Below, piece after piece: positions 1-64,000 of a stretch of 64,000 bases of DNA; the stretch's first letter is position 1, and the number at the start of each line of letters is the position of its first letter. The notes under the pieces were generated by a model. The model searched no databases and had not been told where the DNA came from. It worked only from the letters and a program-made list of their open reading frames with translations. The DNA comes from Batrachochytrium dendrobatidis JAM81 (taxonomy: Eukaryota > Chytridiomycota > Chytridiomycetes > Rhizophydiales): assembly GCF_000203795.2 (NCBI RefSeq), contig NW_006281116.1, positions 17,195-81,194 of the forward strand, written 5' to 3'. The position numbers and the translations under genes are program-made.

Positions 1-675
1 AACAATCATGACACATGTCAGTAATGCAACTGGTTTATCACACACCAACACTGTTATTTAGTGGTCCATTTACATCAATACGGTTGCAAGTTGTCGTTAT
101 ATCACGTATTCTGAGCATGGTTTTGATATTACGCATCCAGTTCCATCACATTGTTGCTGACCCATCATTGTAACACTGTATGTCCCCATAATCATAATCA
201 TGAACATGGACATGTGGCTTCACGTATAATATTACAACCATGCATGTCGTTGGTTGCATCATCACTACTAGTGTATACTACACTACACTACATGTATGTT
301 GGCATGTGTTGTACCAATTTGATTGCATTGCTACAATATGGCATGCTCCAACCTGTTTGGATTACAGTTGTGCAACATATTGATATTGTACACATGACTA
401 TTGTTGGTATTGAATGTCATGTGTCAATACGACATGTCAAGCAATATCATATCAACACAATACACACATGCATGTCAGCATCATCAATGTGTACAACTAT
501 GCAATATACAATCAACTGTATTGTATTGGAAATACAAGTGTCAATGTACACTATGATATCGTGTCAACCAAGACTGTGTACAATAATCAGATATAATGCA
601 TGAAAATCCAATTTTATTGCAAATTAAACCAGAATGACAATTGAATCAATTGGAACCAACAGGTTGACATTCAAA
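1..675. other. gene-free stretch, left edge
   Basis: No convincing gene is seen here. A 150-codon open frame at 151-603 has no recognisable domain and an unusual His/Cys/Met/Ile-rich composition, as expected from the CA/TG-rich DNA rather than from a protein. The DNA has the same monotonous TG/CA-rich texture as other gene-free stretches of the first 18 kb. Confidence 0.5.
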
Positions 676-1503
676 TTAATTGGATGGATTGTCATCTTTG
701 GGTTGATGAAAGCATGATCCTAATCCATCCACAAGCTTGGAAACCCTTTTCCGTTTATTGGAGGGAACTTTCTGTCCAGAGGATCCAGATCCAGATGGTG
801 TATCCGGTGATGGTTGCGACTCTTGACATTGTTGATCACTAGGGCTTTGACCAAGAATCTTACTGTATTCTAATGATAATTCGTCAAGGTAACCTTTAAC
901 GGAAGAGTGCTTCTTGATAAGATCAAATTGCTGATAAAGTGATTCACAATTCCAATTTCTTCCGAAAATGAGATTCACGAGGCTCAGTTTGGTGAAATAT
1001 ATTGTATTTTCAAAACAACTTTTCTTGAGCTGGCACTCCTTGTAGCGGCTTCTAATATCCTTAAGTTTGGATTCTTGGGCTTCGAGATCAACCTTAGTCT
1101 TCTGAATTTTACCATCATATTTTGGACTGCCGCCGCTTCTTTGAGATTTTTCTTTCAAAACTTGAATCTTCGTTTCCAAGCCCGCTACCAGCATAATCTG
1201 GCTGTCATGCTCAGATTTTAACGGGTCGCATACTTTTTTTTGTTCATCACGACCATAACCTAGCCTTACGTATTTTTCGAGCAATTCCTTGATGCTATCT
1301 GGAAGTGCATCAAGACCACCTAAACCTATACCGTTTGGGTTAGGAGTTGGCGAGGTGCTAGCTTCAGTACTTGTAGTTGCACTGGGAATGACGGTTGAAG
1401 TGCTAGTTTCAACATCTGTACTTTCACTGGGTTTAATTGGATTGGCCATAGTAACTGAGCATGCAAGCCGGATCGATGACAATACAGCAACTGCGAGTTT
1501 CAT
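676..1503 (-). CDS. secreted coiled-coil effector-like protein (Batrachochytrium-type family)
   Basis: Single-exon gene of 275 residues. The start is the ATG at 1503; the frame extends only seven codons further upstream, with no other ATG, before a stop. Residues 1-20 look like a signal peptide (MKLAVAVLSS, then CSVTMA, probable cleavage before NP). A Ser/Thr/Pro-rich linker follows at about 25-60. The rest is charged and predicted coiled coil, with a few Cys, a Ser/Pro-rich segment and a basic NKRKRVSK motif near the C-terminus. Odd point: an Arg sits in the hydrophobic core of the signal peptide (SSIRLACS), which could weaken export. Signal, linker and upstream DNA are shared with the gene at 7989-8594, so the two are paralogues. 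Molecular function is unknown. A role outside the fungal cell is inferred from the signal peptide only. Confidence 0.8.
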   Translation of the reverse strand: MKLAVAVLSSIRLACSVTMANPIKPSESTDVETSTSTVIPSATTSTEASTSPTPNPNGIGLGGLDALPDSIKELLEKYVRLGYGRDEQKKVCDPLKSEHDSQIMLVAGLETKIQVLKEKSQRSGGSPKYDGKIQKTKVDLEAQESKLKDIRSRYKECQLKKSCFENTIYFTKLSLVNLIFGRNWNCESLYQQFDLIKKHSSVKGYLDELSLEYSKILGQSPSDQQCQESQPSPDTPSGSGSSGQKVPSNKRKRVSKLVDGLGSCFHQPKDDNPSN

Positions 1504-1690
1504 TCTACTGTTTTGGTTGAGCAAGTTGTAATGTCATTCAACAGGTCAAGTTTTGAAACATTTATATACATTATTGAATAAATGATATTAAAAGCATATC
1601 CCTTGAATGACCGTTTTAAGGGTTAGTGTTGTTATCAGGGTTGTAGATTTGTTATCAATGCCAAACTTTGAAGAGTCTCCCTTTATATGG
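1504..1690 (-). promoter_or_regulatory. conserved promoter block of secreted gene 1
   Basis: Read on the minus strand, this block aligns almost end to end with 7791-7988, upstream of the second secreted gene. Shared islands in the same order are TATAAAGGG (1682-1690), CTTCAAAGTT, CCCTGA..AACAC, a CCCTTA..GGTCAT.CAAG segment, ATGCTTTTAATAT (about 1587-1599), a TATA-like ATATAAAT about 60 bases before the ATG (about 1562-1569), and TTACAACTTGCTC just 5' of the start. Either regulation is conserved or the duplication is recent enough to keep it; the coding regions have diverged more. Confidence 0.7.
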
Positions 1691-2382
1691 TGATCCAAAA
1701 TTTTGGTTGAGCCGCTATTTGTCCATACGCTTGAATATCATATGGTTGATTACACAGCTTCGCCCTAAAAAGGGTTATGATCAAGGGTTAGGGTTAAGAA
1801 ATGAGCATAAACCAAAACTGCAATAAGTTGACATTCGGCTATTAGTTGGTCATCAATATGTGTTGTGATATTCCATGCTTGTTAAAATAGCAAGTGATTG
1901 GCATGATTCAACGTACAAGTAGTGTATAATGAATATCGGATGATACCGTTTTACTTGAACAAGAGTGCTAAATCCATTGGAATAAATATAATTTAGTCAT
2001 CTGTTTCTGTACTACATTTTACATCCTCATTGTTACACAACATCAAATGTCTACAAAGGAAACAGCTGGAAATGGAATGCGTTTGTAGGAATACAAAACA
2101 CCATACACAAAATGACAGCAGTATTGCGTACATACAAATCAAAGTATGATATCATGATTGTCAACGGATTGATTGAAAACAACTTTATATCCAACTTGCA
2201 CATCAACAACCAACAACTCTGCAAGATCCTTCTTGCCAATATCACAGTATCTGGATGGAAATACGGAACCGATTCAAACTGCTGTCAATCAATACTGTCA
2301 TTCAACACTACAAGGCTGACATTGGCCAGTTGTTTGACATCTCATTATCTCCAAAGAAAAACGGAATTCAGACCAGATTTGC
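1691..2382. other. gene-free stretch
   Basis: No gene recognised. Short frames at 2112-2486 (+) and 2051-2245 (-) lack family resemblance. The segment near 1770-1800 contains repeats of the form AAGGGTTA/AGGGTTAGGGTTA, telomere-like in sequence but only about two units long. Confidence 0.4.
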
Positions 2383-2950
2383 TTGGAATGTTGGCAACAA
2401 CTGACTGTTTGTTGCTACATCAAGACTCGTCAGTACAGACCCACACAATACAATGTAAAAGGTATCAGACAACCAGATACAAATGAACTGCTTGTCTGCA
2501 ATATGCTGCATCATATTGGAATGGGTCCTGAAACTCGTTGTATCATTGCATCTCACAGCACCAAAACAGTCTACATTGCTATCAAGTATTGCCATGTGGT
2601 GCTATTGTCCGAGTTGACAAGGATACAGCAAACAATACCCAACTTTGATTGGATTTGATATTTCGTATCCTGTGTATATGCGATTGTGCTGTCAACTCAT
2701 CAAACTGCGGTCAAGTCGATGATAAAGCAATGATTGTCGACTTTTGTATTGAAAAACAGTCAAAAGATTACATTAAAACAGACATTATGGACAGATTCTA
2801 CAAAGGAAATGGTAAATTCCATTATTCTGGGTTGATGCAAATCGCAGTCAAAACAACAAACGCTGTAAACATGGATACGATGAACAAGTCGTTGTAGGAA
2901 TGGAATGCAAGCTGCTGGAGAGTATTGAGCGAGCCGAATCAGAGATTGAT
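2383..2950 (+). pseudogene. decayed protein-coding relic, unknown family
   Basis: Two overlapping frames look like pieces of one ancient protein. The first (about 2383-2640) contains a PDTNELLV..MLHHIGMGPE segment. The second (2649-2897) contains DDKAMIVDF, then DIMDRFYKGNGKFHYSGLM. The pattern is well-formed and hydrophilic, unlike surrounding frames, but is broken by stops and at least one frame change, and has no start context. I do not recognise the family with certainty; a kinase-like fold is possible. Read as a dead copy of a repeated gene of the effector compartment. Confidence 0.4.
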
Positions 2951-4224
2951 GGATTGGTTTAAAATGGGGTAACAGACTGATATTTGAAACGATTTACAAC
3001 GATATGTCCATGACCTTGAAGCAACAGTTGCAGTTCTAATGGAATATTTTGTTGGTAGCATTCATTTTTAAATGTAGGCATATTGGTATCCAGCAACAAT
3101 GGAAAATGTGTAATATTACAACTGTAAGGTCTGGACAAGTGACTGTCTGAATAACAGTAACTATTTCCAGTGACACTGCTCTGGAAGAACTCGAATTATT
3201 CAACAACACTCTATCAATGCATTTGCAAGAGTCATTGGAGGTATTTGTTGTTTGAATGTTGGTTCTCATACATTCAGAAGTGTGAGTTATGAAGCTTATT
3301 TCCACGCAGACACGATCAATGTATTACTTTCTGTTGGATAGGCTGTATCATCTGTCATCAATTCAGACACACTTGTCAGTCCTGTTCCGTATACAATGAG
3401 TCACATATGGACACATATGGACACCAATGCAACAATCAAGAATCAATTGTCATTTACAAGTCTGAATTGCCAACCAACAATCGTACTAATGGACCAACGG
3501 ACCAATGCCAAAACACCTGCACATCAGACAGTTTATTGGACATGACTTGATTGTTCTTGAAAACTGATTGAAAACTGTTTGATGACTCGAGTAATCTAAT
3601 CACACATTGCTGGCAATTAAATGGAACTATGCAATGTGTCATGTATACATTGGATACTATCAGTTTATCAGTGACTATCTGGTGTTTATTTATTCAGAAT
3701 TACCTTGGACTGTCAGAATTTTCGGAGCTTCGTGATTTGTATAAATGTAGTAAAGTATAAAGTAGATAAATATAATCTGTAACTGTTAGTAGTTATCAGA
3801 AGAGAACAAATCAAAAGTGTAATGGAAGTTTCACTTTAATCCAAGATCAGCAGACTTGGTCTTTTCAAGTATAGTAAAAAGGTGTGATAAAGTAATTAGA
3901 AAGTTGAAATAGTTTGAATAGTTGTTTATTGATAAGATTAAGCATTCTAGCTTTTATAGTAGTTGATTGTTTGTCTTGTGATACGAACAAGTAACACATT
4001 TGATAATGAGTGGTTGTAAACGAAAAGTAGTTGAGCCAATGGGATTGATTCCTGTAATTAGCCAATTTAATAATAATACTATTTACCCGTTATTTGTGAC
4101 TCGAATCTCCAAAAAATGAGGATAATGGAGTTTGGAGCATATGGATTGGTGGTGATGAAGGGTTTAATTTGGAGATTCAAAGTGTGCGTTATTAGAATTA
4201 GCTTTGTCACAGATTACCACTTAA
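2951..4224. other. gene-free stretch
   Basis: No gene seen on either strand; the longest frames (for example 3036-3305 minus) have no start context or domain. A tandem ACACATATGGACACATATGG occurs near 3403-3424. Any 5' half of the CRN relic that follows would be expected here, but no header domain or P-loop is visible. Confidence 0.45.
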
Positions 4225-5976
4225 GAGTATTCGTCTGGATATTCTAATAATGATGCCTCACTCTTCTCATTGAAAGAAAGTTTTGAAAGCATCACTTCAA
4301 AATGGGAAAAGCCGAATCAAAGCCTGCCACAACTCTATGATATTACCTATGCCTTTCTACTGTCTCGTGTTCTGTTTCTCAAATATCTCAAGGAAAAATA
4401 TCCTAACATAACTCCAGCACAGTTTCTCATTCACCAATTGTTCAACTCAAGAGCCATCAGACTATGCTTTCTGAAACTGAAGCTATTGTCTTTGGACAAG
4501 TTGAACGACATACATTGCAGCTATATTGACGATGATTTGCGCTGCCTCTTTTGTTTTGATCTTTTTCTTGTGTTGGCCGAACATCTTGGAAGCACGATTA
4601 TCGCGTCAATGGAGGGAAATCACATCCAACAAAACGGAGATGTGAATGAAGATTCAAAAAGAGGAACACTCTCAGTCTTGCTGTATGTTATCAAAAATAA
4701 GGAGTTTGCCAAAAAGGTTATTTTTGCTGGAACATCATCAAAACTACGCAACATTGACAACTTTAAATCATTTGGAACGAAACCTGTTGGTCCTCTTATT
4801 CTCAATGAATTCATAACTTGGGACTGTGAAATGGTGTTGGACTATGTGACTGCTTTTGTCGATATTCATCCGGATATTCTCAAGACTGTTCTTACCGACA
4901 ACTATCGACCAAGAATTTTGGAAAACTTTGTATATGACTTGTTCAGTGCTGGAATCAATGACAATGACTCGGCAACGGCACAACGCATACGACTGAAAAA
5001 ACAGCATGCCTTTTCGAATATCAATGATATAGTAGAGGAATCTTACAATGCGGTAATTGGTCGATTCGCTCGTATGTCAATCGAACCTATTGCCAGGACC
5101 ATCAGGGCTCATTCACACACAGATTATGTTAAAGCTTATTTTATCATCAATGATGACGACCAATCATGGACCAATATACTGCCAACTGGACAAGAATCAA
5201 GAATACTTTTTCATGAATACTGTTGGATCTATACATCTCATTCGTGAAACTGGCGGATACTTTTTGTCTGAAGGATATGTGATAGACTTGCTTCTCAATT
5301 TATTCCGAACAGAGTTTCAACAGTTCAATCTGTTGTCATCGTTGGATCTTTTGAGCAGCATTGCTGGCACAAAAGGTAAAAAAACTACAGCCAAAGGAAC
5401 ACCGTTCGAAGCCGTCATTTTGGCTGGTATGATCCAAAAAAATGGACCGCATCTTTCAAACGTCCTATCTAGTTTTGGTGTTTCGATTGCTGGTCTTGAT
5501 GGTTTACAGTTGCCAACAATAGAGCGTAAGGCTGGAGATGGCACAATCATATCCGATAGACCAACAGGAGTCTTTTTTCGTCCTTCAAACCAGTTTCGAC
5601 CAGACATCCTTGCGTTTTTATCCAAACAAGTCTGCGTGTCATTTGGAATCAAGCTATATACATCAAAAATTCCTTCAGCAGTGTCTGCCGATAATCTTGA
5701 ATCTACAAATCCAGATTTTTCTTTATTAAAGCAGATCGGCCAACGAATAACGAAACGTATTTGAAATGGCAGCAGAGTATATCTGATACCCCGTTAAAGT
5801 TTTCAATAAGGTTCTTGATTGAGCTGCCTGAACCACTCAGTGCTGTTTCAACTGAAAATACTTATAACAGCGTCGAGGGAAACCAAAATGTCGTTGTTGT
5901 CGTTTCAAAGAGCAATATGCGCAATATTTTAAGCGAGCAGGTTGCGTCGTTTGTTGAATTCATTACCAGTTCCTGA
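4225..5976 (+). pseudogene. Crinkler (CRN) family relic, 5'-truncated, frameshifted
   Basis: Three successive frames encode one CRN-type protein body: frame 1 from 4225 to about 5130, frame 2 from about 5130 to 5720, frame 1 again to the stop at 5974-5976. The first break lies in GTTAAAGC near 5129-5135. The second is at a T-run (5716-5720) consistent with loss of one base. The first part holds a hydrophobic strand ending RCLFCFD, like an NTPase Walker B strand but without the usual following Glu, and KVIFAGTSS, like a sensor strand. There is no ATG, no N-terminal header domain and no P-loop upstream, so the gene is also missing its 5' end. The C-terminal part keeps PTGVFFRPSNQFRPDIL and a long conserved-looking tail. 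It is not a close copy of the intact CRN at 10283. CRN proteins are established host-directed effectors in oomycetes and are also known in chytrids; this copy is judged dead. Confidence 0.75.
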
Positions 5977-7567
5977 TAATAAATATTGAGCTAATTTGAA
6001 TATTGGATTGTGTTTTGTTTGATTTATTGTATTCAACAAAAGATGCCACAAATCACTTGTCAACTTGATACTATGCAACAGTCGGTTGTTCTTGGTGTAG
6101 ATACAGGTTGAACTACCAATAATGGTTACTGCACACAAAGTCACCCAATATCCTGCCGATTCTGGTTGTGATTGTATTCCACATCCAATTCTAGATTGTA
6201 ATCACAATCACAATTACCGTGTTTGATCAAATGGTGTTTTACATTGATCATGGTATCATACATTACGATACTGCCAGATCACTGCACACAAGTCATGACC
6301 AATACAAATGCATTACTGATTGACACTGATCGACACCATATATACAGCCAGACAGCACAACAAACCACCAGCATGCCATTGACCGTGTTGCAATACAATT
6401 GTCCAACATATCATGATGTGCTGTATCGAGTCACGACATACAACAATATTACTGACTGAACACAAGTCACAACTGCAAGTATTCATATGTTAATCGACTG
6501 ACATTGGTGTTGATATCCAATTGATTGACTAATCGATCATCATCAATTGCATCAGTGATTGGTATATGCAACTGATATACACCATGTCCGAGTCTGATAC
6601 ATGTTGATATATGCGTGTCAATCAGCAATGCAGATTTGTGGTCATTACAGTCGAATGTGAGTCGAGTCGATCACTAAACCAACGAATCAATGATTGCAGT
6701 CTAAATGTGGTGCAATCTGATACGACATGACAATATATTGTCCAACAGGTTCAACAACATACACAGCACCGATATCCAATACATCACACATGTATACACT
6801 GCATATACAAACGGTAGCAATGACCAATCAAAACAACCAGTGACAGAGTTACTCATCAACATATACTCGATCATCAGTCGAGTCTGCATATATCAACTAG
6901 TTGCAACATGTCATAATCAATGTGGATTGTATTGTCCACCAATCGATCATGACAGCTAATCGATACCAATCATGTAGTCAATACAATCACCAACATATCG
7001 ATGATTGTTGACTGGCAATTACAACTCGTCAATTGTATCCAATGTTACAGGTGATGCACATCTGATTACTGCAAATCAACAACTTGTCAATCATATCATA
7101 GTGTGCATTGCCAACAGACCATGCAACTACAAATCAATGTATACGTGATCAACATTTGATATTTGATGGTGATGAACCAACCATGATTGATTGTATCATA
7201 CAACTAATACAGTTGCATTGTCTGGTATTGATGATCGACCCACTCATGTCAAACAGTAACCAATGTGTGTGTATCGAGTTTGGGTTGCATGGACACATCA
7301 ATATGTTTGATAACGAGTCCAACGTGATGATACAAACCCAATATTATATGAATATCCAAGTTGATGAATCAAGTCGAGGTTTGCAAAGTGTCAATGTCAG
7401 GTCAATCAAACAAGTCAGTCAACCGTTATATTGTGACTAGTGATGTCACGGTTTGAATATCAACGAGTTGGACAGTCGACAATATTGGATGATTGTGATT
7501 TGGTCAAACTGCAACACTTGCATATCACTGAGTCGGTTTGGTGTGTGTGGTGTAAACACATACTACT
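5977..7567. other. long TG/CA-rich gene-free stretch
   Basis: About 1.6 kb of AT-rich DNA dominated by ATTG/CAAT, CATG, TCAAC and GTATCGA-like words. Open frames such as 7108-7440 (+, 110 codons), 6223-6459 and 6705-6959 have no domain, start context or intron structure and are probably by-products of the composition. Best read as heavily decayed repeat or transposon DNA. Confidence 0.45.
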
Positions 7568-7640
7568 GGATTGGTGCAATACGATCATGTCATACTATTG
7601 TATTGGTGACAATGTGATATTGAACAGATAAGATTTCGAG
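7568..7640 (+). repeat. left inverted-repeat arm of effector cassette
   Basis: Contains GATTGGTGCAATACGATCA followed by ATTGTATTGG and a purine-rich AGATAAGATT end. The same opening word, with one base change, occurs in reverse complement at 8828-8846, on the far side of the secreted gene, and in direct orientation at 14134-14152. The arms therefore bracket the gene and its promoter. Confidence 0.55.
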
Positions 7641-7790
7641 CGCTTGCAATATAATTGGAGTGGATGAACAATATTGCTTGTGTACCGTCATGTGGTGATA
7701 TCACCTGGAATATATTGTGTAGCGACATCATAGTGCGGCAAGTATAGTCGTTAAACTTGATATCAGGGTTTAAATCAAGCAACAAATCAT
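7641..7790. other. spacer between repeat arm and promoter block
   Basis: Short intergenic DNA inside the putative cassette. No motif recognised beyond AT-rich sequence. Confidence 0.4.
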
Positions 7791-7988
7791 AATATAAAGG
7801 GTGACCCTTTCAAAGTTACCTTGACATTGGTAGTGAATCACTATTAGCCCTGACAACACAAATCCCTTAGGATGGTCATCCAAGAAACATGCTTTTAATA
7901 TTATCCGCTCAATAGTGGATATAAATACAATATAAAAATCAATGTGCTGAATGACAATCATTACAACTTGCTCGACCAAACCAATATA
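7791..7988 (+). promoter_or_regulatory. conserved promoter block of secreted gene 2
   Basis: Aligns with the block upstream of the first secreted gene (1504-1690, minus). It carries TATAAAGGG (about 7793-7801), CTTTCAAAGTT, CCCTGACAACAC, the GGTCATCCAAG segment, ATGCTTTTAATAT, a TATA-like GATATAAATA at about 7919-7928 (roughly 60-70 bases before the ATG) and TTACAACTTGCTC. Order and spacing of these islands are the same in both genes. Confidence 0.7.
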
Positions 7989-8594
7989 ATGAAACTATCA
8001 ATCACCATATTATCATCAATCTTGTCTGTCTGCTCAGTTACTACAGCTAGTCCAGTTTATCCCAGTTCGACCATGAGTGCTGAAGCTAGCACTTTGACAG
8101 CCTCCCCAAGCGCAAATCCAGCTGGTGGAGATGTCTATCCGGTTTTTCCTAGCGCATATAATCTTGAGAAATATTGCGATTCATTCGATACTACTGAAGC
8201 GTCGTTGATCAAAGAAATTGCAAAAGCTCATGTTGGAATTGATGTGATGTCTACACAACTTGAAGGCCTACATTATCAGTATGACTTTCAAAAAGGAGTG
8301 ATTATTAAAGTGGAGCAACAACTCGAAACTCTGCGTCAAACTCCGGGTCAGGAGTTGGGTGCTGCTGAAGCCAGGCTTAAGATGCAGCATGAGGTTCTTG
8401 ATGGACTCAAAAATGAGCTGAAAGAACTCGTTAAGAAAGCTTCGGATATAATTAAGAAAGAAGAGAGTTTGGAGAAAAAGCTTACAGAGCACTTGTCGCC
8501 TGGATCATCAGCGAATGGCGGTATCCTAAAATTAAAAACAGTTTCCGGATATAAGAAATGCTACGAGTTCTTCTTTGATCATTTTTCGCAGTGA
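7989..8594 (+). CDS. secreted coiled-coil effector-like protein, paralogue
   Basis: Single-exon gene of 201 residues starting at the ATG at 7989. Residues 1-21 form a signal peptide (MKLSITILSS, CSVTTA, then SPV), cleaner than in the paralogue at 676-1503. A Ser/Thr/Ala/Pro-rich linker follows (about 22-50). Residues about 75-180 are strongly heptad-like (QLETLR, then long runs of Leu/Glu/Lys), predicted coiled coil. The C-terminus ends YKKCYEFFFDHFSQ. Function is unknown; secretion is inferred from the signal peptide. The gene lies between inverted repeat arms, and its 3' flank is repeated in inverted orientation at 14134-14402, which suggests that the gene moves or duplicates with its flanks. 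Confidence 0.8.
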   Translation: MKLSITILSSILSVCSVTTASPVYPSSTMSAEASTLTASPSANPAGGDVYPVFPSAYNLEKYCDSFDTTEASLIKEIAKAHVGIDVMSTQLEGLHYQYDFQKGVIIKVEQQLETLRQTPGQELGAAEARLKMQHEVLDGLKNELKELVKKASDIIKKEESLEKKLTEHLSPGSSANGGILKLKTVSGYKKCYEFFFDHFSQ

Positions 8595-8853
8595 TTGTTA
8601 CAATCCGAGCATAGTGAAACTCTCCAAGATTCTGGTATTCAGCAACAAACTCCTCAACCAAACTCATCACATTGTTGGAGTTGAGTAAACTATCAACAAT
8701 CTCATCTAGAATATACTACAATACAGCGTGTATTGCATGCTGGTTTAATTGTTATTTGCCATGCATTCAATGTCATCCATTAATAAACATCCTGTATTGT
8801 TAAACCATAGTGTATTATATTAATGGTTTGATCATATTGCACCAATCAACCAC
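8592..8853 (-). repeat. 265-bp flank repeat with right inverted arm
   Basis: Begins at the stop codon of the secreted gene and aligns as reverse complement, with many substitutions, to 14134-14402. Shared landmarks are TGATTGTTACAATC, CAAGATTCTGGT, CAGCGTGTATTGCATG and, at the far end, the reverse complement of GATTGGTGCAATATGATCA (8828-8846). The distal part (8775-8853) is also the inverted partner of 7568-7640. Frames inside the two copies look related on the protein level, but only because the DNA is repeated. Confidence 0.65.
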
Positions 8854-9831
8854 TATGCATTGTATTGATCACTGCAGTGTCATTGCTGGATTCATGCAAT
8901 TGTGTATATCGTCATTTTGGGTTACCAATCAACCCATCCCATTTGACACCAACCCATTGGTACCACTATACTATTTGATCCAGATGATTCGGCTGGTTCT
9001 GACAATTTGACAGTATCCACAAACACATGTTTAATATTTGCACATATTCCATTGACATGCTACAAACTGACATTGAACGTCACATCACATTATTTTGGTC
9101 TTGAATGGTACAATATGTATCAGCCGATGTTTCGTATTCACATCAACATCCACATCCAGTATATACAACAAATATGTCCATAATTCAACATATCAGCCAT
9201 ATTTGATTTGACAGTCATTTGTCACATTGTTGTGTACTTGCAATGATCAGTATCAATCATTTGCATGTAGTCCACTGTCTAGTGTAATGTATGCAGTATG
9301 ATCACATAACATGATATCTGGTGATATAGCATACACCACAACCACAACCGGAAACGTTGATCGTCGATTGTCGTCCCAATCAATATCAACAGTTGCATCA
9401 AACAAACCCACAAATGCACAACTCGGCAAGTGTAATGCATACAACTACAACATGTGTATACGAATACCGATCGTGTCCAACTACAAGCTATGTATATTGA
9501 AACCATTGGATAGTATGTCCGACACGTCATTGACATTGATAGTCAAATAATCTTGCGAGTGATCATGTATGCAACATGGTTGATATGGTTGACATGTTGG
9601 TGTTGGTTGTATCAATGTGACTATATCCCAAGAACTGATCGGACACGGCTCAACATCAAGTTTGTTTCTAGCAATGGGTTTATTGTGGTACCAAACATCA
9701 ATCACAGTTGTTGATTGTTCAAAAACTTGCTGTTGGAGTATTACTGGCAGCTATTTCAGTATCTGGAAATACTCGGAGTATCTGGAAATTCGTATTGTTT
9801 GCAATTGAGTTCATATTACTTGTGAGGATCG
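8854..9831. other. gene-free stretch
   Basis: No gene recognised. A frame at 9311-9550 (+) begins SGDIAYTTTTTGNV and is rich in Ser/Thr/Asn, possibly a relic of a structural-type protein, but nothing supports it beyond texture. GTATCTGGAAAT is repeated near 9755-9790. Confidence 0.4.
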
Positions 9832-9965
9832 TGAACATATGACGGCATATTGATGGTTGTCATTGTTGTCAAGTGTGTTGCAGTTGATTGAAGATGTGAA
9901 TGAATGAATCAATATTCGATTGTGTTGTTTATTAACAAGGAAGTAAGTGTGTTTATAAAATGGAA
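9832..9965 (+). repeat. 140-bp repeat, copy 1, with TATA-like end
   Basis: Resembles 13114-13257 (direct) and 13604-13735 (inverted). Common words are GATCGTGA.CATATGA, GTTGCAGT..GATTGAAGAT, GTTGTTTATTAA and GTGT.TTTATAAA. The end nearest the CRN gene carries TTTATAAA about 330 bases upstream of its ATG. It could be a shared promoter fragment or the end of a mobile element. Confidence 0.6.
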
Positions 9966-10282
9966 GAAACCAAGAAAGTCATGTGAACTCCAGTTCAAAC
10001 GTCATTGTTGATGGTTTTTGATTGTTAAACTATTCAGAAATGTCTCACATTCACACACTACTAATGTCTCACACAATGCAAGTCAACACTCTCACACTAG
10101 TAATGTCTCACATTAATGAAACATTAATTCTGGTGTAAATTTGACTAATTTCCAAATATTTAAATCGTGTGAATTGTCTTGAAATATCCCAAAATTTTGT
10201 TATTTTGACTCGATTAAAAAGTCGATTTTTGTTTTACAATTTGACAAATAAATTGCTTTTTTACTCTTTTTCTTTTCATAAA
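9966..10282 (+). promoter_or_regulatory. CRN upstream region with tandem AATGTCTCACA
   Basis: AATGTCTCACA occurs three times (10039-10049, 10063-10073, 10102-10112), the last two inside a longer CACACTA.TAATGTCTCACA unit. The repeats lie 170-245 bases upstream of the CRN ATG. Their regulatory role is inferred from position only. The stretch just before the ATG is T-rich (TTTTTACTCTTTTTCTTTTC), like a fungal core promoter or leader. Confidence 0.4.
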
Positions 10283-11977
10283 ATGCCAAAACGATTCCTC
10301 AATGTTGAATACGCTGGAACCAGAACCAGAATCAACATTACTGGAATCAGTAGACTTGGTGGAGTTCAGGATGTTATCAAGGCAAAGTATGGAGAAATTA
10401 TTCCTACTCCAGCTGTTCTTATTCAGCTATACGACCAGCAAGGCCAGCAAATCACAGACTTAGATGATATACCACCTGAAAAGACTCCGCAATACTACAA
10501 TAAACTGGCTAAAGGTGGCTCTTGTGTTGTTATTGGTTGTTTACCACTACCTCCAAGACAACCTACCCGAACTGACCTAGTTCCAACATCTGCAGCAGCC
10601 TCATCCGCACTACTGGATTTTTGGACTGCTTTCACAAACTACCCTAACCCTCTTAAAGGAAACACTGTTGTCCAACTTCCAGCAAACATATTCATCCTTG
10701 GAAACCATTCAATTGGATCATCCATTTACATCCGTCCTTGTTATCCTAAACTTCTTGAAAAATCACTATCTATTGTGCAATCTGCTGATATACGTCATTT
10801 GATCATCCTTGGAAATCCTGGAATTGGCAAGACATATTTTGGTTACTTTTTGCTGTTGCATCTTGCTCGCTCTGGTGCTACAGTCGTGTATGAGAGTGGA
10901 GCTGATCAAAAAAGATATCTGCTTACTCCCAATGGTGTAATCGAAGGAGGAAAGCATGCTTTTTGGAAAATCTTGGATTCCTCGTCAACATTCTACATTG
11001 TTGATGGCTCGGCACCTGTTGATGTTGATGCCAAGACCATTCTTGTTACTTCACCTTGTTGGGAAATTTGGCATCGGTTTTGCAAGGGGTCCTGTGACAT
11101 TCGGTATATGCCAGTGTGGTCAAAAGAAGAATTGCATTCCTGTCGCTCAATGCTTTTTCCTACAGTTCCACAAGAATTGGTTGAAAGTCTGTATTTGAAG
11201 TGGGGAGGAATTGCTCGTTATGTTCTTAAATATTCATTGGTAAAAGAACAACAGGATTTTCTCGACAAAGCTTTAAACATTTCCAATATCGATTCAGTTG
11301 TCAAGTCTTTTGGTAAATATGGTGAAAACCTAGATGCTTCAAGTTGTTTGATTCATATATCAGTCAAGGATGGCTTCCACAGTGGTCCTTATCAGTTTGC
11401 TTCTGACTATGTGGTTGATGAAATTTACAACCGTGTCTATGCCAGAGACCGAGATCATCTTATCAGATTCGTTTCTGTTACTCGAGAAATTGGTGGAACT
11501 GGTCAACTTAATAGGGCATTATTTGAAAAGCACGCTCATACAGTTATTGTTAAAGGTGGTTCATTCAAGATTCGTGATTTACGTACCAAGCTGGAGTCTA
11601 CACTTCAACTGCCGATGGATCTTAGTACTTTGTTATTCTCCAACAATTCTCAAGTTCAAGACGCAACGAATTGCTATTTCCGTCCCATTAACAATACTTT
11701 TGAATCTGTTGATTCGTTCATCAAGCCAAATCTACTTTTCCAAATGACATGTGCCAAAGATCATCCTTGCAGACAGGCTGGGCTTCGTAATGTTTTGGAA
11801 ATACTTGGTAATCCGCCAAAACCAGAACTGTATTGTGTTGTACCTCCTGATCGTTTTGCCTGTTTTACACACCAAAGCTACCACGGAACAGATGGTCAAG
11901 TGTTGTCACAAAACGATACTATTGCGAGTGTCAAGAAGTTGAATCGATTTGTTTTGACGTTTGAACCATCTCATTAA
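10283..11977 (+). CDS. Crinkler (CRN) family protein, intact
   Basis: Single-exon gene of 564 residues. The start is the first ATG of the frame at 10283; the frame is open further upstream but only with non-ATG codons. Residues 1-90 match the ubiquitin-like CRN header of chytrids (MPKRFLNVEYAG, then LIQLYD, ITDLDDIP). Residues 131-175 hold a linker typical of this family. A P-loop GNPGIGKT lies at about 177-184 and a Walker B-like strand FYIVDG at about 237-242, so the middle is a P-loop NTPase. The C-terminal part is probably the nuclease-like/variable toxin domain, ending in a conserved-type PPDRFACF..Q and VLTFEP segment. Known biology: CRN proteins combine header, NTPase and effector domains and can act in host nuclei. 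No classical signal peptide or LxLFLAK motif is seen, which is usual for chytrid members. Exact target and activity cannot be read from sequence. Confidence 0.85.
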   Translation: MPKRFLNVEYAGTRTRINITGISRLGGVQDVIKAKYGEIIPTPAVLIQLYDQQGQQITDLDDIPPEKTPQYYNKLAKGGSCVVIGCLPLPPRQPTRTDLVPTSAAASSALLDFWTAFTNYPNPLKGNTVVQLPANIFILGNHSIGSSIYIRPCYPKLLEKSLSIVQSADIRHLIILGNPGIGKTYFGYFLLLHLARSGATVVYESGADQKRYLLTPNGVIEGGKHAFWKILDSSSTFYIVDGSAPVDVDAKTILVTSPCWEIWHRFCKGSCDIRYMPVWSKEELHSCRSMLFPTVPQELVESLYLKWGGIARYVLKYSLVKEQQDFLDKALNISNIDSVVKSFGKYGENLDASSCLIHISVKDGFHSGPYQFASDYVVDEIYNRVYARDRDHLIRFVSVTREIGGTGQLNRALFEKHAHTVIVKGGSFKIRDLRTKLESTLQLPMDLSTLLFSNNSQVQDATNCYFRPINNTFESVDSFIKPNLLFQMTCAKDHPCRQAGLRNVLEILGNPPKPELYCVVPPDRFACFTHQSYHGTDGQVLSQNDTIASVKKLNRFVLTFEPSH

Positions 11978-12427
11978 TAAGGTATGTAGACTATAATTAA
12001 TGATTTTTATTGACTGCATAACGCTAATCCTAACTCTGTTTCTCGATCTCGTTCTACACAATACACGGCGTTTGATTTCTTAAAGGTGAATAATATCGTA
12101 TGGGTTCCATCGGACAACAAACCTCGCTTTGTGGAAATGACCACTTTCATTGTCAGGAACTTCCCAATCGTGTAATTTAATCGCTTTGGTTTTGAAACCT
12201 ATAGTTTCTTGTAAATAATTGCATATCCCAAGACTGTTTTTCATCATACAGTTTTGAAACTAATATTTTGATTCAAGAACAAACTGCGTTTTCCTTTTTC
12301 TTTTGCAAATAAAAGTTGTTTTGTTGCTTACAATTATGGTCAATCAATTGACTGCCAAACTGTACAGCAGTTTTGCTGACATTGGATTTGTCCGATCGAT
12401 AGTCTTGGGTTTCAAACTTGAATCAAA
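11978..12427. other. gene-free stretch 3' of CRN
   Basis: AT-rich 3' flank of the CRN gene. A frame beginning near 12303 has a hydrophobic start (VVLLLTIMV) reminiscent of a signal peptide, but it shifts frame relative to the relic downstream. It may be the remnant 5' end of that relic. Confidence 0.35.
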
Positions 12428-12775
12428 CTCCCAGCTGACGAAACACTGCAGGGATTGTTACAAGCACAAAAGCAGCTGTTTCAAGAGATGTTGGTATGAT
12501 ACAAGGAGTACCAGAAAGTATACTCTTACAAAGAATTGTTTGCAACTGAATTGAATCAAATAGCCATACGTGATAAACAGCGGGTTGATTGTGGTTTTAT
12601 TCCCAATCAATGGTATTGACAAAACCAACCAGGGATGAGCCAGAATCAAGAGTTGGAGGCTAGACACAATTATGAATAGAATATGCTAGAGTATCAAAAA
12701 GATGATCAAAAAAAGCGTGAAATTCAACAGATCAGCAATGATGTCCAAATGCATAGTGTAATCAAGCAGATTTGA
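12428..12775 (+). pseudogene. coiled-coil protein relic with only in-frame stops
   Basis: A single frame (frame 2) reads through about 115 codons of well-formed Gln/Glu/Leu-rich coiled-coil sequence (for example LQGLLQAQKQLFQEM, DQKKREIQQISNDVQ) interrupted only by TGA, TGA and TAG codons, ending at a further TGA. No indel is needed, so this is a coding copy silenced by point changes. The hydrophilic, Gln-rich nature and the hydrophobic frame just upstream suggest a member of a secreted coiled-coil family, but it is not obviously the same family as the genes at 676 and 7989. Confidence 0.55.
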
Positions 12776-13113
12776 ATCCATTTTGGCATTGCAAGACACA
12801 CTATCACATTTGGAAGAGTTGATTGGAAATATAAAGACTCGTACTCGATAAACACGGACTTGTCAGTGGTTTGATTTTATACTCTATCATTCTTACAACA
12901 AGATCCAGCTAAACCCAGTCTGATGTGTACATTAACGCTTAGTACTGGTTAAAAAGCTACCCATTGTATCCAATTTGAGGCATCAAGTATGAGTCTGGCA
13001 CAAATAGCTCGTATTTATTATGAATTACAAGCAAAGCTATTGACTATTCTACCCTAATACTTTTGACTTGAATTCCTTTCTGCGAATAATTTATGTTTTG
13101 ACAACTTTGTGTA
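12776..13113. other. gene-free stretch
   Basis: AT-rich DNA with no recognisable gene, RNA or repeat. It may contain the decayed 3' end of the relic at 12428-12775. Confidence 0.4.
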
Positions 13114-13257
13114 GATCGTGAGCATATGATGGCATGTTGATGGTCATCATTATTGACGAGTAAATTACAGCAAATCAAAGATACAAAGGGATGATCCAAT
13201 AAACTAATTGCGTTGTTTATTAAAGAACGGGAAAGTGTCTTTATAAAGTGGGAGAGC
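13114..13257 (+). repeat. 140-bp repeat, copy 2, abutting the gap
   Basis: Direct copy of 9832-9965 and inverted partner of 13604-13735. Its TATA-bearing end (GCGTTGTTTATTAA, then TGTCTTTATAAAGTGG) runs straight into the run of N. Confidence 0.6.
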
Positions 13258-13357
13258 NNNNNNNNNNNNNNNNNNNNNNNNNNNNNNNNNNNNNNNNNNN
13301 NNNNNNNNNNNNNNNNNNNNNNNNNNNNNNNNNNNNNNNNNNNNNNNNNNNNNNNNN
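13258..13357. other. assembly gap of exactly 100 N
   Basis: A round 100-base run of N, the usual placeholder for a scaffold gap of unknown size. It sits just inside an inverted repeat, which is a plausible reason for assembly failure, so the true content between the arms is unknown. Confidence 0.95.
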
Positions 13358-13603
13358 CTGGTGATCACAACTGGTGATCACGGCCCAGATACATGTTAGA
13401 TATTGGTAATATGTGATCTTTGTAATGAGACTTGGACTGCTGAGATGCGCAGTCTGTTGACATGCATTGTGTATGTGGATACTTGTGTGAGCTTCTATGT
13501 TTGGTACATAAGCGTAGTCACCACTGATGGAAGAACTGTAGTAACCAGGAATCCTCAACAATGATGTTTGAGCTATGTCCCTCATATCTTAGTATTCTTC
13601 CAC
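13358..13603. other. sequence between inverted repeat arms
   Basis: Starts with a tandem CTGGTGATCACAA / CTGGTGATCAC directly at the gap edge. The rest has no clear frame of its own. Any gene lying between the arms would be partly hidden in the gap. Confidence 0.5.
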
Positions 13604-13735
13604 TACTATCTCACTTTATAAAAGACACGAGCTTGGATTAATAAACAACGCAATTCATACATTGGTTCATTCCTTCATTGTCATCTTTAACCTACTGCAA
13701 CAATCTTCCCAGTTAACTACTATCAGTATGGTATC
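13604..13735 (-). repeat. 140-bp repeat, copy 3, inverted
   Basis: Reverse complement of the repeat at 9832-9965 and 13114-13257: CACTTTATAAAAGACAC, TTAATAAACAACGCAATTC and the CTGCAAC segment appear in mirrored order. With copy 2 it forms inverted arms around the gap. Confidence 0.6.
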
Positions 13736-14133
13736 TAACGTCCACAAGCTACAATACATACTTTTGTAATAAACAACCAGCTTTATTACTACACCTGTCG
13801 AGTCTCTAGTTTCACAATAGTCTTTGATTTCCAACATGAATACCGCTACATTCAAAAATGCACAACACGCTTGATATGGAACAAAAACAGCACTATTGTT
13901 CACGTTGCTACAAGTATATTGGGATCATCATTGTATCACACACTGCTGGTAGCTGTAAATCGGACGACAAAAACACAAACAGTGATGTTGAACATGATGA
14001 GTAAACCTAGTTGTATTGGTTGCTGTTGCACAAAAACAGCTGTTTTAACAGTACATTTTGAATATCGTAATGTTGATCAATCACAAATATATGGGTTTTG
14101 ATGGGTCCAGTAGATCAATTCAGTGTATAGTAG
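13736..14133. other. gene-free stretch
   Basis: No gene recognised on either strand; only short composition-driven frames. Confidence 0.4.
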
Positions 14134-14402
14134 TGATTAGTGCAATATGATCAATTCAAGCATGCCATGTCGTGTCGTGTCATTGTATTGGTAATGAATG
14201 ATGTTATTGAATGGATGAGATTGAATGCAAGATAAATAAGTAAACCATCATGCAATACACGCTGGATTGTAGCATATCTTACTCGAGACTGTTGATGGTC
14301 CACTTTGAGCTGTAGCAATGTGTCGGGTCTGGTTCAAGAGTTTGTTGTTCAGCACCAGAATCTTGAGCAACTGCACCATGCTCAGATTGTAACAATCATT
14401 GA
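14134..14402 (+). repeat. solo copy of the cassette flank repeat
   Basis: Aligns in reverse complement to 8592-8853, including the terminal GATTAGTGCAATATGATCA and the CAGCGTGTATTGCATG-like segment (here inverted, near 14251-14268). Its first 90 bases also resemble the left arm at 7568-7640. No secreted gene is attached to it, so it may be a flank left behind after loss, or a solo end. Confidence 0.6.
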
Positions 14403-14706
14403 AATACAACATTGTAGAACTAACCGAATCAAACCACTGCATTACCAGTTGATCCGAGATGCATCATATGGTCAATTTTTACCAGACTGAACAACATCCA
14501 AGTAGTGTTGCTTGAATCCAGTTTTGTAAAACTGATATTTCCAAACTATATTTGCTGCAACCCAAGTGTTTTTGATGTTCAATCTCAAGTCGAGTCTTGT
14601 GAATTGGACTGGATTGTTGTTGCATTCAAATCGGGATTGGAATCAGGATCAGGTCGATAAAACAGTCAAATACACAATATCGACACAAACCATAGCAGGT
14701 TGTTGT

Positions 14707-15121
14707 TCACATCCACTGACACCAATCATGACAATATTGTGTAGTTGTCAGTCTGTCGACTGGAATTTCTATTCCGATTTGTATGTTGCCAGAATAGACT
14801 TTTGAATACAAAACATTAGGGATTGTGTCAATGTCTTTGATGTCGATGTTCATGATGGTTTGATCCAAATGAATGGTTTTGATTGAATGTTGGACACACA
14901 ACAGTTGTGTTCATCATACAAGTGTATTGACTGGACAAGGTTCACAAGAATGGTTTGTAAAGTGAGTTGATGTCCACTGCAGTGTCTAGTGTTGATGATA
15001 CAGAGTTTGACCAGGCATATCACTGTTGTATTTGATGAGTGGATCAGTTCCAGTGGTTTGATCTAGTCCAAGAACAGCAATGGAGTTCCAAGAGTTGTAG
15101 CTGGTTTCCATCCTATCCACT
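14707..15121 (-). pseudogene. relic of unknown structural-type protein, minus copy
   Basis: On the minus strand, reading from 15121 downward, a broken frame contains METSYNSWNSIAVLGL and later HLDQTIMNIDIKDIDTIPNV. The first segment is homologous in layout to the plus-strand ETNYNSWDPITVI at about 15142-15180. The two copies are head to head around 15126. Stops interrupt the frame. I do not recognise the family. Confidence 0.4.
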
Positions 15122-15173
15122 ACAGAATAGAGAGTGGATGGAATAGAGACCAACTACAACTCCTGGGATCCCA
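15081..15173. repeat. imperfect 40-bp palindrome at a head-to-head duplication
   Basis: Left arm 15081-15121 and right arm 15132-15173 are reverse complements with several mismatches, separated by about ten bases. Each arm begins a diverging copy of the same coding relic, so this is the centre of an old inverted duplication rather than a terminator. Confidence 0.6.
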
Positions 15174-15590
15174 TTACCGTTATTAGAAACAATGCGACTA
15201 TTGAGATCAACCCATTCAACTCACTCATCAAATCAAACAATAATACTGGGCAAGATGTCGTCAAAAGCATTACAGTAACAAGACTCGATAGCTTGTTATC
15301 AAACACTCTGCTGGATGTTGAGACTCTTTCAAACTACTGGCACTAGAACAAACCATCCCAAAACACAATTGTATGTGGAAATGAAAAGACTTTACAGCAG
15401 ACTCGGCAAAGTACGAATATCACACAACTTCCATTGGAGATGGTGTTGCTTTGCATACTACAGCAGGAATTACATTCACACTTGAAAGTAATGTTGATAC
15501 ATTAAACATATTCTTTACAACTTCAACTGAATACTTCAAGACCAAGAAGATTATTACCAATCTGAAGCAAGGCTAGTGTTTTCCCTTGTA
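15122..15590 (+). pseudogene. relic of unknown structural-type protein, plus copy
   Basis: Frame at 15134-15346 reads ETNYNSWDPITVI and then ITVTRLDSLLSNTLLD. After a stop and frame change, GDGVALHTTAGITFTLES appears (about 15440-15490). The Asn/Thr/Ser-rich beta-like texture resembles structural or capsid-like proteins of mobile elements, but this is an impression, not a match. Non-functional as it stands. Confidence 0.35.
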
Positions 15591-15794
15591 CGCTTGAAAC
15601 AGCAACTCAAGTGGAGAGTCATCTCGAGTTTATTGGAGCTTCGGACAATGTTCTTGGTCTTGATCCAAAGTCTTGTCGTTTATTGAAAGCAAGACTCGAA
15701 TGATCTGCCTGTTCGTCATTCTGTAAATGGACAACCATTTGACTTGTAAAGATGTATCAAGAGGATACACAGTGCCAACCAACAGAAATGACTT

Positions 15795-16520
15795 GTGGAG
15801 ATATTGGACATATGGATGTGTGCAGTGATTGACCAAGTTTATGGATATCTCGCTTTGAACAATCTGATCTATGAATGTGTGACTTGTTATGTTACCTATT
15901 TGGTTTGGCAACCTGTCAGAGATACTCTGCGTATCAGCCATTCCATTTACAACGATCTGTGTTCTCCTAGTCGTATTCAGGCAATCTATTTGTTCAACTT
16001 GTTTTACAAGACCATCAAACTGAACAGCAGGAATTAGACTCCAGTTCAACAGACTCTGACAGTAATGATTCAAGCACAATCAAGTATAATCTGAGTGTGG
16101 ATTCACTTTGTTCTGGTACTGTGATTGGATTTGGAGCAACTGGTCAAGTCATTCGACTCAATGACTGCAACATTGTTGTCAAACATTGTGATTCCTACAA
16201 CAATCTTGATGTATTCAAAATGCTAATCAAATATCAATTTACGAAAAGCTCGCCAAACTCAATCTACAATATGTTGCACGCTATTATGGAGAATGTGAGT
16301 ATTACGAACAGTATTTCACTTGATTGGTTTGGACTTTATTCCTGGAAAACACTGTGACTGGAGAACAGACAATGAGTTGAATTGGATTATTCGACACTTG
16401 TAATCGGTTGGTGTGATTCATGAGGACTTGAGACCAGGAAACATGCTTTTAACTGGTCAAGGGAATATCAAATTGATCGACTTTGGCAAGACACAGATCA
16501 AGACTTGCGTCACGAATTGA
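15795..16520 (+). pseudogene. nuclease-like plus protein kinase domain relic (CRN-type C-terminus)
   Basis: An upstream frame (about 15825-16037) carries VYGYLALNNLIYECVT, which resembles the segment before the kinase in CRN-type nuclease-kinase fusions. From 16097 a kinase begins with glycine-rich loop IGFGATGQV and a Lys-bearing NIVVKHCD strand. After a frame change comes YEKLAKLNLQYVARYYGE, and after another [13 protein letters not shown] (HxDxxxxN catalytic loop) and KLIDFGKTQ (DFG). Stops and at least two frame changes show it is dead. Assignment of the kinase fold is good; assignment to the CRN class is inference from arrangement and neighbourhood. Confidence 0.6.
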
Positions 16521-17690
16521 TGGTTTATCGACCAAGCAGAATCCAAGACTTGTCCAGTAAAAACACAACCATACTGACCTTTTATCGACTACTCATTGAC
16601 TACTCACAAAATCAAATATTTGCAAATCTGATGTTCAAGTCTTTCAATTTCTGTAAATGTTCAAGCATATTCAAGAGTTTAAACATTCCATGAGATTGTC
16701 GACTAGAATGTGTTTATTGTTAAACTAATAAAAACGCAAATGCAACTCGTTTGTTTGCTAATTGACAATCTGCTTTTATAGTTGTTTGTGAACTCATGAG
16801 ACACAAATACAAACCGACTTTGGTATCAGGCTTAATTAAAAGTGTCATTAAGCATCAATCGCATGGCCAGTTCCATTCAAAGATTGACACTGGACATTGG
16901 TTAGACTTGACATTTGCATACATGAGTTCAAGACACATGATGCTTGAATATCAGTGGTGATATTTGACAAAAATGGTCATTTTCAATTCTAAACCAAAAT
17001 GGTTCATTTCAGTATTGAGAATACTTGGAATCTTACAATAAACATTCAAGCATGATCTTGTACCAAACACCACTGATCATCCGTTGGTTTAAACGCAACT
17101 CAACAACAACAGGGATACTTTACTGGATAGACCATCAAGTGACAAACACCAATATTTCAAAAAGCCTATTTTCTAACAAAACATTGCAAATACTTTGAAA
17201 TGGAATCAATACAAACTAGACATATTTGTGAATCTATATCGAGTTTATTTGGTGCAACTATTGTTAACACGATAGTGTTAAATCAAAGAAGCCATCTCTT
17301 TTATAGAAAGAGATTGGGTTGCAGTAATTTGGGAACTTTTGAGAACTTGGAGGTTATGTGGTTCACAGAGAGGGGCTACATAGTGGCGATGATCTTGGCG
17401 CAATTGGATCCTATCTGGGTGTAATCGTAACATCAATTTCAAGACCACATTCATATATGATCCAATTGTACTACAAACCTGATCTCTGGTAATTCCACAA
17501 TTGTTAAGCCATGTCAAGGTCCTAAACCACTGCAACTCAGTCACTCCTCGTCTCAGTTTCTCGTTGGGTCTCACTCATCCGTCGGCACTCATCTCGGCCT
17601 ACAACATCAAAGAATACCAGGTATACAAATATAATATTAAATAATTGCAGCTAGTAACCTCGATACGATACATTCACCTATAATAAATAG
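16521..17690. other. gene-free stretch
   Basis: No gene recognised. A perfect short hairpin ATCTCTTT-TATAG-AAAGAGAT lies near 17290-17312. Frames at 17200-17424 (+) and 17278-17574 (-) have no domain. Confidence 0.4.
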
Positions 17691-17699
17691 TCTTATATA

Positions 17700-17910
17700 A
17701 AATGATTGATGCTAGTTTACTGGAAAACACTGTTTTTAAACCTTTTATTTGGCTGATATTTCTCCTGATGACTGACATGAAAACAATAGTTGTATTTCCA
17801 AAACTGCAATCATTGTTCTTGAACTAGAACGCGAGTGTATCAGATATATTGAATACAGGAGTCGTATAGAGTTCAAGAATGGTTGAATCTGAATTGAAAT
17901 GAATAATGGT
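17700..17910. mobile_element. fragment of the GTATTCACG MITE family
   Basis: Only internal sequence of the MITE family seen in the core block is recognisable: GACTGACATGAAAACAAT, then GTTGTATTTCC and CTTGAACTAGAACGCGAG. Terminal repeats are not visible, so this is a truncated or eroded copy. It marks the boundary between the effector compartment and the first core gene. Confidence 0.5.
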
Positions 17911-18103
17911 AAAATAGTGCTTGTTTTTTGACAAGAATTCTTGAATAACCCACTCGGTAAGTTTGTGTAGAAACGCACTACTTTCAGTAATCAGTCTAGT
18001 CACGACTGCATAAAAGTGATGTTTAATCACGAGATGTCATGCTTTTGGTGACAAGACTCGGTTTACTGCAACTTTGATCAGGCTATTCAACAGACTACTT
18101 TAC

Positions 18104-20065
18104 ATGTCGTCATCTGTAGCCGATGTTGCTATTTCCAAGCTTATTCCTGATAATATCTCGATTCTGCAGTCGATTCCAGATGTTCTCTATCCGTGGCAAA
18201 GCGAATATCAGGTATGCTCAGGTTTAACTTCAGCCAATCAATATCTGATAACATGATGCTCTATACTATGCAATGCTTATCGTTATGCTGTGTATACTCA
18301 CCCTCGACTTCGCTTGAACGGTTTTTGGGTTATGCTTTATTGTAATGTATTTAGCGTCAGTACACTTGGAAAACAGCCATGCTATCAGCATTGCATTCAG
18401 ATAAGCACCTTGGCTCAAACCAGCATGTCGCATATGAAACAGCTTCATCAACATCGCAGGTAAAGTGTACATCCTATTGGGATAATTAATGAAGTCAATT
18501 CCGTGCTGGATTAATCAGTATTTTATGTTTATAGCCTTTAAAGACATTGGATACAGATTTACGAGTCAAACTCGATATGCCGAGTTCTGCGCCAGTTGTT
18601 CAAACGGAACCTAGTCCTGTTACGCATACAGTCAAGTTTGTAAACGAAACATGTTCAACAAAGTCAGTTCCAGAATCAGCACATCAAGTCTTGAGCCAAC
18701 AATGTGATACGCCTGCAAATACCACATCAGAAGCGACAAGCAGTGTAGTTTCACAAGATTTGACTCGGCATGTACAGTCTGATCAATGTAGCACAGGAGA
18801 TAAAGCTTTGGCGTCAACAGGACAAGCAAAGGATGATAAAAAGCCATATTTGATTATTGATCGGCCAACATTATCTCGCATGGATCATACTGAAGACAAA
18901 CACCATAAAACTAAATCTACGATTCAAACTAATATGCTTAAACCATCGAATTTAGCAACAGATTCAAGAGATAATCTGAAGCATTCATCGACATCTCTTC
19001 AATTGCAAAAGGGAAGCAAATCAAACGCCGAACCGATTCTAATGCCGTTTGGTTATGGGAATACCAATCCTGTTGTTCAAAATAACATGTACAAAACTTT
19101 TAATGTCCGCGCACCAAGCCAACAGGTATGCTGTTTTTATTCATTTCCATGTGTTGGTATGTAACATTGACATTTTCAATTTAAACTAGGTATATCCAAA
19201 TACATTTGAACGAGGTGATCGTATCAAGACATTTGAAAACACGATCATCAGTCCTGTAGATGCCGAGACAAGTCGCCCACGTATACCTAATCCAACCGAG
19301 GCTTTACAGCAATATTTAAAGGCAAAAAGTCAAGTTGCAAAACTTCAAGCCATGTATCATTCCGAGTATCGCAGTAAATTTCTTGATTGGACACACCCGC
19401 TTGAGGAGAGTCTAGTAACAAGTAATGATAGATCAGACACACTAGCATCACCTCTTTCTCCTGTTTTAAAAGCATGCATAGATTCACCTACAGATAAACG
19501 TAATAAGAGCTTATTGGATACAGCCAAAACAGGCATTTCCACACCATATAAAGGCTATGCAGCTGGTCTTCCATCCACTCCTGATACCTGTGCAGCCTTT
19601 ACCAAACGACAAAGATCGATATTTTTTGATGCTAGTCAAAATGTGCCAACTCCTGTTGCTACAAACAGAAAAGCGCACAGACTACCAGCTGATCGAGGAC
19701 ATGCTACGCGGTCCTTTTTTGTAGAAGCAGATCCCAGAGTTAAAGATCTCCGACTACGCAAGCCTGCCGATACCAGTGGACATTGCTCTGTAACTCAAAC
19801 GACAGCTCGACAGACCCATACAGGCTCGTTACATTCTAACAACACCAATCAGACACCGTTGACGAGTATGTCTTTATCTATTCTGCCAACCCAAAGACGA
19901 CCTACTGTAAAGCATGGTGTTTCGATTCTTGACCAGATTGCAGGAGTAAAGTCAGCAGGAATATCGGACGCAGAAGCGCTTTCTTACAAAGAAAGACGGC
20001 ATTATACTTTTGGACCAGATGCGTTACAATCTCAAATTGACGCCGAGGTAGCACTACAAAAGTAA
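18104..20065 (+). CDS. MDM1-like centriole/microtubule-associated protein
   Basis: Four exons (18104-18211, 18361-18459, 18535-19125, 19190-20065), all phase 0, giving 554 residues. The protein is mostly disordered and Ser/Thr/Pro-rich. Two short motifs are typical of the MDM1 family of microtubule and centriole proteins: WQSEYQ-YTWK at the exon 1/2 junction and SEYRSKFLDW in exon 4. Known MDM1 binds microtubules and limits centriole duplication; a basal-body role in zoospores would fit but is inferred. A STOP/SAXO-type microtubule stabiliser is an alternative. Start chosen as the first ATG of exon 1 (MSSSVADVAISK). First gene of the conserved block, transcribed away from the effector region and convergent with RNASEH2C. 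Confidence 0.55.
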
Positions 20066-20275
20066 TGGATGCTTTATTACTGATTATGCAACTTTGAAAA
20101 TAGGAACATTGCACTCTATACTTTTATTTTGGTGGTGCCAGAGTTGATTAGGAATCCGATGTTTTTGGACTATTTTACCCATTATAAATAAACAAGAGAG
20201 TTTGGATAGTAATGATGATCTATTTGATTGTAGACCAAGTTTATACTGATAGTCCATGAAATAGTTGGAATATAT

Positions 20276-20770
20276 TTATTTTTCAGATGAGACATGAACA
20301 GGCTCATGGATCTGTAGATAAAGAGACAATGAGTATCTGGTATAAAAACGCACCCACTTGGACATCAAACCAACTCTTACCTCGGTAGCCAACTGGATCC
20401 AGTTGGGTAGATTCAACAATGGTTCAGATTGTTGTGTAGGAGCATGTTCGTCATGAGCCCATACAGTGATATTTTTAAAACGATTCTGCAGTCTCCAGTA
20501 ATGATCTGCTTCAGTTCCATGAGGAGAGCGAGTGTTTGCTAAAACAACAAACGAGTATTCACAAGGAGCAGTCAGTGCAACACCCTGTAAACCTCGTCCT
20601 CTGAATGTGGACGAAACAGTGCCAGTTTGAGTGGAATCGGAAGAATTCACAACGAAATAGTTGGTGACGTTGGCAGGACCGTTGTGTTGGATTCGACAAG
20701 GCAAGAGATGAACAGCAGCTGCACTTTCCGGTCCAGAAACCAAAACTCTTCCATCAACAAGAGTCGCCAT
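20276..20770 (-). CDS. RNASEH2C: ribonuclease H2 subunit C
   Basis: Two exons (20381-20770 and 20276-20311) give 141 residues. HLLPCRIQHNGPANV and STFRGRGLQGV are the hallmark segments of RNase H2 subunit C, the structural subunit that, with A and B, removes ribonucleotides from DNA and RNA of RNA/DNA hybrids in the nucleus. The 69-base intron (GTAAGA..CTACAG) has a length divisible by three and no stop, so unspliced RNA would encode a 164-residue protein with 23 extra residues. Splicing restores the short acidic/amphipathic tail IHEPVHVSSEK. The start codon is only 47 bases from the divergent ARP2 start. Confidence 0.88.
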   Translation of the reverse strand: MATLVDGRVLVSGPESAAAVHLLPCRIQHNGPANVTNYFVVNSSDSTQTGTVSSTFRGRGLQGVALTAPCEYSFVVLANTRSPHGTEADHYWRLQNRFKNITVWAHDEHAPTQQSEPLLNLPNWIQLATEVRVGLMSKWVRFYTRYSLSLYLQIHEPVHVSSEK

Positions 20771-20817
20771 TTCTGATAAACGTTTGAATTGATTTCGTTT
20801 CTTGTCTTCAAATTCAA
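20771..20817. promoter_or_regulatory. 47-bp divergent promoter RNASEH2C/ARP2
   Basis: Only 47 bases separate the two start codons. Both 5' leaders and core promoters must overlap or run into the opposite gene. The sequence is T/A-rich with TTGTCTTCAAATTCAA and no clear TATA box. Confidence 0.6.
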
Positions 20818-22856
20818 ATGAGTCGCGAAGTTATTGTATGCGATAACGGCACCGGGGTATGTAGTGCTACTCATGTTGGATGATACTTGGAGATGGAACT
20901 GGATTTTACTGTAGTGCTTGAATACGTACTGGAACCATGGTTGTGTGTTGCAAAGTCTGAAGCATCTGCAAGTCTGTATCTTGCAATGACAATAAATGCA
21001 TCGGTTTATTCTTAATCTATAATTGGTGGTAACTTGAACATACTGCACTATACAGTGTATTAGAATCTTTGTTACAGTCGATACTCGAGATGCTGTTTAC
21101 CTTTCTGTCTCTCTCTAACCAGCTTGAATGGTTGCAATTCTCGTCATTCTCCCGCCACTAATTCTTGTCCATTGACAAGTCTTTGATCTGGCTTGGCCTT
21201 GACAATAATATCGTTTGCTAACTTTGTCTTATTGTTACTATGGATCTTTACTTGGGCTTTTCAAACACTATCAAATGGATTCTAGTTTGTCAAATGTGGT
21301 TATGCAGGCACCAATTTTCCAGAAGCCATCTTTCCGGCTGTTGTTGGTCGTCCTATTCTTCGAGCTGAAGAGAAGATTGGCGATATTACTCTCAAGGATG
21401 TCATGGTTGGCGACGAAGCATCCGCTGTTCGCCAGATGCTGCAAATGTCATATCCTATGGAAAACGGTATTGTGCGCAATTGGGAAGACATGTACCATTT
21501 ATGGGATTACACTTTCAAAGAGAAACTCAAGATCACCGACTATGCTCAGCACAAGATCCTACTAACTGAGCCCGCCATGAATCCAAAACGTAACCGAGAA
21601 AAAATGGTCGAGGTCATGTTTGAAAAATATGGGTTTGGTGGTGCCTATATTGCTATTCAGGCTGTCCTCACGCTTTATGCTCAAGGTATAAAAGATCGTT
21701 TAAACTATTATTTATTCAGTTTATGTTTCATTCCAACCTTTGCATCTTTTTGCCTTTTAATTCCTCGTGCATAATGGACATGTCTTGATTTCAAACTAGG
21801 TCTTCAAACGGGCGTGGTGGTCGACTCTGGAGATGGTGTCACTCATATTGTGCCAGTCTACGAGGGATTCGCACTTCCGCATCTTGTTCGTCGTCTTGAT
21901 GTTGCTGGTCGTGACATCACTCGCTATCTCATTAGCTTGCTGCTGTTACGCGGCTACGCTTTCAATAGAACTGCAGATTTTGAGACTGTTCGTCAACTAA
22001 AGGAGAAACTTTGTTACGTTGGGTATGTCATTCTTACTATAGGTTTCACATCTGTTCAAGTGCCAAAGTTGACTGCTTCATTCAACAAGCTTTTATTTGA
22101 TATAGCTACGATCTTCAATTGGAACACAAGCTCGCAACAGAAACCACAGTGCTTGTTGAGCAGTATACGGTACGGTGCGTCTTACTAGATTGACTAATCC
22201 AAATCACTCATTTTTGAAATATCATTATTTTTATATTAGCTTCCAGATGGGCGTGTCATCAAGGTTGGATCAGAGCGGTTTGAAGCGCCAGAGGCATTGT
22301 TCCAACCTCATTTAGTGGATGTCGAGAGTCCTGGTGTTGCTGGTATGCATAGTTGTGTAGTCTTTAGTTTAGTACTTTATGTTTTTAATCCATCTCATCA
22401 CCCATTATAGAGCTTCTTTTCAATACTATTCAAGCTGGTGAAATTGATATTCGAAGTGAGCTATATAAACACATTGTTCTATCTGGTGGTACCTCAATGT
22501 ATCCAGGACTTCCCAGTCGTCTTGAAAAGGAAGTCAAGCAGCTCTACCTTGAACGGGTTCTCAAGTCGGATGTGTCGAGACTAAGCGTAAGTCATGTGCA
22601 GCCATTGCATTATCATTGCACTACCTGTAATTGCTTTCAACTGATTTCTTTCTATTCAATGCCATTGTCTCGTTGCACTATACAGAAATTCAAAATTCGT
22701 GTTGAAGATCCTCCTCGTCGAAAGCATATGGTGTTTCTCGGTGGTGCCGTTTTGGGAGATATTATGAAGGATCGTCCTAATTTCTGGATCTCAAAGCAGG
22801 AATGGGAAGAGCAGGGTGTACGCTCTCTTGATCGTCTTGGTCCTCGTGGGGTTTAA
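20818..22856 (+). CDS. ARP2: actin-related protein 2 (Arp2/3 complex)
   Basis: Seven exons (20818-20856, 21286-21685, 21800-22022, 22106-22169, 22240-22342, 22411-22586, 22686-22856) join in frame to 391 residues, the normal length for Arp2. The actin fold is clear: VCDNGTG and FVKCGYAG (first phosphate loop), [18 protein letters not shown] (second), then [11 protein letters not shown] and [13 protein letters not shown]. Arp2 and Arp3 seed branched actin filaments, used in endocytosis and, in chytrids, in crawling motility. The first exon is only 39 bases and is followed by an intron of about 430 bases, much longer than the other introns of this gene; such a first intron is common in actin genes and may carry regulatory sites. 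Confidence 0.95.
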
Positions 22857-23193
22857 ATAGTCTTGATTGTGTTGAAAAAGTCGTAGAATAGTATTCTCAA
22901 TATCTTCCACTCAAGCCTAGTTGTGTTACCCAAAAAAGGTCAAGAACCATACTCACATACTCAGTTGTGGTACCCCACTTTTTACAAACAATAGTACACA
23001 TTTTCTGGTTTCTTTTGCATTGTTTAATACCATTTGCTATTTTGTTTCGGGGGAGTGGGTTAATACAACGTTGGTTTTATACTAGAAAGTTTTTTGGCTG
23101 GCGATACCACACTATACGGTGCATTCCATTGTGCGAAACTAGAGTGTAAATGTGCTGCTTGTCCATGAAATCCTGGCTGTATTTATGATTGGA
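22857..23193. other. convergent 3' intergenic region
   Basis: Between the 3' ends of ARP2 and the WD40 gene. T-rich, no gene seen. Confidence 0.5.
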
Positions 23194-25705
23194 TTACCCA
23201 CAGCAAAATAGTTTTCTCCACCATGATTTTGGGCGTGCCTGCACGAGATCCTATTTTAAAATATAAAGTGACATGCTACAGTCATTATGTCGTTTCTTTG
23301 AATGGTCCAAATCTTTTAATGTGTGCTTATTTTATTCTTACCCTGACATCCCAAAGCCGAACTGATTTATCCCCTGAGCCTGAATATAATACACCCGCAA
23401 ATACTTTAAGACAATAAACTGGTTATACGCAAATGATTAGCATGCATATGTCTTGTTTATCTAGCGTAACTGAAATGCTACATATTCAATCTCACCTCCA
23501 TCTGTATGCCCAGAAAACATCATCACACAGTCTCCAGACTATATAGTGTTGAAAATCGACAATGTTGGTTCATATCGTTTGGTACACGTTGATAAAAACA
23601 CCAGGATTAGAAGCTAAATTCCAAAATATTCAACCTTTTGCCGTTATTTTACTTACATCAATCTTGAAACATCTGGTTGTAATTACCCCGCACAGCATAT
23701 ATATTCAAACAGGTTAATTTTATATGTGTTTTAAAGCATTGAATGAGTAGGCACACTTGAAAAAGCATCCTACCTAATCATTTTGTCGTAAGATCCTGAA
23801 AAACAGTATCCATTCACTACATGTAAACACTCGATGCCTCCTTGATGACCACGAAATGTCTTGATGGTTTTTGCCGTCTAAAATGGCAATAGTTGATGAA
23901 TCTAGATTAGTTTTATAAATCGACTCTAGCATAATCTACCGCCATTCTGTATTTTTACATTCTTGAAAGTATTATACATTTTATTAACAAAACAACTCAC
24001 TTTTGTATTCCATACTCTAATGGTTTTATCCATTGATCCGCTAAAAAGTTGCTCTTCGTAATACTGAATGCACTGCACTCCATCCGTGTGTCCCTTGTAG
24101 ATATGCACTAATTCTCCAGTCTTTTTCAAAATATAAATTCATGACATTCAAAAATTGGATTAACAATGCATGCTTTGAATAGTCTACACATTCAACTTGA
24201 TCGAGTCAAGATTGTGCAATTCAAAAACTGCATTCCGACTTACAGCTCGACTCCATTGAATAATGTTCATGTCCCAGCTTCCACTAAAGACATCCGTGTC
24301 AATGACATCAATGCAGTTGACAATGTTTTTGTGGCCCTTGAACACGTGCATGCCTTTTCCAGTCTAAAACATCCACAGCATCGATACAGATTAAAAACTA
24401 GTTTAGATACAAGGAAACATATACCACAATTAAGCCGTTCAATTGAAATCAACCTCAAGGTTCCATGATCGAATCGTTGTATCCCATGAGCCAGAGAATG
24501 CCCGTTTTCCGCGGACTTTTAAACACGCCACGTATCCTGTATGACCATGAAGTGTTTGACTTGCAGTTGAAAGCTAGCACATTACATCCAATAGTCATGC
24601 TGTCAGTGCATAGATATCAAAAGTTTATTTTTACCAGTTTTATACACAATCAAAAAAATAGAATGAGATCAAGTTGTATCAAGATAAAAAAGACTCACAT
24701 CTTTATTCCATGTTCGAATAGTATAATCACCACCAGATACAAAGGTGCCTATTCGTCGAAGGTTCTCTGCGTCATGAAGGAGTTCGAGCGCGTATACGTC
24801 ACCGGTATGTGCTTTGAGCTTTTTGATTTGATCCACCTTGAGCATAAAATAAAAGTATAAATAGATCAAGAATATACACATTGAATAAAATTTCATCTTT
24901 GTTCACTTACCTTGACGGAAAGATCTGATTTACCAAATTGACTGGTAATGACTTCCCATATCACAACACACTGATCATGTGAGCCTATTTAAATAAACAA
25001 CCTCGTACAAAATTAGTTTCGGTATTCAACTTTTATTGATGCCGAGTATGAGCTTGTGAATGAGTAATCAAAACGTCGATCGTGATCAAGCCATCAAACT
25101 ATACAAGTAGCCATAGTTTGAACATACGATTGACACCATCAACTCGCAATCAAGTAGCAACTATCCAATGCTTAACTATATGACAGGTAGTTATAGTTTG
25201 AAAACCATTCATTTACCTGTGACAAGAACAGCTACGTCCAAACCAGAGTCTTCTGTGCCAACTTTTCGGCGTGATTTGGCAGATGCAGATACGGCTCGAC
25301 TTGGTGCAACACCACCCTTCCATTGTACATCTAAACTATATACGGTACCCTCGTGTCCTCTAAATGCAAAGATAGGTATGTTGGATTGATAATATTTTAA
25401 ATAAAAGGTAAGCAAATACCGAATATTGAACATGCTATTCGACTTTAATTGTTGATGGACTAGTCATTCAATAAAACAAAGCTCATGTACAAAATGATTG
25501 TATGGTTTGACTAAGCAATCTAATCATGTAATGAGAGGTTTAATACAAATCATATGCTAACCTATATACTCCAATGCATTTTCCCGACTGTCAATGATAG
25601 CACATTGAAAATAGGTAAAGCAACTGTTAGATTATGGGATATAATGACACTTTAGATTGCTCAACATATATAACATACTCTGATATCCTCACTTGCCGCT
25701 GGCAT
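23194..25705 (-). CDS. WD40 repeat (beta-propeller) protein
   Basis: Thirteen exons were traced from an ATG at 25705 to a TAA at 23194, giving 354 residues. Repeats show the usual GH..xxVxxL, SGS.D..IR.W pattern: YRGHEGTVYSLDV, LKAHTGDVYALEL, LHGHTGYVACLKV, FKGHKNIVNCIDV, YKGHTDGVQCIQY, FRGHQGGIECLHV, FSGHTDGGVYCL. That is about seven blades, enough for a closed propeller. Exons 6, 7 and 8 are each 120 bases, one blade per exon. Exon 10 is only 16 bases (23657-23672) and is needed to keep frame (MIR-CFKID-SGD). Exon 1 is 27 bases. The C-terminus is basic and aromatic (KSWWRKLFCCG), with two Cys that could be lipidated. It acts presumably as a scaffold; no partner can be named. Confidence 0.75.
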
Positions 25706-26092
25706 TTAAATTGTGTAAACCAAAGCACCAATATCAAATTGAAACGAATACAATGTATTTAGCGTGCTGGATAACTCTTTAAATATTGAATGCAGACAGA
25801 TTAAAAATAACTTTTGATTTGATTCTGGATAAGTAATGTGTAGGAAATCAGAAATATGGGAAAGCGCTGGCAAGAACACGCACAATGTCAACTTGCTTTC
25901 CATAATCAATTTTCGTGTTCGCGTTTAAATCGATGTACTGTATCAGTGATACAGTCAGGTGTATGATAGTGGGGTGCATAGCTTATTTATAATCAACTAC
26001 CAATAAACTATAATGTCTATTTTGATGGGTGGCAAAGTCCAACCTGCTTTCTCCAGCATTACTAGCTAGTGAACTGTCAAATGTCAGTGATA
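25706..26092. other. intergenic region 5' of the WD40 gene
   Basis: Promoter side of the WD40 gene. A 67-codon minus frame (25706-25909) directly upstream of the ATG ends in a stop and looks non-coding. Confidence 0.45.
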
Positions 26093-26592
26093 TTTACAGC
26101 CATATCCACGTAAAATGAAACAAAAGGATACCAAAATACATAATGACTAGTATCATGAAATGATTGGTTCCACTAAGTCTATTGGTCAACATTGCTTTGC
26201 AAACTATTTAGTTGATTTGTATTTCCCTGGTGACTGGCATGGAACCAGCAATTGCATTATTAGAGGCAATCTTTATTTTTTTGAACCCAAACGCGAATGC
26301 AAGGATGGGTTTGATTGGCACCATCAAAAAATCGAGCCCGATATTTGGATTGCAATAAGTGAATCTGGTGATTATACAATATATGGCCATGCTAAAAGGG
26401 AAAAAAGCAAAGCTCAAACCTATAGTTTGTGAGTATCATATAAACGTTGTGTTGATTGAAAAACTGATACTTTTTATTAAAAAGGCAATCGATTTCTAAT
26501 AGGAAAGCACAACGAATATTCAACTCTTGTTTATTCCAAATCAAGAGGCAGTCATTGTAAGATAAACGTGTTCATTTTACGTGAATACATGG
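26093..26592. mobile_element. MITE copy A, about 500 bp
   Basis: Terminal inverted repeats are visible: TTTACAGCCATATCCACG (26093-) followed by TAAAATGAAAC at the left, and GTTCATTTTACGTGAATAC (about 26570-26588) at the right. The 90-codon frame inside (26160-26432) includes IEPDIWIAISESGDYTIYG; related wording is visible in copy B, so the family may derive from a protein gene, but no transposase motif is seen. The element ends about 36 bases from the SKI3 stop codon and may carry its 3' processing signals. Confidence 0.75.
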
Positions 26593-26628
26593 GCAAGTTC
26601 AATCACTGCTCAATCAAGCAATTTCATT

Positions 26629-29600
26629 TTACACATCGATTTTCAATGCCAGCCAATTAACAATAACGGGGTCAATCTCGTCAGATTCAGAAAGTATCGT
26701 CAAGTTCTTGGCCAATTTCCCCTTGGACTGCTTAGTTTGAATTAGGATCAAAGTCTGAAAAAACCTTGATATTATTTTTGCGGAATCGGCAACTAATGCC
26801 ATGTTGACGTTTTCCAATGCATTCGTATGGTCATTTACACAAATAAAGTGCTGTACTAGTCGCAATAGTGTAGGGGTTTTACTTTTGGTATTATCGGACA
26901 ACACCGCTATTGCCTGACGATAGCAAAATTCTGTTGCTGAAGGATTGGAGTTTGCAGCGTAAAAAGCTGCTAATTCTTCCAATGGCAAAATACAATATTC
27001 ATCATCGTATTGTAGTGCTGTTTTAAGAGCTCGCTCAGCATTTGTCGTATCGCCATTACAAAGTAATGCACGTCCAAGAAGCACGTATCCTGCGCGCTTT
27101 ACCGCACTCGTTATTGAGGTATTAATCACTGCATCTGCCTTTTGAATAACTTGTTCAATCTCAGATAGTTCAGTTAATCGGAGTGTAGATTGTAAAAGAG
27201 CCTCTGCTTTAAGCAAATGAGACCAACTCAATATTTCAGATGAATCTGTGCAAGTATCTATCACAGTAATAGCCGACTCGGCAATACTGTCGACAACTTT
27301 CAAATCATCATTAGTTTTTGGTTCAGCACTTTCAATAGACGTTACAGAGTTTGACACAGCATCTGCACATTGATTCAATCCAAGGGCAAGCCAATTGGCA
27401 GGATTGCTAGGAGAGGATCGAATGGCTTGACAAAGTGTGGTTCGACTTTTTTGATGCATTTTAGGGTTTCCTTCAGAAAGTAGCGCAAGACCTCGGATTC
27501 GTTGCATATCTGACACATCAGTGGTTTTGACAGGATTAAGCGAATCCAAACCAGAAGAAATAAATATCTCCAAGCCAGACGCTGCTAATTTGGCCGAAAC
27601 ATCGCTCTGAGCAGGTGAATGACTATTTAACGGTCAGTTTTCTTCATACATAGATAGTCATGATTTCTAAATTTGAATCAAATCTAGTTCATGTATGATG
27701 TAGAGTTGAACAGAGTGTACTCACCAATAAATTAGCTCAGCAAGCTTTGACCATCGAGCAGCTTTCCATGGATACCGATGAACTGTTTTGCTTAAAAATC
27801 CTCGAGCAGTTTTTGTCTGGCCATTCTACAGCCATTATTTCAGATATAAAAATTCGGTCAGTACAACATCGCGGCTATAGTTTCAGATTCTCAATACAAC
27901 ACATTGTATTCAATTACCAGCATGATAAAAAATGAGCAAAGAACCCAATCTATATCGGCATCAAGAGTTTCGGCTACTTCTAAATCTAGCTTGATGAGTT
28001 CTGCAGCAGCGGTTTGCGCCAATACCCAGTCCTGTCTAACAAGACCCATTACACAAAGACCAATAATGGCGGGAACATACTGAGCATTGTTGGAAATGCT
28101 AAAATAAGTTTGATAATAGATATGAAATTTAAAAAGCAAAGTGAGCTAGATTGTGTCTGATTTTAGCAATTCCAGTCATTAAATGTTCAACTGTTTTTAC
28201 CATTGAAATAGTTGTTGCTTTGCCAATTCAATATGCTCGTCTGTGTCGAGAGCATAAAGAACTTGACTGAGCAGCAAGATTGTATCATTTTTGAGACGAT
28301 TGGCAGTCGCATCATCGCTAGAGTTACTATCGCATAATTCGAGGGCTTTTTCAAATGACATGAGACTGGTTTTTAGATCTTGAACAAAGTAAGCAGCAAA
28401 GCCCTGACCAACAAATGTAAATACAGATGCAGGCTGGTCTAGATTGGCCAGCTCTTTATATGTTGTATTAGCATCGTGAAAACGGCCAGCAGCAGATTCG
28501 CATCTTGCTTTGTTCTCCAAAACAAGTGCTAGCAGTTTTTGAATGTGGTTTTGATCTGCGTGTTTAGATTTAGAAAGCAGTCGAATTGCTTCTTCAAATG
28601 CGCTGGTGGCATTTTCGTGCTGGTGCTGACGTTCCAAAATAAGTCCATATAGATTATAGGCTGCCGGTTCTTCAGGAAAACGCTCAACACATTTCAAAAG
28701 ACAATGTGACGCAATAATCAGAGTTGATGGAGTCAGTGCAGAACTACGAAAGCATTCTAAACCATACGAATACAGAATATCAAACTAGTATTTACAAGTT
28801 AGACTATTTTTGAAACGACAGTTTAACAATCGTGGCAAATATACAAGCATATCTTTACATGTGACGCATTCCCAAGTTCATGTGCATGATTCATTAGCTC
28901 ATAAACCTCTCTGCTTCCTGCTAGTTTAGCCAAATATGCTTGGCCAAACCATGCAAGTGGCCAATCTGGATCTACAAACTGCGCCTTTGAAAAACATTGC
29001 CCGGCTAGATCCATATCATCCATAAACATATAAAAATACCCTAAATTGCACCACACGCGAGGATTCTATATTTAAATAATCAATACAAAGCAATTCAGCA
29101 TAAACTTGCAAATAGCCAACACATTATTTATCGCTGCATCAGATCAGCAAATCAGAATGCATACCGTCATATTGACTTCAACAGCTTTAATAAGTGCATG
29201 CTGACATAGTTTAGGATCAATTGAGCTCGAGTACACGCCAAGTGCGTTCCAGTATAAATCTTTTTGAGGATTCATGCAAATGGCAACTTGAACATATTTT
29301 ATCGCAAGTTTCAATAAACGGGATGACTGTTCTGAGTTTTGATTGAAAACAGCATGCTTGTAAGATCGAAAGTAGACAATGCTTAGGTCATGCGCATAGA
29401 CGGCAATCACATCAGCTGGCTGCTGATTGTTTCGAGCAATCAGCATGGCGCGATAATAAGCCCACGCAGCGCCAATAAAAACTCGTTGAATGGAAGTCGT
29501 GTCCGTTTCTTTCAATTCAAAAGGCATATCACAGCCACTGTATGTGTCTTTGTCAATGTCAGGAATTGATGTAATCAGTTGATCAATTACCTGACTGTGA

Positions 29601-32600
29601 GAATCACTCACAAGACCAGGAACCAAGGTGGCCAAAGTAAGGCACGCATCACCAAGAATTTTTGCAGTGCACAGCAGACGAGGTGCAATTAAAAAGCTTT
29701 TCAAACAAACTTCAATCGCATCAAAAAGATGCGAGGCACATGCGCCATATGCACCGCTGTCATACAAAGTTCGAGCTGAATAAAGAAGAGCCTCGCCAAG
29801 ACCCTTGAGAGTAGGTACAAGTACGTGCTTCATCTCTGTGGTAGCTGCCGCAGTTTGATCCGTAGAGCTAAAAGACGGACTGTTTTCTAACTCGGTGAGC
29901 GCTGTGCGAAAATTTGAAATTGCTTCGGGAAACATGCCGAGTTTGTGATAAACAAGTGCTTTGAGATACTTTGGAAACTGGGCCTGTGGTTCCAGTTCAA
30001 GAGCTCGATCGAGGGCTTTGAGAGCAGCCATGTATTTACCCTGAGATGCATAGGCTTCGCCCAGTGATATCCAGGAAACACGATCCTTTGCATCCAGTCG
30101 CAAAGCAGTCTGGAATTGACCCACCGCATCATTGGTGTTTCCTTGTGACTGTAATTGACATGTTAATTATACTAAACATTAGCCTGCTAAAGAATCTAGT
30201 CCAATTATCATACACAACTCACCAACGAAATAATTCCAAGCTGTTTCCATATCCAGCATAGTCGTGGAAGATTAACGGCAGCTTCTTTGAGCAAAGCCAC
30301 CGCCTGATGAACATTGTCGTTCTCCAGCCACAAAAAAACAAGAGCCTTGATAGCGCCATCCTCCTCATTATCAATAGATATTGCTTTCAAAAAACACTTT
30401 GTGGCTCGTATGATATCAGATTCTACTTCCTTGTAATACATTCCAAGCAACGTAAATGTTGGGGCATAGTCTGGGTTTAGCCGTGCAGCCTCAATCAATA
30501 AAGAGTGAACATATGCTTTATCAGCACGGTATTTATCTGAGCATCAGCATGCCATAGTATTGAAAACCATATCGAGTTAATTTAGTTTCGTTTTAAATCG
30601 ATAAATATTGTACTTCAAATCCAAGTGAATAGACAATCAAACTCACCATCGATCATCCAGTACGTTTTTGCAAGTCGATACTTGATAAGATATGATTTTC
30701 CAAAAGGCTGAGCTTCAATAAGTCGATCAAGTGCGCGTGGATATTCGCCCTGCAGAAATAGCGTCCATCCAGACTCGATGTGTGCTCGTTGATTAGTAGC
30801 GTCAATTGTAATTACCTTGTCAAAACATCTAATGGCTTCGTTATATTTTCCTATGGTTGCCAAAGTAACGCCAAGTCCAATCAACGCATCCAAATTGGAG
30901 TGATCTATTTCCAAAACGGATCTAAATGCTGTAAGAGCCTGCGTTGCTGATCGCTTTCCAAGTTCCACATATGCTGTTCCCAGCATTAGGTTGATATCAA
31001 GCTCCACACTAACAAATAAAAATGTTAGTATTGTGGAATAGATTGAATTTCATAGCACAGTTGATCACATAACAAATAATACACACCCATCCAGTTTTCT
31101 TCCAGTGCTTTTGAAATACTTGGATATGAGAATCTCACAATTCTCACAAATACTGATAGCTTGTTTCCAATTACGCTTGTCCAGAAATACGTAGATAAGC
31201 AAATGATGCGTAAAAACGCTGTTTGGAGCTTGCTCGAGACTTTTCTATTAATGCAATCAACCAGATTCAAGCAGGCAAAATGAATAGTCTATTGCTAAAT
31301 ACAGTCAAATGCTAGCTATACTATACACTACCATCAAATACTGTAAAGCCAGATCTAAATCTTCCCCGTGTTTTCTCAGCAGATATGCTTTACAAGAAAG
31401 TGAAATTGCAGAATCATCAGTCAAAGTAGACGCCAATGTAATAAGCTTTTCGTTGCGGTGATCTAAAATGCCAAAGCAATACATATAATGAGTAATTGAA
31501 TGAGTGGTTATACAGGCGTTATAAATCCTGGAATAGTGATACCCAGTTTAGTATTTTCTGCCTCCAACAGCGTTTCAAATGCCAGCGGGGAAGTGCACTG
31601 GTCATTCACAAGCGTGTTGGCAATAGAGTCCATCTCTGTTTGAATCTAACGAGTTCAAAAAGTATGCAGCACTGATTAGACAATGTCAATTCAAATATGA
31701 TAAAGCCAGTAGTATTACCTCTGATTTTTCACTAGGGTCCGCATATGCCAGCTTTATTGCGAGAGTGCCAAGAAGCTTACAATTATACTCGGATATTCTC
31801 TTTAAATCAGTATCAATTGATAAAAGGCTTTTAAGAATAGTATCAATCTAAGTTGAATTAAAAAGTTAGATCCTCATTTGAACTCATCTGTCAATACAAA
31901 CTGCTATTATACCTCTGAGCTCAACACAACTTCTCGTTCCACAGTAGCTTTTATGACAGGCAATGGATCTGAACCAAGTCGCATACGACGAGCTTCAACT
32001 TCGCGAGCAATTGTCTGAGAATCGTGGCTGTTTTGAAGTTCCAAAATGCGTTGCCAGATCTCAATTGCTGACGGCAAAGCAGCAGGTGATAGTTCTGCAA
32101 GTGGTGATCCGGGAAGCATGCTTTTTAAACAACAAATAGCCTACCATTATAAGTAAAGTCAACAGCCATGAACATTTCCAAATTTTACTATAAACAGAAA
32201 TGACATCTATTTTATCAATTCAAATTACCTCGAGCTGATTGTTTTTTTCCATATGTATATCAAGTTGTTGTTGAATGCAGTCCAAACATTTTGCTGCATC
32301 TTTACTGTATTATGGTAGATGATCAATTTGACGCAATGAAAGGTAAATCAGGATTTGGTTTCCAACATTTACAACCGTATCCACATAAAATGAAACACTG
32401 ATAAGGGTATCTACAATAAGCAATCAATCCTATGAAATGATTTCCACTGAATTTGCTGAATAATATTGTTTTCTGAACTCCCTGACAAAATCCACTGGCT
32501 TTGTGCCAATTTTGTATAAAAATTAAACGAATCTTGACATCTCTAGCTCAATGCATCCCATACTTGACACTTGTTCAATCTCTTTTTGTACAAACCAGAC

Positions 32601-33394
32601 ATTGAGTGATTGACATGGAAACCATTGTTTCCATGAACTAGAACGCGAATACAAGAGTTTGACAACAATTGAACCCAATATATGGATTTCAATGAGTCTG
32701 ATTTCAAACTTGTTGGTTGTATGGCTATGCCAAATGAGAAAGGAACATGTCCAGTTCAAAACTATAGTTGATCGTCATATGACGGAAGTTGTATCTGAAG
32801 CAAGAATTGAGAATGTCGATTCAAGTAGTCGGTTTCTATCAAGAATACGCAGCAAATACTCCAGCATTGTCTATTCCAAACCAAAATAGAGACTGCAATA
32901 CAAGTGTTCCATTTTACGTGACTGGCTGTAAATTGACACAAATGGAAGGTTTATGTACAGACGAGAATCTGAAGTTCGACTTACGATTCCAAGTAAATAT
33001 TCTGCAGCGAGCCAAGAGTTGACAATATTCCATTCTGATCCTTGGTTTCCTGTTGCAGTTTTACAAGCCCCTGCAGTTGAAAGGTTACATAAGAAATCGG
33101 TAGTGTTAAAACAAGCTCAAGCATCCAGTGCACAGCTAGTATCAATATACAAAACAGCTTTACTTGATATGCTAGTGCCTGAGAAGGAGCAGCAGAAATA
33201 GCAGCATTATACGAAGCCAGTGACTCGTCAGTTCGACCAAGTTGAAGTAATGCAAGACCACGAAAAACCAATGCATTGTAGTTGGTAGAGTCGTTTTCAA
33301 GGATATCGGCACAAGTGGTTTCTGCATATTCATAGTTTTCTGCAGCCAGAGCTTCTCTAGCAGTCTTCAACTGCTTTTTTACAAACGATGACAT
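26629..33394 (-). CDS. SKI3: Superkiller complex protein 3 (TPR protein)
   Basis: A large multi-exon TPR gene. The start is the ATG at 33394 (MSSFVKKQLKTAREALAAEN). Exon 1 is 33164-33394, exon 2 32985-33070, exon 3 32229-32304, exon 4 covers about 31913-32135, followed by many further exons to the TAA at 26629. The first TPRs (ALVFRGLALLQLGRTDESL) and a dense array in the middle (for example DRVSWISLGEAYASQGKYMAALKAL split over helices) match SKI3/TTC37. SKI3 scaffolds the cytoplasmic Ski complex (Ski2 helicase, Ski8) that feeds mRNA into the exosome for 3'-5' decay. Most introns are 60-120 bases, but intron 2 (32305-32984) is 680 bases because it contains MITE copy B. Internal exon borders were not all fixed. 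Confidence 0.85.
32368..32933. mobile_element. MITE copy B, inside SKI3 intron 2
   Basis: Left end TTTACAACCGTATCCAC then ATAAAATGAAAC (32368-); right end GTTCCATTTTACGTGACT then GGCTGTAAA (to 32933), together an imperfect terminal inverted repeat. Internal segments (CATGGAAACCATTG, GAACTAGAACGCGAATAC, ATATATGGATTTCAATGAG) match copies A and C1. About 566 bp. Confidence 0.75.
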
Positions 33395-33650
33395 TTCCAC
33401 TGACCTCGGCAACCAAGGTTGAATTTCAGTCCAAGTAAAGGTTGGATCAAGAATGTGAAGATTGCAGATCTTGAGCAAAATATATTTCCAAGTTGTGTAC
33501 TAGCAACATAGCGATCTTGTCTAAATATCGACTGATAATATGTGGATTTCATATTCAAGCCTATACACTATAAGATGCGATTCATTCAATGACAAATTCA
33601 CGCTTTGTCGAGCTGTCACAAGTATGGGATCGTAAAGTGAATGCCAGATT

Positions 33651-34841
33651 TCAGCATACATTTGTAGGATCCCAGCAGAATCTTTTGATTCCTGAAATCT
33701 GTGCCAGAGAGTCAATCCATTTCAGATCCTCGTCACTCAGCTCTAAATATGCAGCATTAAGATTTTCGAGCAAGTGAGCCTCAGATCTGGCTTTGGGCAT
33801 TACAATATCTCCACGAGTGATGGCCCACTTGATTAAAACTTGCGACACAGTAGCACCGATCTTGGTTGAAAAGTCGGCAAGTGTCAAGCCGTTGTTTCCA
33901 ATAGCAGATCCATCAATCAATAATCCACTTCCAAAACACGAATATCCCGCAACACGACAGTCCAGATTATGGCATGTCTCGATCAGTTTCTGTGTGGTAT
34001 CATTCCATAGCAAGGGATGAAGTTCAAATTGGTTTATCATAGGCATCGTCAGTACATCGTCTGGATCTGTGCATTTGTTTTCGTGCATCATTGTTGTGAA
34101 TTCCTGAATGTGCTTGACAGTGTAATTGCTTACACCAATAGCTCGAATAGATCCAGCCTTGTATGCTTCTTCCATTGCTCGCCACGTACCAGCTCGATTT
34201 ATTTTATGCTGAGGATCTTCTGGTTTCATACCCTGACTCCCTGGCCAGTGAATAAGCATGAGATCAATATATCCTACATCTGAACCAAATCTATCAAGCG
34301 AATTCTTGATAGATTCACAAGCTTTTTCATATCCTTGAGATTTTGGACCAATTTTGGACGTAATAAACAACTTTTTTCGACAAACTATCCCAGATTGGAT
34401 CATTTGAGATATCGCTTGACCAATTTCTCGCTCGTTCTGAAAAATATATTGTATGACAAGGTAATAGATTCAAAGTAAGCCATATAAACTCGTCATGTTT
34501 AAACAGAATTCTCAAATTAGGTCAAACTTGTAGTTTTTACGTTGTAGCTTGCAGCCGAGTCTAAATACATTAATTATTAAGATGAGCCGATGTGTTCAAA
34601 AGCAGCCATACCATCATGAGCAGGTCTTCACATTACCAATATGACAGTATCCAAGTTTGATTGCTGCTTGAACAACACTAACCGCTTCTTCTCCTTTGAG
34701 TTTAAAAGTGCCCACTATTTTGAATTTATAACAATCATACCATCAGACTAGTTCGCATCTTGATATCAACATTCCAGTCTTACATCCAATACATGGAATA
34801 TTTACTCCATTGTATAACTGAACCGATGGTATGAGTTTCAT
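33651..34841 (-). CDS. aldo-keto reductase
   Basis: Four exons (34784-34841, 34637-34714, a 20-base exon at about 34541-34560, and 33651-34436) give 313 residues, the usual AKR length. The catalytic tetrad is complete: Asp in CHIDSA, Tyr in ASYNNE, Lys in ITSKIG and His in LIHWPG. The barrel segments GLGTFKLKG and RAIGVSNY are typical, as is the C-terminal MPKARSEAHLLENL NADPH-binding region. Such enzymes reduce carbonyl compounds with NADPH in the cytosol; the natural substrate cannot be told. The 20-base exon supplies the part of the active site between Asp and Tyr. Transcribed toward the 5' end of SKI3, 256 bases away. Confidence 0.9.
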
Positions 34842-35054
34842 TTAAATAATACACGAGTTGAATGGCTTTCTATTGTGTTTGGAATCAATCTACGAGATAA
34901 TACAGCGTATCTTCAAGTTTAGACCAGCTGAATGCAAAGCAGTGTAAATGTTGGATGAAACCGCATATATTTTGGGGTTTGGCCATTGAATTTTTATTCC
35001 ATACAAAAAATACACGAAATTTTTTTTAATTCAATTCTGCAAATCGCTTATGCA
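34842..35054. promoter_or_regulatory. divergent promoter AKR/NOP53
   Basis: 213 bases between divergent start codons. AT-rich, with TTTTTTTTAATTC just upstream of the NOP53 ATG. No specific site recognised. Confidence 0.4.
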
Positions 35055-37163
35055 ATGGCACAACTAAAGTCACAGACAGACAAACATCAATCCTCTGTAT
35101 CGAACAAGAAAGATGCTCAATCGATTGGTTCAAAAAAAGCAAAAAAGCCGGCTCTAAGAAAGGGCACCAAGGCTTGGCGCAAGAATGTTGATATTTCGGA
35201 AATGGAACAGGATTTGGATGACATACGAGCTCAAGAACGTCTTGGGTATGTTTTAACAAAAATAACTCAATTCAGCAAGTTTGAACTGCATCAACGCAGA
35301 GATTGACTATGTAGTTGGTTGGAGATGTGAATCGCACCCACTTTTATTTGAAAATCTTGTTTGCATTATTGATTCTCATACACATACTAATGGTTTTTAA
35401 AATCAAAATCTACTTTTTTATGGCATCCACTCAATCATGATTCCATATACAGCGGCCGTGTTACAGAAATGCCATCAGAGTCTCTTTTTTTCACCGATAC
35501 CAAGGGAGATCAAAATAGTATGCAGATAAACCCAATTTTGAATTTAAACAACAATGTTTTGCAACACATTTGCTAATGATTTTTTTAGTTCGCAAGGAAT
35601 TGAGGCTGAAACCTCTTTATATGGACCAGCTGCTTAAATCTGACTCGGCCATTCCAGGTTTATTGTCACGCAGGTTTATAAAGAAAACAACAAAAGTAGT
35701 TGATCCAGATGGCCAGCTAACCACAAAGTCTTGTGTGGTGTCTAAATCTGCCGCCAAAAAAATTGAAACTCTTGCTAAACGTAAAAAGGGATTGGGTCTG
35801 AGTATTGGATCCGATGCAGAAAAAAAGGAGGCAGAAAGGCGTAAGCAGCAGGATATGGTTCAACGTGCAAAAGGCGGTTTTGATTTATGGGGAAGCGGTG
35901 AGATTTTCACAATTGCATCCAAGAATCTGGCTAGTTGTAGATTTCAAACTTACTGATATCTATTTTTAAATCTGACTCGACAAATTCTTTTGTAGATGCT
36001 GTTCAATCCAATGCAGTCAAGGACAAATATTTAGCACGTACTCTACCACCCTATATTGCAGTGAGTCTGCTGTAAATGGAATAGATGGATTTACATTTTG
36101 TAAAACTCTATTGCTTGATGGATTCACTTGCTAATCTGTATCATCTCTTGTTTAAATGATGAAAATTAGAAATATACGACAAGTGATTATAGACCTAAAC
36201 TCATCCCAGCAGTGCGCATTAGTCACCCAGGCACATCATACAATCCAAAGGGTGATGATCATCAAGCAGCTATTCTTATTGCAGCCGATATCGAGTTTAA
36301 AAAAATCGCACAAGAAGAAGAGGCGGAAAAACAGCTTTCATACCCAAAGGAGTTGGATTTGCTGGTAAAACGTCCATCTGTAAACGCTTTTTGGACTTGA
36401 ACTAGATGACTGAATTGGGTGTTTTTTTGAATAGGACGATAATGACTACTTTGATGATACGGATGACGAGGAAGATAGTCAAGCGGAGGATAGTGCTGCA
36501 GAAGGTGAAACGGCGGAAACTTTGCAAGATGAAGCTGCTGCTAAAAAGAAAAATCCAGCTCGTAAGACGCAGAATCAACGGAGTAGAAGGGCTCGACATA
36601 TCGAGTATAAGCGTCGATTAAAAATGCAACATGAGCGCAATGAATTTTTCGAACAGATCAATGGGTATGGCTATTTTGATTTTGATTTTATGTTTGCCAA
36701 TAGGCTATCTAAACTCTAACATTGTATTGCCTGTTTGATTTTGCGAATTAGTGTGGACGCGATTAACGAATCAATGGAAAAGCAAGCCGAAGCAATGCAA
36801 TTGAACCAAGCGAAACGCCAAGCACTCCGAGAAACACTCAAGGAAACTAAACCAGCTCGAGTTGGTAAATACAGGTACTAAATTGTTATCTATTGTCACT
36901 AGCATACCACTATATTTATGCCAAGTTCAACTCTGCACTTTTTGTTTGTCAAATTTAGTTTCCAAGCTGCACCTTTCGAGATTCAACTCAAAGACGAGCT
37001 GTCGGGCTCACTGCGTACACTCAAGCCTGAAGGCAACATTTTCCGTGACCGCTTCAAGAGTTTACAGGAACGCAACATTATTGAAGCATATGTCCCTGTC
37101 ACTAAGAAGCGCAGATATCAGCCAAAGTTTACTGAATCTCACGACTATAAACGATTTAAATAA
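35055..37163 (+). CDS. NOP53: ribosome biogenesis protein Nop53 (GLTSCR2)
   Basis: Multi-exon gene. Start ATG at 35055 (MAQLKSQTDK), exon 1 ends at 35245; later exons start near 35453, 35588, 35997, 36169, 36435, 36751 and 36958; stop at 37163. Characteristic segments are KKPALRKGTKAWRKNVDI at the N-terminus, AKGGFDLWG, HPGTSYNPKGDDHQ, an acidic stretch (DDNDYFDDTDDEEDSQ), the KTQNQR motif and the C-terminal LSGSLRTLKPEGNIFRDRFKS. Nop53 acts in nucleolar 60S maturation and recruits the Mtr4-exosome to process 7S pre-rRNA. Basic composition fits a nucleolar protein. The HPGTSYNP region is conserved in all family members. Confidence 0.92.
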
Positions 37164-37730
37164 ACGTAAAACCCTTCCAAAAACCATCGTATTCTTATTC
37201 TCCAAGTCAGTTCCAAATGTAACTTGAAAGATAATAGAAAAATAACTCTAGATATTGATCATCATAAAAAGAATGGTGTGCATAGGTGGAGATAGACAAA
37301 GTACTAGAGAGAGTATAGAGGGACTAGAGGCAACATAATTGTGGCATTCTGGTCTGGATAAATACCAAAAGACCACCTAGACCAGGTAAAAGAGGCGGAA
37401 AAATTAGAATCTACTTCTCATAGTAGTAGAGATGTGGATGCCTAACGTGAAAGGGTAAATAAACGTGGCGAAAGGACAGTTGAATGAGCGAGTCGTTGAG
37501 ATGAGCATGTAACGATAAAAGGTAAAAAAGAAAGTGCTGGATAGAAATGGCAGAGTGTCAAGAGTGCACAATAAGAAAATTCTAAACGCTCAGCAGACTT
37601 GTCAAGACAACAATTAGTTATCCCCAAAACACACTATAAAATAGCATTGTGCTGTTAGTAAAGGAATCGTGCATTTGGCATTATGGCTGCTACTATATAG
37701 CCAGTTTAGAATTACACTAAAGCACGTACC
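37164..37730. other. convergent 3' intergenic region
   Basis: 567 bases between the ends of NOP53 and the B55 gene. Purine-rich (AGAGGGACTAGAGGCA-like) on the plus strand; no gene or RNA recognised. Confidence 0.45.
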
Positions 37731-40570
37731 TTATCCCTGGAACAAAAACAGATTGTTAGTGGCAGCAATTGCGACCGTGTTTTCGCGAGGATGCCACGAC
37801 GGGTGCAAGATTCGCTTGGAAAAGTCGAGGTTGTCAACATGGAAATACTCGTCGCGGCGAGTCAGCTTGCGTCCAGCAGCAGGCTTATATTTTGCAGAAA
37901 CAGATCGCTTTGCTTTAAAAGCACTCTTGTCTGCTTGCAACAGAATGTCATTGTCATTTTTCAAGTCATAAACATGAAAGTAGTTGCTGTATGATCCGGT
38001 AAGAACTTGACTACACATTCACATCATAATTTCGTTTATATTAAAATACGATCCCAAGAAAACCAAGTATCCTAAATCAAAACAACCAAGTTCAAAATAC
38101 TTGCCTGCCATCCCCACTAAACGTGCATTCAAACTTGTCAAAAATGAAATCGTTTTCATACAAGTCACACAGCTTGGTTTTGATATGATCGTGGACATTG
38201 ATCACCTTGACTGGTTTGCTTTCCATATTCATGTCCCAAATCTTCAAGGTGAGATAGTCTCGTGTCAAGATATAACGCCCATCACGAGAAAACTTGAGAT
38301 CCGTAATGGACGAAATGATTTCCGAAAAAAACGATTTGTTATATTGATCCTCTTCAATTTCAAAAACTGACAAGTTCAAGATATTAGAATGCAGAGTAGT
38401 CAAGAATTGACAACAGTAGTGTTATTTGACAATGTCGATAATGAAAGTAAAATAGCAAAATCATGCAATTTAAAGTACCCTTGGCGTGCTTGTCGCACAA
38501 GGCTGCAGCTCTCATATCGCTCAATCTAATGGCACCTTTGCTACTACTATAAGCAAAAGTGTTGCATTGACTTGGATGAAATTCAGCCATTGTGATCACT
38601 TCTGCAAGCTCCTCCATATTTACGGGTTTAAGATCAACGATATCTAATTAAATACAAGATTGATGCAGAATAGTGGTTTAGTCATTTGTAGCGGAGCAAG
38701 TTTGAAAGCGAATCCAATATCTCAGGCCAGTCAGTTGAAATTAGAATGAAAAACTTACTGAAACTTTGATCCGAAATATCTAGGTTCCACAGATTGATAC
38801 GCAAGTCGTCTGTTGAAATATAGGTTTGGTTGTCCGAGTTGATAGAAATGGAGTTGATATGGTAGGTATGCGCATTCTGGTATATTTTACGAGGAATGGC
38901 TGCAGTGATTGAACCATGATGGATCAGTTTAGGAAGTTTGAGTGAATCCTTGGTAATTCCAGTAGGACCTTGAGAGCCATCGCCAACATTGTTTTCAGAG
39001 ACAACCTTCATAGACTTTTCAAAAATCTTCCAGAGTTTGATGGTCTTGTCTAAATTCTCGCATTAAAATGAGTAAATGGAGCCGTCCATGGCTTATGTTC
39101 GACTCCAAAATCAAAGACACAACCCCGATTTACAATAAACTGCTTACCATTGGTAGAAAGTAGGAAATGAGCTGAATTTTGTCTTTTACACCATCTGATT
39201 TTGTTGATTTTCTCCTCAATTTCAAGTGACTTTAGATAGTCAAACTCGGGTTCATGAGACTGGAATTCAGTGAAAAACTTGTATTCACACGATTTTTTCT
39301 GCAAATATACGCAATATATTAGTTTAGTCAATACTAAAGATGCCGACTTTTTGAAATATAAACTTTGGAATCACTTACGCCTTCGTTACGTTCAAAAAGA
39401 ACGACTCTTCCTCCACGATCTCCAGTTGCAAGGTAGTCGCCAGTATCGTCGAATTCGACGGCAGAAATAATATCAGCTACAAAAAAACAAAGTCGCATGG
39501 ATAGTATGATGTTGGGTTAGTAAACCAAACAACGAAATAAGCTAGAAAAATGTCAGAGTTAGACAAGATAAAGACCATGAATATTTAAAATCAGTGGATC
39601 AGTGATGGATATGTTTTGGTCAAGACTGCAAAAAGACAAGGACTAATTAAAACGCATGATTGCAGATCTAGACTGCATTTTTTGGCGAAATGCAGTCTAT
39701 AATCAGTCCTTCAAGATTGTAGCATACAGCCATCCAAACAGGCATAGATTAAAGCATTGCAAGGAATCAGATTAACTGGCGCACTTGAAAGCACGACAGC
39801 CTGTGACACCTCAAACTGCAGGTGGATCAACACAAATCATTGTCAAGCTAATTTCTTAAAAAATGCCTGTTGTTAATAGTGTCAACATGACTATCCATAA
39901 CACATCGATGGACCGCTGTAGCTATAGTATATTTTTTAGTGGCACAGTATGCTCGACCAAAATCTAAAGATGGTATCATTTTTACAAGCACGCAGATAAT
40001 CAAATGACATATTGATATCTACAAGATACATGAAAATAAGGCAAGAGCCAACAGCAAGTGCGCTATTACGACACATTTGGCAAGATACCACCAACAGGTG
40101 TTCAAAGCCATCCAACGTAAAAAGAAAAACGACGAGCTAGTGCCAACGAAATACGCGGCATATGGATGGAAGAACACCAGCAGAAGATAGCCGGGGGCAG
40201 ATATCCAAGGCAGCGACAAGATAGAGTCAAGACCTTGATAAAAACAGCACCAACTAGACATGACCAAAAGGTCGTATATGGCCAACACTTGAAACAAGAC
40301 CAATCTCGACAGCACCCAGTCAGTATAGTATCGACCATGGATACCACTCAACAGAGATTGCAGTTATAGAGCAGAAGGATTTCCACTTGAAGCAAGGCCT
40401 GTACAACTCATTGTCCATACTGTCTAAACCACTACAATCCCAGCCAGAAATTTGGTGTTAACCTGCACATGGAATGATAGTAACACACCTTCAGTAACAT
40501 CGTCTATCTCGCCCTTGTCACCAAAGCATTGAGCGAACCTCCATCCATTATCAGGGTCGACAGTAGCCAT
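37731..40570 (-). CDS. CDC55: PP2A regulatory subunit B (B55 type)
   Basis: Start ATG at 40570 ([17 protein letters not shown]). Exon 1 is 40489-40570, exon 2 39379-39476, further exons follow to the TAA at 37731. Hallmarks in order: [104 protein letters not shown]-type [19 protein letters not shown], and [15 protein letters not shown]55 is the WD40 subunit that gives PP2A its substrate choice in mitotic exit and morphogenesis. Intron 1 is about 1 kb (39477-40488), far longer than the rest. The symbol is given for the yeast orthologue. Confidence 0.93.
39477..40488 (-). other. unusually long first intron of B55 gene
   Basis: Within this intron lie a perfect 11-bp hairpin at 39670-39698 and a 110-codon same-strand frame (40019-40351) rich in hydrophobic residues but starting only with a TTG. 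Neither is shown to be functional. No MITE ends are seen. Confidence 0.6.
39670..39698. other. perfect hairpin, 11-bp stem
   Basis: AGACTGCATTT and AAATGCAGTCT are exact reverse complements with a TTTGGCG loop. Outer flanks (AAGGACT.ATT and AAT.AGTCCTT) pair again with interruptions, giving an extended stem-loop inside the B55 intron. Confidence 0.6.
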
Positions 40571-40880
40571 AGTTGAGTTTGGAGATGGGCTAGTATGAAT
40601 TCACAGCTGGCAAGATTATAATCCAAAGAAAGGCCAGAATCAGTCAGGAAAGCCCAGATTGGCCAAGAAACAGTTGCAAGCAAAGTAACAAAGCAACTGA
40701 AAGACTCGAGAGAATCCCAGACCATGAATTCATCAGACTTACTAAGAGCCAAGATCGCCTGTTGTATCAAAGCCTAGACAAGACAAGAGAGAGTCTAGCC
40801 AGTCTGATGGCAAATCCACTCTAGTGCACCATCACGTGTATAGTCTTGACTTGCAGTCGACTGCAGTTTGCTCTTCTTGC
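40571..40880. promoter_or_regulatory. divergent promoter B55/RING-TRAF gene
   Basis: 310 bases between divergent starts. Less AT-rich than other spacers, with a long frame on the minus strand that continues the 5' leader; no specific site recognised. Confidence 0.4.
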
Positions 40881-42467
40881 ATGGACTCTTCTGGCGACTA
40901 CTCGACAACTGGCTTGGATTCTCTCTTGGATCGTTCTAATGCGTTTGACACTGTCGTGACAAGCAGAGTCTCTCCCGTCTCACTCGTCTCACTTGTCTCA
41001 CTTCCTTCTATGTCCATCTCATCCAATCATCCACTGCCAATCACCTTGCTTACAAGCACTGACTATGAATACGTCGACTCTGTTAATATCAACCTCACTT
41101 GTCCAATCTGTTGTCATCCATTCGTCAATCCTGGTTTGTCTCTTGCTAAATTTGTGTTTTAAACTATTCATCATATTGACTTTTTGTTCAGTCACTTCTC
41201 TTTGCGATCATACCTTTTGTCTTGACTGTATTTCTACCGCTGTATTGTCGGCTCCCGTTTCACCTACTGACTCGGTTCCTCTCGATCGCACAAGCTTCTG
41301 TCCTATAGATCGTCGTACATTATGTCTGGATGACATGCTTCCTACTAGCATGATTGTCGCAAACATGGTCAATGAGTTGCAAACATTTTGTATCCACAAA
41401 TCTAAACTTTGCTCTTGGAAAGGGGAACGACAGTCTTTACTGTCACATCTTGAAAATGCTTGTCCTTTTACTCTCGTGCCCTGTTTGCTCGATGGATGCC
41501 AATCAAACGTACCTAGAAAGGAACTGGACTCTCATATTTCACAATGTGAATATCGACCGTTTAATTGTACTTTTTGTAATCAGTCAATGCAATTTTGTGA
41601 CCAAGAGGTGTGTAAATCTCGAATCGTCAAACGTGTTTAAGCTTTGCTAATCTGCGTTTATACATTTGGATGCTTTACCAGAGTCATAGGCACACATGTC
41701 CTTTCCAGCAAAAGGTTGATTGTCCAGATTGTGGTATCACATATGCTCGTTCCAACTCAGATATACACAACAAGACCTGTGAAAGAGCATCCGTGTTTTG
41801 TCGACTAAAAAAGTTTGGATGTCCATGGCAAGGACCACGTATTGATCTAGAAACTTTACATCTTTCAATATGTCCATACGTTGCCATTGAGGGTTATCTT
41901 GTATTTTCAGAAAACAAATTCAACACTCTTATCCAAGCGAATCAGCAACTCAGACAAGATATGTCTCAAACTGTATTAAAAATAGACACACTTGCTCAAC
42001 AACTAGCTGAATTACAAAATAATATAGCTGAAACAATCCAATCACCTCTGCCAAGAGCTTCTCTCCAGAATTCAGACCAACCTCCCCAACTGCAACTTCA
42101 ACTTGATGATTCCTCAATATTACGGGTACTGATGGAGGAAATGGGATTTGACATGCATCGTATCAAGATTGAACTAGACTCTATCAATGGAGACATGACA
42201 TCACGCATTGGGAACCAAATTGCGCCTATTATGAACGAGACGCATCATTTAAGAGCAGAGTTGATCAAAACACAGGCAACTTGCCAATCTATCAGTACTG
42301 AACTAATGCGTTTGGTTGCTGATCGCAGAAACTTTGGATCTGATGCTCACAACTTAATTGGTGGTGAAACAGCTTCTGGGTCTGGATCTAACCAAAATAG
42401 TCCGTCTTCAAGTCAGGCTAGAGAATCACCTGCTCGTTCAAGATTTGATACCAATACAAAATTATGA
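40881..42467 (+). CDS. RING and TRAF-type zinc-finger protein
   Basis: Three exons (40881-41133, 41192-41607, 41682-42467) give 484 residues. A RING finger spans the exon 1/2 junction: CPICCHPF, CDHTFCLDC, then FCPIDRRTL. TRAF-type zinc fingers follow with paired Cys/His (CPFTLVPCLLDGC, HISQCEYRPFNC, HRHTCPFQQKVDCPDCG, CRLKKFGCPW). A coiled coil lies at about residues 330-360 (LIQANQQLRQDMSQTVLKID) and the tail is Ser/Asn-rich. The layout is that of TRAF-like E3 ubiquitin ligases; partners and substrates are unknown. The start at 40881 is the first in-frame ATG; the frame is open upstream only through non-ATG codons. The N-terminal 60 residues are Ser-rich with LVSLVSLPS repeats. Confidence 0.85.
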
Positions 42468-43011
42468 CATTTGTGCCATGCATGCTTTGTGTCTGACTTT
42501 AAACCTTTTATGACTAGATGTTGAGCCATGTTCTTGTAAATAGTTTGTTTCAACTGCAAGTCCCGTGACACTAATTTCACGTGATTTTCAATCCGCATTT
42601 TGAACAACTTTGTTTTTATCACTTGGCTGATATTTGTGAACGATGAGCATGCTTGTCCCAAGTGGAGCCTCAAAGTAGGTTGGCCTAGATGTCCCACTCG
42701 ATCCATCGAGTTTTGAATAGTATCATAGGGTATACTTACAAGCCATTCTGATTTAAACAACAGTTTTATCTATCCTAGCGGATGGCATTCTGGATCTAGC
42801 AAACATATCCCAAAAGAACGATATGGTAGAGGGATTGCATACCAAACAAACTATAATCACCACACCGCAGAATCTACTTTTTTCGGACTCTTGTTTGTAA
42901 TCTTGTTGATTATTTTTATGAACATGTGGTGCTGACTTGGAATTGCTATTCACCAACTCGAGCATCTTGAATCAATTGCTCTAAATTCTCCACTTGCCAA
43001 AACTATTTTAA
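42468..43011. other. convergent 3' intergenic region
   Basis: 544 bases between two gene ends. Minus frames at 42753-42965 (70 codons, starts with ATG, MLELVNSNSK) and 42413-42760 are open, but no domain, splice pattern or conservation supports them. Confidence 0.4.
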
Positions 43012-46000
43012 TTATTTTGACTTGTGCATTTTTTGACTCCTTACAGATGATCTGTGTTTTTGTCTAAACTCTTCCGTCAACTCGCCTCGCAGATCCTCCC
43101 AGTTCTTTTCAATTTCCTCCCTGTACACAATAAAATAGTATTAATCACCAATCATACATAGATTTTGACTTCCATCACAAGAGTGCAAGAAATACATACA
43201 CTGTATTGGTTCGTTGAAAAATGTTTGATTCGCCGTCAGGTGTGGTAAGAATCGATCGAGATGCCATACAAGGTTTATCCTGATGAGCAAAAAAGAATTT
43301 GGAAGTACTGAATTCTCCAAAAATATCTCTGGTGTTTTGAGCGCTAGTCTCGGTTTGAGTGGCCGGGTTAGCATGTTCAGATGATCCTTGTAGCGTACCA
43401 AGCAAATCAAATGGCTTTTCTAAAGTGTAGACTTGATCCGTGTCCATCTTGTTGTCATCCTGACCATCACCTCCTAGATTAAAAAGGGACCCAGGTGCTA
43501 TACAATTGCAAATACAAGAACAGATATGGATTTGTTAAAAAACATAGCAATTGGCATCAACCAAGTCAAACATTATTCTGACATTCATGAATTCAGCAAA
43601 TAAAATTAGCTTGCTCACCATCTTGAGATGCAAATAGTGATGCCCGTATATTCGTGTAAACTTTGTATCCCTTTTGATCTACATCAGCAGCCTGCGACTT
43701 TAATTCCAACTTGTCAATTTCCATCTCAGTATTCTTTGACTGATTGCCAAGCTCAGTTTTTTCCCCATTGCTATTAGATGATGACAAATTTGACACGACG
43801 GGATCTTTGTGATTGCCTTTTCTTGACAGATTTTTGCTGGCTTCTATACTTTTGTCATCGTCATCGTCGGAATCACTTGAATCTGTATCATCATCCAAAG
43901 TTTCCGTGTCGCTCTTGGTAGATACAGTCTTTTTTTTATCATTGTGTTCATCATCAGAGCCATCTTTATCTCCATCAGAAGAACTGCTGCTATTGGAAGA
44001 TTCATCAGATGATCCATCCATGTTGGTATCTGATGTACCAGTCTCATCATTGTCTGATCCATTTTTGGAACTCGAATCCGATGATGCCGTGGAAGAAGAT
44101 GAGGATGAAGATGAGGAAGAGGAAGAGGAGCTGTCTTTAGCCATCATTGTTGTCACGATGGTAAATGGTTCCAAATGATTTGCCGTTGTAGAGGTTTTGT
44201 CCAACATCTGTGAAAAGTTCATTTGTTCCACCTCTTGAGACTGTCCGGTGCCGACTCCAGCAAGCTGGTTTTTCAAGTGCATAAGATCAACACTTTCCCT
44301 TTTACTCTGATCGTTATCGCTGCTGTCATCATCACTAAATAGATCAAGAGCTGACTGGCGCTTGATTTGTTCTTGATCTCTTGGCTCATCATCATCATCA
44401 AACAAGCCTGGACTAGCAGGTCGTTTGAGTGGATTTGCTCCAAAACTAGCAGGCGTAACTTCAAATGAGTCGTCATCAAACAAACCGGCAAGAGGGGTTG
44501 GTGCAGTAGTTTTGAGTGCAGTCTTGACAATTTGTTTACCAGGTGCAAGCTTAATTCCAAGATAATCATCCTCATCGTCATCGTCATCATCATCCATTCC
44601 ATACAATGGCATATATGAAGAATAATGATCCTCATCGTCAGTAAATGATACTACACCAGCAACTGCATCAGTAGAATCAAGCTGGGGTGCGGGCATGAGC
44701 GATTTGCGATGATGAATAGCAGAAACGGCATCTTCATCTTCATTTAGCACCCTTCCAGCAATATTCAGCAATGCCTTTCTTTCGTATCGAAGAGCACGAT
44801 CATCACCTGGAAGCTCTTCACCGGTAGTTGCATGATATCTTTTGCGTGGCTTTTTATCGAATCGTAGTGTAGAAAGTGCCATTTTTTCGTCAATTTTGGG
44901 TGCAACAAATGCTAATTCATCCGATGTCCATATGCCACACCGCTTACGTAATGTTTCGTCCTGTTCAGGTGTTGATAGGGGGGATAATTTTAATGACGAA
45001 ATAGGTCGTTCAAATGCATCCATTTCAAATCGACGGAAATTGGTTTTATATTTAACGGGATCTACAGTGACAATACGGCGACTGATTGGATGGCGGATTT
45101 TCATGGCTGGTATACGACGATTGTATCGAACTTTTGCCCATTCTGGAGGAGCAGTATTGTCGGTAATAACGGTCATGTCTTCTAAAATTTGATTGGCTCG
45201 TCGACGAAGCTTTTTCTTGCTGATACGAAATGCAGTTTTGCTTTCTTTTGCAATTTCATCTTGCTCGCGCTGCAATCTATAAAACGGTGTTTTTACAAGA
45301 GGTGAAATGGTTACAATTGTGCTGACAATCAAAATCCAAGCACATTAATATATAGCCGTATTCATGTAAATGGAGCACTAAACAAAGGAGTCAATATCAT
45401 GCCATGATTGACGTTAATTTTCGCTCAATTTACTACACAGTATTGTGTTCTATAAACTCTTTGACAAGGTTTACTGGTCTCCATGTCTATTTTTATGTAA
45501 CTGAATGAATGCTCACATGACAGCTTCAGTAGACTCTACACTTGCTCAATCTTCAATCCCTCTTTCATCCAAATCAAGCATTGCGAGATTGGCATGAAAA
45601 CAATTGTTGCATTTCTGAAAAATTGTTCACTTGAACTGGATTACGATGGATCTGGTGATCCTACAATGCATGGTTATATCAAATGAGCAGAAAAAGTAGA
45701 TTCAAAACTATAGCTTGATTGTACTATATGTTGATGCTGTGCTTCAAAAAAGCAGTCAATCTCTATCAAGAATGTGCAACAATACTCCATCATTGATGAT
45801 TTCAAAGAGGCAATGTAAAGTAAATACAAAGCTGCACCATTTTACATGAATACGGCTTGAGCAAATAATTACCGAGACAAGTAATCTTGCTTGGACTCTT
45901 CAATTCGAAGCGCATGACCCTTCCATTTTGTACCATGATAGATTGAAATGCCTATTGTAAAATAAAAGGTTACCAAGTTGAAAAACAAGTCATGATATTT

Positions 46001-46468
46001 ACAGCCGTATTCACGTCAAATAAAACACTCGATAAGAATGCTCGAGTGCAACGAATCTTCAACCATTGTCTATTCCGAAGCCATCACTGCAAGATAGTGT
46101 TACATTTTACGTGAATACGACCAGTTGAATCAAACTTTACATTTCTTTAGCGACCCCACTGTAGTTCGTAGCGACAAGAATGCGAAATAAGATTGATGTT
46201 GATCAGGTTTTGATCTTATATCCACCTGAGAGACTGTACCAAACGAAGAGAATCGGGCAGTCAAATCTTCCGAGGACACATCCAGAGGGAGACCACCAAT
46301 GAACAAACGCTTACTGATCACTTTTCCATTTTCTTTTAAAGCGGCTTGTTTCTGCTGCAATTGCAATTGAAAAAGCTGCTCCTTTGTAAGTTCAATTTTA
46401 GGAGTTTTTGTAGCTACTGTTTCTGGTAGAATCGGATGACGAGCAGTTTCTTTGTCAGAAATACTCAT
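43012..46468 (-). CDS. NOL8: NOL8-like nucleolar RRM protein
   Basis: Five exons (46141-46468, 45873-45951, 43619-45276, 43200-43497, 43012-43120) sum to 823 residues in frame. The N-terminal RRM shows RNP-type segments RLFIGGLPLDVSSEDL and SYFAFLSL, then HGTKWKGHALRIEESKQDYL, the NOL8 signature just after the RRM. The long middle exon is acidic and low-complexity: runs of Asp, repeated GLFDDDD motifs and about 15 consecutive Ser. The C-terminus has FFFAHQDKP and a basic tail. NOL8 family proteins work in the nucleolus in rRNA processing. Both first introns carry MITE copies, 125 and 510 bases long. Start at the ATG at 46468 (MSISDKETAR). Confidence 0.85.
45351..45861. mobile_element. MITE copy C1, in NOL8 intron 2
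   Basis: Left end TATAGCCGTATTCATGTAAA (45351-), right end CCATTTTACATGAATACGGC (about 45837-45856), an inverted repeat with CCGTATTCATGTAAA in both. Internal words match copies A and B (GATTGGCATGAAAACAAT, TTCAAAACTATAGCTTGAT). It fills most of intron 2 (45277-45872) and ends 11 bases from the splice donor. Confidence 0.75.
45998..46122. mobile_element. MITE copy C2, internally deleted, in NOL8 intron 1
   Basis: Left end TTTACAGCCGTATTCACGTC (45998-), right end TTACATTTTACGTGAATACG (to about 46122). Only 125 bases remain between the outer ends, so the interior is largely deleted. It lies inside intron 1 (45952-46140), 12 bases from the donor. Confidence 0.75.
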
Positions 46469-46816
46469 GATTTGAATATTTTGATGCCAACTCAATCTGT
46501 CGCAATAAAAATATTTTACATGGTTTTACACGTGACAAAGCAAGACGATCCAGCAAAGGAAACTTGCTAATCTATCAAGTCTTGGCCATGACAATCAGAA
46601 GCCAATCTGCTTGAAAGACATGAATCCGATCGGATCACAAGATTGGTAGAATGGTTCATTTTACAAATGCCACGAACGTAGACGAGTGTAGCCAGCCCAC
46701 AAGGCTTGTCATCTATGCCGGCCGACAAAGCGTTTGGTAATCGAGGCTAAATTCACTGCCAACATTGTTCATTTGGATTCAAATCCTAACAAGCTCCTTT
46801 CCCTGTCACAGCTGCA
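46469..46816. promoter_or_regulatory. divergent promoter NOL8/F-box gene
   Basis: 348 bases between divergent starts. No repeat or RNA gene; a CCGGCCGAC-type GC-rich patch lies near 46718-46727. Confidence 0.4.
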
Positions 46817-47779
46817 ATGGTTCTGCTGAGTAGTCTTCCAAAGGAACTCTTGCAACTGGTCTTGTCATTTACGGATCAGCAATCTCTTGGAAGGATATCC
46901 ATAGCATCCAGACAATGGAATGCTCTCTCTGTTCCAATCCTATACAAACAACCCCTGTTTGAAGTGTGGGACCAGTTTGACTTGTTTGCTCGAGCAGTTC
47001 TATCCAACAGGACAGTGACTGCTCATTCAAGTAGGATATTGCCTAGACTGGGTCTGCTGGTTCAAGAGATTGACCTGGTCAATGTTCCACATCGCTGGGA
47101 AAGGCTGATGGTTGCCAGGGCAGAGTCATTAGTACAGCAATGGACTAACATGTAACGTTTTATGCCCCGTCGCACTCCAAGCCAATACTATATCCAAATC
47201 TTGGGATGATCTAACATCTACAATTAAGGCTTGAACATGCTCATATAATTAGAACTTACCCGTCTATTATCATCATTATCATGCATTAGTATCCACTTGG
47301 ATCTGGAGTTCTGCGCACGCATTGGAAATACCGTAGCTATTGCAATATCAAACTCATGTCCAAAACTTCAAACACTATCTTTATCCAAATGTACAAAAAT
47401 CACTGACGAGGGCATTGCAGCAATCGCCAAGTGTATTCACCTCATATCTCTAGATGCAAGTTGTCTTCCCCGAGTATCAGATCTATCCATAGTGCATATA
47501 TGCACCCTACTATTAAATCTAGAATTTTTGAACATAGCTGCAACAAGAATCACCGACAAATCTGTTACAGTGGCATTGAAAAAACTCGTCAAACTATCGT
47601 ATCTGGATGTATCGTCGTGCTTTAATATTCACAACCCACAGCTATTCGTGGATACTGCTCCAGAAAGGATAGAGGTAGTGATCGATAGTATTGATCCTGG
47701 AGAAACGGAATGGCTGGATGATGATTTGGAATACGATCATGACTGGTTAGAGTATGATGAGGAAGTTTTTACCGATTAA
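46817..47779 (+). CDS. F-box and leucine-rich repeat protein
   Basis: Two exons (46817-47151, 47290-47779) give 274 residues. Residues 4-45 form an F-box (LLSSLPKELLQLVLSFTDQ, then SRQWNALSVPILY). After the junction, LRRs of the cysteine-containing type follow: LDLEFCARIGN, LQTLSLSKCTKITDEGI, LISLDASCLPRVSDLSI, LEFLNIAATRITDKSV, LSYLDVSSCFNI. The tail is acidic (WLDDDLEYDHDWLEYDEE). Probably a substrate adaptor of an SCF ubiquitin ligase, as Grr1/AMN1-type proteins are; the target is unknown. Short LRR array compared with Grr1. Confidence 0.85.
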
Positions 47780-47889
47780 ACCAACAAATCATAAATAAAC
47801 AACTGCATCAAATAAAATTGATAATGGACTTAATTTTCAGGTGGTCACTATGGTAGAAATGTCTTGGATTTGATCCGCATTTAAAATTT

Positions 47890-50112
47890 CTATTGAGGAT
47901 GCACTGCTTTGGCTTCTTTTCTAACAGCTAGTACATTGGTGAGCTCTGCCATCACTTCAAATTGTGAAACTGCCTTTGCCCTTTGTTTTGCCTGCCACAC
48001 CCCAATCAATAAAAAACATTAACTGACGTGCCTTTTAATGTAGATGCATAATAAATATAAAACAATTCAACAAAAGATTCACAAAGTACTACCTCGATTG
48101 CTAATTGCTGCTTTCGGTGCACAATTCGCTCCTCTCTTGACATGATTGGTTTGATATCCATTTCATCTGCTTTTGATTCCATCAATGTCTCCGAATCAAA
48201 CATTTCCCCAATGGCAACCATTTGGGTAGATAAAGAGTCAAAAGTGTCATTTAACTGAATGACATCCTCGTGTTCATCTTGACTGATATCTTGCTTTGTA
48301 ACATCATTCAAATTTTCGTCATGCATGCATTGGGCTGTATTGCTATTTAAATGATCTATATTGGAACCAGTGATTTCTTGTGCAGTCGCTGCACATTCAT
48401 GCGACAGTTGATTCAGTTCTTTGCTCAGCAAATCTAACGTAGATATAGCATCACTCCAGTCATCAACCATGTCTTCAGTATCTAGATACATAACAAACCC
48501 GCTAAACATCAGTACATATTGCTGTTCAACTACACAACAAACAAAACTACGTGCCTATGTTTAGTCTTTCATTCAAGTAAAATAACTTGGCTGATAGCTC
48601 GCGAACTGCCAATTTAACCTTGGTTTGCAAAGTAGACGCGCTGTTTTGAGGTTTATGATTGATAGTAGATCCGTTCAGAAACAACGAAGAACCTGTGATT
48701 GACTTGATGATTAGATTTGATATTTCAAAGTTTGGCTTTTGCATTCATACAGTAGAATAGCAAATTTACTCACCTATCCGTGTTTGCTCAGCAGATGATA
48801 GGTCGCCAATGGCTTTTTGGATCAAACAAAGATAATGGTTCATAGATTGTGAAAGTTCCAACATTTCTTTAATGTATATCTCGTAGCTATCCTTGTTCAA
48901 TGCAGATAGACCGCTAGTTAACCATACATCAAGCAACTTGATCCGTAATTCGTAAAGCCCAGCTAAATATTGCTTGAGTGAAACCAGTGAGAATCTCTCT
49001 TCAATACAAATACTTTTCTGCAAATCTTGATCAAATTCTAAACAAATTTCTGGAGATATTATATTGTATATGGCTTGATATTCGTATTGAACAATGTCGA
49101 ATATAGATCTTCTTAGTTTGAGACAGTGTCTGATGTTGGATGAACGCTCAACTCGACAAATAGTAGAGCCGTGAATAGCACCACTGTATATTGTATTAAA
49201 CAAGTTTTAAAATAGACTCGACCAGTTTGAAGGGTTGTCTGAGCAGTATACTAAAAGTGACTTACAGTCGATATCCTCGTGCCATTGTCTCGATATCCTG
49301 AATGTACCGAAATGCATTCTGCATGGATCGTGTATACAACTTTACATTGTCTGTGATGTCTAATAACTGCCTATGAATGGTTTTTCGCAGTATGTCCATG
49401 TACTTTACATTCTAGATGTACCAAATCTTTGCAAGTCAATATACACCAGTTGGATTGGAACGATCTACTGCATTCTGAAAAATAACTCACAAAAGATGAT
49501 TTCAAACACAGATATGCTACTCCTATAGACATGATGCTATGTATAGCCGTTTTGGAAAGACTGGTATATCTTGCACCAGTAAACAACCCCAATGAAAGAG
49601 TAGTGATTCCAGCAGCGAGATGACCAAGCCAGAGACTAGAGCCATAGAGGTGTATGGGTTTAGAATCAGTGGTATATTCCAGTTCTGAATACTGTCCATG
49701 CACCAGATATATTTGACTGACGATCAGCCTTTTAAGGATACTTTCATAATATGAGCGGAATGCAATGTGATCACTTGTCAAAACAGTAGGATAATTAAAT
49801 CCAAAAGAGTTTGATATTGTACGCCAGGAATGAAGTGCAACAAAGTATAGTCCATTAAACCCATTCCATAATATCCTAGGCCATGATGGTAATGAAAGCA
49901 GTTTGGAATGATGGTTCAATGCTACACTATCGTGGTTGGCTAGTATGGGATCGATGGCTTCATGGGCTTCATCTATATTGAATTCTGATTTCCAAATAGT
50001 ATTTAGTATGCAGTTGGCAGTAAATCAACACAAGACTATCATTACCCAATAAATACTCTTCCATGGGAGTGCCAGTAAACAATACATTCTCTTGTGCGTA
50101 GTAGGAATTCAT
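47890..50112 (-). CDS. vezatin/Inp2-like membrane protein (myosin-binding domain)
   Basis: Start ATG at 50112 (MNSYYAQENVLFTGTPMEEY); exon 2 starts near 49999 and runs to about 49490; further exons end at the TAG at 47890. Two hydrophobic segments (LGHLAAGITTLSLGLFTGA and SIMSIGVAYLCL) lie in exon 2. After them comes a helical region with ARGYRLSGAIHGSTICRVE and LKLRRSIFDIVQYEY, like the myosin-binding domain of Inp2/vezatin proteins, then an acidic coiled-coil C-terminus. Such proteins link organelle membranes or junctions to myosins. Family assignment rests on layout and the RRSIFD region, so it is moderate. Confidence 0.55.
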
Positions 50113-50520
50113 TCAAGTTTTTGTGATGAAAACTCAATCTGATGTAGTTTCACGTCTAGCAATAATGATGAAAATGGAGAGATTGTCGATAACCATCAGT
50201 ATATCATGTATTTACAAAGATACTTGCACACAACTCACTTTACTATACTTTTGTGTATTACGATAACAATCCGACACGACCAGTTTGCGAATCCTCTTGA
50301 TTCAATGCCATTTGGTTTTAATCTGACACGATCTTTGGTTTTAGTCTACACATTAACCTAAACTCGTCTTGTTTTGGAATTCTTGTGTCCAAAATGCTAC
50401 AACAGTATCCTGCTATGTATTCCAACTCGACAATCAAATTGAATTGGAATAAATACTTGTCCCATTTCTGTTCTTGTAATCGCGTCCATCAATATTGCAT
50501 TCTCTTGAATCTACTAAAAA
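50113..50520. promoter_or_regulatory. divergent promoter, membrane protein/PAGM
   Basis: 408 bases between divergent starts. CAATTTGATTT-like AT-rich sequence; no repeat or RNA seen. Confidence 0.4.
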
Positions 50521-52942
50521 ATGACTGCCACCATGCTCACTGCTGTTGTTCATGGCTCTGCCAAACACCCTCGTCCAGATCATAAATACTCTTATGGAAC
50601 TGCTGGTTTCCGTATGAAGTGAGATAGACAACTACTATTATGCGAGTGTGCAACTCTTCTAACTGCATTCTTGAACATCGACTTGTTGATAACGATCTAT
50701 AGTGCCAGTTTGTTGGACTCGGTCATGTATCGAGTGGGAGTTCTTGCATCCCTGCGGTCCAAGTGCCTCAAGGGAAAGACTATTGGTGTCATGGTGACTG
50801 CCTCTCACAATCCTGCTCAGGTATTGACCAGATCCGTATTAGTGGTTCAACTCCCTACTAGTTCATATAAGCAACCATGATGACCAACTCATTCAATTTA
50901 TAGGACAACGGAGTAAAGCTTGTTGAGCCTCTTGGCGAGATGCTCGACCAGTCTTGGGAGGTTTATGCGATGGATCTGGCAAATGCTGCGTCAGACGAGG
51001 AATTGGTGAATGCCATCAAGGCTATTGTCGCCTCTCAGCATATCGATCTTGCTCAGCCTGCTGCTGTGGTTGTGGCTCGTGATACCAGGTCAGTAAGATC
51101 AAACTATTCTGTGCTGGACAGTCAGCATGAATGTGCAGATCTTAAACCTTTAGTTGTGTATCTTAGACCAAGCGGGACTGCTCTTGTTGCTTCTCTGCAG
51201 GAAGGAGTCTTGGCTATGGGCACCAAATTCACTGATTTTGGGCTCATGACGACTCCACAGCTTCATTATGTCACTCGCTGTCTGAATACTGCAGGAACTA
51301 CTGACGCCTATGGCGAACCTACTACCAAGGGTTACTATCAAAAGCTTGCTGTTGCTTTCAAGAACCTTGCTGTAAGTATATATTGCTCTGGATATGCAGA
51401 TCAATCCAAGAAAATACTGCATGGGTATGGTCGATTGCTGATGGTGTGTCTCCATGTTGATTGTCCACTTATAACAATAGAATGGTTTTACACCACTACC
51501 AACACTTCATGTGGATGCTGCCAATGGTATTGGTGCACATGCCCTGCGTGAGTTTATGGCTGTTCTTGGATCCCATCATTTGAATGTAGACATTGTCAAT
51601 GCCGACACGGCTAGCAGCGAAAAGCTTAATTTCAAGGTACAGTTTTATGTTTTAATTGCCATGTAATTGTTTTAAAGTTTTGTTCACTATCAATATACTC
51701 ATGACTGGAATTCTTGGGTATAGTGTGGTGCAGACTTTGTCAAGTTGAATCAAAAGGCATCAGAAGGTCTTGAGATGATTCCAGGACAACGATGGTGCTC
51801 GTATGATGGTGATGCTGATCGTATTGTGTTTTATTATTGTAACAGTGGTAAGTTATGGGTAATTATTCATGTTCGTGTTGTATCATGCTAACCAGTAGGT
51901 CCTGTAGATGGCACATTTAAGCTTCTTGATGGTGATAAAATTGCCACTCTTGCTGCTGGATATATCATGGCTTTGATCCGCACTGCGAATGCCAAACATA
52001 TTGATGGCTCTGATCTCAAAGTTGGTTTGGTGCAGACTGCATATGCAAATGGCAGCTCCACTCGATACGTCAAAGATACTTTAGTATGTCCTTCCACAAA
52101 TGTGTTTTGTAAATTAGCAATATGATTTTTAATGCAGGTGTTTGTAATGGTTTGGAATACAGAAAGTTCCAGTGGTGTTTACTCCAACAGGTGTCAAGCA
52201 TCTTCATCACGAAGCTGAGCATTTTGATGTAGGCGTCTACTTTGAAGCCAACGGTCATGGCACTGTCTTGTTCAGTAAAAAAGCTATTCAGGCTTTTGAA
52301 GTCACTGCTGGGTAGGCTATCCTGTTTCCATTTTTATACTTTTATTTGCATAAAGAATCTGGAATTTGAAATTGATGTTTTATTTTCAGTAAATCTGATG
52401 CAGAGATCAAAGCCCTTGGGATGCTGCGTACATTTGCTGATCTTATCAACCAAACTGTTGGGGATGCACTTTCTGACATGCTGATGGTAGAGGCTATTCT
52501 TTTAAATCTCCAACAGTCGTTTGAATCTTGGGACAAGGCGTACACTGATTTGCCTAGCAAGCAAGAGAAGGTCAAGGTGAGAGCTACGCTATTCTATAGG
52601 TTTAAATTGTCCAAGATGATTTTCAAAGTATCCATCACTTAGACACTACTATTTTTAACTGAACTATAGGTCTTGGATCGCACTCTTTTTGTTCCCATCA
52701 ATGCAGACACGGAGCTTGCTTCGCCCAAAGGTCTTCAGGCCAAGATCAATGAACATACAAAGAATTTTTCGAAAGGTCGCTGTTTTGTTCGTCCCAGTGG
52801 TACAGAGGACATTGTTCGTGTTTATTCTGAGGCAGAAACTCCTCAAGAGACTGAAGCACTTTCGAACATTGTGTGTGGAATTGTGTTTGACTGTCATGGT
52901 GGTGTTGGCGAGAGACCTGTCAAGTTTGTCAAAACCACTTGA
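50521..52942 (+). CDS. AGM1: phosphoacetylglucosamine mutase
   Basis: Multi-exon gene starting at the ATG at 50521 ([19 protein letters not shown]) and ending at 52942. Catalytic phosphoserine loop [17 protein letters not shown], Mg-binding loop [12 protein letters not shown] and C-terminal phosphate-binding loop [16 protein letters not shown] are all present, so the enzyme should be active. It converts N-acetylglucosamine-6-phosphate to the 1-phosphate, a step toward UDP-GlcNAc and thus chitin and glycoprotein synthesis in the cytosol. At least eight exons; internal borders approximate (for example exon 2 begins near 50700, exon 3 near 50905). The next gene starts 61 bases downstream on the same strand. 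Confidence 0.93.
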
Positions 52943-53003
52943 TAGATTTGAAAATATATCTGCTTCACCATATCTAGGACTTAGTATTGCATGTATTTGG
53001 GGT

Positions 53004-54086
53004 ATGCAGATATTTGATCGACCCTTTGAGTGTTTCTATTCATTGGAATGGACAATAGAATGTGAATCAAACCTCGTGAATTTTAGTAACACGACACCAT
53101 TGGTTAGTAAAGCTTGTTTATTCTTGCACTGCTAACGCAAATCTAATTACAAGGGCCTTGTATCGTCTACAAACATCTATATTCAAATGCTATATGAATC
53201 CCTGTGTCGAATCGCAAGTAAAGCATCTTATCATGCAAAAAGCATACTTCTTGACATTCTATCTTCTAAAAAACTCACTGTATGCATTGGAATATGCATT
53301 GGCACAATCCACCTTGCTTTGCTCTCAGGAATCATTGCTCTTCTCATCAGCTGGCAAAACATCCAAATGGGTCAATGCGAATATTCCAATCCTGCAACAT
53401 GTGAATGCGCAACACAGGCCAGTTTACCAGGAATCCTCTTGATGTCATTCACAATTGGATGGATGCTATGGCCACTCTATGTCATTATCAGCAATATACA
53501 GGTTTTGATCTATCCGGGCCTAGACATTGCACAAAACCCACCAGCATACTTTACCAACATTCTGCAATGTCAGTACGAATTGATTGATTGGATCTTTACA
53601 CGAGCACATCTGCCATATCGTATGGAAGTTGTACGAGCATTGACTCAAATACGATACACACCTGTCAACACCACACCATATGATACCATCGAATCGTCTA
53701 AAGCAATTCCTTATGAAATTCAGCACATGATACTCCGCATTGTCAATGCTGACTTGGAAGTCCGGAAAAACAAGTACACATCTCGACTGCTTTTACCAAC
53801 CATACCCACCCCAACCAAGAAACTCCATGATTCAATCCAGATTTGGTTGCAGCCTCTTGCCATGGTAATGGGATTCAATGAAAATCCATTTGGAATCAAC
53901 CCATACTATACAATCATGGGTGGGAAACAAGACGTTTGGATTGCCATGTTTTCAAGGGATTTGGCCCTGTTGAGTTTTTCAATTATTATGCGGGCCAGTT
54001 GTATAATGGTGCTGTATCGATGTATTCGACCATGTATTGCAGTATCCCAAAATGCCATTGTAGATGGAGTGAATATTGAATTTTGA
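53004..54086 (+). CDS. multi-pass membrane protein, unknown
   Basis: Two exons (53004-53102 and 53154-54086) give 343 residues. The main exon alone encodes 299 residues from an ATG at 53187; the upstream exon (MQIFDRPFECFYSLEW) joins in frame with a GTTAGT donor and an ACAAG acceptor, so the longer form is preferred with moderate confidence. Hydrophobic segments: VCIGICIGTIHLALLSGIIA, LLMSFTIGWMLWPLYVIISN and a C-terminal ALLSFSIIMRASCIMVLY. The first loop has several Cys (MGQCEYSNPATCECA), possibly disulfide-bonded. I do not recognise the family. Confidence 0.65.
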
Positions 54087-54487
54087 AATAGCAAATTGTA
54101 GGTAAACCTAGTCAAACTGTAAATAAATTAACGTTGCTTTTAGATATGAACATCGTGGTCTTTAGAGGCTGCAACACGGGAGTCGGGAATGCAGACTGGT
54201 AGTACCATTCTTTAATAACAAGATCTGCTTATTGTTTCAATACTCAATTCTCTTTACATTGGCATCTAACTTGCTCATGATTGACTCGGCCTGGTTTGAA
54301 TTCTAATGTTGTAATATTTCTGATAAAAAGCATACTTTTTCCACTAATAATCTGTGTAGCAATGGTTTCTTTTAGTATGCTTCAAAGCATATCAACCACA
54401 CCTATTTCATATCAAGACACTACCAAGTTTAGTGTTTTGTGTGAATACGACTTGGTCCAAATAAACAAAATTCAAGTAGTAATGCAT
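54087..54487. other. convergent 3' intergenic region
   Basis: 401 bases between two gene ends. A TTTTGTGTGAATACGACTTG word at about 54432-54451 resembles a decayed MITE end, but no partner end is seen. No gene. Confidence 0.4.
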
Positions 54488-56011
54488 TTATTGTGAGGAA
54501 TTATCCAAGAGCATATCGATTCGATCTAGAGCACGTTGAGCACTTTTTCGATGTATTACAAAATGTCCTTGCAACTGTGCAGGACTAATATTCCCAATAG
54601 CCCCACGCTCCACCAACACTTTGGTGAATTGATCTGCTAGGTCTACTTGTCCATCATAAAATCGTAAAAACATGGCCCGTGCCTGGAGTTCTGTAGCATT
54701 TCCGATATACGCCCGAACATCGACACGACCAGGTCGAACAAGAGCATTATCTAGCCGATCCATGTGATTGGTAGTCATAAAAATAATACGCTCCTCAGCT
54801 GCAGCAACACCATCTAATGCATTCAACAAGCCACTGAATGTCAGCATAGACCGAGTAGAGTTGGTTTGTACATGGGTTGTGTTGGGATCGTTGGATACCG
54901 CAGTGCGACTTGGAAAGGCTGCGTCTACATCTTCGAGCAAGATAATACTTCGAGCAGGAATATTGTTTAAAAGATGTGCAAGCCGATCATCAGTCATGCC
55001 CATTTCTCCTAGATTTAAAATGCAAATGTTGTAGCCGAGTTCTCCTGCAAGAGACTGAATGTAACTAGTCTTTCCACTCCCTGGTGGTCCGTATAGTAGA
55101 TATCCTCGTCTATAAGGTACACCGTGTGTGTGGTACCATGATCCACCAGCAAGAAACGCCTTGATGTCATTGTAGATGATGCTGGAGGTATCTTGATCCA
55201 GCACAACGGTATCAAGTGGCCGTCGACGACGAGGATTACCAAACTTTCTCCATTCTGGTCCAAACGAAGTGTAAATGACAGTTTTTCCTACATCGCTTGC
55301 TAGCGCGACTTCTTTGGCTTCCTCGAGAATCTGGGATAATAGTGCACGATCTCGACTGAGTGTGGTAACAGTGACAATCTCGCATGGTGAGCCTGTTGTC
55401 AGATCAATAGTTGACTGTTCCCGCTGTCGCTCAACCTAATGCAATTTGCATTACAAGAATAGGCAAGCTGTCAATACAGATGAATCTAGAATTGATTCGT
55501 AAACTGAATCTTGAATCTTCGTTTACCTGGAACCAAGCCCCTTTGTATTCAAAAAAATGTTTTCCTCTACCAGGAACCATCAGAAATTCAGTAGATGAAC
55601 TACCATTCTCATGTCGAGTAAAGGTAGTTTGAATAGCCAACTGATGTGGCCGAGCTTGAAGAATCCGTCGCATTAGTCCACCAGGTCCTCTAGCCAACTG
55701 TCCAGTAGATGCAGCTAGATTTCGAGCATTGTTGGCTGTCATCCACTGAAGAAACCATGAATAGCTATGGTCTTTACTTGGAATCTCTAGTGAAACAAGT
55801 AGCTTGCGGCGTGCCATTGTAACTCCATGAACTGCTCCTTTTCTAAGAATTGCCAGACCTGCAGTGATGCCAATTAAACCAAATCTATAATACCAATAAA
55901 CATCAATGTGTTGATTGTGCAAAGAAATACCACATCCATCATTCAGTCGACATACTTTCAAGTGTCTTACCCTGCTGAGAAATATGGGTTTCCAGTCAAT
56001 AGAGACTCCAT
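54488..56011 (-). CDS. BCS1: mitochondrial AAA chaperone BCS1
   Basis: Start ATG at 56011 (MESLLTGNPYFSAG); three or four exons to 54488. An N-terminal membrane segment (FGLIGITAGLAILRKG) is followed by the BCS1-specific region with SWFLQWMTANNA and WRKFGNPRRRRPLDTV. The AAA domain has Walker A YGPPGSGKTS, Walker B SIILLEDVDAAF, sensor FMTTNHMDRLDNALVRPGR with arginine fingers. BCS1 sits in the inner mitochondrial membrane and moves the folded Rieske iron-sulfur protein across it for complex III assembly. The N-terminal membrane segment followed by basic residues is the usual internal import signal. MITE copy D lies 28 bases upstream of the ATG. Confidence 0.93.
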
Positions 56012-56038
56012 GGTAGCTGATCTTCTGCTAGCAATCTG

Positions 56039-56345
56039 CTGTCGTATTCACGTAAAATGAAAAACCAACAAGGATGATAAAATACATAATAAACAGTTTG
56101 GATGATTGGCGTCAATTGCTGGACAGCATTGTGTCTTGAATTTTATGACAAAGTTTACTGATCTCTTGGTAGCTGGCATGAAACAGTTGCGTTTCTGAAA
56201 TGTGCAATCACTGGTTCGTTGGAGAGCGCGAATGTACGAGATATTTTAGGATATAAGACGAGCCTGCAATGACCACTCAAATTCAACATCTAAATTTCAA
56301 TGGATGAATCCGATAATTGTACAATGTACAGCTTTCCCAATACCG
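56039..56345. mobile_element. MITE copy D, 3'-truncated, 5' of BCS1
   Basis: Left end GTCGTATTCACGTAAAATGA (about 56041-56060). Internal words match other copies: GACAAAGTTTACTGATCTC, CTGGCATGAAACAGTTGC, GATAATTGTACAATGTAC. No right terminal repeat was found, so the end at 56345 is approximate. Confidence 0.65.
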
Positions 56346-56508
56346 CAAATTTATTCAAAACTGACCATCTCTGCAATGCATTGTTTTAAAGTCTTGCCAC
56401 ACTAATATCCATTTATTCATGTTTTCAGATCAGACTCATTGAGCAGTGCTGTTTATTTCATAAAAATAAGTTCCATCTTTCACCAAAAGACCAGTATCAA
56501 CTAAACAT

Positions 56509-59166
56509 CTAGTCATTTGTAACTCGAGTTTCTGCATACTCGGGAGCAAAATGTGCTAAAAATAAATCCACAACCACAAAAATCAAATGCTTATTGATCG
56601 TCTTGTTTTGAAAGACATTGAAAAGGAATCGTGTTTTGTCTTCTGCAAGTTGCTGACCAAGAAGTGGTGCACAAAGAGCTACACATTAAAAACCACACAT
56701 TAGATTAGTATGTCAGCAAGCTTTAAACAACTAGTACAAGTGTGGTTTCATGGTTATGCTTACGTGATATCATGGCTATCAGACGAGCTTCAAGTTCCTG
56801 TTTTGATTCATTCTTTTCTCGTTCGCTACGAACACTATATGTACTAGGAGCAGGAATGTTGTCTGGCCAAAATGCTGTACGAAGCAGCAGCAAATAAAAC
56901 GTGATTTGTTCTTCGCATATCAAAAAATAGATTCCCTTCATAATCAACCTATAACAAGTGGTTTATAAAACGTAGCACGGAAAATCATCAGTATAAACTC
57001 AATATACATTATAAAAACTAGACATAATGTCAAATTTTAATGAAATAGTCGAGTATCAGCAGATATTGGTCAGATAAAAATACATACCTATTAACCAAAG
57101 GTGCGGCCACTGAGTGTAAAATTGGTTTGGCAAAAAACATTATTTGCGTAAAAACCCATCGTTGATGGGTTTGAATTTGAAACGCCTCGTTAAGCAAATC
57201 CATTATGGGCTCTTCGAGATACTGACGATCATATTTTGTAGTATCAATCGGACCAAGATGCCACGGTCCAAATCGTGTTTCGTGGTATAGCGCACAACCA
57301 TACTTCCAAACGTCTTGTAATTGTGCATACAATTTAGTCCATACTCCTTCATCCTTTACAAGTTTATCTTCTATCCTAGTTGGATCGGTATTTATCTGTG
57401 CTAACGAAACGCCGTTTGTTGATGTATAGTATGATTTATAATCGCCTCTTGGTTGCAATTGCTGATCTTGTTCGGACTGTTCGACACAAGTAAGCATAGG
57501 TTCTTGATATTGTTTTTGTATCAATCCCTTGTTTTGTAAGCGATTCTGCTGACTTTTTTGAAGTAAAGGTGGGATAGTATCACTGTCACTGGCACCGCTT
57601 TCGTAGTGACCAAGCGAAACGCCATCTGATAATCTCCTACCGTCATACTGTGGAGTAAGCAAGTCAGAATTTAATTTGCTACTGCTGCTTCCATCGTTTT
57701 GCAATTTCATTGATGATTTAGATAGATTGGTACTGTTAGAATCTTTTCCAAACGCAATAGCTGCAGAGTTAGACGAGGTTGCATATCCTTCAAACTCGCG
57801 ATCCGTTTCCGACGCCTTTAGCTTTTTTTTCTGTATTCTGCGATCTGATTGTTTTCCGTAGCGAGTCGACTGTCGATCCGCTCCAGTTTCCATATCTTGA
57901 TCACGAGCAGTTACAAGATTTTTAAACTTGTCGATGCTGCTAGTCATTTTTTCTAATCCACCCATGGTGAACTTGACAAATGAATTCTTTGTTTCATGCG
58001 GTGGATTTTGCTGACGTGCTTTTCTCCGTTTTACAAACAGGTTGTTTGGCGCCTGAACTTGAAACAAAATGGAATTGGCTGCACCTTCATTTTCAGCATC
58101 TGATCCACATGCTAATCCAATATCCGTCTCATCAGAGGTTAGACCAGTGCCATAGAGATCATTGAACATACTACTTTTAGTAGGAGATTCTATATTTATC
58201 TTTGGAGAATTAGCCGAGTAATGTAGATTGTCGCTGGTTGGAGATTCTTCAAGATTGTCTGTTTCAAAAAGCTAAATATCACATGTATCCAGCCATAAAA
58301 TGGTTAAACTCGAGCTAGTTTACATATTCCATCCAAGTCATTACCATAAGCTAGATCAGTCTTACATTTAAAAACAATAAATTAAGATAGTCGGGTTCTG
58401 AGAGGATATTGAGAAGCATTGCAAGCACATTGTTGGTCAATATCTCGCGCAAAAGATACCTAACGCTTTCACTTCGATGCTCTGTTTCTGGGAGTAATGT
58501 ATCTAGCAAAATCTCGGCTACACCCCGTAAATACTCGGACTCGGAAGCAGTATCATTCAAAGCAATATGAGGTTGACAGCCATGAAAAAGCTCTTCCAAA
58601 GATCGGCCCCCTGCATAAGATGTGCCCATTTTTTCACAGCACAATCTATAGTCGCTGATATGACGTTGTAGAATCTCTGGCAAGTCTCGACAGGCGAGCG
58701 CAACAAAATCGACCCGATTGAGTCGTCGCTCACATTCTCGAATAACATGGGAAATGGTGCGAATAAGCTCGGTAATAAACTCATCATTGTCTGAAATAAT
58801 TGAAAACCAAGATGCTACATAATCTCGCAGGAGCAGCGTAATTAGCTTTTGGATTTCGGAATCAACCATGCAGGATGATGTAAATTGATGTGGACGAATC
58901 TGGTTGAATATTTGATTAAGCGTAGTGGTTGAAAAGGCTCTTGATGGGAGGGTTTTGCTATCTTTATTAGGAAGTGAATGACTGCCCTCATCAGTAGTGA
59001 CAGGAGAATTGATACTTTTTGAAGGCACATTAACACTGCTACTTGCAGCAGTAGATATCGTCATGGCAGGTGCAGCCAGTGCTGCATTTGCATTTGCATT
59101 GTAGGTTGGTTTGGACTGTAGAGCTTGCACTGGCGATACAATACGCAGGGGCAGTGGGTCAGACAT
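56509..59166 (-). CDS. PXA and nexin-C domain protein
   Basis: Start ATG at 59166 (MSDPLPLRIVSPVQAL); stop at 56509. Exon 1 (to about 58370) holds a Ser/Ala-rich N-terminus and then a PXA domain: IQKLITLLLRDYVASWFS, ISDNDEFITELIRTIS, RLNRVDFVALACRDLPEIL. Exon 2 (about 58272-57087) is charged and Ser-rich, ending in a helical region HQRWVFTQIMFFAKPILH. The last exons hold the sorting-nexin C-terminal domain: LRTAFWPDNIPAP, KQELEARLIAMI. This PXA/nexin-C layout without a PX domain is known in fungi (for example fission yeast Pxa1). Related proteins bind lipids or tether membranes; the exact site here is unknown. Confidence 0.8.
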
Positions 59167-59270
59167 GGAGTTGAAAACTATAAACAAATATAAGCACTAG
59201 TGATATTGGTCGGCAATCTATATCAAATGATGGCCGAGATGATCCAATGTCGAGGTTTGCGAACTGAAAC

Positions 59271-59590
59271 CAAGTCGCATTCACGTAAAATACTTGTTTT
59301 ATCTTGCAGTGATTGCTTTGGATTCAACAATCGTTAAATTCGTCGTTTTGCTACTACAAGTTAATTTGAATCAGCACAATGTTAAACTCTTTTTTGTTTT
59401 ATTTTAATATCAAATACGCTTGCATTCTAGTTCAAGTAAACAATCTCGGAAATACAACTGTTGTTTCCGTGTCAGCCATCAAGAAAAGGACTCGGACACA
59501 ATATTCGGTAGATTGGAACCAATCACGTCATGAAACTGACTACTTATTATTCTTATTAATGCTGCATTCTACGTGAATATGATTGTAAAT
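59271..59590. mobile_element. MITE copy F, about 320 bp, reversed
   Basis: Left end AGTCGCATTCACGTAAAAT, right end ATTCTACGTGAATATGATTG then TAAAT, inverted repeats of the same family. The interior matches copies C1 and the 17.7 kb fragment on the opposite strand (TTGTATTTCCGAGATTG, CTTGAACTAGAATGC in reverse complement). It lies in the divergent promoter between the PXA gene and TBCCD1. Confidence 0.7.
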
Positions 59591-59866
59591 AATACTGGCA
59601 TTAGTCGGTCAATCTCATCTATTTTTTAACTATACATCAATTTTTCGGTAAATGCTCGAGTCGCTTATACTATTATCATCTTGAATTCATACTGTTGTAC
59701 TTTTTATAGAAAAAATAGCAGCAGGTTTTAAAATATTGTGCCATGTAGATCTCAAGTTTAACAATTTATAAAAGCATTCAGTACGTGCTTGCATTTGTCC
59801 TAGTTTCATCAAATCACTATTCAAGCCGAAACCTTATACTGCAGTATACATAATCTTTTGTTATAA

Positions 59867-62630
59867 ATGGCACTATATCTACGAAACTTTTTATTTGACT
59901 CTGCGCTTGTTCCTTATCCATTGAACTCGGCATTTAATTACTCAGCTTTATGCCAAGTAGCAGTTGATATTTTTAAACTTTCAGAACCAACATCACGCAG
60001 CTCATTTTCAAAGTACCATTCGAACCAGTTATCCTTTGACATATGGACGAATATTGGACAAAGGCATCTAGGTCTTACTTTTATACAAACACTTGTTTAT
60101 TTTGAAACGTTTGCACTCATTTTGCGCCAGTCAGATGCTATGAGTGAATCTGCAGCTTTAGATGGTTTGACTGCTATTTCACGCGTCGCGACTTTACCTG
60201 CCATTATACAGGATTCCACACCTCAATGCACACCCATACCAAAGGTTGGACCAGACTTGAACCCAGTATCCATTCTTTTGTCCACTCCTGTTCCTGCAAT
60301 TCCATTTCTACTTTTGCTATTTAATCAACTGTATTTGCATCCTCACTATAAAGACTCTTTCCATAACCAATGCTCTAACCCATCCTTACAAAACCCCATC
60401 AACCAACTGCATCAACACATGCATTCGACTTGTAATCCTATAAATATCGCAAAGTCTAACAAAAATACTTTAGCCACATTCTTACCTTTTAAAAGCTTGG
60501 CAGATTATCTTAAGCAGCAACCAAGTGATGAATGCAATAATGCTACACCATCTGTTGCGGATTCTATTTTAAAAAAAGAATCCATACCTGCACTACTATC
60601 TCCAACCAAACATAATACTGAAAAAAATAGTGTATTCAATTTACAATCATCTTTGATTTGCAACGAGTCGGCCATTTCAAAAGTGCATTTTCCGTCCCAT
60701 CTCGTGAAAGGTCGTCTCGGTCTTTCAAACTTTTGGAGATCGTCTGGAAGCCAATGGCTGACTTTAATTTATTTGGCCCATAAAGGAACTCAATCAAAAG
60801 ATAACACAGCTATAATGATTTTTGAAAATCAAGACTTTTCCTCTGATTGTCCAGATTTCCAAAATTTTGATATGGATTGGCTATCAGTATTGGATTTTCT
60901 TTTTATTACGGTATCTCCTCGACAGCAAAATATTACCATGGGATTAAAAGAGTTGTTTGGTAATTGGATCTCATCAAAAACCCAGAATACAGATAATTTA
61001 AATGATCTTGATCCATGCTTGACGACTCGGACCCAGCATGACAAGCCCAGTTCATTGGAATCTATGATGGGCGCCACCAGCACATCTGCTTTTTCTGAAT
61101 TATTCACAATAATGGACGCAAAGCCAGTTATTGTCGAGTTTTTAAGACGATGGAAAGGTGGAAAAAAAGATTTAGCCGATCCAGTATCAATAGCACGAAT
61201 GAACCAGTTTATCCAGTGGGCAATACTAGATTGCATGCCTTCATACCGTTTGCTTAAATTCACTCGACATGGAATAGCATATGGTATTGATGACACTCAG
61301 TATTGGCTTCAAGATCCACATGAACCACCACAAGGTAGATCATAGTCTATGCAGGCTAAACCATGATTTAAATAGTTTAAAACAGATTGATACCAATTGT
61401 ATAAGCTGATTCATGATAAACATATCTAATTTAATTGCAATAGTTTTGATATCGCGAAAACGGAATCAAACTATTGTCTTGCATTCAGCATTTATATCCA
61501 ATACAGCAGTCTACATCCACCGCTGTCATGATACTCATGTTTACATTCTTGGTCCAATTACATCGCTTTTTATCTCCGAGTGTCGCAATACCCAAATTAT
61601 TGTCGGTGCTGTTTCAAAACAAATTGGAATCAAACAATCCCAAGGATTGGTCGTGTCTGCTGTATGCGGGCAGCTCATGGTTTGGTTAATGCCATATAAT
61701 CAACGCTTTGCATCACAAACAGAATCGAATCATGTCACGGCTTATATTAATACTCTTTCAAGACCGATTGTTGGACAAGGCATTTGCTTAAATAGTCACT
61801 CTAATGTGGGGGATTTTAAAGATCAGCATGTTTTCAAGTACATAAAGTTAGTACTCGCTCCCTGTAACACCTATTATCAAGGTATGCGTGACGATGTGCT
61901 CAACTCTGGATTAGACATTTCATACAATATGTGGGATAAGTTTGTACAAGTATGTGATAAAGAGCCAGATACCAAGAATGGAGTTGCTAGTGAAACTACA
62001 TGTTGGAAATCTACTCCTGACGCACTACAAAAAAGCAACGTGTCTCTGATGGATCCCTTTCAGTATCTCTGCATGCCAATTCCGTTCAACCGAGTATACA
62101 AACACAATAGCAAAAACTCTGCAAATAGCTTTCCGACAGATCTGCTTGCATCCCAGTCCATCTTCAATCAACCCATCAACCAAATTGATCAAGAGTATAA
62201 ACAAAAAACACCAATCTGGACACAAAACCACGCTGTTTTGAAAAAGAGTGTATCACTAGATCCAATCAGCCGCATTAGAAATAACTATACGTTGTCGGTT
62301 CTTCAAGAACAAAAATCAATTGATCCCAAAAGCAGTATTATAGTTGATACTACGTATCCAATCGTCGTGGAAACCAGTGATGGTAGTTTGGATCGAGACT
62401 GGCTGATGTCGGTACTCCCACAATCATTCAAGATGCGGCTAGAAACAATACACTTGCTTGTTCATCAGGTTAAACAGACTCTTGAAATTTTAGATAATCA
62501 TTGCAAACATAGTAAGGATTTAAAAGATGAAATTGCCAGCAAATTCAACGTGTGGTTAAAGCAAACAGGAAAATTTAAAGCTATATTGAGACTAATGGCT
62601 GTTGACAATGAATGTCAAGTTGAAAAATAA
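59867..62630 (+). CDS. TBCCD1: TBCC domain-containing protein 1
   Basis: Two exons (59867-61334, 61444-62630) give 884 residues. The join restores PPQ-VLISRKRNQTIVLHSA. After it the TBCC beta-helix is clear: YIHRCHDTHVYILGPITSLF, SECRNTQIIVGAVSKQIGI, ...LMVWLMPYNQRF, then LVLAPCNTYYQGMRDDV and YNMWDKFVQVCD. The N-terminal half matches the TBCCD1-specific region (WLSVLDFLFI, then PVIVEFLRRWKGGKK). TBCCD1 is a centrosome/basal-body protein needed for correct centriole linkage and positioning in animals and green algae. Longer than the human protein because of Asn/Ser/Gln-rich inserts (about residues 160-270 and 700-780). Confidence 0.88.
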
Positions 62631-62734
62631 TGTTGAAATGATAAAACTAGTGCAAATAAAATGAATCAGTGGAGTTTGATGCTGTATATACTTGGAAATG
62701 GCAACTGTATGATGAGTTTAAATTTGCGAGAAAT

Positions 62735-63996
62735 TTATTCGGCTTCGTTCATTTTAGGTGCAAGATAGTAACGAATGAATCCAATCTCATTCACTTTGTA
62801 TTCTACTAACAATGGATACTCGTTGGACATGCTCAATGTAACCGTCTTGGACAGGGGGGTGGCCTTGGTGAAGTTGGACAAATACTTGAGAGAAAATGTA
62901 AGACTGCAAGCTTGTTGGAGTTCAATAGTTGTCGATGTGTCTTCACTATCGTCAATGGACATGCCTGGCTTGAGAGTAATATAGCCGCTGCCAATATCAC
63001 CTTCAGTCATAAACCGAACGCTGTCTTTTGCACACTCGATTGTAACTGTTTAGCAAAAAATGTATTGAAACAATTCAAGCATGTTAGTTGTGGCTCTACT
63101 TAAATATACAGCATATTGATTCAAGCCGATCATAAAAAACTCAACTGGATTCGGACAAAGTACTCATATCACGGCAGATACGTTGAAATTCGACAGAGGA
63201 CATCTTGACAACCACATCGTAGTTGGAGTCGGGAATACCCAAATGCTCACTGTCAATATCCATCAATTTCATCTCAAACTCGCTACATCTTTCAGAGTCT
63301 GGATCAATAGTAGTGACGTTTAGAGGATTCAACAATGATTAGTAAATATGAAGGCGAGGTTATTCGTGTCCGAAAATTAATCACATCGTGCAGAAAAATA
63401 AACAGAGAATTAAGAGCATTAATGCACTACAAAAACTGGAAACTTCAAAACAGTACTAAATAGACTGTAACAAGAGTACTGTTTTACAGGACCAAATAAA
63501 AACAGATCCAAACTGCACTATTTGCAAAAGTACAAGTAGCAGTGCACCATCAACAGCACAATAGCAATACAATGACTGCCCAGCAGAATAAAACAATCAA
63601 CACTGAAACAATACAAAGATAGATCTGGAACAAGTTCCTAGAATAAGTTGAAGCAATAGTACTATGGTTATGCTTACCGGGAGCCTCAAAGACCAGTGTC
63701 AGGACATCTGCGTTCTCACCAGCACGCAGAGTCAAGACATCTTCGTTAGAAGCGCATTTGAGGATCTTTCCTAGACTAGCAAGAGAAATGCCAAGACTGG
63801 AATTTCTGTCGCAACGGTAATGTTCGAATCCGCTTGAACGCAACAACAGAGTCACAAGAGAGATGTGGGAAGTATCCATTGCCTGTAAAGCAATACCAGT
63901 CTCATTGCATTCAAAGTTGGCATCAGTGACTAGTTCTTTAACAGCATCAAGAAGCTTTTTAAGAGTCGAGGCATGTTGCAGACGAGCTTCGAGCAT
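62735..63996 (-). CDS. PCNA: proliferating cell nuclear antigen
   Basis: Start ATG at 63996, only four bases from the window edge; stop at 62735. Three exons: 63996 to about 63680, about 63310-63160, and about 63050-62735. Conserved segments are [40 protein letters not shown] (central loop), [28 protein letters not shown] (interdomain region), [31 protein letters not shown] and the C-terminal YYLAPKMNE. The Lys equivalent to the ubiquitinated/SUMOylated K164 is present in CAKDS. PCNA is the sliding clamp of replication and repair in the nucleus. The first intron (about 370 bases) is longer than usual for this window. The upstream promoter is outside the window. Confidence 0.94.
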
Positions 63997-64000
63997 TGTA

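What the first reader, a model, noticed from the sequence alone, without database searches (positions are those of the whole stretch)
7568..8853. Secreted effector gene packed between inverted repeat arms
The secreted gene at 7989-8594, together with its conserved promoter, is bracketed by arms that share GATTGGTGCAATA(C/T)GATCA in opposite orientation (7568-7640 and 8775-8853). A solo copy of the right flank lies at 14134-14402. This is the layout of a mobile or recombination-prone gene cassette and would offer a mechanism for the expansion of secreted gene families in this lineage.
Basis: partly seen in the sequence, partly recalled or inferred. Interest (0 to 1): 0.75.

Follow-up and report, generated by a model that had tools for sequence, protein, structure and literature searches.

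The report
Shuffled effector genes with shared flanks
A frog-killing fungus carries more than a hundred relatives of a predicted secreted-protein gene, about thirty of them bracketed by the same 19-letter inverted sequence, and they have likely multiplied and been shuffled through their shared flanks rather than by jumping as a transposon.

Summary
The gene at 7989-8594 is bracketed by an inverted 19-nt core (7569-7587, 8829-8847; one mismatch); the arms share nothing more above shuffle. Genome-wide (Batrachochytrium dendrobatidis) the core has 219 hits against 2 for the control. 58 of 62 right-type arms lie 3' of a member of this family; 23 of 40 arms of another type lie likewise behind an unrelated secreted family. 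A transposon is not supported: in 22 of 26 copies a near-identical block continues outside the left arm, and no target-site duplication abuts the arms (0 of 20). But the right arm does mark an edge: copies carry four unrelated right flanks, and all three departures from the commonest lie inside the core or within about 20 nt of it. The upstream block differs by about 5% whatever the coding divergence. One copy, L019, is a two-parent mosaic with its switch in the last 20-110 bp before the right core. The 'solo' flank belongs to a repeat carrying a family gene's 3' flank down to its stop codon. Best reading: block duplication plus ectopic recombination, with a fast-diversifying mature protein. 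What the core does is unknown.

The parts
6775..7555 (+). upstream block shared by paralogous loci (no ORF of 100 aa or more; 93-98% identical between loci)
   Evidence: 40 scored copies of 69 candidates
7569..7587 (+). left arm, 19-nt core
7588..7988 (+). conserved promoter region of the gene
   Evidence: median divergence 0.177 over 325 pairs
7989..8594 (+). secreted family-1 gene, 201 aa; signal-peptide-like start (by eye), predicted long helical hairpin, cysteines C63 and C191 invariant in 16 aligned sequences
8595..8828 (+). 3' module (stop codon to right arm), with AATAAA at 8782-8787
8829..8847 (-). right arm, 19-nt core; the place where right flanks of the copies change class
13752..14622 (+). 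repeat X, 12 further copies with the same ends at 97-98% and one longer; carries a family-1 3' flank. On contig C26 it lies about 520 bp 3' of a CRN-like gene
14154..14402 (-). relic family-1 3' module inside repeat X; the 3' flank of the intact gene in L055 matches X 103-647 at 94%, the match ending at that gene's stop codon
676..1503 (-). second, diverged family-1 gene in the window (275 aa); no arm core beside it at up to 4 mismatches

Best explanation
The segment is one copy of a large secreted-gene family of Batrachochytrium dendrobatidis whose 19-bp inverted arms are fixed parts of the gene's 5' and 3' flanks, and the copies have likely spread by block duplication and been shuffled by ectopic recombination or gene conversion through shared flanks, not by transposition. 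Shown: a block outside the left arm that is about 5% diverged in 22 of 26 copies; promoter, signal peptide and 3' module better conserved than the mature coding region; four unrelated right flanks that all begin at or within about 20 nt of the right core; one copy (L019) that joins the coding region of one clade to the right flank of another. Inferred: that the gene is secreted, that shared flanks and the 3' module are the handles for recombination, that diversifying selection drives the mature part, and that the right arm is an edge because intact units end there, not because it is cut by an enzyme.
For: (26 copies, 325 pairs): the upstream block is shared by 22 copies (all 231 pairs among them); median divergence 0.049 (5-95%: 0.035-0.081), with no rank correlation to coding divergence (rho 0.06 with dN, permutation p 0.22), while mature dS has median 0.63; at sites that separate L023 from four type-B copies, L019 follows L023 at 189 of 199 sites up to +1176 (5 follow B, 5 neither; only 2 sites lie before +289) and B at all 144 sites from +1195 on. 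L019 against L023 has mature dN 0.01 but an unrelated right flank (44%); L019 against L024 has dN 0.55 and a 99% identical right flank; tandem copies L021a/L021b, 2.2 kb apart, are 100% identical in the signal-peptide bins and 94-100% from +1100 to +1399, but 50-82% in the mature bins; 31 of 40 blocks are followed within 1.3 kb by a family gene on the same strand, 0 on the opposite; 45 of 139 rows lie within 50 kb of a contig end (12.9 expected; 11 rows on contigs of unknown length left out); 40 of 126 gaps between successive rows are 10 kb or less (11.8 expected; a few gaps are two rows of one gene); 6 of 8 disjoint pairs have dN>dS.
Against: The right arm behaves as an edge: past it only 120 of 320 measured pairs are 75% or more alike, and the three departures from flank class A lie at about +11 (inside the core; class B), +30 (class S) and +40 (L028) from the core's inner end, as an arm-bounded event would give. 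Only one mosaic was shown, and a draft assembly can join paralogues wrongly. With both candidate parents L022 and L023 required to agree, just one gap column separates the L019 switch from the core, so a switch at the core's edge is not excluded. One of 8 disjoint pairs is individually significant for dN>dS, with an approximate count of synonymous sites and L018 left out; the 113 of 113 pairs with dS<0.5 and dN>0.03 are not independent. The constant 5% of the block could mean that it is a younger repeat that spread by itself: 16 of 40 blocks have no left arm within 300 bp, and 7 of those no family gene within 1.3 kb on the same strand.
Confidence: 0.65

Rival explanations
1. The 19-bp core is a shared cis-regulatory or transcription-end element of effector genes, kept by selection near secreted genes (it contains ATTGG, the complement of a CCAAT box, and begins about 40 bp past the AATAAA of the 3' module); the inverted pair is then a promoter copy plus a 3'-end copy, and right flanks change there because the needed 3' region ends there.
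For: Fixed distance to the end of the coding match: 51 of 62 right-type hits at 206-250 bp; 23 of 40 hits of another type behind an unrelated secreted family, 18 of them at 247-250 bp (BLASTP between the two proteins E 0.074). The core stays recognisable where left and right flanks are alike only at shuffle level. 35 of 61 left-type hits lie 347-429 bp 5' of the match start.
Against: 85 of 150 listed family rows have neither arm by the patterns used. Core hits were selected for matching the core, so its high identity between contexts is partly built in. No expression data here. The CCAAT reading is recalled, from no call. It does not compete with the account of how the copies spread.
Confidence: 0.3
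2. The arms are terminal inverted repeats of a non-autonomous DNA transposon that captured a secreted gene and amplified it.
For: Inverted pair around the gene; 219 dispersed hits of the core; four unrelated right flanks that begin at or close to the right core.
Against: The block outside the left arm is shared by 22 of 26 copies; no direct repeat of 2-8 nt at the arm edges in 20 of 20 copies with both arms found; left and right arm alike over 19 nt only; two of three right departures lie 10-20 nt beyond the core, not at its end; 34 of 65 arm-bearing rows have one arm only; L034 lacks the left arm together with sequence on both sides of it. A partner transposase was not searched for.
Confidence: 0.08
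3. The cores are sites of a site-specific recombinase that inverts or exchanges the cassette.
For: Inverted 19-bp sites around a promoter plus gene; right flanks change at the core.
Against: 24 of 40 blocks are followed within 300 bp by a left arm in the same orientation and 0 of 40 by a right-type arm in the orientation an inverted cassette would show; the 31 family genes found within 1.3 kb all have the block's strand. No recombinase was sought.
Confidence: 0.04

Closest known systems
Two-speed genome compartments of Batrachochytrium (PMC9926174, passages read)
   Same: Several secreted tribes and genes with dN/dS above 1 are reported there as enriched in gene-sparse parts of the B. dendrobatidis genome; repeats flank effector families
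   Different: The passages read describe LINE and unclassified repeats beside M36 proteases of B. salamandrivorans; none describes a 19-bp element shared by unrelated secreted families, an inverted pair, or mosaics of this family
Subtelomeric antigen families with conserved flanks (trypanosome VSG, Plasmodium var/rif; recalled)
   Same: Many copies near contig ends, conserved flanks, hypervariable mature part, a mosaic copy
   Different: Switching of expression is not shown here; no homology was tested; many members lie far from contig ends
CRN-like genes in gene-sparse regions of chytrids (PMC5364385 and PMC3207900, passages read)
   Same: Genes that I label CRN-like lie beside these secreted genes and, on C26, beside repeat X
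   Different: Family 1 has a signal-peptide-like start and a predicted helical hairpin, not a CRN-type N terminus
TIR / MITE-type non-autonomous DNA transposons (recalled)
   Same: Short inverted repeats around a segment present in many copies; right flanks differ from the right repeat on
   Different: No target-site duplication, left flank shared by most copies, arms alike over 19 nt only

Membership tests
TIR-type DNA transposon | terminal inverted repeats | tested here: inconclusive
   19-nt core inverted; nothing beyond it above shuffle
TIR-type DNA transposon | target-site duplication next to the repeats | tested here: not met
   0 of 20 copies, k = 2-8; the copies share ancestry, so these are few independent events, and an old duplication may have decayed
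TIR-type DNA transposon | homology between copies ends at both repeats | tested here: not met
   left: block shared by 22 of 26 copies; right: four flank classes, departures at about +11, +30 and +40 from the core's inner end, so the right side comes close to meeting it
TIR-type DNA transposon | autonomous partner with transposase and the same ends | not tested
   no transposase search was made
Recombining subtelomeric multigene family | copies enriched near chromosome ends and clustered | tested here: met
   45 of 139 rows within 50 kb of a contig end against 12.9 expected; contig ends are not proven telomeres
Recombining subtelomeric multigene family | conserved flanks with hypervariable mature region | tested here: met
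   26 copies; on the right only within a flank class
Recombining subtelomeric multigene family | mosaic copies | tested here: met
   L019; one case, assembly error not excluded
Recombining subtelomeric multigene family | switching or mutually exclusive expression | not testable with these tools
   no expression data

The most novel reading that the evidence does not exclude
A single 19-bp element is the common joint of several unrelated secreted effector families in a vertebrate-killing fungus: it sits at a fixed place behind their stop codons and, inverted, before promoters, right flanks are exchanged at it, and it marks interchangeable units from which the fungus reshuffles its secreted repertoire, in the way parasites vary their antigens.
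Probability: 0.18. Interest if true: 0.85.

Novelty: new variant of a known kind. Interest (0 to 1): 0.58.

Why it matters
How B. dendrobatidis multiplied its secreted proteins bears on amphibian decline. This family is large, was found only in B. dendrobatidis in our one protein search, has no Pfam match above cut-off for the window's member, and shows the signs expected of a recombining repertoire: homogenised flanks, exchanged right flanks, a fast mature part. The 19-bp core gives a concrete tag with which such units can be found in every isolate assembly and followed for gain, loss and mosaicism.

Tried and rejected
Arms as 73-79-nt repeats: rejected by shuffle test. Against that, the inner part of the left arm does resemble the inner part of repeat X's arm (0 of 300 shuffles), and left and D-type arms resemble each other on their outer side (0 of 300); these are relations between contexts, not between the two arms of the cassette. 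Transposon with TSD: 0 of 20. Inversion between the arms: no inverted cassette seen. L034 as an empty left-arm site: the missing stretch is wider than the arm on both sides. My first reading that homology runs across the right arm in most copies was wrong and was mended; odds were changed for it (best explanation 0.70 to 0.65, transposon 0.06 to 0.08, recombinase 0.03 to 0.04, novel case 0.15 to 0.18). Repeat X as an independent transposon: its sharp ends are where the window departs from a longer shared unit; the other 12 same-ended copies agree with each other upstream, and downstream 10 of 12 agree while 2 match the window. Fold: predicted helical hairpin (mean pLDDT 77.4, residues 1-51 below 50); PDB search gave no match at E<=0.001, only weak coiled-coil-like ones. 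Pfam: nothing above cut-off for the gene or the neighbours scanned; one relative, P0003, carries a precomputed PF05859, not followed. The script that classified core contexts put some hits in the wrong class; no count rests on it. Papers: searches in an open-access library; no listing or passage that I read describes these arms.

Full report
Where it is. The window is contig C10:17195-81194 of a 23.49-Mb genome in 33 contigs. All 21 protein relatives at E<=0.001 (of 348 candidates) are named Batrachochytrium dendrobatidis, and JAM81 proteins among them sit on contigs of 1082576, 1564682 and 748538 bases, the lengths of C33, C26 and C5 here. The assembly is therefore JAM81 or one with the same contigs (inference).

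The observation. The 19-nt core is at 7569-7587 and inverted at 8829-8847. With the core removed, the rest of the quoted arms is no more alike than shuffled sequence (score 12; 1973 of 2000 shuffles equal or better). Longer flanks agree: for the window copy 37 of 300 (inner) and 151 of 300 (outer) shuffles reach the score, for L017 109 and 37 of 300. The core itself is far above chance: 219 genome hits at up to 2 mismatches, 2 for the control.

What it is tied to. The whole segment has 60 blastn matches in its genome (40 of 217 candidates scored). The protein has 152 matches (208 candidates, 150 scored); I used the 150 listed rows. By my count about 114 of them align over 100 residues or more, the rest mainly over the signal-peptide end. 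A right-type arm pattern has 62 hits; 58 have a family row on the expected side and strand within 1 kb, 51 of them at 206-250 bp (0.003 expected per arm). A left-type pattern has 61 hits, some of them right-type arms that the loose pattern also caught; 37 have a family row in the expected place, 35 at 347-429 bp. 31 of 150 rows have both arms, 28 only the right, 6 only the left, 85 neither. Of the 100 core hits listed at zero mismatches, 44 were in neither arm list. A pattern for one further context has 40 hits, 23 of them 3' of a second secreted family (32 tblastn rows), 18 at 247-250 bp. The window's protein and that family's L035 member show no significant similarity (BLASTP E 0.074), but in the one pair tested (L017, L035) the 3' modules do, on both sides of the core (0 of 300 shuffles each).

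Left side. In 22 of 26 copies the block outside the left arm is shared, with all 231 pairs above 85% identity and a median divergence of 4.9% (5-95%: 3.5-8.1%); L021b, L022, L026 and L027 lack all or part of it. For example L009 and L016 are 92-98% identical from -800 to -101, 85% in the last 100 bp before the arm, 89% just inside it, falling to 48% in the late coding region and back to 94% at the right arm. The left arm is thus not an end of homology.

Right side. Of 320 pairs measured past the right arm only 120 are 75% or more alike. The copies fall into four flank classes: A (15 copies, 100 of 105 pairs alike), B (5), S (5, the contig-end copies L029-L033) and L028 alone; no pair between classes reaches 75%. 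Against seven class-A copies, class B departs at about +11 from the inner end of the core (inside it), class S at about +30 and L028 at about +40, that is within about 20 nt of its outer end (L010 and L019 gave no core there and L024 stood for class B). Three departures of three at this place make the right arm an edge of the conserved unit. Whether this is a recombination site, or merely where the needed 3' region ends, these data do not tell.

Not a transposon, as far as tested. No direct repeat of 2-8 nt flanks the arms in any of 20 copies with both arms found. 24 of 40 blocks are followed within 300 bp by a left arm in the same orientation, none by a right-type arm in the orientation of an inverted cassette, and none by a family gene on the other strand within 1.3 kb.

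How the copies relate. The upstream block's divergence does not correlate with coding divergence (rho 0.06 with dN, p 0.22), whereas promoter and 3' region, diverged by medians of 17.7% and 16.2%, do (rho 0.57 and 0.44). The block therefore has a different recent history from the genes: homogenised among loci, or spread later. Mature coding regions have median dS 0.63. In pairs with dS below 0.5 and dN above 0.03, dN exceeds dS in 113 of 113, but these overlap; for dS 0.5-1 it is 41 of 104 and above 1 it is 0 of 92. Of 8 disjoint pairs 6 have dN>dS and one reaches p<0.05 (L010/L024, p 0.002, approximate site counts). Signal peptides show the reverse (dN<dS in 292 of 300 pairs, L018 left out). 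Diversifying selection is suggested, not proven.

Recombination. L019 carries the coding region of L023 (dN 0.01) and the right flank of class B (97-99%). At sites separating L023 from four class-B copies, L019 follows L023 at 189 of 199 sites up to +1176 (5 follow B, 5 neither), and B at all 144 sites from +1195; only 2 sites lie before +289. The stop codon is at +1037 and the core's inner edge at +1263. Of the 15 B sites before the core, 13 are gap columns, 12 of them one deletion in L023 that L022 lacks. If L022 and L023 must agree, the last L023-like site is +1152 and a single gap column (+1244) precedes the core. The switch therefore lies about 20-110 bp inside the core, in the 3' module, and its exact place is not fixed.

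The 'solo' flank. Positions 13752-14622 recur in 12 further copies with the same ends and in one longer copy. Part 103-647 matches the 3' flank of an intact family-1 gene on C15 at 94% and ends at that gene's stop codon. In the one C26 copy read further, a gene lies about 520 bp upstream that I call CRN-like from recalled resemblance and a motif quoted in PMC5364385; no search tested the label. The simplest reading is that such a gene and a family-1 gene once faced each other, the family-1 coding region was lost, and the rest was duplicated as part of a longer unit (inference).

The protein. 201 aa with a signal-peptide-like start (no predictor was run), two invariant cysteines in 16 aligned sequences and a predicted hairpin of two long helices. 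No fold match at E<=0.001. 'Effector' is an inference from predicted secretion, diversity and neighbourhood.

What is known. PMC9926174 (passages) reports secreted tribes enriched in gene-sparse regions of B. dendrobatidis, and positive selection there; PMC5364385 (passages) reports tribes of unknown function and CRN-like genes in gene-poor regions; PMC3207900 (passages) reports 62 CRN-like genes; PMC12204190 and PMC11797018 (passages) deal with other families and with assembly quality, the latter suggesting that many M36 genes of the older JEL423 assembly were wrongly identified duplications, a caution for any count here. None of the passages read mentions a shared 19-bp element or inverted arms. 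That is a statement about these passages and the searches named, not about all literature.

Noticed in passing
window 9871-10088 and 13455-13707: Inverted repeats of about 74-79% stand on either side of the CRN-like gene at 10283-11977; a similar bracket around another effector-like gene.
   Followed up: no
window 13205-13224 and 13637-13656: The only other place in the window with inverted 19-mers of at most one mismatch within 3 kb.
   Followed up: no
window 12300-13110: A repeat with 15 other copies over the same 811 bases at 97-98%, several of them close to the upstream blocks of contig-end cassettes.
   Followed up: no
window 14620-17202: Another dispersed repeat begins where repeat X ends (copies from query base 621 on).
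   Followed up: no
window 4609-5764: Two overlapping ORFs in different frames (4609-5247, 5126-5764), perhaps one broken gene; nothing above Pfam cut-off for the first.
   Followed up: partly
window, N run after 13257: A run of about 100 N, a gap or withheld stretch, 3' of the CRN-like gene.
   Followed up: no
L035:483-1388 and relatives: Second secreted family: 24 of 32 tblastn rows have no internal stop, 8 have one; L023 carries it in two frames.
   Followed up: partly
L017:8393-8995, L023:8421-9086, L035:6135-6734, L019:357-758: A recurring protein (MDALYNGG... in L023 and L035) near several cassettes; the L023 copy has no Pfam match.
   Followed up: no
L029-L033: Five contig-end copies share their own right flank; L033, the one compared, also has a promoter that departs from other copies about 30 nt inside the left core.
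   Followed up: partly
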